From Tubulanus polymorphus (lineage: Eukaryota; Nemertea; Palaeonemertea; Tubulaniformes; Tubulanidae), in the NCBI RefSeq assembly GCF_964204645.1, contig NC_134025.1, positions 24,520,001 through 24,584,000 on the forward strand: a stretch of 64,000 bases of DNA, written 5' to 3'. Each line of letters opens with the position of its first letter. The first letter of the stretch is position 1. The notes beneath the pieces were generated by a model. That model was not told where the DNA came from. It made no database searches and was given only the letters and a program-made list of their open reading frames with translations. The translations under genes and the position numbers were made by a program. Positions 1 through 64,000 of this stretch are shown piece by piece.

Positions 1-384
1 GCCCGCTGACAACCTCAAAGACGGCGTGCTCGGCTCCGGATAATAAAACTCTCAGGTTTCACGCCGCAGAAAATGCCATTAAATATTGCTGAAAAGAGCA
101 AACAGCAGAAAGAAATCACAAATTATTAAGAAAATGCCTCTGGTGCCACCGAAGTCACATTACGGTAGAGGAGTCGACTTCACTTCTTAAAAGGGAGACC
201 CGCTGTTCCATATCCGCAAAACAAGAACAAAACAACGTCGACATTGATTATCGAACACGACCAATCTACGCGATACCGGCAGCGAAGCGAATACGACAAT
301 TTTCACATCCAAAATATCGCATTTCTTCAACATCATATTCCGCTGACTGTTTATCGTGATCTGAACAATCTGATTTAAACGGCA

Positions 385-524
385 GGGCCCAGTTGCACAG
401 TCGTGACTTAAGTCTAAAGGTGGTCTTAAATCTTAAGACTGGTCTTAAGTTGTTAGATTGGCTATAGAACTAAGTTGGTCTTAGACTGGTCTTAAGTCTA
501 AGCCACGACTATGCAACTGCCCCC
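385..524. repeat. Palindromic MITE-like element, GGGCCCAGTTGCA ends
   Basis: The ends are inverted copies: GGGCCCAGTTGCACAGTCGT at the left matches, in reverse complement, the right end ACGACTATGCAACTGCCCC. The interior carries repeated and inverted CTTAAG / GGTCTTA words, so most of the element could fold on itself. It has no coding capacity. The terminal words resemble those of the elements at 4,186, 8,580, 37,186 and 38,232, which suggests a related group of short non-autonomous elements. No clear target-site duplication was seen. Confidence 0.7.
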
Positions 525-3123
525 TGGGATTTATATTCAGGGTTCACTCCCACCTCCCTGAGACGTAAGTCCATACACGGATCAAAATGGGCTTCAGCCT
601 GCTCATAATCTGTAGACGATTTCATAATTTCTTCGTGGGTCAAATTTTGAAATTACGAACGACAAAGTGAATGCTGATTCTGAACGATATCATACGTCAT
701 TCTTTGCGACCGTTGGTCATAGCATGGATGAGCTATAAACTACTAGTTTATACGTCCATGGTCATAGTCAGTTGGGTGATTCCGTAAAACTTGATCACAA
801 AATGGAAAAGCAAGTACTTCAATCGTATTTCGTGGCCTGATAGAAAACAATTTTTGTAGTATTAGAACGAAAATTCTTAGAAAGTGATATTTTTCCGAAA
901 CCTTTTTCAACCGTTTTTCTATCCGCGAACTCTGGTAACAATGGCCAGACTGTAATAAGCTAATGCACGAGGATGAAGATCTCGCCTTTAATATGAACCG
1001 GGAGAATCGGCGAAAAACCAAATAATTCTCTTTGATCTGTGGAATACCGGCGCGGTTTTGATATGGCGGATGCCCTCCAAAGGAATTATGAATTTCCGGT
1101 GCGTAGATTCAGCATTTCAAAGCAGCTTCGGTCGGCCGAATCTCGCGGGTAAATGATTAAAGTCTTCGGATGTTAAGAGAACATCCTGTCGGTGCACGGG
1201 GATAGAGTCGCGTCTAACGACAGCAGATGCGCGTCAGGTTGATCGATTTGATGCAACGGAAGCGGGATGTTTTTCGGACCAAAATGCCAAAATTTTAATG
1301 ATCATCAGCGCGGTTCATGTTGTTTCCTGGATAGTAATTAGTGCGCTGCATCATACGTATCTATTCAGATCGTGTATTTAGATATCATAGAGCTTTTTTG
1401 AAGAATTACTCGCTCAAGATCTGTTATAAACGACTAAAAAGATGTAACGTATTTCCCAAAACGACATATATTTTAACTTAAGCCCTCGATTTTGGCGAGG
1501 CAAATCTATCGACGAATAAACACGTATAAATGATTTTTCGGAATCAACAAACAACACTAAGTGATGTCTGGCCATTATGCCGGTTTTGGCTGCTTTCTTC
1601 AATCTCAATAATTTCATGTAATAATCTTATAAAACATTTTCTATCGATGAATAATGATTATCAACATTATCATTATTAGAAAATGATTACGAAATTTTCG
1701 ATGAAGCGTCAAGATTTTCAAAGAGTAACTCTAGATTTTTAAGTTTCTTTGATTAAGTCAATTTAACAAGAAATGTCATCTTTCGTCATGTTTGATATTT
1801 TGATATGTGTCCGTGGAGCGCTTTTTTTCTTCGTGAAGTCATTCGGTAATTAAATTCATTTGCAAAACAGACGTATAGCCTGACTTCCTGGCCGTTTGAA
1901 CCGTTGAAATTTAAGTTGGCTTCGTTTAAAGAAAAAAATGATAATGAATTTCTTTTACATTGTTTTAGAAAGTTTAGTTCATTTAAACTGCTCGTATGAT
2001 CTCATTAATATTTCCGGAATATTCTAAATGTCTCAAGAATTACTTATTCAACCGTTTTCAGATTTCAAATATATAATAGCGTTACTCCAGTTGAAAACGA
2101 ACACTCGAAAATTGCTCCCAAACTAAGATAGAAAGGATTTTTGAAGGTACGGTTTTCGGAATATTCTTTCTCGGGGGAACAAAGAAATTCGAGTGGAACA
2201 ACGGTCGTTTGAAACCGATACTGAAAACGCTTGATTAGGTGCCGACAATAAAGCCACCACGTGCAGACGACACAGGAAGCGGACATTCCCTTTTGGCGAC
2301 ATCAAACACGTTGTAGTTTGTGCGCTTCAGATCAGGAGATTATCGCGTGCAATTAGTCTTATTAAAGATGGAGATTGTAATTATTTTAGCCCGAAGACGC
2401 GCAAACGGCAAGCAACAGACAACAAGAGCTATCCTGACATAACGACATTCGATATGCCGACAGTAACGAGGCATTTTGGCCGAGTGTAATTTCAAAGTAT
2501 ACGGTTATGTTCTGGATATCGTCATTTTGATCTTAAAATAGGAATTGTCCTTCTTATCTATTTGATTGATAGATTTAATTTGATTTGGTGTCCTTTACCA
2601 GCCCATTACACCTGCCGGGAGCGCTGGATATCATTTGAACTTTAGTGAATGATAATCTGAATAATACGTATATTTCTTCTATCCCTAAAACGGAGCTACA
2701 CCGAATTCGTAATTTCATAATTAGGGGTGTCCGTGTTTTTTTTTTACAACCGAGAATTAGACACTTGGATGAAATCCTTGTACAAATGGGAATTGAACAC
2801 CTGAGATTCGTGTTACTGGGGAGATACCATCGTGATAGACCCAATATGCCAAGAAAACTCGTCAGATAAGAAAACATCAACCATTAATTAAGATCATCTT
2901 TACAGAATATATTTATTGTTTTTTCTTTCTCAAATTCATCAGTGCCATATACAAGATATGTTCGTATACATAAATGGACGCAAAAGGGTTAATTCTCCAT
3001 GAATCACACGCGAATAGTGTTGGTTTTTCTCAAATATTTTTTTACAAGGGGGATGATAGTGGTGAAAATACGGACACATGCAAAAACACGCAATGATTCG
3101 ATATCGGTTAGGAGTTTACAGTT

Positions 3124-3126
<3 letters not shown>

Positions 3127-3156
<30 letters not shown>
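3127..3156. repeat. (TA)n microsatellite
   Basis: A run of about 14-15 TA dinucleotides. Nothing else is evident around it. Confidence 0.9.
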
Positions 3157-3159
<3 letters not shown>

Positions 3160-3434
3160 CTTCAATCCGAAATGCTATTTTAAAAAAGAAGTAGGTGTAA
3201 GCTTTTTATGAAGGGAATGTCACAAGTCAATCAACTAGTACTACTTCGGTGTACAAACGATTCACGTGATATTAATTGACAGCATTTACAACAACACACA
3301 ATAACGTCTAAATCCATTTACATATTTATACTTAGATCAATCATTCAATTAAAATGCATTCGTTTATCTAAAATTATTCACAGTAACAATAAAATCAGCA
3401 GCCCCCCAAAATGTTTTTTTTCTCCTTTTCTCAT

Positions 3435-3460
3435 TTCGTTATATTTGTGGCAACGAGTTC

Positions 3461-3498
<38 letters not shown>

Positions 3499-3524
3499 GA
3501 ACTCGTTGCCACAAATATAACGAA
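3435..3524. repeat. 90-bp perfect palindrome with a (TA)n centre
   Basis: The left arm TTCGTTATATTTGTGGCAAC is repeated exactly in reverse complement at the right end, and the arms continue into a TA-rich centre. The arms outside the TA tract are about 26 bases each. Single strands could form a near-perfect hairpin. It may be a minimal MITE or a cruciform-prone repeat; no protein or RNA gene is apparent. Confidence 0.85.
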
Positions 3525-4185
3525 TTCAATTATGATAGCTGCACTTTCACTTTGGGTTAATTGCATTTAAATTCACAACTCATCTATTTCGTTCGTCGGA
3601 AATCATAGTTTCAAATCTGCTTATCAGTTTTTAAGTGAAAGAAAGGGTTACGGTAAAAAGCAGAGTAATTTTTTCGACGATGAAGTAGATATGGAATAAT
3701 TACAATTCGCATCATCTATTTCAATATGGGGCATTCTTAAACAGAAACTAAGAAATTGGAAATATATACCAAGCAGATCTGAAATTTAAAAACCTAACCT
3801 AGGAGGTAATATCGGATTTAGCTATTTGTGCAGAAGAAAATTGTGGCAAGTTATGAAATACGTTATACACCGATTATTGCATGGATCCCATGGATGATTC
3901 GTGTACGCATTTAAATATATATATATATATCTATCTATACATTGAATAAACATAAATAAAAATCAACAATAATTAATATCAATTTTACAGAATCATCCAG
4001 CATTTATCATGCATTTATCATATTCATCATTTCATTTCGCATTTTTAACATTTTTTTTTGTCCCAATAAAATTTCTCCACAGCCGAAACCTAACATAAGA
4101 ACATAAGTTTATTATGTCTCTACCAATCGCACAAATTAAAACAAGCGTTTTAGGATTTAAATCATGACTGTGGAATTGCTCCACA

Positions 4186-4293
4186 GGCCGGTTTTATAGA
4201 CTGGTATTACCTTTTACCAGGGGGCTAACTCAATTCATTATCAATTGAGTTAGCCCCCCGGTTAAAGGTAATACCAGTCTGTGAAACTGGCCC
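4186..4293. repeat. Palindromic MITE-like element, GGCCAGTTTCACAGACTGG ends
   Basis: The two arms of about 50 bases are inverted copies (GACTGGTATTACCTTTTACC against GGTTAAAGGTAATACCAGTC) with AATTGAGTTAGCCCCC meeting at the centre around a 7-base loop. Almost the whole element is one imperfect hairpin. Its terminal GGGCCAGTTTCA resembles the ends of the other MITE-like elements in this window. Confidence 0.75.
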
Positions 4294-4812
4294 AGAAGTC
4301 TTCAACTGAATTCGGATCACAATAGTTTACCAGTCCAGTACTTGTTTCCACACATTCTAAATCATTTGGCCAAGGATAAGTTAGCTTTATCTATTCACGT
4401 CAACCAAAGAAACAAATAGAATGCAAGAACTAATATAGACCTGTTAAAAAATCGCTAGTTAGTCCGTTTTTTTTACTTTTAGACAAAATAGAGGCCCCAG
4501 GACACCATGCCCACCTCATGAAATGCTTGATAATCCAATATTCAATGCCCATAGGTGAACAAATACCGTAATCAATTTCCTTTAACATACCACAATATTT
4601 GCAATTGATTGTGGTCACAAAATATGCCCCCTGGTGAGTCTATACCAGCGGCCATGAATCATAGAACTTGTCTTCCTAATACTGTCAGATGTGTCCTATG
4701 ACAGTGCTAACTATCTTTATTGGAGCAATTGATTACAAAAACCAAGACAATAAATTTAATTTGGTTGTCGATCGTGTAAAAATTTACTGATCCTTTTTGG
4801 GCACAAACGCAT

Positions 4813-4882
4813 TCAAAGGGTGGCCATCTTGTTTCCGATGGATGATGTCAAAGGGTGGCCATCCTGTTTCCAATGGATGATG
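4813..4882. repeat. Tandem duplication, 2 x 35 bp
   Basis: Two adjacent 35-base units starting TCAAAGGGTGGCCATC differ at only two positions. No function is apparent. Confidence 0.8.
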
Positions 4883-5357
4883 ATGGGTACAAGAGGTTAC
4901 ATATATGCATGGAACAGTTAGATAATTGATCGAGGCCTCTTAACATTATCCCATAAAAACCTCAAAAATGTGTAAAAAATGCTGATTTTTCAGCGAACAA
5001 CAGTGGCTGCCAGTCAGCCATCTTGATTTTTATCAGGCCAGTTTTTGGGATGCAGGTTTAGGCTGCATGTGTCTCGTGCAGATACATATACCAAATATCA
5101 AGACAATCCATTGAAGCATCTTCAAAACTTTCTGAAAATACTGCATTCCATCTACGGTCAGAGGGATGACAGTGAGAAAAGTGATCACAAAGGCCTGCTG
5201 AAGCGAAGCCACCAAGTGGACTAAAAAAGACCCTACACGTGACAAAGATGCACACAACAACCATCATATTTAGATTCAGTAACTAGTTCATATTATCAGT
5301 AATTCTATCATTATCTATGTACATTTTATTTTCATAACTTTCTCATACAATCATTCT

Positions 5358-5359
<2 letters not shown>

Positions 5360-5390
<31 letters not shown>
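5360..5390. repeat. (TA)n microsatellite
   Basis: About 15 TA dinucleotides in a row, with a TAT-rich border. Confidence 0.9.
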
Positions 5391-5392
<2 letters not shown>

Positions 5393-7724
5393 ATCGTATT
5401 TACAAATAGTCATTGACACTTGTTACCAGTCACATCGGCATCAAATTCGGAGTTGGAGAAATATGTGTGCAGGGAGTGTGAATTTCTTATAAATTGATAT
5501 GGGCATTGGTCCACATTCTACCGAGATGGTTGGTGTTTTGAAAGTGCAGGAGACCAAAAAGGAGTTTTTATAAAATTTAAGTTTATTCAGAATGGAATAA
5601 AACACATAAATACTAAAACACTGTCATTTCCAAGAGCGATATGATATGATATATTTTCATAGGTAAAATGAATAAGTCCTCTTTATCTAATCATGTATCA
5701 TATTAGGATAAGGTTCTGTTTTAATAGCTAACTTGACATTTTTGATTACCTAGTTGAACTATTCAATTCTGAAGAATGTTGATTTTCAAAATGGGTGTGT
5801 AAACCTTAATAAGCATCAGTCACTTGCCTTGTTTCAAATAGATCATATCCTGTGATATAATTATCACTTCTGTGAAATGATTATCACATTGCAAGGATAA
5901 AGCAGAAAATTTCAGGAATTTGTTTATCATTATTACACCCATTATACCCATTATACGCACAAAATTCTAAGAATTCCATAGAATTATCTTGAGTTCGATA
6001 TTCTAAAACAAAAATACTAAAATGCCCTCTCAAAAGCATCTTAAAGTATTTGAAAAAATAAATCCTATAGATTACGAGGTTTTCTACACAAAAGGTACCC
6101 AAGAAAATTCTGAGACTGAAAAATAGTTGATAAAATGTAAAGGGGTTCTTTTCAATGACCGATTTAATAGCTCACATTGTCAACACTCAATATTTTTGTG
6201 TGAATATCACTTAAGAAACTAATTTCATGAAAGACAATTTTTCGATTAAATGCTTTATCTGACGTATTTTGGTAAATTTCAAATTGGCGGTTCGTTGAAG
6301 TCACCGCTAAAACTAAGAGAGTGCTAATATTGTGATAAATTGGTTTCCCTGTATTCACACACGCACACACACCCATACAGAAGAACCCAGAAGATTTGAA
6401 GAGCGCATCACAAAACTAACTAAGGTTTCACTCATTTCACAATCAAGGGTTGATAGTTTGAACTGCCAGTTGGCAGAAATATCGGCAAATTCAATAAGTA
6501 TAGAAGGCAACTGAGGCAACAATGTGCTCGAATGGCTTCAGAAGCCTTGTCGCCAATTTGATCATACAGGTTGAGGTACTTGCATATTTTTTTGTCAGAA
6601 CGATGCTAATAGCTCAACAGGAAGCAACAAAGTTCGCTTTGATATGAAACCTATAGATTTGTGACGTTTGACACTTCTGAACTAATGCGCCGAGAAAGGA
6701 AAAACTTCGAAGTACTGGTACCTGAAAATCTAGCTTAACGGGCAAAATGAGACCGTGAAAAATTATTCTACCTATCATTACAAATTGTAAATCAAACAAT
6801 GGTAAGTACATCTAAGGTTTATTGTTTACAACAGGCACCGAAAAAACTGTCAAGTAAATTTAGTAAGAGCTTATGAATTAAAAACCCACTATACACGGAA
6901 AATTGAAAGCAAATTTCATTTATCAAAAATCAGATCAAGACACAATGTACACCTGACGATGATCTCTAGTGTGAGTTCAAAACGTTGTATTTGCTTTCGA
7001 TTTTCTAAATTTTGTATGTAGCATGGTCTTAAACTTCTATTATTCTATTTTCCACATCTGAGTGCACAGGCCCTCTGTCTACTAGTAAGAGCTTTGGTGT
7101 GAAACAGAGCGGCTTCACTATAGCTCGATTTACATTGAACATTGAAGTCTACAATAACAAATCCGAGAATTTTAAGTCTAGCAAAAAAATAATAAAATCA
7201 ACAACAATACCGAACAACAATTTAGATAAACATCATTCAAACTCAATCTATTAACATAAATAGAATGTTTAACAAACTAGCACTAAAGTTATACATCACA
7301 TTCCACATGCATGCACATAACAAATTAATGGTCTAGCACAAAATATAAACTTCAAGCGTGTTTCACAAAAGGATCTTTTTAGTAATTAGCTGCGAAAAGG
7401 CCGATCGTCCCTCTCTGTCAAATAATCTCAATTGACATTGAAGCAAAAAATACATAATACAATCCCATAGTCATAATCAATGATAGTCTTTTTTCTCTCA
7501 AAATGTGCATAAACGGAAAAAAAATAAAGAGCAACAGGGCATATTTTGTGATCGATTATCCTGAATGACTATTCATCGGACATAATGACAGTGCTTATGA
7601 GGTAAATTTGAATGAAATTCACTTGTAAAGCTACTGAAGGCCTATTACGTTTCAAATTGCGAGAAAAAAGATCTTTCATGCATGATAAGAATGATGAAAC
7701 GATCTCGTAAATCAGTCGTCAGTT

Positions 7725-10700
7725 CTATCTACGGTTTTTCGGGGGACTTTCAGGAGGGGAGGCAGATTGAGATGCTTTCACTCCTTTACGACCGGTCCGT
7801 AATGACAGCCTACGGGTAAGGGACCTCTCATTTGGTGCGTTAGGAAATTCAAACATGACTTGGTCGGAACCTGAAAAAAAATATGATAAATATTATTCTA
7901 CGAATACAAGGTGGCTGTAGGTGGTAATTACATCTAAGTATATGAAGATCTCTGAAGAAAAGAGCCCTTTGTGATGTTCCTCACATTCATAACTACCAGT
8001 ATGGGGTGGGGCCGACCCATACATCGTGTTCGTACATAATTTATTGTGCTCCAGTATGATAAATCAAATGTATGTTAAGCGTATACATAAATACAGAGGG
8101 GAGGGGTAGACAATTCTAGAAAATTTCATCTACATAATAAGTACCCTTGAGTAATCAAGCGTAGATGATTTGTTTCATTTTACAGCACCATCATCTCCGC
8201 GAGATGCACGCATTTTGGCCGAGACAATGATAGTTCAAAAACGGAGAAGTCACCGCACAACTTTCTGTGTAAAGCGAGCCCGTCAGAGACGTACAAAAGA
8301 GCAGGTCAGGTTTCACTTCATTAATCACAACGTAGTGATGCAATTAGGACGAGACATGTCAATTATTCTTATTAACGCCATTGTCGTTGGCATTATCAAT
8401 GGATAATTTTTCGAGCGCTCTTCAAATACCAATTGATAATAATAGATATGAAAAGTCGAGCTCTTCGGAATCTAAATCAACAACTAGGGCCGGTAAATAG
8501 TAATTAGATATGTTTGGTAAATAATGATAAATTATTGGATTTGGTGAATTTTCTCGCATTTTTGTACCACATAACATACTGGGTCAGTTAGCTCAAGAAT
8601 TGGCTTGAGATAAATACCATCCAGTTCACTGATTAATTCTAACCAACTTTTGAGCAACTGGCCCTGGGTAAATAAGATTTAATATACTGTATTCGAACAA
8701 TAAGAAACTCTTTTGAATAAATGGAATATACATACATTTTTCTGGTTATATGAGGGATTGCTATTGAAGATTTCTAAGCGTAAGCTTTAGACAAACAAAT
8801 TCTAATTCGGAAAAAAAAATAATGATACCATATGAAAAGAAAGCAGCCATAAGAATGCCGAATATCATTCGAAAACAGAAACATTTCAACGTGTTTTACT
8901 TTTGATACAAATTGAGTAAATTGAAAATTCCAAGAAATTTTCTCTCGATTCTCCTCCCGAAGGTGATACAAAAGTGACAACGAGACTGCTATAACATCGA
9001 ATTAAGATGTAAAATGAAAAAAAAAAACAACAAGCAATAAGCTAAACAGCAAACAATTGTCGAGTTGAGACCTGGTCTTCTACACATTACCGGAAAAAAA
9101 AACACTCAATAAGTGATCTATCTTCATAAAACAAGACATTTTTTTCTGAATCCTTAGAAATAGTATGCAGTTTCCAACCGTTTCATAAGAAAAATTCTCG
9201 ACAGAATTGAGACTTTTGTAAGCAAAAAAAAATTTTTGACTCGGGAAATTGTCATGTTAACTGTAATGTAGGTAATATTTGAACCGAAAAATCAATGTGA
9301 ACTCATGTACAGCGGTGTACGTACAACATTAATAAGAGAAAATCTTGTGACAGAAATAAAAATATGAAAATTGGTAACCAGTAAACAAAACATGCATCAA
9401 CAAATGTGTGTAATATAACATGCATATCGGTGATAGGTCAGAATACACCACATACATTGAAAATACAAAAAGTTCATCATAATTGATTTTTGGCCTTTGT
9501 ATGAAAGTTGATATTTGTCATCCAGCGATATCGTCAGTTATCAACAACCTATCGTAGTTTTTGAATCAGTAACTAAACCAAACTTCAGCCGCTCGAGGAA
9601 ATGCAAATGAACTTCAATAATATTTGTTCAGTAAAATTTGGTAGATGCATTCAGCGGTAATGTGGTGCAATTCGTGACCGAACGAAAATGGAAACCGGCG
9701 GGCCTCTATTTGTCGAAGCATTGTCGAATTTAGAGATATGACGATGAAGGATGCCCGCTCGTTCGTGTACGTTCAGGTGAACTCAACGAACGGGGGCGAC
9801 GACGGTGATGACACGAACAATGCTTTGAAAAACGAGGTGCCCGTAATTATAGTAGTAGCAGAATTAGTATACCGTTTCGTTAAAGAGATTCTCCGTTCTC
9901 GCGTTTCATACGACGCGATGCAAGCTAGATATTTTGCTTATTAAAGACACGCAAATTGCCGGGCATGTCGAAGGCATTTGCGAGGGTAGAATTATGAAGT
10001 CTCCCTGTAAAAACGAAAGAATGTCAGAGTAGTTTCTCGTCTTTAACGACGTATTAAAATTTGAATGAAAACAAAAAAGAATAAAAAATTCCTGCGATTA
10101 ATCGCTCGAATAAAATTAGATAATAAGTGAATGCGTTAAGATCAGCAAGAAGGATTAGAAAGGATTCAATTCGTCGGTTGTGAGTAAAATTTAACGGCGA
10201 AATTCAGTTTGACTTGAGACACAACCCTACAGAACTGGGTCCAGGTAGGCGAATTTATCAAGCATGAAGCTGCGCAGGAAATGAATGACATTTGATTGTT
10301 ATCTTATGAAACGGGCCACGATTTTTTATGATGAACGAAAAATGTTCTACTAATGCTAGAGTATATCAGTACCTTTGCTGTGTTTACTTGACGGTGAATG
10401 TTTATCGCCTTTGCTGTCGTTTTTGCTATGTTCTCCAGACGCCGTCAGGCCGTTGTTATTATTGCTAAAAAATGACGAAGTCTCAGAAAAGGGTGTTCCA
10501 GGTAGGATGTTTTCTGCAAATAAAAATCGAGACATTTGACTTGAGATCACTTACAAGTGACGATGGATACAAGGACTGTGACATTAATGCCAAATCAACG
10601 GGGTAAAGATGATACCCAGACGAAGCAAGATGAACGCTGATTTTTTATAGCAATTTCAGTGGAATATTCGCACATTTTTTAAACTCCTTTAGAATGTTGG

Positions 10701-13700
10701 CGTGTTAGATGTTGATGATTACACCATAAATAGCCTTTAGACATACAGGAGCTAAGACTTTCAAACCCTTATAGTGTTGGGAGTAAGATATTCATAATTC
10801 ATATTCTTATAATTCTTTAGAAAATGTTTTAACATTCAAACAGTTTTACACCTGACGCAGATTGTCGTGATTTGATAATAAAATCTAGGGCGTAAACCGA
10901 GCGAATTACATGTAAGGACTGTTGTGACGACTGCGCAAATGTTAGCACGCTTTGCGGGTGTGGTCATCAAATTCTGATATTCAATTTCCTTCTTCATTAA
11001 TTACAAAGCACTGGCCAGGGTCCGATCTACAGCCCTCTTTAATTACGACGAAATCGTCATGCATTCATGACATGACAAAGTCATACGAATACATGAGGCA
11101 TGCTTTCGTTACAATAGACTTACATTACTACAAACACATGACTGACAGTTACAGAATGCCGAGAAGTCCGGAAACAAAGACAGATGGATTATCTGTGATG
11201 AATTTTGCCATGTATACATATATATTCAAGTTACCGCAAAGTCATTCACAGAAGATGGTTAATAATACTGTCTCAGAAATTTTCTGAACATGCCTAGCGA
11301 GTGTTCGGATTTCAAATGTTTGCCGAGAGACGAAGTAATTGTCTTTTTCTCCCTCGACTCGATAATAATGATATCAGCATTTCTATAAATCCAAAAATTT
11401 AAAGACGAATCACCGTTAGAGAATTATTCAAACCTGCTATGATATCTGTTCAGATAATCGCATGCTTAAAAGATAAAATTCTAAGATTTAGATTATCTAG
11501 ATTTAGATTATGCAAATACACGGCCGCATAAAAAGGGTGCACACTCCCTAAAAGTGGCCCTGAAATTTCATGAGAAAATATAAGATGTTAACCTGATCCA
11601 TCAAGATTCTAGGATTATAAGCTTGGCTTTTCCGAAAATGAGTTGATATTTTCTAATGGAGAGGGGATGCGGGCGCCCTTTGAATCCTGATATGCTCAAT
11701 TTTGAGGGTCCCACCCTCCCTAAATCAGACCCTAGATCCGCCCCTGAAATGTATTGCAAAATTTTTAATGAATCACCATATCAATTCGAAGGTAAAATGT
11801 TGTTTTCGACGCTGTAACTGTGTATGAAAGAGTTTTTTGAAGATCGTGCGAAACTAGTCAGATATATTGATGTACATACCAGGACAAAGCACAGGTGCAA
11901 AGACATTCTCGGCGAAATCTTCGAACATCGTCAGTTCTTTATGCTGCGACACTATTGCTTCAAGATATTTGGCCCGCTGTTCATAGCTTCAGTAAACACA
12001 CGCGTTAAGGAGTAAAACATATATACATACACAAATACATGACGTATCAAACAATGTATATATATTCAAACATTCATTCGAAAAAACTACACGTCAAAAA
12101 TAAAACGAATAGAGCATCACCCGATAGCGTTGACAGTAAGGTTGTTTGTAAACCTCACGGCACCAACGCAATGACACTAAAGGGTACACGGAGCTGAGTG
12201 TTAGCACAAATTCATACGAACTGATGCCCCGGAGAAAAATTCCGTGAGGGTATTTTTCCTCCGATTTACAGGAAATTTTTAATCAAGATTCTTTTCATCG
12301 GTCCAAAATGCAAACGGGCTATTCTATCATATACTGTTCATTTGATAAACCATGGACGTATAAATACTAGGATAAAACTATGGACTCTGATAGACCATGG
12401 ACCCTAAAACAAGATTATTTTTTTATAAATTAATGCTAGGATCAAACCATGCACTCTGGTAGACCATGGACCCTAAAACGAGAGTATTCATGAAAAAACA
12501 ATGCTTGGATCAAACCATGGACTCTGATAGACCATGGAAACTAAAACGAGAGTTTTTGAGTCCACGGTAAGCGCACCATCTCTTTAAATTAACGTCTGCT
12601 TCGCTTGATGACGGAAAGCCCGACTAATCAAGCAACAAGTTCTATTTAGATTTCATCCCGGCCAGATGATCGTATCGCATCGATTTCGGTATCGAATCTG
12701 TAACCGAAATAATATCGCCATGAGATCTTTGAAGTCTGTCATTTGAAAAACCAAATGCATTTGACAAAATAACAAGAGCGTCGATTGATAACAACCGCTG
12801 ATGCTCATATGACATCCACCTCTTCAGGGAGAATGGATGAATTAAGCCTATTGATACGGAGAATATCATCCAGCGCTCACTCGACGCTATAACAAAAGCC
12901 GGTGACCAGTTGTGAATATGCAAATCACGCGTCGCCTATAAAAACCCCCGAAATCACGGCTGAGCAAATGTTCGATTCACACAGGGTACGTAGGCCCGGT
13001 AAATGACAGCGGTGCGTCACCGATGCTCAGACGACCGCAGACGGCCGGTTTTGGTTTTCGAAAAAAAATCGACTCGCTCTTGAACGGCGGCCATTGTTTT
13101 GAGGGTATGACGGCCGGCCAGCGTAAGGATCAATTTACGACGAGATAACAAACTGAAAACGAGAGTCGTTCATGGCACTCGTACGCCGCTTGTTTCTATT
13201 GTACCCGCACCGCTTCGAGAATGCTCTCGTGTGCAGATTTTTTAATGATCATTTCTGTGGCGTGATGCACGTTTGAAAAAATGGTTAATGAGAATTTCAT
13301 GATCATTTGCCAGCATATGGCACCGTTTTCATAATTGCTCACATGCCTTAATCGCCTAAATAAACAATATCTCTGAAGCGGTATAAAGTATCCTTAGCTT
13401 ATATTAAATGAACAAACAAGGCCTAGTAAAACATGATAGGCGCGAGATTTTGAAGGGTTTTCGATCTAGAAGTTTTTGTCGGACATTTCAAGTGACCAAT
13501 GGAGCTAAACTGAAAAAAGCGCATTTTTCAGAAACACTTCTTAGAAATGGCACCTAAATTACACAGATGGCACAGCATGTGTACGGCACATAATCTCCAA
13601 TAAGCAATATATCTCAATTCAACGGCTTAAATCTTATCAGGATCCTATTGGATAACGTTAGACTACAGCCACCTGGTGATATTAAAAACCTTTATTTTAT

Positions 13701-16700
13701 CGCCCAGTGGATTCAATACCCGATACATTCGGGGGGGATGGGGGTGGGGGGAAATAAGGTTAGAATATACGGTTGTTCTTTTAAAGCAGGTAAATATTGT
13801 ATCTATCTCGCGTCTATTTGCGGATTATAGCCTCGCTCACAATACACCGGAAACTAGGCAATCATCGATGGATAACAAACTGTTTTTATCTCGCGCCGGC
13901 GGTCCTGTCACCCCCTCCCCGATCCTCCCCAACTCCCCCCCCCCCCCCGGGTAAGACGAGGTAACTAATACGAGCCGAGTGTTGATAACCGATGACAAAT
14001 GCTCGTGACATCGTTGATGACCATTAGACCAGTGTTTACGACCGAGCCGCGCGGTACGGCTGGTGCGTATACGCAAAGGTATGACGGTGAATTTGTCACC
14101 CCGCATTCCCTTAGTCACGCCGATAAATCACTATAGCTGACACCGATGATAGCCCCGCGACTGTCGTTAATGGTAATGCTTCGATGGCCTTAAGACCATC
14201 GGATGTCGGGAAACAGACTTAATGTCGTCGCGTCTGAGATCGCATAAAAACATTGACAACCGTCAGAAGTGGGCACTGTAGACTTTCTCAAGAGCTATAC
14301 ATAGAAAAATCGACATTATCAAAAGACGTAAGGCTTCACAGACAAAATATAGCTTTGAAGGCCATGTAATTGGACATTTTTTTAAAAATAAGATTTGTCC
14401 AGCCCCGGACAAATTACCAGACTGCTTGAGAAAAAACGGGGAAGAATTTTGTACTGACTGCTTCACCTTCGGGGGGGGGGGGGGGGAGGGTTTAGAGAAA
14501 TATATGAACTTTTCTTTCTTTAAAAGAAAGCACATGCGTATTTACTTTGTGGATGAGACATATCCTCCTAAAGCACGTCAAAAACTGTCTGATGCAAATA
14601 TATATTACAGTGCCGCACATGTATCACGACATTCTTATCCTACTTCCTAATTGATGAAATAAATCTACTCTCGTAGATCGTACCTTGGTAGATCAATTGT
14701 TTCAGTGTACTAGAAATGAAGCTATTAGGGCTATGACAGCCAATTTGATGGCAAGATGTATGTATGTTTCAACATGTATGTATGGTAAAAAAATGACAAT
14801 AAAGGCCAAAATATAGGAAGACAATGAACAAATAAGAATAAATAACAATTGTTATAAGGGGAGAGGAAAATGAGATTTTCATCAACTATAAACATGAAAA
14901 CCAACTTTCCTACAAGCGGCACAACCTTTTTGTACTCAAACTGGAGCATTTTGTCATAACAGAAAACATACTAGGCATGTGCCAGTTCAATAACCTTAAA
15001 ATATGACTTACAATTCGCACCTGTTCATTTACACGATACAAATTTTGAAAAACACAAAAAAACATTTTGAAATTTGAGGGCGAAAACTGTTATGTACATA
15101 TTTTTTCAGCGAGTTCGAGAGGGACACGGGATAGCAGATGGCAGATGGGCAAAACGCTGACAGTAATGACCAGATCTGATTGGCGTATAGTGCCATAGAG
15201 TTTCGAAATCAGTTAATCCGTAATCATATTACAATACACCAGAAAGACTGACAATATCTAATATCTGAAACACACAGGCCACTGGAAACCGCATAAACCA
15301 CTTATTTCAAAATTGTGGGTGTAGAGATTTTTCAACGAACACATGCTACAGTTATCTATTTCTAGTCGTATCAAATTCACCAATTCGAACGTCGCGCATT
15401 GTATTTTCATTTATGAAAAACATATCCGTCTCGTAGAGCAGTCGAGTTCTACTGCAGAACTGAAAGCCGTGTCAATAATTTACTGAATGACGTTTCTTTT
15501 TTCTTTCTATACTATGTTTTTGACAAAACTGAAGTAAATTCGCCGCAGCAATATTAGAACGTGTCAAAAATCAGCAATTGGCCGCAGCAATTAAAAATTA
15601 CTTCCAACGCACTAGTGAGGAAGAGTCAGTGATTATTAAAATATGACCAGAAAAAATGAGTGCAATATATAAGACTAACAGAATGCAAAATTTCCTACAA
15701 GAGCATCAGTTCTGGTTCCCGGAACATACGCCGAGTTGTATACCCCCACCAGATACCTAGAAACATGAACCCTGGCCATTAAATAAGCCAGATATGGAAA
15801 ATAAACATCCGTCATCATTAAAACGAGAAGAAAAAGTGCCTCGAAATGAAACCATCAAAATTATCAGGCTTCAAAGGTGAAGCATCCAACAACTCACAAA
15901 AGAAACCATAGAGAAACGCACAGATCAAGCGACTTTTGTTTGAAAGTCGCGGTATGAAAGCGAATCTACCCGGGTGCATTGTTAGCCGCTTTCCAGTGTC
16001 ATATTAACGAAAGGTCTTCGCAAGGATTCTGGGCGTAGTGAGACAACTGTGAAAAGTGGTACTTAGCACAAAAGTGCTGCAACCATCAATGGAACTGGCA
16101 TGCTGTAATCAGAGACGCTGGCCGAGGCGCAAACAGGGTTAATGAGTGGATTACGAATGATATTAGATATCATGACTGTCACGTTAGCGATATTAACTTA
16201 TAATAATCATGTCATATATACGGCTATCGCGAGATACCTAATGATGACAGAATGCTTACTAACGCACAACAGACTTCCAGTGACACAACGCCAGCTAATC
16301 TGAAGTTCCTTCGATGGCGCAATCTCTCGATTACCGTGATTACATCAACGAAAATAAAAATAACCTCTCGCCTTGTGATGTCAGAATTATGATCGAATAC
16401 GCAACTTCCTCTCCTCTTACAAGTGAAGACGATATGACTGAATCGCGACATGGACGTTTAAGGCGTGTTCACCTATCACTAGTTAGACCGTTCTAAATGG
16501 GTACGTACCTGGAACGTGCCAAATTTGGAAGGGCCAAATCAGACTGTGCGATCACACACGTGTCGCTGAATTGGCTATAGATAGGTATCACTGGCCCTGC
16601 AAGATGTCTCGATAAGTACTGAACCCCAGACATTCACATCTAAATGATAGATTTATGAGTCTCTGGCTGTTATCTATAAAACAAATTTTGATGACTGCAG

Positions 16701-19700
16701 TTTATCATAAATCTGGACACATCAATGTATGGTAAATTTCTAGGGGATTTTCAAAACGATTAAAAACGGATACGCGCAAGATTTTAAGATTTTAGCACGG
16801 GTCAAATTGTTGCGTGTGAATTGCAACTGGGGTCCAGGAGAAATTCTCTTTGCATCGTTCAGCATCGGGTTAGTGATTTACGTGTGAACACTGGCCAAAT
16901 TTGACTCTGGTCTGATCCGTGTCAATTCGGCCGAATCGCCTCCGTATTATGGTGGCCATAGACTGACCCTGATCCTTAAACTTCCTTTCTAATTATCTAA
17001 GACATCAAGGAATAGTTGAGTTATTCCATAAGCAATGTTTTCGCGAATTTTTTTGTGATTCTATCACGGCGAATGTCTAAATCATTATTGTAAGAATGTC
17101 ACATACTAGATCTCCTCGGGCGTCGTAACAAAAGTATTCTCCAATAGTCGGCGAAAGAATTTACTGCGAATTCCCGTCGAATTTCGAATGACATCGACCT
17201 GTCAGTCATTGTTATCAATGGCATTTCTAATAAGGCTTACGCGTCCAGCTTTCATATCCGAGTAATAATCCGAAATTAGTAACTCTCAGTGGGATTTGTG
17301 TCCACGTCAATGCACCGACATTCATTTCACATCACGACAGGATGGAAGAACACGCCGAACCATCAACGCGATTCCGGCAACTGCACCTCAAAGGAAAAAT
17401 GTTTTCAGTGAACCGATTCGATATACCTAGACGAAAACCAGCGACAAATAATGGAATTTTCTAATAAACGTAGAGGCATTTCCACCGTAATTCGGAGACA
17501 TGATTGCGCCGCTCGTACGCGACCGTCAGTCGACAACAATGCCCGGTTAGTTTGGTGCCGTTGTCAGTTGGCATTTTTAATTTCAACATCTTTGAGCCGC
17601 TGCGGAGGCGAATTCACACTTCATTTACAAGACAGGACGTGCGCACGCAGCAATTTTGTGTAATTTTACCGGGAATCTTGCAAGTTTTGCAACATCCTGA
17701 CCGAATGAATAGCCCGCATCATCGTTCGTTTACTGGCACCATTTCAACTTAACACTCCATACACGATTTAAGCTTAAAGTGCAAAAAGCACGAAAATGAA
17801 ATGACAAAGAAACACGGTGATTCAAAAATAAAATGGCATGCACCAATGTGATTGCATTTTCACTTAATATTGGACAATAATAAGCCACAAAAATCTAATT
17901 GTGCTGAAAATGCAACTTCAATTACATTTTCTGTTGATTAAAAATAAGCTGAATATTCATTAGACGTGTGTACGGTCGTCCCGCGAACCCCCTACAATCC
18001 ATGAAAATCATACTACTGTTAATGAAAATGCCCCACATAATATTCCAAGCGACAACATTAAAGCCGGGATTAAACAGCTGTGTTAAAAGCAAATATTATC
18101 AACACTAAGGATACCTAATAATTGTAGAGTGTATCTACACAAACTTTATCACCAGGCATTAACTATTACAAGTTTGGTTAGTATTGCTTGTGTACGATGA
18201 ACGATGAACGAGGCTAGATTCAATAAATCTCACATAAAATCAGCGTCAAAATTTTCATGAATGTAATTTCTTTTTGTCTCAAGGATGTATAGGATATTAA
18301 GAAACTGAGTACGCTAATACAGCCCGCAGTATTCATTAGTTTATTGTCAACAAACCCTAGCCAGTAATAAAGCAAATAGTTCTTGAAAATTGTGCGTTCG
18401 AAATGGCAATTAAAAAAAACACGCACAAAACCAATCGATGAAATGTAACGATAAAAAGGCAGTAAATCAGAATAGTTTTATCTGAATAAAGAAAATACTA
18501 TGCGCAATATTCTGAAGAATATCTACTGAAATTTGATTGCATTGATATTCAACCCAAGCCATCCCTATCAATAATACAACGCGATATTAGATATGCAAAA
18601 AATATTTCATCATGAAATATGTCATTTTAGAAAAGGAGGTTCCAACTAAAGCATTGAAAATAATCAAGCATAGTAAGAAGCACGAATGGGCCCCGATGAA
18701 AAATTGCTAGAGATATCAGAGATCTAGATTACAACCAACTCCCCTGAAAAGAAAGACTATCAGAAAAAGTATCCGAGAACTATTACTACTAGTCTTTTGA
18801 TCTTAAACAGGGTGCTCTAGGATCGACGCAAACAAATTCAACAAACGCCGACATCGCTCAATTCATGCCGCAGCAGCAATAAAACCGCTTTATAATTGAT
18901 GATACGGAAAGCCGCCAATCGTGACCTCATAGATTAAGAGCGAGACCCCGTTGAGAATCGGATTGAAGATATTGTAGATCATGCGATGTCAGTATCGATG
19001 GCTAATGAGGATGCGAGGCTTCGCGAGGTGTTCATTAGCTTCATACCGTGACGTGGACAAATTCAATAGAATTAAACACCTATAGATGCTATCATAATTG
19101 TTTACGAGGCAGAGTGGCAATAATCAGCGTGATTCCATTCATTTATTATATACTACCATGAAAATGTTTGTTCGGAAATAATTGCACGGAAATATTTCGG
19201 ATAAATGCAGTTGCCCTTAAAAAAAATCCCCATACACTTCGTAAAACCAATACAAAGTTTGTCAAGATACAGATGATTTGGACGAGAATATCATCAACAT
19301 TATGGAATCAAATCCTACAAATATTATGAAACAATGCAATTAAATTGTATGTTACATAGTGTAATATCAGTTTTATATGAGGCCGACAATGCATACGTTT
19401 TGCAACCTGTCGCCGCATTTGACAGCTGCCCCACCAGCGGCATGTTCGATTGACTTTTTGAAACTATTTCTTTCAAAATCTACATTTTAATGGTTTATAC
19501 CATACAAAAGTAGAATGAACACGCCATATACAATAAGACAGACAAGGCCATATTCACATAATACAATAATTGATTGACTTCACATGGTGCAAATTCATGT
19601 GTAAATACACCGACAAAGTATCGAAATTAAAGACTAGTTAGCAAAAATATACTATCGTCTATCTCATCTTTCGCATTTTAAGAACATTAGATGATGCAAT

Positions 19701-22700
19701 CCAAACCAACTAAGTACAAGTTAAAAGATCAAAAACAAAATTTAATGGAGATAATGAATAAACATTCTAGCGCAAAAATGTTGCGAAAAATTAGACTGTA
19801 TTTTATTTCTTACTTTTGATGATTCTAATATCTACTGAGACGCCTATGACATTTCTAAGTGAGACGTATTGAGGATCTATCATCTAAGGATATGGGCCTA
19901 CAACTAATAACCAATTGATAGTCAAAATGTAGTTCAATTCTGATTTTTAAAAATCAGTCAAACAAATGTTTAGGCCTATGAAAGTCATAAAAAAGCTTAT
20001 TAAAGTCATCACAATAAATCAAAGTATGACACCAGGCCAATTATGCAGATATTTTTACATATTACCACAGACAGCAAAACAGCACAAGCATGTTCATAAA
20101 ATCAGGGAGAATTTGAAAAACAGCTGTACAACCATTTCAAAAATATTTTCGCACGGTTCTTATCTCTTGTGAACATTTCGAATGAAATTAGAACTAATAT
20201 CAGTAGATTAGTTTAACACCAGAATGTGCATAGATGCTCGATGACAACGTACCTGTACCTACGCACAGGAAACTACACCAGGGTAACTCAAATTCAATTC
20301 AATTCATAATCTCACTGGAAATTAACACATTTGAATAAGATCTGTCAGAGTGCTAAAAGACCACAATTGAATTAGTTACCTGAAAGATGTGCTTAAGCAA
20401 CTGCATCATAAATAATGAATCGAGTTATCTAAGAGCATAATAATAACTAAATATTTTCAACGAAAAATGTTCACGACTTTCAATGGAACCTTTTCACACA
20501 CAATGCTGCTGAACATACTAACTTCACTCAAACACATTTTTCTAGGGATTTCGTTGAAAGTAATAGGTTTTCTATGCAGAGATCATGACAAAGAAAATTG
20601 TGGTGCCATCTATACGAACTAATGACGAGTTAGCTGAAGAGAGTCCATGATAAGAGTATTTAGCATGCCACCTATCTATCAGGATAACACTATACTATAA
20701 CCAAAATTTAAAAAATGTCGCAATTTCCTATCTATTTTGTCCGTTCTATTATTCCCCATTCCATTTGCATGTAAAAGCATACAGATTATAATATATGTGC
20801 AAAAAACAATATATAAGTTGTTTCGAAAATAAAGGATACAATGATTGATAGAATTCTAACTGCGAACGTCTAGCGCAACTCGCGTTGATGGCCGTAGCAC
20901 GAACTAATCCTGGAAGCACCTTGTGATCGATGATAGCACCATCAAAAAGAGGCCCAAAATACGGCACCTGTAAAAATACGAAATGATTTTGACCAACTGT
21001 TTTCGCTTGGATACGTAACAAATGATAAGAATTCAACAGACCTCTGGTTTTCGATCGATTTGAATTCGATATAAGCCAGTCTCTAGAGGATATATACAGA
21101 TTAAAACGTCTCCGAATTCAGTAGGAATAATTCCACGGCGATAATCTCGATAATGTTCCGACCAGATGATCTGCACTTCATCATTGCCCAGATGCCGCAA
21201 CTGAAAAAATATCTCATCAAAATAACACATATTTAACATCTACTACTCCGCATATAATCTTACACTAATCGGTTTTCCTTCGATTAAGTTCTTCATAATG
21301 ATTCAATGAATCAAAATCTGATTTTGGTTTCCATAAAAATGACACACAACCAATAAGTACTCTAAGACGAAATACAGTAACTTCAGAAATCAGACACAGT
21401 TCTAACAAGAACAGCCAACCATATTCTGATCAAGACAATCTTGAAAATAAGGACAGCAGCAATATCGATGGAAGTAAATATAGTTAGTAACCTTTTTATT
21501 TTTTGTGTCGTCCATTTCTTGCGGCATTCTGGTTGAGACATGAAAGATAACTTCAGAACATGATGTGGCATAGTAAGGGGCAGTGTCGCCATTAGACTTG
21601 TTTGACTGTAAGCCACCTCGGAAACCACAGTGGTGTTCCAAATCAACCTAAGTAAAACAATAAATTTACATCAAAATCTTGATCGTTTGTGAATCAGAAA
21701 ATGATTGCAAGAATGTAGTAATCTTGTTTACCTCCCAACCAAGGCCAGAAACAAAGTCTTCATATGCCTTGCTACCTCCAGAGTTGTTCAGTATTGACAT
21801 CTTGTCCTCTTGCCCGGCAGCAACGTATATCACAGCTACTTTATGTGTTTCTCGACTAAAATATTCATCAAATTCATTCAAGAGTATTATTAATGAATTG
21901 CCATACTACATTGAAAATTATCTAAAATATGCTTACCAATACTGGTTATCAAGGTTTTTCAGTTCTCTCAGCAATTTATCACTTTTCTTCAGTAAATCAA
22001 AATGTGCTCTACAAAGACCAATGAAACCGCCAAACTGCTAATGAATTTTACTAAATGAATGGTCATCTAAACTATTAAAAACCTTAGTAACTGACACTGT
22101 ACTAGAATGTACTTCAGCATGAAGCACCACGATTAATTCTGTCTTCCAAATACAAGTGATCATTCTACATAGATTATACTATTGTATTTGAGGTAACAAG
22201 GAAGGGAAATACGTGGGATAACAGTAAAACATATATCCAAATGATATCCATTCCGATTATGAAACATATAATTGATGTACCTTTTTTCCCACGCAATGAA
22301 TCCTAGCTGACTAAGTAACATTCGACACATCTGGAATTGTGAAGTAGGTTCCTGCGCTGGTTCGGGCTCTTCTTGCCTGGCTATCATACTGAAAAAGACA
22401 ATCATTATTTCTCACGAATATTCCACAGAAGTTTTCCAGGCTCTGTACAGTGAAAGAGGTTACGTACCCGTTGTCAGCTTTGTGAATTTCTGTGTATTCT
22501 TTTTCAGCGACGCGTTGACTGAGCACTGTCATAACAACGTTCTCTTCTACCGATTGAGTAATATCCTCGGGAGCGGGAGGTGGAATATTCAGAGGTTCAC
22601 CCGGTCGCAACTGACATTCTTTACTTGTGACGCCGATGTATACAAGCAGCTGAAATGATAATATTTTGAATAAAGCTCAAGTAAATAAACCATGCAATCG

Positions 22701-25700
22701 GAATCGCTGAAATCCTTCGTTTGCCAACTGCTTGCACTCACATCATCTAGATTGTCCATGTCATCTCTAGTGTAGTCGTACAATGGCAGCTCATTAGGTT
22801 TACGCATGAAAGAACCTCGTCTCGAGGGCGGCAGTGGTTGAATATGTTCTATAAGAGGTGGCACTGATAGGTATTCGTCGTTATCTGGTTCAAACAGTGA
22901 TATGTTTGGATCTGCAAGAAAAATGACAAAACAATCACTGTTGGTATTCTCAGCGGATTTTTCAATATATACATCTAATTTTCTCGATGCACCATTATAA
23001 TTCCTATGAATATTTCACAAACATACAAGAAAACTTTTCATGAGAACAATTATCTACTTACTAGGGATATAAGAGTAGCTTTGACAATCAGGGGGCCCAA
23101 AGAGAATGGCGCTGTCCCAACAGAATTTGCCAGCTACATCACGAATGACAACTCGTGTCACAGTATTTCCAGTCGTCAAACCAGATGTAACTCCTCCACC
23201 CGGTACATCCAACTAAAAAGCAATAGATACTGTCAGTACATACATAACTATCAGATGTACAAATGATTCTAAATGAATAGATCTTTGTATTGAAATAGGA
23301 TAGACTATTATAACATCCAAGTATGGACTTACCAGGGCTGGCAATTCAATAAATGATATCACAGCATTATTGTTCAATACAAAGAACTGAAAATATAAAT
23401 AATTACAAGATATTGGATGATATGGATTATTTTTTTTTTGTTTCACTCAAGCGACAATTCATAACATTTCGAACATTAATCATGTATCACAGAAAATTAA
23501 TAAATAGCAGTTGATTATCCGATATACCTGAACATGTGGTGCTTCGAACAGTTCTGGTGAGAGTTCACTCAGTGGGAGTTTTGGACTGTCATGGAATTCG
23601 AGTACTGTACTATTCAAACGACTGGCACCTCCTGCTTTTGGAAAATGACCTAAATGGTTGACTAGATGATTTATGGCCTAGAAAATAAATGGAAATCCGT
23701 TTCAGCAATGATAAAGATAGGATAGAAAAAACAACTATCAAAATCTTACACGTATAACTATTGGTAAAACACTCTGTTCATGTTTCAATGATATATCTTT
23801 TCTAAATGTTGGATTTTCTAAATGTGTTTATATATGTGGTTTTAAATATGAAGGTATTCTGAAGGCAGAATAATGAAAGATGAAATCAAGCTAACAACCT
23901 CAACTGATAATGTAATCTGCATAACTTACAGTTCTTGCAGCTAATTTCAGTGTATCCAGATCCTCGGGGACCATAGGTGACCTTCGCCCCATCTCAGGCA
24001 ATGGAAGGTTCAAAGGAGTTTTTGGAGTCGTTGGTCCACTCTGGCTTTCTCTGGAGCTTTCCACATCCTCATCATCATCTTGGTTAGCAAAGTCGCTTAA
24101 AATGTTTAACGTCAAACTGCTTTTTGACATTTGAGAATTGTTTCCAGTTGCTGCCTGATTAAGCACCTGTCATAATGAAATACAGTGTTTCTGGTAATTT
24201 CCATCATCGTTCTGTACTTACACTTAAGATACTGGTTTCCCAGTCTGGAGTATTCATTTTGCAGTTACCACACGCCAAAGTAACTTATAGGCAATGCAAC
24301 AGATACTACAATTCTAATGTTTGTACCCTACCTTGAATACAGCATGAATGAGTGATTTTTGACCATTGCGACTGTCCAATAGCATTGACATTGGAACACG
24401 AATACACCACTCCAAAAGACAGAATATCAATGATACAATAAAGCGTTTTTCTGAGTCCGCATTTGTTTTAGGTAATAGACTTGATATGGAATTTGCCATC
24501 ACCTGAAAAATGCCGAAAATGATTTGTACTCTTTAACATCCAAAAAACAATTAAATAGCAAGGTTTAAACATACCTCGATGATCTTATGTAAAAGATCGT
24601 TATGTGATGTAAGTAAAATCTGCACGTGATCGCACATGAGCAGTAACATATCACAGGCAACCTGAGCGACAGTTTTATCACTAAACTAGAAACACAAGAA
24701 AATAATGGAAATCACAGTAGGCTTTATATAGATTTGAATCCTTTTTAAGTTTCGTTTGCACACTCATGATTGATAACAGCATCAAACACGTACCCGCAAA
24801 GTGACTAGGAGCACATTGACAGCATCTTTTAGCTTGGAATGCATTGTACCATGATTTAATTCTTCATAAAGAAAAATGCTCAAACTACTTATTGCAACAC
24901 ACCTGAAAAAAATAATATCACAGATCATCAATAAATGGTTCCAAAATAAGGAGTTCATACTAATTTCCGGGAATTCCTATATAATAGTGCATACTTACTT
25001 TGCCAGACCAGCTGGCTTCTGTTTCCCTGCCTTGAGTAAAACTTCGACTAAATGATCTTTTAAATCGGAACACAGGACTAGATTCATGCCATCAGGTATA
25101 GGTTCTAGCACGCTAATCTCTTGGAAGTGGTTAGGAAAGCATAGTAACGAACCAAGCAGTGAAATGGCTTCAGCTTGTGGAGCCTAAAAATCATAGATGA
25201 AAGATTCATACATGGACATCGGCACAATTTGTTTCTTCTCAAAGACATTTGACTAATATGCACCTCTACTTGTTCGGGGGAAGCAAAAATAGTATCGACA
25301 GCCTGAATGAAATCGAGCATCATCATCGTGGATCCGGGAAGCGGCATAGAAAAGAATTTCGGCCCACAATGTTTCACCAACACATTTATAACATCCTGAA
25401 ATAGATCAATACTGATCATTTCGAATCATATAGCAAAAATTAACACTAGAATAATTTTAAAAATGCGTAAAATAGTGTATCGACAAATAGTGTAATGTAG
25501 CTAGCTGATATTAAGTTTTCAGATACAAACGACCAAGTGAAGAAATACTTTAGTTAGTTTGGAAAATACCCCCTGGTACATGTACCAGAATTTAGAAACA
25601 AAAACATCTGAGAGGTCAGTACCAGCCCATGCTAATTACATAACCTAAATATAATCCCATCAATTTCATCATCAAGAAGGATTTGATACCGGTAAGTCGA

Positions 25701-28700
25701 ATAATGTCATACAAAATCAGTCAGTGGAATAAAAGTTTTTCGTTTCCACTTTTTACCACAACATCCATGTCTCACCGCTTTGGTGCCAGAGACTTCACTG
25801 TTTTAACCAGTGGGATTAAAAGCTGAATATTGAAGTCTTACAAAAGGATATATAATATAATAATCAATTGATATATAAATATACCGGTATTGTGATAAAA
25901 TCAACATCCATATATATTCAAGGTATAGAAATCGTGCATCGATGAAAACCAGAAATGAAAACAATAAGATAAAGTGATGATACAAATATAGATAATAGAA
26001 ACGATGTTTGATGAAGTATTGTGCTCCGATACATATACGAAAAAAGTAAACGGGTCCAAAAATGAAAAAGCTGAAAAACTGATGAGATATACACAACAAT
26101 ATACCGTCTTACCCCGAGTTCCCCTTGTTGCTTTATACGATAAAATAAACATTGTTCGTTCATGAATAATTGACACTCGATGGATATTTTATCATATATT
26201 ATCATAAAAACAGACATGATTGGATTTCATGCACAAGATCCAGAAAGACAGTACAAAAAGTTTAACATTAATAGCTAGTAATGGGACAGGATCGGTCAAA
26301 ATTTTACTTGTTTCAATTTTACTTTCGTGAATTTAACTTATGTGCATGTACATTCCAGGCTGGACTGAAGAATTGTGCAAACGTAATATCGATCATTACA
26401 TAATTCTCCTGACGATATATATAGTTGAGGAATTTCCATACATAAATCGGACAGACAGGGAATAAGCATTAGATACCGAGTCGACCAGATCGACTAGTTC
26501 TTACCTGGTCAGAATTGACTAGTCCATAATGTAACAGTTGATAGAACTGACTGAGATGTTCCATTGGTAACATGACTTCATGACGTCGCACTGTCATTAT
26601 ACAGAGCAGACGGAATGCCAACAGTTTTCCCTCTTTGAACTTATCCGGCATGGTTTGCGCCTGAAATACAAGAAACAATTACCACCGGTATAAAAGCATG
26701 CTTTGCTAAAATCTACCATTGTTTTCAAAATGTTTAATATAATATGCAATGAACCGTAAAACTGTTGAACTGAAAACCTACCTTAAATACCCAAGATGCG
26801 AATATTCCGAATGGAGGAATAATTTCTGGTGGTGCAGGGGATGACTGGTTATCCGTAGAAACACCTTGGTTATCTCGAATCTGAAAATAAACATGTCCAA
26901 TTATCACGCATTCCCTATTGAACACTAGTCAGCCGTCATCGAAATCAATTCATTCGTTATTTTTCTTACCTTCAATAGGGTCTCGGAAAGTTCGCAAAGA
27001 TATTCGAAGACACTAGCGTGAATTTCCGGGTCGCTGATTTCATTTACGTCACCCAGAGAACCAAGCATACGGCGCCATAACACAACAGATACATCTGGCG
27101 TCCATCCGGGAACCGTTCCACCCGCGAGTATACTACGATATTCTTCCTGACCATCTGCATCAATAATCCCTAAAATAATCATTTCAGGAAAGAGGTATCT
27201 CAACGAACCGATTTCATTTCAGAAAACATACAGACTAAAAGCAAAACCGAACGTGGCATACATACCAGTTTCTGCTGCCTTTTCTTCTTCTTGTGAGACC
27301 ACAGCATCGATGTGTATGCTTTCACGGTCAGGTGTGGGAGAATCTTTGCCATCCTCCTGATGACTACCGGTGTCATCCACATCTTCAGCAGATGCCATTT
27401 CAGCCGATACAGGCGATGGACTCAGGGATACATCCGGTGTCATGTGAACCAGTTCTTCATCTAAGTTACAGTACACTGATATTACATCTTAGTCAAAATA
27501 ATGAGAACCAATGTAAAGCCCTCTTTTTAACAACTGGGATTTGCATGACGAATCCACTGATGGAAAAATTTGAATAAATGAAAAATATGCTTTTTTGAAT
27601 TTTTTTCCATCCTCCCCAGGTAATCAAGCTCTTAAAAATCTGTCATCAAAGTTATTTAGCAAAAAAGGCTTAAGATGAAGAGATTAGAAGGATATGTATT
27701 TACCGAGTGTGACACTAGCAGTGCCTGGTGTTCCAGCAGCCTCGGAATCTGACTGCGACCTATCAAGCGGCTGCGTGCTCTCTGAACTTTGATCCATGAT
27801 GGCGTATGGCACTTGTAACGAGCTATCAACACTTGCATAGCTTGTTGAATCGGTGTTAGTCATGCTGCTTGTAAGACTCGCCACCTCATGGTCTTCGACT
27901 AATGAATGTCGATGGTGGTGATGACGCTGTGATGAATGGCTGATATTGACTGTGGTCTCTTGGTTCTCCTGAGCCCCGGAACTCATCGAACTATTGCTCG
28001 TCACTGCAATAGACATACATGATTATGTAAAACTACCAGAAGTTACACTCAGCAAAGAGGAATATAATTTTCCAAATGGCCAGACTACTACACTAGAAAC
28101 CAAATATCAAAACCTCATACACACCTGCACTATTGACACATATAAGACTAGATGTGGTTGTAGCTAGTTTAACACTGCTGTCTTCAGAACTCACAACTAG
28201 AAAACATTTGCATGATCAATTAATTGCCACAGAATTTCACCGCAAGGTGGAATTATTCATGAGATACGTAAAAGAACAGAACCATGGGAGTAGAATTATA
28301 ATTGGAATTGCGAGATCTAATCAAGTTTTTAAACATACCATTGATTCTTTCAGCTAAGTTACCATCACTACTGCTGCGTACAAGCAGTGGTGCGATACTC
28401 GACTGTGATGGCACTTGTATCAGGTCGTTCGGTCCACCACTTTTGGAACGAGAACGATCTCCATCTGATTTCACTGACAATGCGTCTAATGCACCTAAAA
28501 AAGTATACAATGTACACAAATATTAATATTCTGCAGAAAAGGACTTTGATTTTCTATTCAAACTTGTTGCTTTAAAAGTTTAACTAGGTGTAGTAAAATT
28601 ACATGTACACGTACCAATATCATCAATGTTGAGAAAATTCATTTTTCATAAATTTTACATCTTAATCAATATATCATATGTGTTTATCTTTACGTATTTA

Positions 28701-31700
28701 ATATTATTGAACATGATGAGCAGCTTTATTGATTTTTGAAACTTCATTATCATAATTACATGAATTTGTTATGATGAAACCAAAACCAAACCGTGAAACC
28801 AAACATGCAATTCAGTGTACACATTTTTAGTTCAGTTATCTATTGAGTGATTGTCATGAATCAACCGAAACCCCTTCATGAATATTGCCGTTTTGTTTTA
28901 TTGAATCTCTTTATAGTTGCAGCCAGTCGCAGTATGGAAAATTCAAATCAATGAGGATTTATTGCTACCAGAAAATGACTATAAACTAACAATAACACAA
29001 GAACTCTACTAAAGCCATTGAGGTATTTAATGAGCCTATAACTCATTTCATATCAGAAATTCAGAGTTTAAGCTTAGTAAGATTCTTGTTGTGAAAGTTT
29101 GTAAGTGATTCAGAAAAAAATTTAGATAAATATAATTATGAATTTGAAAAAGGACAGAATAAATGTGAAGAATCTCATCCAGCTGTTGCAGGATATTATG
29201 AACGTGAAAAATCTTATCGAACTGTTGTCCAATTTGATTGTTCCTGAATTAACAAGCGATGTACAAAGTACATATATTCTATGTATGATAACCACTTCTT
29301 TTGGGAGTAAATGGCTACGAAGACCATGAACCACCGGTTTAGAGAAATTCTGCATACACACCGCAAATTCATTCTAGAAGCGTCGAAGAGGTACAGGTGA
29401 AAGCGGTGAATCCGAAACTAACTGATCAACACCATTACGAATGACAACAGCGATTTTCGCTTCAAAAAAATTACCTTCTAATGATTCAATTTCATTGTCG
29501 TCGAATGAGCTGAGATTTGTGCATGCATTACCTTCAGGTCTTTGACTAGATTTAAGTAACTGTTGTTGTGATAATTGTTGCTGCTGGTTGAGTTCGTATT
29601 CAGCTTTCGTCATCATGGCGGACTGGCTAGTCGTATTCAGCAACACAGTGGCGCCATCGGTGCGACTCCAACCTCGCGAGAATGTACGTGAACGGTCTGC
29701 ACGTTGACCTGATAGCCAGCGAGGGGAAGGGATAATTCACGATATTAGGAACATAAATAAATGAAGCGATTGCGCAATGAAAATCATTCATCATCATCTG
29801 ATTAGCTTTTTCTTTGGCATATTGTCGCCAACTCATGGAATTATAGTTAATAAACCGAGTAACGATCCGTCATTCAGGGCTTTCTTTATTTCCATAAAGA
29901 TCATCACCCAGTTTACAACCTATACTTATGATAAAACCTTAACCTTATTTCAATGTTTGATGTGTATTCAAAATCATGGTTGAGGTAAGTACCGGTATGT
30001 TTATTGGTTCCAAATATTCAGTTGTAAGTTGTGGAGCAGTGGAAAGGTTAAGTTTTATATCACAATCGAGTTAGCGTGAAAGCAAGTGAAAAATTGCAAG
30101 CTCAATGAAATTGATCTGTCGCATGAATGAATAGAATACCATAATATGCTCGATTGATTCTAGATTAACGACTCAAGTTCTATCAAATCAAATAACATGC
30201 TGTTATAAAACTTCGGCGGTGTCGGGGCACAGAAATTTGCAGCAGAAAATCAAACCACATGCCGCGCCAGCACTGATTTCTAAGCGTATCTATGCAAGAA
30301 ATTAAGACATCACACTTAGAAATCCGTGTGGGCAAGAAGAGAGAAAACTCTCGTGATGAATCCCCCGATTGAAAATCTTTTTCAGCCGACTGTGTTCAGT
30401 AATATAAGGCTGCACTTAAGAGTTAATCCATGCAGTATTTTCTACTTACCAGTCGGATCACGAGCCTTGCCACGAATTTGTTTACGCGTAGTTACTCGAT
30501 CAAGAGGTAGATTACGCAAGTCGAGGCCATAGACTAAACGCGCCAGTACACGAGTCAATACTCCCATAGTTCGCTGAATGAAATCAAATACAGTCATACG
30601 TACAGGTACATTTTGAGATAATGGCATTGATTCTGAAGTTAGATAACAATCGTCAAAGTTTCTAACAGATTGCATCAAAGTCTTCAATAATATGTTGCTT
30701 AATTCAGTATTTAGACGAACTAGAGGATTTTGCAGTTCGTTCAAATGGATTATACATGTATTGTCAAGAAAAGACTGATGGCGAGATAGCATAAAACTTA
30801 CTGCCCATTCATTTATCAATTCCTCCCACTGAGTTAACGACGACAGTACAGCGAGAAAGTGATCCCACAGGTCCGTAGAAATATACACATTCAAATTAGC
30901 TTTTATCCATGTTACGATAAGAGTCTGTGAATAAAAAAATGTGTTAGAACGATGATTTCGAGGAATAAAACAGTCTATGGCCGTAACTTTGAAATGATAT
31001 CGACAGAATTGTATGACCCCTCGGTCGGCATAACAACAAATCTTTGGTTGCTACCTTGGCTAAGTCATTTAATTTTGGTAGATGCTTAATAAATACAAAA
31101 TGGACCTTGTTCGCATTTTTCTGATAATCTACCATAGTCCTCATTATTTTCAAATTATCTTCACAATTTCTATTAGATTTGTATAACTAATACCATATAC
31201 CTGAAACAAGGCCTGGGCCAGCCTTCCACCGAGTGTCTGTTCCCTTAGCGGAGGGGGTGAATCTCTCAATACGGTAGAAGTTATCTTCAGTAACACTAAA
31301 AGCAACTGCTCCCAGGTTTTCTTTTCTAAGTACAAATCCATGACGAGTTGACGCATTATTTTCAACACACGTTTACATAAATCAACCTGTAATCAAATGA
31401 AGATCATCGATAATGTATCATTTGCATTTAAAAGGTATTTGTTGCAGGATTCTTTGCTTACTGCAACACTCAGGACACTCAGAAACAATTTCCAATACAT
31501 TATTGAAATATTACCTGCGGTGGTAATAGTGAGTTTCCAGATGAGCTTGTGTCTTTGAGGAAAACATTCGCCGAGTTCGTAATGAACACTTGAATGGTTT
31601 TCTGCATGCCGGCGTACAACGTGACCGCGCCTTGTTGGTAACGATCGAGACTGTCATCACTGGCCGTATGAGACGAACCGACTGCACCGAGATAAGAACT

Positions 31701-34700
31701 CGTTCGCAGACGACCGGAATTCGCAGTCGGCGTTGTGTTCAAAGCCTCCATCGAGGCTGAGCCGATAATCGAATCCTACAATAACGAGTCATGAGATATT
31801 TTAAAATAACCGCTTAATATAGTTTGACGTACATTCATAACTCGGTAGGACATTTTCTAAGCTACACGTTCAAATTAAGCAGGTATTGCTTTGAAGATCA
31901 TTTTCTTGCCAGATTTTTGCAGGCATTTTCTAAGCAAAAAATTAAAACAGGTTTTCCAAGCAATAAATTGAAATAAAGCGTTCGCTGCTATGACTAGAGT
32001 GGAACCAAAAGCAACCTAATCCCATTGTATATGAACGAAAAACCAGATACCGGTAAAATCCATCACCTGAGGTAATTAAATGCTTCAGCACCACTAAAAT
32101 CAAAATATTCACTACACAAAACACTAAAATCAGTTCAACACAGACAAAACTTGGTATTTCATCCAACATATACATTATTCATGCAATTTAAAACAATTTA
32201 CAGTAGTCAAAGCAAGGCATTGTGGTAGTAACCTCAGAATTGGTCTGAAATTTACGTATTATTGCCTATTGGGAACTAATGCTTCCTTAAAATCTATCTA
32301 AAACATGCAGTTAATACATGCAAGTGCTAAATATTTCACAATCAAAGCAATGCATTTCTTTGAACCAAGAAGCTGTCTGACAAAATTTGGCACTTCAGGC
32401 ATAATACAATGACTAACATATTCTTATTTTGATCTAAGTTATCATCATTAAAGTTATCACAGATTTCTTAAATGACATATATAAATTTCCTAGTACAAAG
32501 TCAAGTACTAGAATTTCATACTGCTGCGCTGTTAGTAAGGATTGTGTTGTGAAGGTGATTACACAGCAAAAACTATCTAGATCTGATTCATATGTTTACC
32601 TTTTTAATCGATTGCATTGATGGGCTACCTCTTTATCTTAAAAACTCCATCAGAACTTTTGATTTTTCAATGATAATACATACAAATTGGTGGTAGAAAT
32701 AGTTACAATTTTGAACCTTTTTACGGTTTAATATATGTAGAAAATTGTTTATAGGTAAATCATTTATTATATTTTTATCTTTTATATCAAGAACACATAA
32801 TTTGATTTATGAAGATGTGGATTTTTGATAATAAATCCGTAGAGATTTCAGCCATGCATCCATGCTCTAAGTAATAAAAGTTTCTAATCTACAAACAAAA
32901 ATTTAACGCCTTCTGGACAGAAATCAGATCTAGATGTTGTTGCGATTGACTACCTTAGTGTTAGGAGTGGCTCTGATGATGGTAGTGCTGCCCCCTATAC
33001 CGCGACTTACTGAACCGCTACTCTCATCCTCGGATATGTCCTCAAGTTTGTGCGTTGATTCACCTGCTTCAGGTGCGGCTGCCTCACCAGGCTCATGCAT
33101 AAAAATAGGTTTCTGGTCACTCTACAAATGGGAAAAGCAAATATTGTCACTCTTCAAGAGACCACCAGGCAGCAGAACTACCTATGATTGTATTTTGTGA
33201 GAATCTGTCCATAGTTTCAGTAATCCCACAGTGGGAAATGAATGAAGAATATGAAGACATGACATATGAAGAAGATATTTTCAATTTTGTCATTGGAATA
33301 ACACTTACATTTAACCAGCCCTTATACACAGCTACCACCCGTCCAATTGTTGATGAATGTTGAAGGGGCAAATGGAAAGCCTGCAATGAAAAAAGTCAAT
33401 GAACTAAGGGAAAAAACCCTGTTTACCATGAACAAGTGTTTCGGCTTCTTCTTGCAAATGAATTACAAAAGTATGTTTCTATTGACAAGATCTTGTTTTT
33501 GAGATTTCACTCACCAATCGGAATAATTCATGTACTAGGTTGATATTCTCACACGATGAAAACAAGTGATTTCTAACGATTTCATACTCATTGATCGAAT
33601 GTTGTTCCTCACTGCAGATACTTGAGTTCGAATCATGTTCTGTATAGGAGCTAGCAGTAGACAATGTACTTGTGTTACTACCCGGTATCTGCCCATCTCC
33701 CGCTGGTTCTGTCTGCTCTGGCTGTTCTTTCAATGTATCATCTTGTGGTCTGATTATATGCAAACATAAGAATAATATTTCATTCACAATGTCTGAACTT
33801 GGAAATCTCTGAACTTTGAAAATAATGCGCAGTTTTTTTAAAATGAAAATACATTTGAAGATCTTACATTTATGTACTTTTTATTGCCCCTCAGCCCTGA
33901 ATTTTAGGTAGAGAAAAAACCTATGAATACTTACACAACTGATTCAGGTTTACGGAAATTGTGTGTGAAGTTTGTTAGCCATTTAATGACAACCTCTTGG
34001 TAAACTGCTAGTTCCTCGCTAGTTTGCATTTGAGTCGCGCTCAGTCTCCCATCGGGTAAATCTGAAATACGACCTTGGTTATTAAGAATACCGTGTGCAC
34101 GAATCCGAGAGGCAAGTTTCGTTCTGGTATGAAATATCAATGATTAGTCCACATTACCTAGTACTGGATTATAGATGCTGTGATCTAAACAAAAATCCGG
34201 AAATATTCGCAGGAGATAATATTTCTTGAAGTACTTGAACAGAAAACTGAAACTAAACTCTTGCATTTTCTTATTTTCCCATTCGATCTTTGTCACCTGA
34301 AAGTATGAATGAAGGAAAGTAGCTTTTAAACAATTGTTCAAGGATTTTACTTTCTAATAATCAATGTAACTGATATAACTAGATCTCTCACCTCTGAAAC
34401 CATACAACTCATGAGCCAATCCAGTAGAATTTTAGTCATGTTATCAGGTGCTTTATCACCGCTTTGCACAGGCATTATAGGAGACCTTTCAACAGGGCTC
34501 ACAGGTCCTGGAAAAGGAAAAGCAATAACATTTATAGGATATACAGTTTATGAAATAGACCACTGGTGGAATTTCCACCGAATGTTCCATTGTTGGAAGT
34601 TCAAAAGAACATCAACATGTAAATTGCAAATCATTTTCCAGAAGATTATGGTAAGCGACTTTTCCTACCAGCCTAACTTAGGTTCCCCAATGCCCATGCA

Positions 34701-37591
34701 CAAACCCACTGAACTTTCTGACGAATGATCGCGAAAATTGGGATTTGTACACGCAAGCACCGGAATACTGGCGCAGTACTCTACCAACTGAGCTAACAAG
34801 CCAAATGATTCTAGGACAACTGCCCCCCGAATAAAATACTTTTTGATTTGGATTAACACCACCTAAAAACCTAACTTAGAAATTCATTTGCATATCACTG
34901 AATATAGATTTATAAGATATAGAATAACTAATATTGTGTGCAGATCAAAAACTTTAAATCAGTCCTCAAGTTATTATAATTCACTTACCAAATTAAAGGA
35001 AACTTAATTAGTCCACTTATTAGTGCATTAGTAAACGTTGGTTAATTTATTGGAATTAGTTTTAGCGTTACTTTAGCCAATCAAAAACTTTAAATCAGTC
35101 CTCGAGTAATTAGCTGTGCTAATTAGCTAGCATTGGCTCGCTTTGTCTAATTAATTAGAAGTAAATATCTGTGTTACTTTAAGATTGAAAAGATTTCATT
35201 TGGGGGGCAGTTGTCCGGGGGGGGGGGGGGGGCAATTGTCCTGATACCAAGCTGATACCAAGCCAAATGCCAACACCTCATATTTTCGAGTACTCATAGC
35301 TTTTAAAAAAAAGCTGTCATTTTGTTTTGTTCAGGTACTACTTTTGAGTAACTGCGGGCGGTAGAAAAAATTGTTTATTGCAGAATATATCCAATAATGG
35401 TGTTAATTAGAAAATATCTACCCTGTATAATGTCGTCATTACAGTGCAATATTACAAGGTTTAATAGATTTACACCATAAACACAGTACATACACATTGG
35501 GAAAATAAGAATTAGGTAGGTTAGCTACCGAACAATAGAAGAGGCTACGATCTAAGAATACAATATTGATTAGTGGAAAACTTTACAGCAAACACATGAA
35601 ATACCAGCTATACATTTAACACAAGCAAGATCAGAGCTCAAGACAAAGGACATGATAGAACGATAATTTAAGAATTAAATATAAATTCTTTCACTCATTA
35701 GGGAACTAGAAGCTCTACTTATTTCATTACAGACATGGCGGGTCAGTACATATGCCTATGCATTTTGTGTGAAGAATTTAGATTATGATGCGAATTCATT
35801 TTTCAGTGAAAAACAGGACTGTGTAGTGCATAACGGTGCAAGTGCATACAGGATTGGTTCTACACGCTACAAATAAATACATACCTTCATCAAATGGTGA
35901 TTGTAAAGCTTGAAACAGTGATAATATAGTGGAAGATGAACGCTTCTTAATCACTTGGGGCCCTAAATCGAATTGAATTGTGCAAGACAACATTCATTTT
36001 CAACTTATCCTAGTGAAGAATTAATGTTTTAGAATTCTGAGTTCATGAGTGTCAAGTAGGTACACGTAGAACTATAACATCAACAATATCCCAAATAAAA
36101 CCACATAAATACTTAGAGATCCTCAATCCTAGGACTATACCTCCGATGATATAAGTAATGTGATGTCTATGAAATGAAAATTGGTGCAAAAAAATACGAA
36201 TACATATACATCATGCAAAAACTGACCAAGAAAAATGAATCATACCTTCTTGACTATGTTTCTTCTTTTCTACATTCCCATCTGCCTCGGCAATGAGATT
36301 CGGTATCAAACCAGCGAACGTCGCATGGCATTCTTTCGTCGCATTTTCTTGCAGAATTTGATACCACATCATGAAAAGTCGGATTCCCTCCCGTCGTAGC
36401 TAAAATATATGAGAAGATGCTACGTGTAATCTACGCAAACAGGTTCGCCTTGGATCAATCATTTGATGGGCTTCATGAGAAAAGCATACCTTTAAAGCAT
36501 TGCCAGGATGAAGCAGTTTGTTCAGAAGACGTCCTAAAATGGGAAAGAAATGAAAGATATTTCTCTATTCAGCTGTAAGACGTTAAAGTTTATAAATTCT
36601 TCAAGCACCGTTTACCTATGCTGTGATACTGCCATCTTTTATGGATCAAATTCGGCAATAGAATAAGGATTTTCTGTAAAGAAAGCCATATATTACAGAG
36701 ATAGATATAATATATGAGAGAGTGAGGACAATTTATCATTAGATTAACACATCGCATATTTACCTGAAATATTTCCAAGACATTTTCCAGTTCTTCCCTA
36801 TGAGCTTTACTAGCTGCAAAGAATAAACAATTTTTTCAAAATAAATATTCTTTTACGTAAGCCTATCACATTATCAATCGATGTAGAGGATTGATTTTAC
36901 CTCGCTGTTTCAACTCGGCCTCTACACTTATGAATGCATCATAAAATATGTAATAGATATGTGAATAGTTGTCTTCAAAAAACTTCTTCGCTTCACTGAC
37001 ATCAAAGCTCTCTGAAAGACAATAACGCAATTATTACAACTGGGACTTAATAAAGAGTTTTGTTTTCGATGACATCTTCGACCTGACTGTCACTACTAAA
37101 ATAGGCCTAGTTCGTTCTGTGGCCTACACAACAGTCACCACACACATGACAAAACAATCTAAACTTTGTTTAGGAGTGAAGAACAGGGGTCAGTTGCTCA
37201 AAAGTTGGTTAAAGATAACCGTCCGTTAAATACCATAGTAACAATGAAATTTCAATTGTCACCATAGTCCATATCAACTATCCTATCCACTACTGGTTAA
37301 CTCTAACCAACTTTTGAGCAACCAGCCCCAGGCTTTCTTATTTTACAATACCATGGCAAATCAATAAAATAACAATGACTATCATTGGGAAGATTATCTC
37401 GATTTAACTGACGCCAAGTGGGAGGAACGGACAAATATCTTAACATAGGAAACACAGACTAATGTAACAAAAAATTTGACAGTACCGAGCAGTAATTTGA
37501 GATGTTTCAGTCGTTTTGCAGTGTCTTTCCTTGAATCCAGCACATTCTGGGAAGACTTTTTAATGTCGCCATGCGCTTTTTTACTAAACAT
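7725..37591 (-). CDS. RALGAPA: Ral GTPase-activating protein catalytic alpha subunit (RALGAPA1/2 type), 45 exons
   Basis: Catalytic subunit of the heterodimeric RalGAP complex, which stimulates GTP hydrolysis by RalA/RalB. Exons, 5' to 3': 37486-37591, 36901-37011, 36764-36813, 36616-36673, 36490-36533, 36246-36399, 35885-35962, 34392-34507, 34158-34296, 33935-34061, 33515-33749, 33309-33380, 32954-33121, 31515-31775, 31201-31386, 30802-30924, 30450-30573, 29475-29708, 28339-28494, 28125-28196, 27704-28003, 27266-27475, 26970-27169, 26782-26880, 26505-26660, 25264-25395, 24999-25183, 24794-24902, 24575-24685, 24332-24502, 23930-24166, 23528-23677, 23333-23386, 23062-23212, 22742-22911, 22468-22649, 22281-22388, 21937-22008, 21732-21855, 21492-21647, 21042-21200, 20840-20967, 11880-11986, 10373-10513, 7725-7870. 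All join in phase and total 6,372 nt, or 2,123 residues; the human protein has about 2,036. The start [13 protein letters not shown] matches the family N-terminus. The C-terminal Rap/Ran-GAP domain carries [15 protein letters not shown], whose Asn is the expected asparagine thumb. The last two exons encode a Ser- and basic-rich tail of about 95 residues that I do not recognise from vertebrates. RALGAPA1 versus RALGAPA2 orthology is not decided; an invertebrate may have one gene. Confidence 0.93.
8580..8668. repeat. MITE-like element with GGGCCAGTTGCTCAA ends
   Basis: The left end GGGTCAGTTAGCTCAAGAAT is an imperfect inverted copy of the right end, which reads in reverse complement CCAGGGCCAGTTGCTCAAAA. 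It lies in the penultimate RALGAPA intron region (7,871-10,372). It appears to be a diverged relative of the elements at 37,186 and 38,232. Confidence 0.55.
11515..11755. repeat. Dispersed-repeat-like segment with a GGGGCGGATCTAGG end
   Basis: On the minus strand the segment begins CAGGGGCGGATCTAGGGTCT and continues with GGGAGGGTGGGACCC. The far end has a similar CACTCCCTAAAAGTGG word, so the ends are loosely inverted. Ends of this form occur in many invertebrate dispersed repeats, but the assignment rests on memory and no second copy exists in the window. It lies in the RALGAPA intron 10,514-11,879 next to the exon at 11,880. Confidence 0.35.
12350..12556. repeat. Tandem repeat, three units of about 69 bp with CCATGG palindromes
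   Basis: Three diverged units each contain ACTCTGATAGACCATGG followed by a CTAAAAC word and an AT-rich spacer. CCATGG or a near-copy appears twice per unit. The block is intronic and non-coding on both strands. Confidence 0.75.
12930..13230. promoter_or_regulatory. GC-rich block with a TATA-like box, possible intronic promoter or enhancer
   Basis: The block is clearly richer in GC and CpG than the surrounding intron and contains CCTATAAAAACCCC near 12,937. On the minus strand a short reading frame starts in the good context AACAATGGCCGCC at about 13,095 but stops after 25 codons. This could be an internal promoter of RALGAPA, an enhancer or chance composition. No transcript structure could be assigned. 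Confidence 0.25.
13905..13951 (-). repeat. C-rich tract with G-quadruplex potential on the minus strand
   Basis: Four separate C runs, including one of 14 C at 13,935-13,948, lie within about 45 bases, so the minus strand fits the G3+N1-7 quadruplex pattern. A plus-strand G-rich tract (7, 5 and 6 G in a row) lies about 170 bp away at 13,731-13,757, and a 16-G run at 14,471-14,486. Confidence 0.6.
14471..14486. repeat. Poly(G) run of 16
   Basis: Sixteen consecutive G in otherwise AT-rich intron sequence. The exact length may be affected by sequencing error. Confidence 0.85.
30574..30801 (-). other. Stop-free 228-bp RALGAPA intron (possible exitron)
   Basis: The segment has a consensus donor (GGGCA|GTAAGT) and acceptor (TTTCATTCAG|CGAAC). 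Splicing it out joins LINEWA to [12 protein letters not shown], the form expected from the family. It is exactly 76 codons long and contains no stop in the gene's frame, so unspliced RNA would encode a RALGAPA with 76 extra residues. The family has no insertion here as I remember it, so splicing is probably the default. Confidence 0.65.
34640..34831 (-). repeat. tRNA-derived SINE in a RALGAPA intron
   Basis: On the minus strand the sequence GTTAGCTCAGTTGGTAGAG (plus 34,780-34,798) is an almost perfect tRNA-type A box. About 30-40 bases further on, TGTACAAATCC is a degenerate B box (GGTTCGAATCC expected). The tRNA-like head is followed by unrelated sequence, as in a SINE, and the arms do not fold as a functional tRNA. 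The 5' flank GGGGGGCAGTTGTCC recurs at 35,202-35,216 without the tRNA part. Confidence 0.65.
34943..35232. repeat. Direct duplication and a poly(G) run in a RALGAPA intron
   Basis: A sequence containing TCAAAAACTTTAAATCAGTC occurs at about 34,946 and again at about 35,081, some 135 bp apart, each followed by CCTC(A/G)AGT. Further right, GGGGGGCAGTTGTCC leads into a run of 16 G (35,217-35,232). Nothing coding was seen. Confidence 0.6.
37186..37330. repeat. MITE-like element, GTTGCTCAAAAGTTGGTTA ends, in RALGAPA intron 1
   Basis: The left end CAGTTGCTCAAAAGTTGGTT is repeated in reverse complement at the right end (AACCAACTTTTGAGCAACCA). The interior word ATACCATAGTAACAATGAA is shared with the element at 38,232 inside the first intron of the divergent ArfGAP gene, so the two are copies of one family. 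No coding capacity. Confidence 0.75.
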
Positions 37592-37982
37592 GGCAACAAG
37601 TCAGCTATTTACTGAACGCAAGACGAATTATGATGTATTTTTCACATCGTTTTTTTGGTAATCAGCGAGGATGTTTACTTCCTGAAATGGATGGCGGATG
37701 GGTGTGCGCATGCGCGACGAAATTAGCCAGGAGCCTGTTGCGGCGATTTTCGTATTGAAAACAATTCAATTAAAAAATTTCCAAATTTAAAAAAATAGAC
37801 TAGACTTGCTGGAGGCGTACTCATTTTTATTTTCTATTTGAAGGTTGGCTTTTTGCTGAATTTCTGATTTCAAATGATGTGTATAAAGATTTTCCAATCA
37901 TTTTTCTACGCCCTTCGAATCGATGTTTCAGTAACTGTTATTAGTGACGCATCACATCCACATTTGACGTCATCAAATCAAC
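37592..37982. promoter_or_regulatory. Head-to-head RALGAPA/ARFGAP promoter with an NRF1-type palindrome
   Basis: Only 391 bp separate the divergent start codons of RALGAPA (ATG at 37,591, minus) and the ArfGAP gene (ATG at 37,983, plus). TGCGCATGCGC at 37,705-37,715 is a perfect core of the NRF1 site known from bidirectional housekeeping promoters. CpG words (GCGACG, GCGGCG) cluster nearby. No TATA box sits at an obvious position. The transcription start sites are not known. Confidence 0.7.
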
Positions 37983-40900
37983 ATGGCAGGGCAACCCAAC
38001 AAATCCGATATCTTGGCAATTTTTAAGCGATTACGCTCTATCCCCACGAATAAGGTAGTTGGATATTTATTCATTAGTGAAATCAATATCGTTTAGAAAT
38101 TTCGAGGCAATTTTGGGTGTGATATTATGCTTACAAAGCCGTTAAATCCGGCAGTGAAAGTTGGAAAAGGGAACAGCCGGTTCCGCGAATTGTCAAGATG
38201 TACTTCCGGTGTTTATTGACCGTTGAAGGTTTGGGGCGCAGGTTGCTCAAACGTTGGTTAAATATATATTAGAATAGAATAAAATAGCCAGCAGATGAAT
38301 ACCATAGTAACAATGAACTTTTAATTGTACCTATGTCAACTATCCACTGGTTTTAACTCATGCCAACTTGAGCAATCGGCCCCTGCTGTTTATTTTACAT
38401 TCATTGATCAGACCTTTACTTTGATATTTAAATGTATTGTAATCACTTTCTTGTAGAAATTTTATCGTTTTGTATTTTGTATTGATTCTGTTTTACAGCA
38501 ATGTTTTGACTGTGGCGCCAATAACCCGACTTGGGCTAGTGTGACGTATGGTGTGTTCTTATGTATTGACTGTTCAGCAGTTCATCGTTCTCTTGGTGTT
38601 CATGTTACATTCATCAGATCCACTCAGTTAGATACGAGCTGGACATGGCCTCAATTAAGATCGATGCAGGTTGGCGGTAATGCTAATGCTGTAAGTATTG
38701 TCGCACGTTGCATATTGCCCGTTGCAACTTGGCTTAAGAAAGTTACACATACAAACAAATTATTGTTGAACCTTTTGTTCTAGAATCACTCTAGATGCTC
38801 AGAAAATGATGTACCCAAAAAAATTCTCTTGTAGCCCAAAAACCCCCTTAACGACTGTTTACGGCGCTCACGTTTATATACCAAGTACATGTACATAACT
38901 AGGTCAAGGAATTTTTGGATTCGCCCTGACAAAAATTATTGTATGTAATTATAGACTGCATTCTTTCGACAACATGGATGTGGTTCAACTACTGATGAAC
39001 AACAGAAATACCGCAGCCGAGCCGCTTTTCTTTACAAAGAACGTATCGTACAAATGGCTAAACAAGCCATGCACCAAGCCGGGACACAGGTAAGCCGTGA
39101 TTTATATATGACCTTTGACCTAAGACATGATTACACCATTTCTTGAACCTAGGGCCAGCATATTAGATTTGTGCTTACTCTCCTGAAAAATGTCAGTCAT
39201 TGGTACCTTATCTGGACATTTTATTCACAGCGTGAATTAATTGTGATCCACTATTCATAATCATATAGGCCTATTTCACGAGAACATATTTGCATTGCAG
39301 CTCCATATAGATACTGGTCATCATAGCGAACACGTACAAACACCCACGAAAACGGAAGTTGATTTCTTCAAAGATGTCCACGAAGGCTCATTCGATACAC
39401 CACTATCAGAGGAAGCTAACCTGTCAAACCATTCCAATAATGTTCTTTCTAAACCGGAACCAATTCGTAATGGAAATGGCAGTAGTAATGGACAAAAGGA
39501 AATCATAGGTACTTATTTCCCCGCATTTCTTCGATTGTTTATGTCAATTAAGTCTTTGAGTTGAGTTCATTTGTTGAGATTTCGATGTTGTTTCAGAGGA
39601 TGGACCAGGACCGAGTGTAGAGGCTGCGTTAAGCGTTTCACCCTCGCAAGCAATTGCTCAGACTTCCAATCGTAAATCAACTATCACTGGTCGTAAACCA
39701 ACCAAGAAGGGGGTGAGTATTGAAATTGTAGTCAGTTCAAGTGTAGTCTTTACCCTACCATACAATATTTTCATATTTGTTTGTTTATGCTTCGGTAGTT
39801 GGGTGCTAAGAAAGCTGGACTCGGTGCACAGAAAGTAAAAACAAATTTCGACGAAATAGAAAATCAAGCGCTTGTAAGAGATCAAGAAAAAGAAACTCTG
39901 GCAAAGATGGCGGCCAAGCAAGACGCACACAGCAAGGAGGAGGAACAGAAAAAACTGTAAGTTCTGTTATATTATGTAGGTTGTTGAAATTTTATGTCTA
40001 TGATGTATCTAAGAATATATGTTTGTTAATAACACAGCGCTTCAATGAGACTGGCGTACAAAGATCTTTCATTGGAAGATGAAAGGCGTAAAAAAGAAGA
40101 AGACAAAATGAAGAAGGTCGATCCCAAGAAAGCTGCTCAAATGGAACGTCTAGGAATGGGTTATGCTAGTCAAAGGTATGTAACAAAAAATGATTGGTTG
40201 AGTTAGACGAGTTCGTCGACGTATTTTACTCTGGAGATTTTCCGTTGAATTTTCCATAGTCGAGGAATGAGTCATTCGGTGATGAGCGAGATGAAAACAA
40301 TCGAACAGGAAGCTCCTATCGACGATCGCAAGTCAAAGTATGACCGCTACGCTCCACGTACGAGGGACATCGATGATGACTTTGAAATAATTGGCAGCGG
40401 ATTCACTGGTTCAGGGTAAGCTGAATGGTTACAGATGTGATGCCATACTACCTGATTTCACAATATACTTTGTGCTATGTTCTATCTGAATTGTATTTCT
40501 TTCATATTCTGTAAAGCGCCTAGTTCTATAAGTTTTAGATAATAATAAATGATGATAATGATAATTATTATTTTCACGTTTATCATCAATGAACAAGATT
40601 TTCCTATAATGTTGATTAATTAAATTTGTTTGATTGCAGCTATAAGGACAATCTGTTTGGTTCAAAGAATGATGATTTAGGAAGCTGGGGCTCGAATAAG
40701 ATGTCGACCTGGGAGAGCAAAGGCAGTACGTGGGATAAACCGAGCTGGGGTAACAACAACAAGTCAAACAGTTGGGATATCGACAGATTTGACAGCAAAC
40801 ACGGTGGATTTACAGATTCCACGATACCGTCAAAAAGTGCTGATGATTGGGGGTATGTTAAAATTGTTCTGGCAATTTGTAACTTATGTTTTCTTGTACT

Positions 40901-43900
40901 GAATGTATTAATCACTAAACCGCGTGAAGTATTCATAGAATAATCAATGTTAATTATTTAAAGGAGTGGTCGAAGTAGAAAACATCAACCTGAATCTAAT
41001 TATTCCTCATCATCATCATCTGCTGATGCTCAGAAAAAATTCGGCAATGCTAAATCAATTTCCTCTGATCAATACTTTGGAGACAGCCGTAATGTAAGTA
41101 CCAACTTATGTTTGGCACCACCATAATCTATACAGTGATTTTGATTCAACAGGCTTTCAGAAATTTCTTGAAATAAAGCACAGGCATTGAATAGTTGATT
41201 AATGATTTTTTGTAAAAAGCGGCATATCATCAAGCCATCGAATAATGAACCTGAAAAGTTGGTAAGCATACATGATGTATTTTGGACAGACTCTAGAAGA
41301 AGAGATTAGATAACCATTTTCCATTTCTTCCCGCTTTTTTTATTAGACTTTGACCCTGCAGTTGAAAGTTTGAAATCATAAAAAATCTGCGAACTTCAAT
41401 CCTTCCGATTTGTGATATAGTTGTAGATTGAACGCTAGTAGATTTTGAACAGAAAAATACCTTTCGGTTATTTAAAAATGAGCATTCATCAATACATAAC
41501 AAATGCCCCCTGATTGTGATTTGATTGGTAACAGCTGTTACCGTTAATTCACTAATCAAACTAATGGGAGATTTATAGTATGGATATCCATATTGCATAT
41601 ACATATATATAGTATATAGTACCTCTCTTAGCTCATCGTACATCGTGACTGCCTCAATCATCATTGCAGGGGAGGCATTGATTGTCACGTACACTCTTCC
41701 TGCCTGATAGTCTTCCTTAGAAACGATTTAAGAATGTAAAGATTTCGATTATGTTAGTAATTTTCCATTTCAAGCTGAAGCATGCAGTTAACCAACTTCC
41801 TATTAATTATAATTTACTTCATGTGTTTACAACTTTGGTAGGATAGTGTGTATTGATTATTGTATTTTTGTTTGTAGTATGAAACTAAAGCTGCTCTATC
41901 GCGATTCGAAGGAAGTAATAGTATATCTAGTGCGGATTTATTCGGCGATGGGCGGCCGAATCGTTCGTCGTCGATGAACTACTCGTCCGGACCAGATCTC
42001 ACTGAAATTAAAGAAGGCGTAAGGCAGGGCGTGACGAAAGTCGCTGGAAAGCTGTCTAATATAGCCAACGGTGTTATATCATCAATTCAGGTAAGAATGT
42101 ACTTCTATTGTGTTGGTTTATTGAACTGAAAAAGAAATCGATGCACGTGACATTGAAAAAAATTCAAATAATACGCATATACTACCAAGATTAATATCCG
42201 CATACGAAACGCACTGTACATAATTTACTGTCCCCATTATAGAAAGATTCTAATCCATAAGGCCTACGTGCTAGTATATGAAATACGCTTGCAGCTGATA
42301 TCTGTTTGTTTAGTTTATTGATCTGGTCAGTTTATCTGTTCAGTCTGAATGATTTACCGCTAACTATAGTTATGTTATTAAAAAGTGCTCGATTAAATAT
42401 TTTTTGATGGCTATTCTATCTATATTTCTCCAACAATCATATTTTTTATAACTCGATATTCTGCTAAATTAGCACTTGATTTTACCGAAACAATTTTCTT
42501 ATCCCTATTACCGCACTGTAGTCTAGTCATTACTTCTTGACTAGAAATAAGCTTTTGCGCATTTTATTTTTACAAGTTCTATGTGCGTAGCTAATGTTTT
42601 TAAAAAGAACCACACATTCTCACAACAATTAACTTATTATACACATCGTTTTCACCGCTGAACAGAAAGAACTCAAAGACTCAAAATCTAAGCATAAAAA
42701 CGGAGATATTGAGACATCAGATATTGAGCAGGTATATTAGATGTTCCCTTCATGACACGAATGCAGCCCTTTGACAACACAAAGCCTTATACAAGCAGGT
42801 GATTTTTTTTAAGCAATTCCTAAGCGGATTAGTTCAGCTGAGAGTAATGGTTACTGAAACCGATTCACTGATATATCAGTATTGCCAGCATCAATTTCAT
42901 GAAATTTTAGTCAATCACTTGTGGTTTAGCAAATGAGATTCATTTTTGCTAGTTGCATATTGCCCTCGAATTGCTGGAAAAAATACCTGTCTGTGCTTGG
43001 CTTTATTAACCTTCCTCATAGCAGTGGGTTTAATTGGGAATAATACTGTCTCCAACTGGTACGGATCTATCAAACTTAGTATGTTTGCAGTGAAACTCGT
43101 TACAATTCTATCTGGATTTCTTGACGTATTGATTTGATTTCAACACGTCCTGTTTGGTTATTGTTTTAAAGCTAACAACGTAACCAGCTGACGCGTGCTT
43201 CAAATCAACATTAAACATCGATACAATACATTCATTCAACGATCGAAATATTCGATTCATTATCACAAAACGTTTCATATTTGATAGTGTAATAATTAAA
43301 CACTGCTGTATATTTGTATCAAACCTCTATTCACCCTGTGAATCGTTTTCTATTCCCAAATTCCTACTGGGCTCCATCCTCTGGGCTATGGATGTCCTTC
43401 CAATAGAATAACTTAAAAAGAGTAGTGGACTCGTGAAACGATACATAACTTATTATTTACTCATTAGAGATGGATGTTATATCATCTTCAGGGACTTCAT
43501 ATCACTTAATTTTGCTAATATCCATTCAATAACCATGAACTATGAAGTCCAGCGCACACCTTAGCAGTAATTTTGTTGGCATGTTTTTGTTGCGTCATCA
43601 CCTAGGTGTGCACTTTCATCAGATGGCGCAGCAAAACCCTGGGTCATTTGTAGCGAAAATTAGTTCATTTTCGATGAAATTTGAACTTGATTTTTAGGCT
43701 ACCAAGTCCGAAAATTATCAAACAAGTCATCGGATAGATTCCCTTTCTCACTCAGTGTATGGTTTTGATTTCACTGAAAGTAAATTTATTAATCAGAAAA
43801 GTTGACTCGAATTTAATTGAAATGTTGGAGAAATTAAGCGCGGTTACCCAGTGCCACTAGCGATCCTGGTGCGTGGGACTGGACTGGTGATGTAATTCTG

Positions 43901-45230
43901 ACATTTCTTCATCTTTTGAGCGTTGAAAAGTGCGCAATACTAGTTGTTTTGCAGCAGTCATGATATACAATTATCGAGTAAATTCATGTTGAACAAGTTC
44001 CTCCTGGGGCTAGAATCATGAGAATTGTTGGCCTATACATTGTTCGAATAGCAAGTCCAGATTCTATAGATCAGGGTTGATGAAATACATTTACATAAAA
44101 CTGCCTATGATAACATATATTACTACCCCAGTACTAATAACTAATAACGGGTTTGTATTATGCCAGCATGGGTGATTGATGATGTGACGGATGTATAAAG
44201 ATTAACTGAAGTATGATGAATTTTGTCTTCAGTCTATCACTGTCTCTACTTATTCCTCTTTACAGCGGAAATAACCTATCCTCATACATTAGGTTATATC
44301 TGTTCGGTAAGGTATGCTAATTTTCGTCATTATTCTCTATCCGGGTAATTCTAGGTGCAGTGCATCTTCATTTCATAACGTCATCTTAAAAATCACAATT
44401 GATGTAGCCATTGGTATGCCATCTTTTGTGGTGCTAACCTCAGAACTTTCAATCCATTGTCGGATATGAATGTCCCGAACTAAAACCGAGAAAAAGGCAA
44501 ATTTGTGTCGAACCCATGCTTCAAACACAGGTTTTTCTTGGTTTTATTATTGGATATTTAAATCCATTTGTGATGTTGATTTCATGTTCTTCGTGGTTTG
44601 GAAAACTCACATCCAGCAGCTTGGTGTATCATACCATTTACGCAAATTGCACCAATTTTTGATTGGTCATAGTATTGAGCCTTAGACTTGGTTGACCCCT
44701 GAAGGGCTTTAAAAAAATCACATTCATCCAACATAACACATGTCTATGTTATCATCTTTGATAAAGTAACAGTTAATTTTCTGGTAGTATTTTCGATTAT
44801 AGAAATACCGATAATGATAATTTTATTATTTATCCTTCAGGTCCTTCTGTTTTAGATATAATTTCCTTAAGCACTAGAATCACATTTTGACTGTATTGGT
44901 TTTCTGATCATTATTAGTAATTTTTTGTTCTCGTGGTGTCAGTGTTCAACATATGTATTAATTGATATTTTCATTGTAGTTCGATGTGAATGTGTTTCCA
45001 TTCTATTTTTCCTTAACTTACCTATTGAGAAGTGCATTAAAAATCACTACTTGTTTCTTATTGATTATTCTTATATGATTTATCATTAGAAGTGCACTTG
45101 TTGTCTATTGCTTATCATTATTTCTATGCCCTTTGTGAACTTTATACCCAGAAAAAAATATAATTAACTTGTGTATTAAGTGCAATTACTAATTCTACAT
45201 TATTCTGTTCTTTTTCAGGACTATAGTTAA
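37983..45230 (+). CDS. ADP-ribosylation factor GTPase-activating protein, ARFGAP2/3 class
   Basis: Activates GTP hydrolysis by Arf1 on Golgi COPI vesicles. Exons: 37983-38054, 38499-38690, 38955-39089, 39301-39508, 39597-39712, 39799-39956, 40038-40175, 40260-40415, 40640-40852, 40964-41093, 41878-42090, 45219-45230; the optional exon 42666-42731 is listed separately. Phases agree throughout, giving 1,743 nt or 580 residues; human ARFGAP2/3 have about 520. The N-terminus holds the C4 zinc finger [20 protein letters not shown]...CIDC, followed by the catalytic-Arg region [14 protein letters not shown]. The middle is Lys/Glu-rich coiled coil ([15 protein letters not shown]), then a Trp/Ser-rich stretch. 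The C-terminal SSADLFGDG and [17 protein letters not shown] match the ARFGAP2/3 signature. The last exon adds only DYS, comparable to the DRYG-type end of the vertebrate proteins. ARFGAP2 versus ARFGAP3 cannot be decided. Confidence 0.93.
38232..38384. repeat. MITE-like element in ArfGAP intron 1
   Basis: The left end GTTGCTCAAACGTTGGTTAA is matched by an inverted, more diverged right end (CCAACTTGAGCAATCGGCCC). It shares ATACCATAGTAACAATGAA with the element at 37,186, about 1 kb away in the neighbouring gene. Confidence 0.65.
42091..45218 (+). other. Last ArfGAP intron, 3.1 kb
   Basis: AT-rich sequence between the exon ending VISSIQ and the tiny terminal exon. Apart from the cassette exon at 42,666-42,731 I see no coding exon, RNA gene or recognisable mobile element. 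The final acceptor, TTCTGTTCTTTTTCAG, is strong. Confidence 0.6.
42666..42731 (+). CDS. In-frame 66-nt cassette exon of the ArfGAP gene
   Basis: Bounded by CCGCTGAACAG and the donor GAGCAG|GTATAT. It inserts 22 mostly charged residues ([20 protein letters not shown] plus EQ) between ISSIQ and the terminal DYS. It begins and ends on codon boundaries, so inclusion or skipping both keep the frame. If the donor is not used, GTATATTAG adds VY and a stop, giving a third C-terminus. The insert is Lys-rich, then acidic, and would sit directly after the amphipathic C-terminal motif. Confidence 0.7.
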
Positions 45231-46869
45231 TGTTTGACTTCTCCTGTTTAGTGACAATTACAATATGAAAGAAACAAGTGCCTCATGCGGATTGGTTAGG
45301 TGACGTGGAGGATTTCTTATGTTTTATTCCTCGTATCATCAGATAGTCAACTTTTAACATCATCCACATTCTGCGTTTTGTTGAACAATTCCTTTCGAAA
45401 AGTCATTGGAAAAATGTCCAAATCCCGTGTAAAAAAAGACTGAAGATTGATTTGGCTGTCCCTCATTGAAAGATGATGCAACATTTTTCTGAGTTTCTGA
45501 TTGCCTAAAATCAGCCTTTTGGTGTACGATTCTTAAGGTAATTGTTACATATATTCTGTATTGTCTCGAAGTTGGAAATATTTCAAGTTTTTGTTCCATT
45601 CATTATCATAATGGTCTGTGTACAGGTAGTTGAAACTACTGTTGTTGGTGCAGGGCTTGAAATTCTTCTTAGCTGCACAAGGCGGGCACATGGGAGTACG
45701 GGATAAAAAGTAAACTACGAGAAACTAACTTCCATAATCATATATTCTGTGATGAATGTTATTTAAAGAAGAAACTGCCTTCAACAGTTCAAAAGTGGTG
45801 TATAGTTTCGGGCACGATTAATAGTAATATATGTGTCATGGATGAATTTTGTTGTATTGTATGGCATTTTGAATTTCTCAATATTTGTCACTGTCAGGGC
45901 TTGATAGGCATGATTTTAGAAGTATAATATGAATACTACATATATCAGATGAAATATTTTTATAATGATTGTTGAATTTCTTCAGTAGTTATAGCCACCA
46001 CTTTCCGGGTGTAACATCAAAATAAGCTACGCTTAAGCGTTTTTATGTGAAAAATTTATGATTCATTTAATTTTAACATTAAATGCTGGATCTGCAAGTC
46101 TCTGTATTTTGATATAATCATGGATTATTCAATCGTCATATATCTGGGTGGTTGTGTTATCCGGTATTTAGTTATAAGTGAAAATCACCACAAATCAAAT
46201 TAATCATACATCTATTCTATAAATTCTTCAAGTGCTCGATTCTCAAAGATCTTCTTCATGAACTAAATTCTCTGAATGACTCGAATATGTGCTGAAAATG
46301 TCAGTATTTGAATGTAAAGGTATATAAGAATGAAGGCATCTCTAGAATTGATTGCATTTACTTCCATCGTCCAATAGATATTGTCAACCTCTATCTATAT
46401 CCTCTATTTCAAATTATTTCTAAATTAACCATATGTCCACCAAATATGAGGTGTAAAATATGATACATACGTGTCTAATGTTATATTATGTGATATTTTT
46501 TTCCCGATATTTTGTTGTTCTATGTACGTTATTATAATGTATACGATATACATGTCTTGTTACTTACCCGGTATTGTAGTTCATTTAAAATTGAGGGTAT
46601 AAGTTTTTGATTATTATCGGAATTATAAGAATTTTGCTGCTAATGCTCTATCAGTGGCACAGCGTTTATTTCCGCTGTTTGTAGGTTGTATATTTCCGTA
46701 TAGATTGGCCAAAATCTAAATCTCAAGATTTCGTTAGGTAAGAACCATTCATGTACGTAGCTAATAGACAGGTTTGTGCGCATACAAGAAGCATGAATAC
46801 GGAGGGTTTAAGCTTTAAAGAGGTTTTACGAGATGTTCATATCAAGTTCGTGTACAAAATACACTACAA

Positions 46870-47165
46870 AATACAGGTGAAATCGTCGTATTAAACGGGT
46901 GTCGTATTATCCAAAGCTTGATTGATATGAATATCTTAGCTGGTACATGCTGGAAATCATCATAATTAACGGGTGTCGTCTTAAACAGACTCGTATTAAT
47001 GAGGTTCAACTGTATTACAGTAGAACCTTGTCATAACGAACTTGGATACAATGATTCATTTGATACAACAAATATAGAATTTCGTCCCAAGTAAGAAATT
47101 TTATCAATTTCACTCTGGTTTAACGAACAGATTTTTAGTCCCGTAAAGTTAAGGTAATGAGGTTC
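46870..47165. mobile_element. Two abutting, decayed pogo/Tigger-like TIR elements
   Basis: At about 47,000-47,030 the sequence AATGAGGTTCAACTG is followed, across TATTA, by CAGTAGAACCTTGTCATAAC. These are facing terminal repeats of the CAGTNGAACCTNG(T/A)TATAACGAA type known from pogo/Tigger-like transposons and their MITEs, including the TA target. Weaker matches to the outer ends occur near 46,880 (TATTAAACGGGTGTCG) and 47,155 (GTAATGAGGTTCCTTTA). There is no transposase. Outer limits are approximate. Confidence 0.45.
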
Positions 47166-47599
47166 CTTTAGTCCTGCTGGCTGGATTCATTATGCTGTTA
47201 TTGCACTGAATTTTGATTGATATGTTGGATTAGCTGATGAATTATAGCGCCAATATTAACATTAGCTTTATCATACGACAAAATTTCCATGCTGCCAGTG
47301 GGCATTAGATTGACCATTTCCACTTCTGCTGATAGTTTTGACCGAAATAGCTGTTGGCTAATTTTGTAATGCTAAGTACTGTACATGTATAAATTGTGTT
47401 ATCTACTATGCTACAATCGTTATTCTTGAGTTTCAGATGTACAATGTATCTTTGTTTATCCTATGATAGTCTGCAAATGTTTGAAATGCTTTTATCTGGA
47501 CATGGGTTGTGCATGCATCTCTTCTTCGATACGAATATTAGATATATTTAAATTTGTAAATAATGATGAAGGGTAAAAGGTTGATAATATAAATGTAAA

Positions 47600-47605
47600 A
47601 ATAAA
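47600..47605 (+). promoter_or_regulatory. Candidate poly(A) signal AATAAA of the ArfGAP gene
   Basis: An AATAAA in the sense orientation about 2.4 kb past the stop codon. Its use is inferred only from position and hexamer; closer variants cannot be excluded. Confidence 0.35.
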
Positions 47606-47744
47606 GAATGTACAGATGAAAATTTTGCTATGTTAAGATTTTTGAATATCTACCTAACGAATTTCAGACACAAGCGACTGAGCAAATGATGGATTTTCAT
47701 TTATTGAGCTTCGAAATCCCAATCCTCTTGAAGTCTACACCCTC

Positions 47745-47899
47745 TAGGGGTCATTCATTTATTACGTACGCATTAGGGGGGGTCAGTGCAATTGCGTACT
47801 ATAATGCTTTATGTATATGAAAAAATGGTAGATTTTGCGTACAGAGGAGAGGGGGTTGAAAAGTTCAAATTTTACGCGTTCGAAATAAATGATCCCCTA
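47745..47899. repeat. MITE-like element with TAGGGGTCATT ends
   Basis: The left end TAGGGGTCATTCATTTATTA and the right end, reverse-complemented TAGGGGATCATTTATTTCG, form imperfect terminal inverted repeats of about 20 bases flanking a 155-bp element. Ends of this kind (GGGGTCATT followed by TTATTACG) are common in invertebrate MITEs. It is non-coding. Confidence 0.6.
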
Positions 47900-48070
47900 T
47901 GAAAACCACATTGCTGTACGTGTCCTTGTCCTCTGAAGTATTCATCCTCTGAAATTCACTTGCATCATGCTATGAAGCACATCCTCAATGAGTTCCACAT
48001 CATCGTGAATTTTTCAGGTACCGCATGACCGAAAATTTCAACTAAGAACAACAATATCTCATATACATAA

Positions 48071-48076
48071 TTTATT
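48071..48076 (-). promoter_or_regulatory. Candidate poly(A) signal of CCT2
   Basis: Minus-strand AATAAA about 270 bp beyond the CCT2 stop codon, in an AT-rich context. Assigned from position and hexamer alone. Confidence 0.4.
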
Positions 48077-48342
48077 ACATTTAGTTGTAAAAAAATCTGA
48101 ATTTGTTCCAAGAATTTTGAGGAATCTCAAATTAGCACAATTACACGAAGAACTGATGTTTGAATTCAAGAGGCTTACTCATGCAAAATAACACAGCTAC
48201 GAAGTTCAGAAAAAAACAATTTTTTAACAGCACAGAATAATTTTATGTTCCCATTGGCAAATATTAAAGAATGTTCTTATTTTAATCAAGTCGGCTTCAT
48301 TCTCGAAACATGTCTTCAATATGATGTGGCAGTGACGATATT

Positions 48343-51300
48343 CTAACAACATGTATCTGGAGCACGTTGTCTGGGAGCTGCTTTGATTACATCATCAACG
48401 CGTACGATCATCTCAGCTGCCTCAGCGGCGCTCATCAGCACTTGTCGTTTTACTTGATATGATTCCGCAATTCCAAGAACTTGCATATCCCCAACGAGGC
48501 CGTAATTCATATCTAGAACAAAATAATCAACAAGATTCGTGATTTGAATGTTCGTTCATGACCGAAATTCACAGGAACAGTTCGTAAGTTTGAGCGATTT
48601 TTCTGCAAGGTATGCGCTTACCTAAACCGTATGTACTTTTGCCTTCAGTATGCGCAGCTCTAAGTTTGGAAACAAGATCTGAACTATCGTAACCAGCATT
48701 ATCAGCAATGATAGTTGGCAACTGTCGAAGAGCATGGGCATAGGACTCCATTGCAACTGCTTCTTTTCCTGGAGTTCTCGCAGCAAGATTACCAACAGCA
48801 TTCGCCATTAACATTTCGGAACAACCTGTTATTCAATACCAACGAAGAATATGTTTGAATATATATTTATAATGCATTAAGTTGTCTTGCTGTATTTCTA
48901 GATATACGATATACACACCTCCACCAAAAACGGTCCTTGTTTCTTTCACAGTTTGCGATAGGACGCAAAGAGCATCGTGCAATGATCGCTCGGCTTCATC
49001 TAAGATCTGTTTAGTGGCTCCGCGAATAACAACTGTACATGCCTCGCCTAGCTTCACACCTACAAACACGCAATAATCAATCCGTTTTCAATTCAACCAT
49101 CTCCAGAGTGCTTTGAAACTTGTAATTCGTACAACTAACTCACCTGAGAATTTGAGAAGTTTATCTTCACCGATCATCACCTCTTCGATAACATCACAAT
49201 GACCTAGCTTTACACCTTCAGGATTATCGAAGGTTGACACAATTTCTCCGCCTGAATGGAGAAGTCCAGCATTATAAAACATTAAGAATGAATATATTCA
49301 TTGGAGATCTTTATCTTATGCATAAACAATGGCACTTGTAAATAGGTAATAAATAAATCATGTGTCTCATCATCATATTTAATAACATACCTGTCACTAA
49401 AGATAATCGTTCAACGCCCTCAAAGTCGGCGTGTTCAATAGCCATCACTCCAGCATCAGAGAACAATTGTTCCGGGTAGTTATAGATCAGTTGCCTGTTT
49501 TTAAAAGATTACCATTAATGAAGACTTCTTTCATTTACCTATGTATCTTACGTTACTTTAAACATATCATCATGAATACCATATGGTCAATGTTTTCCAG
49601 AAGCAACACTGATCAGCTTAAAAAATCTTTTCTCAAATTCCGTTTTAGGGAAATCATCAGTCTAACATGTAAAACATCATATCAGCTAATTTCTCATGAT
49701 AGATACAATCTATTACACCTAGTATAAGAGGATAAGGATTGCAATAATTTTTCTTTCGGGGGGAGACAGAAAAATGTCAACGATAATGAACCCATTGTTA
49801 TATTCTAGTGCTGGCTCATTAAATAACATGGTTACATAGATGAGTAATAAATGTAAGGAATTTAATCAGTAAAGAAATCGATATCAAATCCTGATGCAGG
49901 ATGATCATCAGTCTAACATGTGAAACATCATTTCAAATTCCCTACGCTCATCTGTAATATAAGGAAGTAACACGAAGACTAACCTGTTGATGAAAACATT
50001 GCAACCATGTTTGAGAATCCTCTCCACTTTATCTTTCATCTTCTCCTTCTCAGCGAGTTCCAATTCGGCGACTTTAGCAACAGAATCAACCCTTACTCGA
50101 GATCCAAATACCTAAAATCAACAAGAAATGACCCCTTCATCTGTCAGATAATTGGAAGTTGAAATGATGGAGTTTGCTGAATTCAGGGTTCCCACGGGTT
50201 GGCCAATATCATTTTCCATACGTTAGCCATACCCAGATTATAAATTAAATGCTCCATACCACTAAGTTATACATCGCCAACCTAGGGGATTTTTACTGGG
50301 GGATATTTACCTGTTACTTCTAGTAACAAGCAACGTAGGTCTCATCAAGGAGAAAGCAAATGATAGAATGCAACTAAATCTAAGACAGAATGCATCTAAA
50401 TCTAAGACAAACCATATGTTAAGTCATTTGGACACAAACCTTAATTTTATCAGCATCCATAGATGTGTTAGCAATAAGAATTTTAGCGTTTTCCACGCGT
50501 TTTGGTTGGTTTACGCCTACTTTCTTGTCCAATAAGAAACCTTCTTCTAAGTATGATTCGCGAAGTGTGCTGCCTAGTTTCTTGATAATTTGTATAGCAT
50601 CTAGGTTACCGCTTCCCTGCGCAAATATTTCAATAAGACATATTCAGAATCCAAACTGATATAGAAGATACATGTACTCGCGGTCATAAGACTCACCTTT
50701 AGTCGTAAGACAGCATCTACAGCTAAATTACTGAAATATTCTCGGTGTTGAGTCAGGATTTTTGAACTAAGTGTAGTTCTAGCTATATTCATCAGATCTT
50801 CTCTGAATTTAACCGGATCATTGCTGTAAATGATAATTTGATTAATCTACATTAGCCATTCAAATCAGTTAGAAGATCGATGATGCTCTGAATTTGACTG
50901 TAGTCAAATGTTGATTGTTGGAAGATTGAGCAGCTATTAGATCATTAAATCTACGATACATTTACACAAGGAAATGAAATCGATGAAAATCATACCCATG
51001 ATCGAGGGCGGCATCTGTTAATGCACGACGTGCCTCATCTGTCGCTTTACGCCAACCGGCAATAATTGTCTGTGGATGTATCTTTTTACCGATCAGAATT
51101 TCTGCTTCCTAAAAATTAGAGCGTGCAAATTAGAATACAAAATTATCAAAATATACCCGCATGATTATGGTGAGTTTTCATATTGAATATATACCTTAAG
51201 AAGTTCGCAAGCGAGGACTGTAACCGATGTGGTACCATCTCCAACCTCATCATCTTGTACTCTTGATATGTCTGAATATTTAACAAAGGTTATCAAAAAT

Positions 51301-52866
51301 GATTAAATGCTTCAAGTCAATTCCTTATTGTCACCTGAAATTAGAGGTTTACTTACCGACCAAAACCTTCGCAGCAGGATTATCAACGCCAATAGCTTTC
51401 AGAATTGTAGCACCATCATTTGTGACGTGTATTGGGTCATTTGGATTCATGTTTTGAAGAATTTTGTCCTGAAGTCACATTACAAATTACAATACAGTAT
51501 TCATGCCACCCATAAGGCAAGTGATCCATGTAAGTATGTCAATATTTGTTTTAAAGCAAGTCCAGGCCTGTACCATGCAGAGAAATATTTGTTTCTTTTT
51601 CCTGCAATCTGACCTTAAATCAACCAAGTTTGTACATATTTTAAACTAGAACTAACAAAAGTGTTGCCCTTGGGTGAATATCTAAAAATGGATGCTTAAA
51701 TTTTCTTAAGGCTGGCATCAGGGTAGTCAGTAACCTGTCTGTGGTTTAGTTTCACGATCGGATATTTTCACAAACCACAGTCAGGAATGGGAAGGTCATT
51801 TTTGTATGAAATCTTCGTCAGCCAATTTGACTGACGAGTAATTTGCCTGGCATTTCATTGTCTCTTAAGATATCCGTCTAATTTTTGTTGTAATCGACGC
51901 ACAACAGATTCGTAGTTTGTCTGATACCTATAACACCTCACCTGACGATCTTAATCCATGTGCAAATCGGCCGTAAAGTGAGAGTAAATTTCCGTAGAGT
52001 CAACAGCTGCCATTTTGAAAATTACTGGAGGTGCTGGCACCTGTGGACTGAGGCCAGGACAACAGCACAAACTAACAAAGCGAAACGACGAAATTCAAAA
52101 ATATTAAGAAATCAACACTTATTCACATTTTTCTTTTACCAGAATTTATTATTTAAATATTAATTAAGGAAAACACGAAAATTTGAAATATAGGTTGGAA
52201 AACCATCAAAAATAAAAATTGTCGTTTCGTCTTGGAAGTTTTATATAAATCCTTGTAGGTCCCCTTGTCTTATCATGCCACATGTGCAATACAGAGAAAT
52301 GGCGGCCAATGGCGAAATTTGTGGAGAAATTAATTAATTTCTCAAAATAATGTTGATTAATCACTCGAAACATGCATAAAATTGGATTATTTCGAAAGGT
52401 ACCTGTGTAAGTTTGTGAAATAAGCCATTAATTGTGGACTGAAGTGGATAGAAAGTATATTTTTGAAGTGTTACTTTTTTCAACCGTGTTTTGGCCCTTG
52501 TCATCCCTAACGTTGGTATAAGCCCATCCGATTATAAAAGCTTACCACCAACGATTAGGTAACTAACTAGCATCAGGGCAGATTTTCTTTGATGAGCTTC
52601 AGAACATTAGACTTACCATGCCTTTGGGTCCCAATGTACTTTTAATGAGATCACCAATGGCTATAGCTCCAACAAAGGATGACTGAAAAATCAAGTTGTA
52701 GAAAATCATTATCATTATTATCATCAAATATTCAACTTGTCAAAAGTCAAATATAAAAAGACAAGTGAAACGAAGGAAGCACTCGCAGCAAACATACCAA
52801 ACGAGCTGTTTCTGCCTTCTCCTCTTCAGCTCCAGCTTTGAGTAATTGAATCGGTGCCAGGGATAC
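48343..52866 (-). CDS. CCT2: T-complex protein 1 subunit beta (CCT-beta chaperonin); first exon not found
   Basis: One of the eight subunits of the cytosolic TRiC/CCT chaperonin, which folds actin, tubulin and other proteins with ATP. Thirteen exons in 5' to 3' order: 52798-52866, 52617-52682, 51357-51468, 51195-51271, 50996-51108, 50697-50823, 50440-50616, 49984-50111, 49391-49494, 49144-49251, 48919-49059, 48622-48825, 48343-48512. They join in phase for 1,596 nt (531 codons plus stop), against 535 residues in human CCT2. Visible group II chaperonin motifs are [20 protein letters not shown], the ATPase motif [11 protein letters not shown] and FGGGCSEMLM. The end is [13 protein letters not shown]. 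The model begins at [12 protein letters not shown], so the initiator Met must be in a short upstream exon between 52,867 and about 54,600, which I could not identify. CCT2 is preferred over other CCT subunits because [13 protein letters not shown] and the neighbouring blocks match beta specifically. Confidence 0.95.
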
Positions 52867-54624
52867 CTAAATTCAGAATCAATTTTGTTGATAATGGCAC
52901 AATTTAAGCGCATACCTTCGGTGAGTCAGTGATCAAATAAAACGCATTTGATTTGTATTGAATACCGGGTTGGCTTTTCTAACAGCGACAGCGAATAAAA
53001 TAGCGCAGATATTTCAACATTTCTTCTATATTTCACGACTTAAAAACCGAGATAATATATTTGTTATGTATTTAACGTCGTATACAAACCATTTTAGCTG
53101 CTTTTTCGGTTTATATCTACTGCGCTGATCGAAAATTCCAGAGAAGCAGCATGTACTAACGAATAGTGACTTCTCAATCCAAATCCTTATAGAACGACTC
53201 CAATCTGTAAGTTCGAACCCCATTAATGGTCAATCTAGCCGAATATCTCGATTCGTTGAACCGTGACATTAAATCTGTACCGTGCGTAATTAATTGAAAT
53301 TGTAGGATTTTACAATGAAGTAAATTATTACAAGACATTTCCAAATGAGCTTTTCTAAAGAGTAAAAGTAATCGTCACCAATACACAGTCCAGCATGCAT
53401 GAATAAAGTATGTCAAAACTGGAGGTCCTCGGTATGTCTCTTGTAACAGGAGGTCCTAGGATCGAACCCGGGTAATCGATCCTGACATTTCTGAGTGACT
53501 CAATCCTATAGCCATAAGAAAAGATGTTGCTTATTTTAAATATGTATTTCATTTTATTTTATATACATATCAAAGAGAATATATATCTATAAACATATCA
53601 TATAAACGAGACAAGTGAAATCATATTTTAATAATACCTAGACCAAGTATAAAGAGATGGCAATGTACATTGAGTTAAAATAAAAATCTTTCATTTTATT
53701 TTTTTATATACATATCAAAGAGAATATATATCTCTAAACATATCATATAAACAAGACAAGTGAAATCATATTTCAGTAATACCTAGACCAAGTTTAAAGA
53801 GATGGCAATGTACATCGAGTTAAAATCAAAATCAGAAAATATATTCATATGTATATATCACAGACCGATTTCACTACTGGCATATACAAATTTATGCAAA
53901 ACAGCATAATAACAGATTATTATCTATCTTAAAAACTGCCTCTTGCACGTGCTGGTCACAAATTATCCATTTCACTATTTGTTTTTGAAAGTGTCCTAGA
54001 ATTTACCAGTAATTGTATCCAGACATATGATAAACAGCACTTGTCAAACATTGTCTTTTATAAATAACAACCAGGGACTTTTAATTCTATCATGAAGATA
54101 TAAATGAAAAGATATTTCATAGAGGATTGAACTAAGTTTAGTTTGTTTGCAAGATATTGTTTTAACCCAAAAAATTTTCATTTCATGTTTTACATCAATA
54201 TACAAAGGAGAAGTCCTAGTTCCACTAATACTTGTAGTTTATGGGGACATTTTGTTGCTTTCATCAAACTTTTGATACACGTATAGTGCTGCCATTTTAA
54301 GTATTGCATTTTTTCACATTTCTTAAATTTTATTATAACCATGTACTGTGTATGTATATAGGCCTATTGTTATAAGACTCCCGTAAATTTACCTTTCTGT
54401 ATTCTATAGATCTATATTTGAATGTTTTTATTGTAAAATTTTAGAGTCAGTAAAATTCTATTGTATTGTGTTGTATACCTAACCCACTTAGAAACAAGAA
54501 CCGAGAACACAAGTCTTTTAAGGTTTTCAGATTTTTCAAATGACACTGTATCAACATGCTATTATTTTGAATTTTCAGCATTACACATAAATCAAAATAA
54601 TATGCAATAGTTCTATACAACAGG
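52867..54624. other. CCT2 5' region and spacer to MTARC
   Basis: This must contain the CCT2 first exon and promoter and the 3' UTR of the MTARC gene to the right. Minus-strand AATAAA copies near 54,427-54,432 (about 195 bp past the MTARC stop) are candidate poly(A) signals. A 2 x 142-bp tandem duplication lies in the middle. At 53,455-53,466 the minus strand has GGGTTCGATCC, which matches a tRNA B box, but the A box expected upstream is poor, so at most a decayed SINE is suggested. Confidence 0.4.
53547..53831. repeat. Tandem duplication, 2 x about 142 bp
   Basis: Two head-to-tail copies start with TTTCATTTTATTTT and end with GAGTTAAAAT(A/C)AAAATC. They differ at only a few bases (for example CTATAAAC/CTCTAAAC and TATAAAG/TTTAAAG), indicating a recent duplication. 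No coding potential. Confidence 0.85.
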
Positions 54625-56425
54625 TTATGGCTTTCTCATTACATACACTCCATCGCCTATACAAATCTTTCCTGGTGAGGAGATAAGGCCGAAGTGATTT
54701 CCAAAACCTGGACTGGAAGATCCCGGTTCCATGCGATAACTGCAAAATATGTAGAAACAAATTATATGTAAAACATTCCATTTATTCCAGAAAATTACTC
54801 GGTTTTTCATAAAAATTCAACAGCATCTACACACTGACCTCTTGAGAGTCTGAAGTGGTTCCGAATTTGGATCTTTCTGTCCGGTTTCAGGATCTACCAT
54901 AATCAAAGTGCATCTGAATTGAAAGGAGAGGCAAACCTTCACCATGTAGTTTCATTACAGGAATATCATGTTTACCCATGAAAAATGATAGAAAGAGAAT
55001 ATGAAGGGAAGTGAACCCGAATTCCACATACCGCCTGCAAGTGTCTAATCTTTTAAAATGGGCTGTTCCAATAATAACTTCTTCCCAATTATCCTGAATA
55101 AAACATTTACACATAAGTAGTCTAACTATTTAAAATAAATATTGCAGGGTTATTTCTATTCAAATTAATGACCTTACCTCGTCATAAGCTGAACATCCTG
55201 AAATAACAAAATTAGGACGAAAACGTCTCATGGGCACAGGTTCCGCTAGTCTTTCATTTAGATCTGCCAGTGAAGCTGTACTGAGAAACATGTGAGGCGC
55301 TTCATCCGAAAAACTGCGCTGTAAGAAATAAGCAGGTGTGAATTAAGTTCTTGAAGAGAGTATTGTAGATGATAAGAATATTGTGTACCGGCAAGCACAA
55401 CATGAAAATTACCAGTACCTTTCCACACAATATAACCAAACCCGAAGTTTGCCATTAGGTTTTGTCAATATTAACACGTATTAAAAGGGAAACTTTGTGA
55501 CCATCCAAGGATGAGGATACCACTAGGCAAAAGGTTATCGCTGATATGTGCTGATAGTAGGCAAGGTTGATAGGCTATGTCATATTAAGAATTCCAACTT
55601 CTACATGAAGGCAGTTAAAGATTCTCTGATACATGGAAATCCCAGTCAAATGACCAAACCGCCAGATTCAGGACTAGCTATACTTACTTGATGAAGACAT
55701 TCCGAAACGTTTGCTCTGTACAGCAAACGTAAACCTTCCCTTTTCAAATATTTACAAAACCAAGCACTGGCCTTGTCACCACAATCAACACCTTTGAAAT
55801 GCTCGTCGTAAACCCTGATGAAAAACGAAATTTTCATCTCAGATAAAACAACCATTTTGATTAGACAACAGAAGAGGCTCATTCAGTAATGGTTATTCGG
55901 AATTTACCTACTTGCAGTCGATAAGGGAACCTGGTGTGGCTTTAAATTCAAGAGGCAAGACAAGAGTTTCCATATTTGGAGCATCAAGATGCATATTTGG
56001 CACATGCAAACTTGGAACAATAAGAGCCATAAGTGGTTCAATCCTCAGATTTACGTGACGATATTTATTTTTTTCATCAGCCAACATGAATAATCTGAAA
56101 AAAATCATTCATCAAATGATGTTTAGTAACTTTATTCAGTCATTTAATATATTATTCACTATTTGCAAAAAATCCCAGTCTCACAATGTACACACCTGTC
56201 ATAAACATTACTACATTCGAGTCCTAACTTCGTCGCAGTCGCTTCGCTAATCGACCATCCCCTGCAAGATTTCACCGGGTGTATATACATAGCACTAATT
56301 TCCCCGACCTTTTCCATGTTTTTCCGTGCATGTTTCTGAGTCCAATATGCCATCCCAATTTTAGCAGCTGATCCAGCTAACAGAGAAAAGAAAACCAGCC
56401 CTGCATCTCCGATATTTTCCATCAT
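54625..56425 (-). CDS. MTARC: Mitochondrial amidoxime-reducing component-like MOSC protein, copy A
   Basis: A molybdenum-cofactor enzyme that, with cytochrome b5 and its reductase, reduces N-hydroxylated compounds at the outer mitochondrial membrane. Seven exons: 56196-56425, 55912-56094, 55688-55814, 55178-55318, 55032-55093, 54839-54913, 54625-54739; all phases agree, for 310 residues (human about 335). The start MMENIGDAG precedes a hydrophobic anchor at about residues 8-27 (LVFFSLLAGSAAKIG). MOSC_N follows with ISAMYIHPVKSCRGWS. The MOSC domain has FRPNFVISGCSAYDEDNWEE and DTCRRCTLIMVDPETG, which contains the Cys aligned with the molybdenum ligand. The C-terminus is GDGVYVMRKP. A second copy lies 6 kb upstream. 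MTARC1 versus MTARC2 is a vertebrate split and is not assigned. Confidence 0.93.
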
Positions 56426-56500
56426 GTACGTTTTATTCGCGTAACTCCGTTCAGTTTCAACTCCTCACTCATTCCTCCGAGTGGGGTCTGTCTGCAGAGT

Positions 56501-56529
56501 GCGCAGGGGGCCGCTGCGGCCCCCTGCGC
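56501..56529. repeat. GC-rich hairpin at the element's left end
   Basis: GCGCAGGGGGCCGC and its exact reverse complement GCGGCCCCCTGCGC are separated by one T. This is the only place in the array where the 14-base core motif occurs in both orientations back to back. Otherwise the core is always on the plus strand. Confidence 0.85.
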
Positions 56530-56639
56530 TCAATGGGTGCGCAGGGGGCCGGGTATTGTAAAGTGAGAACTGGTATATGATGCTAGACGAAACGATGATT
56601 TTTTAGCAATAATGCAGAAATTTACAAGTAAAACTTAGT

Positions 56640-57695
56640 AAAACTATTAAAACGCGGCCCCTTGCGCACATATCCAGCAGTAGACAAGTAAAACTATGGT
56701 AAAACTATTAAACCGCGGCCCCCTGCGCACCTATCCAGCAGAAGACAAGTAAAACTATTTACACTATTAAACCGCGGCCCCCTGCGCACCTATCTAGCAG
56801 AAGACAAGTAAAACTTAGTAAAACTATTAGTTCAGAATCAAATAGAAATCTTGCGGCCCCCTGCGCACCTATCTAGCAGAAGACAAGTAAAACTATTAAA
56901 CCGCGGCCCCCTGCGCGCTTATCCAGCAGCAGACAAGTAAAACTATTTACACTATTAAACCGCGGCCCCCTGCGCACCTATCCAGCAGAAGACAAGTAAA
57001 ACTATTTACACTATTAAAACGCGGCCCCCTGCGCACCTATCCAGTAGAAGACAAGTAAAACTTAGTAAAACTATTAGTTCAGAATCAAATAGAAATATAG
57101 CGGCCCCCTGCGCACCTATCTAGCAGAAGACAAGTAAAACTATTTACACTATTAAAACGCGGCCCCCTGCGCACTTATCCAGCAGCAGACAAGTAAAACT
57201 ATTTACACTATTAAAACGCGGCCCCCTGCGCACCTATCCAGCAGAAGACAAGTAAAACTATTAAAACTTTTAAAACGCGGCCCCCTGCGCACTTATCCAG
57301 CAGAAGACAAGTAAAACTTAGTAAAACTATTAAACCGCGGCCCCTTGCGCACATATCCAGCAGTAGACAAGTAAAACTTAGTAAAACTATTAAACCGCGG
57401 CCCCCTGCGCACCTATCCAGCAGAAGACAAGTAAAACTTAGTAAAACTATTAAACCGCGGCCCCTTGCGCACATATCCAGCAGTAGACAAGTAAAACTTA
57501 GTAAAACTATTAAACCGCGGCCCCCTGCGCACCTATCCAGCAGAAGACAAGTAAAACTTAGTAAAACTATTAAACCGCGGCCCCCTGCGCACCTATCCAG
57601 CATAAGACAAGTAAAACTTAGTAAAACTATTAAACCGCGGCCCCCTGCGCACCTATCCAGCAGAAGACAAGTAAAACTTAGTAAAACTATTAAAC
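56640..57695. repeat. Minisatellite array, about 60-bp units with a GCGGCCCCCTGCGC core
   Basis: About 17 tandem units. The typical unit is CGCGGCCCCCTGCGCACCTA, then TCCAGCAGAAGACAAGTAAA, then ACTTAGTAAAACTATTAAAC, giving an exact 60-bp period from about 57,280 on. Variants have TACACTATT in place of TAGTAAAACTATT. A CCCCTTGCGCACATA...CAGTAG variant alternates with the main unit between 57,338 and 57,577, making a 120-bp higher-order repeat. A TTCAGAATCAAATAGAAAT insert recurs at 56,830 and 57,078 about 247 bp apart. The open frame across it on the minus strand is only the translated repeat. Confidence 0.9.
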
Positions 57696-58433
57696 CATGT
57701 CATTTTCTATTATCGTACTGAAACTTCGCTATTCTTTATCTAAGAAACTAACGTCACATGGAATTAGGGGTACAAACTAGGGTTAATACACTGTTACACA
57801 GTGTAAAACAAAGAGATTAATTAAGCTGTGATTAAGATGTGATGCACACTAATATACAGCATGAAGACAGTTACAAACTTAACAAATCTTAATGATGAGA
57901 GCAAACTAGGGCGTAATTATACAATAGTTAAGAATCAAATAGAAATATAGCGGGGCAATTAATCAACAACTTAACAATGAAACAGTAGATCAAAAAGTAA
58001 ATTATGTACCGTATCAAGTAGGTTTAACAGAAATGCAAAGTAATCTATTAGAAACAAGCTTTTTGAAAAACCCTTGGAGTCAATAACGCAGTTTTATATT
58101 TTACAAGACAAGTAAAACTATGGTAAAACTATTAAAATGCGGCCCCCTGCGCACCTATCCAGCAGCAGATAGTAAAACAATGATTTTTCAGATACCTAGG
58201 TGCCCTTATTTTCATAATTAATGAAAAATTTGATTTTTAACAAAGTAGGGACCGGTAAAATTTTGAAATTTTCTGATATAAAGATGCACGCATGAGACCC
58301 AAGAAAACGTGTTTTGGAAGTTTGACTTGCTATTACTTAGAAACTAATAAGGATAATTTAAATCGGTAACAACCATAGAAAACTACATATACATATTGAT
58401 CCTGAAAACTTAAAAAATGTAGATAAAAAATGT
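57696..58433. other. AT-rich spacer inside the composite element
   Basis: Unique-looking sequence with a small hairpin (ACACTGTTACACAGTGT), a third copy of AGAATCAAATAGAAATATAGCGG near 57,935 and one isolated minisatellite unit at 58,115-58,170. No gene was seen. Confidence 0.5.
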
Positions 58434-60207
58434 GTTAGAATAAACCATTTTACAGTTGCTAGCCGCCATTTTGTTAGGGTACTTTTGTCCCGTATTGTTG
58501 GGTCATTTTTTTCTATTTTTTAAAAACTGTCCGTGATGTGTGTTGTATCATATTTCATCTGTCCATGGATGGATTTTGACAACTTCAGCAACATTCAAAC
58601 TGCGTGAATCTCTAGTTTTCAGTTATGTAAAAATAATTTCTCAAATTTACAACAATGCGACATGAGAGCGATATAAAAATCGGTGGTCAGTTTTTGCCGT
58701 GCGCATAGAAATCAAGGGTACTGAACTTTGAAGTTCGTTATTTTCAGAAATAATTTTCTAAAAAATCCTAGCATTTCAAGAACTGTGCGCATAAATGCCC
58801 CCTTTCAGGTGAACTTTGAAATTTTAAGATATCTTGCCTAGTTTTTTTTCTATGGCACTTTAACTGCAGCGCGTGTATTGTCATTCCGAGATTCGGCGCT
58901 GTTTTCTTTGCGTGTATTTCAGTATATGGGTGTTATTTTTTCACTTTTACTACACTTGTCTCTACGGAAAATGGTTTTAATTGTTGGTACGAGTATCAGG
59001 TTTTAATATTACGTCATTTATGCAATATAATAGATCGAAGACATTAGAGATGTTGGAGTTAAAGGGATTTTTTTACCAGTTTTAGCAGCGAGACTGAACG
59101 GCATTTTGATCACGTATTCGAAGTTGCGCGCGGGAAGAGAATATATGGGCCTATATTGAGATGGAAGAAGAAAAGAAATATAACACACAAAATCGAGTAT
59201 GATGACCATTTAAATCAGTAGTCTATCAATAAATTTACATAAAAATCTACTGAAATTAGATGGATGGAGAAGTGGTCAAAAAGCTGGACAAATGGGTTGG
59301 GGCAAATATTCAGCTACTTTCTATGAATACTTTCTATTAAGTACACACAAGATTGATTAGATTGGGAAGAAAATATAGGAAAACGTTTTCTTGCTTTGGT
59401 GGTGACATATCAAGTATCAAGTCCTAATGTCAGACACCGGTGATAAAAAGTAAAAAGTGACATCTACCATCACAAAAACGCAAGAAGTGTGTGGATTGCA
59501 TTTACAACAAAAGAGTGATATTTTGGGTTTTCTTGGGTGCATGTACGTAAGCCTCTGCCTGCTGTAAAAGCGGCTACCAATACAGCCATTACGAACTAGC
59601 GCCGGAGAACGGAATACAGTATTAATGCCGTAATATTAAAACCTGATACTCGTACCAACAATTAAAACCATTTTCCGTAGAGACAAGTGTAGTAAAAATG
59701 AAAAAATAACGCCCATATACTGAAATACACGCAAAGAAAACAGCGCCGAATCTCGGAATGACAATACACGTGCTGCAGTTAAAGTGCCATAGGAAAAAAA
59801 CTAGGCAAGATATCTTAAAATTTCAAAGTTCACCTGAAAGGGGGCATTTATGCGCACAGTTCTTGAAATGCTTGGATTTTTTAGAAAATTATTTCTGAAA
59901 ATAACGAACTTCAAAGTTCAGTACCCTTGATTTCTATGCGCACGAAAAAACTGACCACCGATTTTTATATTGCTCTCATGTCGCATTGTTGTAAATTTGA
60001 GAAATGATTTTTACATAACTGATACTAGAGATTCACGCGGTTTGAATGTTGCTGAAGTTGTCAAAATCCATCCATGGACAGATGAAATATGATACAACAC
60101 GCATCACGGATAGTTTTTAAAAAAGAGAAAAAAATGACCCAACAATACGGGACATAAGTACCCTAACAAAATGGCGGCTAGCAACTGTAAAATGGTTTAT
60201 TACGAAC
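58434..60207. repeat. Large inverted repeat, arms of about 580 bp around a 615-bp loop
   Basis: The left arm (about 58,434-59,013) and right arm (about 59,629-60,207) are near-identical reverse complements; for example GCCGCCATTTTGTTAGGGTA on the left pairs with TACCCTAACAAAATGGCGGC on the right. Mismatches are scattered and few, by eye well above 90 percent identity. The loop (59,014-59,628) shows no gene. A transcript through it would form a long double-stranded RNA hairpin. It could be the core of a foldback-type element. Confidence 0.9.
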
Positions 60208-60354
60208 TTTTGAATAAGATGAGCAATAATCTACGTTGAATTATCGAGAATACGGTATCGATGTTTATACAGAGATATGAACGAAATAAAAAAAAGTAAA
60301 CCAGTGAAAAATATGGAGAAAAAATTCAACAATGCGGACCAAGCGAGTAGACAG

Positions 60355-60478
60355 TTTCAACTATAGTAAAACCATTAAAGCGCGGCCCCCTGCGCACTTA
60401 TCCAGCATAAGATAGTATTCAAACTATAGTAAAACAATTAAAACGCGGCCCCCTGCGCACATATCCAACAAGGTTTTT
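60355..60478. repeat. Two isolated minisatellite units right of the inverted repeat
   Basis: Two units (GCGGCCCCCTGCGCACTTAT and GCGGCCCCCTGCGCACATAT), each preceded by CTATAGTAAAAC(C/A)ATTAAA. They mirror the single unit at 58,139 left of the inverted repeat, in the same orientation. Confidence 0.8.
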
Positions 60479-61149
60479 GGAGAAACTGTATACTAAATAT
60501 TTTATGCTAAATCTTTCTTTTTTCTTATACTTCCTGATCAGATCGATTGAGGATTTCACGGATTGCTTGATAACAATTGTGTGTAAATATTCACAAAAGG
60601 CATACAGTTGATTGAAATAAAACAGCTTACCTGATTTCTCTCTGAGTTTTCCATTTCAAAATCCATTTTCCATCTCGAATCAAATATTCCACAAAAAAAT
60701 CGTGAGCGTGCACGCACGTGAGTGGGAAGTGTGGTGGGTTAGAAGAAATTCACGTTTAAATAACAGGGTGCAGACGGTGGGTGGAGATTGTCCAACGTCT
60801 GTCAATGGCCAGACACACTTCGCTGATCTCAGTGACATCGCGAGTCTGTAGTTAGTGTGTCGGGAATAAACATAGTAAATTAGATAGTGGTGAGGTAGAA
60901 ATTAGCAATCCGAAATTTTAACACCAACATATAGACAGCCATCTTTGGACTAGACTTTTATCTTTTATCTAATGTCAGTAAAATGAAAATTCTACTATGT
61001 AAACGTGTCACAATTAGTGTTTGCGGATTTATTATGAGCTGCAATGAAACTTCGCAACTCCTAATTTAATCCACTAAGGACTTAGTTTAAAACTTAAACG
61101 TGTCACATGATTGTTGTGTAATATGTATATAGAAATGTATAGGCAAAGG
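60479..61149. other. Spacer without recognised features inside the composite element
   Basis: AT-rich sequence with no open frame worth reporting and no minisatellite unit. I see nothing else in it. Confidence 0.5.
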
Positions 61150-61178
61150 CAAAACAAACGCGGCCCCCTGCGCGCCTC

Positions 61179-61214
<36 letters not shown>

Positions 61215-61248
61215 TAGATAAAAATTCACGAGGCCCCCTGCGCGCCTC

Positions 61249-61314
<66 letters not shown>

Positions 61315-61440
61315 TAGATAAAAATTCACGCGGCCCCCTGCGCGCCTCTCCAGCAGCAGCAGCAGCAGCAGCAGCAGATAGATAAAAATTCACGCGGCCC
61401 CCTGCGCGCCTCTCCAGCAGCAGCAGCAGATAGATAAAAA
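61150..61440. repeat. CAG microsatellites nested in minisatellite units
   Basis: Four successive units read CGGCCCCCTGCGCGCCTCTC, then (CAG)n, then ATAGATAAAAATTCACG. The CAG counts are 11 (61,181-61,213), 21 (61,251-61,313), 9 (61,351-61,377) and 5 (61,415-61,429). The flanks correspond to the 60-bp minisatellite unit, whose TCCAGCAGAAGACAAG holds the two CAGs that appear to have expanded. The polyalanine-like open frame on the minus strand is not a gene. Confidence 0.9.
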
Positions 61441-61837
61441 TTCGTAGATTCGGCGGAGTATTTTGATAAATAATATATACTCTGTATACTGTTCTTAGTG
61501 TACCATTTTATGCGCATCTCGATGGTAAAATCATAAACTGGTTGATGGTGGTTATGCATTTGATTAATTGGTAGAAGTAGGAGTAGTTTCATATCGCATA
61601 CTACTATGTATATGTATTGCCGTTTCGTAAATAATATCGTGTGGTTTTCACTTTATTAAAGCGGCCCCCTGCGCGCGGCCTCCTGCGCACGGCCCCGTGC
61701 GCACTCTGCAGTTTGATATGACTCACTCATTCAACAAAATTAATTTACTTCCGCGTTTGAAATTTGTTGATAAAGGGCTGCTCCAACTAAAGTACATACG
61801 CAACACGTCCGGCCAAAAGAAGGTTAGCTCCAAAAAA

Positions 61838-62475
61838 CATGGGAGGTGCGATACTCGATGTGCAACGTCGCGATACGGCCCGCGCCGGCCGGGACCGCAC
61901 CATCAAATCCGCCCGTTACTTTTCTAATTACTTCACCGCGGAAAACTTATCTCTTTAGTCAACATCAGAAAAAGCATATATTTAGACCACGCATATTCTT
62001 TATTTTCAAATCAAACACCGCCAACCCCGCATCAAAATTCAGCTCAAAACACTTAAACGATCTGTGGCGCCCTTTTCCCACATCATTCAAGCAAACAAAA
62101 TTTAAATCGTAAACTCAGATATCTCACATCCGCCTACAATGATTTCCATCAATGTAATAACCCTAATTGTTATAATTGCTCACTCTCCTGAACCCTAGCT
62201 TACTCAAAACTCTCCTGAAATTATCAAAAATCATCAAGCTCTCATTTCCTTTCCCTTTGCTTCTTCATTTTCCCTTTTGTTTTTTTCCCTGGGTGCTAGC
62301 GACAGCGGCCTAAAGGCTTTGCTTGGCCCACACTTAAAGATTCTGTTCTCTCTTACTCTTTTTATAATTGTGCTTTTTTAAAAATTGTAAATTGTATTGT
62401 TTGTTTTTCTCTCAACCTGTGTACATAGCCTGTCATGCTTTGTGTGAAATAAATTTGAACTTGAACTTGAAACGC
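61838..62475 (+). mobile_element. 3' end of a LINE-type retrotransposon (5'-truncated), tentative
   Basis: The right end AAATAAATTTGAACTTGAAC, continuing TTGAAA at 62,450-62,471, is a short TTGAAC repeat tail directly after a poly(A)-signal-like AATAAA, a pattern typical of 3' ends of non-LTR retrotransposons. Upstream are a pyrimidine-rich tract and a GGCCTAAAGGCTTTGCTTGGCC hairpin-like stretch. No reverse transcriptase motifs are present, so only a 3' fragment would be left. The left limit is a guess. Confidence 0.4.
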
Positions 62476-62558
62476 GGGAACGGCGATCGGGTCGTCGGAT
62501 CCAGCCCCGGCAATTACATTTCTCGTATCAGAATAAATATTTCAAAGGTGATTCAGCG

Positions 62559-64000
62559 TTAAGTCTTCCTCATTACATATACTGCATCTCCAACGCAAAT
62601 CTTCCCAGGATGTGAAATCAATTGAAGTAAACTCCCAAATACTGCATATTTTTCCACTGGGTCCAAACGATATCTGAAACAGTCAGAAATCATCTTAGCG
62701 GTTAATTCAATCTCTACAATAATCAACCAATGCATGGACTTACTCTAGTAAAGTTTTCAGTGGTTGGTTGCTGCGATTTTTTAACCCGGTCTCTGGATCT
62801 ACGTTAATCATAATACACCTACAATTCAAGAAATTACTCAAATGTGATGTGACCACTCGTCCTCTTAAAGCCATTTTTGGATCACTTAACCCTCTGCACG
62901 CCGCTTGACGCCCCCACCGTTAGCCCTCCCTAGTGTGAGGCACTGGATTAGTCCTCTAATCGATTCTGTAACGAAGGTACCTTAAACAGGAATCTATCCG
63001 TTGAAAATGGACCTTGCCAATGATGACCTCGTCCCAGTTGTCCTTGAATTAAAGGAAAATGCTTCAAATGGGGGTGGAATAAAGCAACACCACGTACGTG
63101 ATGACCCGAGGTACATGTGGCAAAAGGTGGAATGAACAATGGCATATTTTACATGATTTAAGAGACGCTCACCTCGTCATATGCTGAAGCCCCTGAAACA
63201 ACGATATTCGGTCGAAAATTTCTTACCGCTACTGGTTCGGCAAGTCTCTCATTAAGATCGGCTAGTGATGCCGTATTGAAAAGAGAGCATGGCGCATCCG
63301 TGAAGCTACGCTAAAAACGGAAAGTTATTTCTACATGTTATGGAAAAGCGTTGAAATAAAAGGAACTTATGAAAAACAAACAAACTTGATTATGGCATTC
63401 AGGTGTATTTCCTCTGTATAATAATCGTAGCCCATCTTTCTTTAGATATTTCGAGAACCATGAACCAGCTTGGTCACCGCAATCAGTACCTTTGAATAGT
63501 TCGCCATAAATCCTATAAAAAATTCCGAATAAGTTAATGCATCGGTATTGTTAAGATTACTCTCTCTCGTACTCGATATGCTTAAAACGTAAAACTACCT
63601 ACATGCAGTCAATTAGTGTTCTAGGTGAAGAATTGACTTCAAGAGGTAAGACTAATGTAGGCATCTCTGGAGCGTCTAGATGCATACATTGCCCGTGCAA
63701 ACTCGGAACTATCAGACCCATGAGAGGCACTGTCCTCATATCAATATGACGATACTTATTGTTGCTTCGTACCACCAAAAACAGCCTAAAAATTGCAGCG
63801 TCGTTTAATTTAAAAAAAATATTTGGAAAGAAGACGTTGAAGTATATGCAAAGTAAAACTTATATGTTTTCAAATGTCCCCAAAACAGCATGAACTTTTT
63901 AATAATTTGGTGAAAAATCATGGATTTTACCATGTTTTCGGCACGAAACAAATCTTTTGTCATTTCAATTGGTACCATAATGAATAGATTTGAAAAAAAT
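62559..64000 (-). CDS. MTARC: Mitochondrial amidoxime-reducing component-like MOSC protein, copy B (5' end beyond window)
   Basis: Paralogue of copy A in the same orientation. Six exons are visible: 63603-63785, 63386-63512, 63173-63310, 62981-63042, 62744-62818, 62559-62673. The first coding exon (anchor and IHPVKSC region) must lie right of 64,000. Exon lengths match copy A exactly (183, 127, 62, 75, 115), except 138 against 141 in one. Conserved blocks are NNKYRHIDMRTVPLMGLIVP, ASLADLNERLAEPVAV, FRPNIVVSGASAYDEDNWDE and DSCLRCIMINVDPETG with the expected molybdenum-ligand Cys region. The stop follows GDAVYVMRKT. Unlike copy A, VSGC is VSGA here. Nothing suggests a pseudogene in the visible part. 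Confidence 0.92.

Follow-up and report, generated by a model that had tools for sequence, protein, structure and literature searches.

The window (the whole 64,000-nucleotide stretch analysed here) almost certainly contains a copy of a non-autonomous DNA transposon with terminal inverted repeats (TIRs) that inserted there recently, and the element is a fresh case of an already known kind of mobile DNA. In our best explanation, to which we assign a probability of about 0.87, it belongs to a mobile family (family A) whose interior would be filled with satellites of putative transposase-binding sites and whose insertion would be selective, the window copy having later received an unrelated giant hairpin. 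The features of the window copy are collected in Table 1.

Table 1. Parts of the family A copy and its surroundings, in window coordinates.
Feature	Position	Strand	Remarks
Left copy of duplicated target ACTCATTC	56467..56474	.	CTCC (56475-56478) between target copy and element
Complete family A element, non-autonomous	56479..61724	+	5,246 bp; based on ends and pairing
Left TIR GAGTGGGGTCTGTCTGCAGAGTGCGCAGGGGGCCG	56479..56513	+	
Left subterminal set, three motif copies	56499..56550		56499-56512 (+), 56518-56531 (-), 56537-56550 (+)
59/60-bp minisatellite	56624..57696	+	One motif core per unit
Single-copy internal segment S1	57697..58105	+	98-99% identity with five other copies
Single array unit, left of nested repeats	58106..58169	+	
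Foreign block nested in the element: an older repeat X, interrupted by the hairpin repeat	58170..60348	.	In none of the eight remaining copies
Giant hairpin, independent dispersed repeat	58439..60201	.	Arms 58439-59028 and 59614-60201; terminus AATAAACCATTTTACAG
Two array units, right of nested block	60349..60475	+	
Internal segment S2	60476..61150	+	Only in window copy and L035 (99.4%)
Four core units with (CAG)n runs	61155..61440	+	n = 11, 21, 9 and 5
Right terminal segment	61441..61724	+	99.3-100% identity in six of the remaining copies, 92.6% in L038
Right subterminal set, three head-to-tail motif copies	61663..61704	-	14-bp period
Right TIR GAGTCATATCAAACTGCAGAGTGCGCACGGGGCCG	61690..61724	-	
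Right copy of duplicated target ACTCATTC	61725..61732	.	Directly abuts element

The original prediction had bounded the segment by inverted copies of CTGCAGAGTGCGCA(G/C)GGGG, which do lie at 56492-56510 (+) and 61693-61711 (-), and had proposed searching the assembly with the ends. An exact search for the end motif in the assembly (267.8 Mb, 77 contigs) returned 20 places. The matches pair as inverted left and right types (...GCAGGGGG and ...GCACGGGG), always one of each, 1.5 to 7.5 kb apart, and correctly paired and inverted exact ends were present on seven large contigs. Allowing three mismatches merely added a few diverged single ends. Nine complete copies of family A were recovered in this way at unrelated sites, all with the same inverted ends, and longer end probes returned the same nine with 98.6 to 100% identity. 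The mean pairwise divergence over ca. 300 terminal bases is only 0.55%, and the spread of the family is therefore recent. Alignment of the flanks moved the boundaries originally set at 56492 and 61711 outward by 13 bp at each side, so that the true ends are GAGTGGGGTCTGTCTGCAG... and GAGTCATATCAAACTGCAG..., at 56479 and 61724. The TIRs are imperfect and 35 bp long, and the motif GTGCGCAGGGGGCC is present in three copies per end, within 75 bp; two of the three copies in the left subterminal set form a strong hairpin.

Insertion produced target-site duplications (TSDs) of 8 bp, exact in six of the nine copies (GGTTCAAG, TTATCACT, GTCATTTT, GGCAAACA, ACGAGGAG, and CTTTTTCG), with one mismatch in a seventh (GAATATTT/GAATATTG), and displaced by 4 to 5 bp in the other two. 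One of these is the window copy, for which a TSD had been reported as missing; ACTCATTC flanks both sides, with the left one displaced by CTCC. In the other (L033), by our own reading, a similar repeat (GAGTCGTT versus GAGTCTTT) lies five bases off. The duplication was overlooked at first because of these displacements.

The core GGCCCCCTGCGC appears 25 times in the window element and not once in 100 composition-matched random sequences. The 60-bp minisatellite, the CAG arrays (confirmed at 61181-61429), and the giant inverted repeat described initially are all real. The idea that every repeat class carries the core fails for the hairpin arms, which are devoid of it, no full match being found between element positions 1661 and 3904; the single core units reported beside the arms exist, positioned outside the nested insertion. 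All nine copies of family A share the right terminus and the 145 bp at the left (in L040, the last 163 bp of the right terminal segment are identical to the window copy), and all have motif-bearing units, with 10 to 73 cores in each copy that mostly recur every 59/60 bp. CAG-bearing units are present in eight of the nine, L040 being the one without them, and in seven of the eight copies other than the window one the last (CAG) run has a length of 5 or 6 and the preceding run of 6 to 29. S1 is shared by six copies, window copy included. As for coding content, the long frames of the window element derive solely from the array period of 60 and hold no credible domain, and family A as a whole has no coding frames apart from such artefacts of the arrays and, in L033, the reverse transcriptase of a nested LINE; the non-array interior of L034 has 28 stops in one frame. 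A search of the element against Rfam returned no family. These paired ends and 8-bp TSDs at unrelated sites bear out the early suggestion of a non-autonomous element with internal satellites.

The giant hairpin is a separate, abundant repeat that inserted later and independently in the window copy. The inverted repeat spans 1.76 kb, with arms ca. 97% complementary. A probe covering 58170-59028 matched 40 further genomic places, nearly all of them from base 270, equivalent to window position 58439, and many of the arm matches are paired in inverted orientation around a loop of ca. 590 bp. The flanks of seven hairpin copies revealed the common terminus and no obvious duplication. In the window, the hairpin sits inside an older repeat, a relative of which (L049, 77% identity) has the same site without the hairpin. 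We consider the insertion later and independent because of this empty site, the dispersal of the hairpin on its own, and its absence from all family A copies but this one.

Two alternative explanations for the window segment lose their footing here. It is barely conceivable that a GC-rich motif simply expanded in place as a local satellite, with no mobility; the number of array units does vary between copies, but this reading is refuted by paired ends that are almost identical, and come with 8-bp TSDs, at nine unrelated sites. Nor is it credible, beyond a very slight chance, that we are dealing with a Helitron-like or foldback element of which the hairpin is an integral part, as the 1.76-kb inverted repeat inside the window copy had suggested. 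Helitrons have neither TIRs nor TSDs, and the Helitron reading is wrong because both are present; the foldback one conflicts with a hairpin that is dispersed alone with the same arm boundary and missing from the remaining family members. Thus, of the single entity first envisaged, the ends and satellites do form one transposon, while the hairpin is a foreign repeat nested in this copy only.

A search for the terminal core with three mismatches revealed many ends of the type GATTGATGTCTGTCTGCAGAGTT, which define a second family (B) of ca. 60 copies, with left ends GATTGATG... and right ends CATTTAGG... (end matches numbered 63 in forward and 64 in reverse orientation). Its TSD is also 8 bp, exact at 11 of 13 tested sites and with one mismatch at one more. 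Both families have the outer core TCTGTCTGCAGAGT in common, best kept at the left end; at each end, the family-specific motif follows immediately inward of it in two or three copies. The family B motif, ACCTGTCATGTCAGGT, has three copies at the left end, against at least two, plus a weaker one, at the right, and the interior holds a 191-bp tandem array carrying B's own end motif. Each array contains the motif of its family far above chance, and the motif of the other family was found in none of the end sets and arrays of A or B. A still more diverged relative was observed at the start of L031 and L032.

Regarding the mechanism, the observed mobility and duplication very probably reflect cut-and-paste transposition by a transposase acting in trans, the existence of which we infer. 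A DDE enzyme made elsewhere would recognise the 35-bp TIRs and cut at the outer core, and the insertion would generate the 8-bp TSD. No such transposase and no autonomous copy were found in genome searches covering hAT, MULE, and KDZ. It is possible, though somewhat doubtful, that the element belongs to one of these groups and is moved by a transposase present in the genome, where all three types occur; 8-bp TSDs are made by hAT and by Zisupton (KDZ) elements and also by some MULEs (PMC12730594, PMC6446971). However, among the listed A and B intervals (100 of the 127 B ends listed), only one of the 79 hAT hits was found, with its own end CAGGGCTGCCAACC... that is common to further copies; none of the 56 MULE hits and no KDZ hit fell in a listed interval, and the three KDZ loci that we read carry none of the A or B ends. 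The hAT termini follow the consensus YARNG at both ends, which GAGTG/GAGTC (A) and GATTG/CATTT (B) do not fit. We discarded as a partner the hAT at C4:18585610, which lies between two B ends but has its own TIR, the B ends lacking a matching TSD; this 17.7-kb interval has a hAT nested inside. Another candidate pair, on C11 (11.4 kb), has no long frame in its interior. Merlin, defined by 5'-GG termini and TSDs of 8 to 9 bp (PMC8101967), is unlikely, since the A and B termini begin with GA or CA.

The possibility that the element derives from a Polinton/Maverick and is moved by its integrase also had to be considered, given that right ends adjoin Polinton genes in L041 and L043 and that an A32-like ATPase (Pox_A32), a DNA_pol_B_2 polymerase, and a capsid-like protein are found within ca. 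20 kb of right ends in L041 and L044. We regard it as very improbable. Against 150 or more near-identical copies of the Polinton ATPase, the end search gave ca. 14 ends; the right-end piece of L041 extends for only ca. 255 bp and is followed by host satellite before the Polinton genes, and no Polinton with both element ends was found. Polintons, moreover, make TSDs of 6 bp and not of 8 bp. We therefore rejected the Polinton as autonomous partner, taking it as a chance neighbour that is hugely amplified.

Returning to the transposon with a trans-acting enzyme, the family-specific motif sets (GTGCGCAGGGGGCC in A and ACCTGTCATGTCAGGT in B) are putative transposase-binding sites, and the satellites may be extra putative sites expanded inward via unequal exchange or slippage, a process by which the number of units would shift from copy to copy (10 to 73 cores in A); the hairpin of the window copy was added afterward as a separate repeat. 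We see even odds that the arrays serve in transposase binding. Neutral slippage products with no role in transposition are nearly as likely, because the motif positions are not specially conserved. The array units are homogenised and vary widely in number, and the conservation of the motif versus the rest of the unit is 0.968 versus 0.913 in A and 0.907 versus 0.932 in B; the motif exceeds the rest by a small margin in A and not at all in B, selection on it within the arrays is unsupported, and conservation thus cannot be taken as a sign of motif function. Against neutrality stand the two families with unrelated motifs, each array bearing its own end motif, and the precedent of Galileo.

Galileo, of the P superfamily in Drosophila, has subfamilies with internal tandem repeats whose number varies between copies, as in family A (PMC3573991, PMC4079207). 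Those repeats hold secondary transposase-binding sites (PMC3573991), and the authors suggest that positive selection for higher affinity could act on them (PMC3573991; PMC4079207). However, Galileo repeats are located inside long inverted repeats, whereas here the TIR is of ca. 35 bp and the satellite lies outside it, and the Galileo TSD is 7 bp instead of 8 bp. The foldback element Tetris of Drosophila virilis is also non-coding, has TSDs of 8 to 10 bp and no known autonomous partner, and contains internal tandem repeats of ca. 220 bp similar to its own TIR (PMC4079207), but these are in long inverted repeats at both sides and not, as here, in a single internal array. The MULE-related Rehavkus resembles family A in having a minisatellite near the 3' terminal repeat (PMC6446971) and differs in its 9-bp TSD and its own transposase. 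Families A and B share a terminal core, have different end motifs, and have each filled their interior with a satellite of their own motif; the pair offers a natural replication for asking if transposons acquire satellites because additional binding sites favour their movement. That both represent an undescribed superfamily with 8-bp TSDs, a shared terminal cleavage site, exchangeable binding modules, ETS-guided insertion, and transposase-recruiting satellites is an unlikely, speculative extension.

We also found signs of preference in the insertion sites. The information content of the reconstructed targets was 7.71 versus 5.88 ± 0.48 in 60 random genomic sets (maximum 7.45). CCGGGTW, which we take to be the complement of the ETS-type motif WACCCGG(AAGTG), borders the target in 5 of 13 family B sites, one of which (L086) has no exact TSD. 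Judging from these motifs, insertions are often located beside ETS-like sequences, and the proposed mechanism would favour such sites as well as those near gene starts. As originally placed, the window copy lies between two MTARC paralogues, with MOSC_N matches on either side, and its left end is ca. 54 bp upstream of the likely start codon of the nearer, MTARC-like gene. The copy in L033 lies 23 bp upstream of the likely start of a tRNA-methyltransferase-like protein with a TYW2_N_2 domain, and that in L036 105 bp upstream of the likely start of a UCH-domain ubiquitin hydrolase, so that three of the nine family A copies are shortly upstream of probable gene starts, with start codons taken from open frames and not from transcripts. 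These families thus show the dispersal of satellites and (CAG)n arrays close to gene promoters.

The giant hairpin nested in the window copy of family A is an abundant repeat of 1.76 kb with the terminus AATAAACCATTTTACAG, its arm being found at 40 other places, and no obvious target-site duplication was seen at the seven copies inspected. Copies on contigs C14 and C2, the latter at 17.69 Mb (L068-L071), share their flanks in opposite orientation; C14 may therefore represent a duplicate, or another haplotype, of the C2 region around that position.

Within family A, the CAG runs in the window copy and in other copies range from 5 to 29 repeats, with a length that varies by copy, while the run closest to the right end has 5 or 6 in every copy possessing it. 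At L042, a lone 40-bp right end of this family has the 8-bp sequence AAAATGAC duplicated exactly on its two sides, which looks like the insertion of one end alone. ETS-like WACCCGGAAGTG motifs adjoin about one-third of the insertion sites of family B (flanks of copies L080-L099). The element ends also have a relative that has diverged further, beginning GAGCCGTCTATCTGCCGAGTGCG, of which two copies (L048 and L049) are ca. 75% identical to each other.

The Polinton/Maverick with an A32-like ATPase has at least 150 near-identical copies in the genome (L041 and at least 149 further places), and the majority of these carry an open frame (1489 first-look candidates). The Polinton DNA polymerase gene at L044 contains a LAGLIDADG-type insertion resembling an intein. 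The multi-exon hAT transposase, with the end CAGGGCTGCCAACC (reverse complement), has several copies at 97 to 100% identity and is immediately abutted by a second dispersed repeat.

Coordinates of the features (L-numbers are loci elsewhere in the assembly)
Feature	Sequence	Start	End
Hairpin repeat	Window	58439	60201
CAG runs, family A	Window	61181	61429
Lone family A right end	L042	480	536
Polinton/Maverick, A32-like ATPase	L041	4571	5173
LAGLIDADG-type insertion in Polinton DNA polymerase gene	L044	6076	6630
hAT transposase	L063	1	3260
Second dispersed repeat	L063	3261
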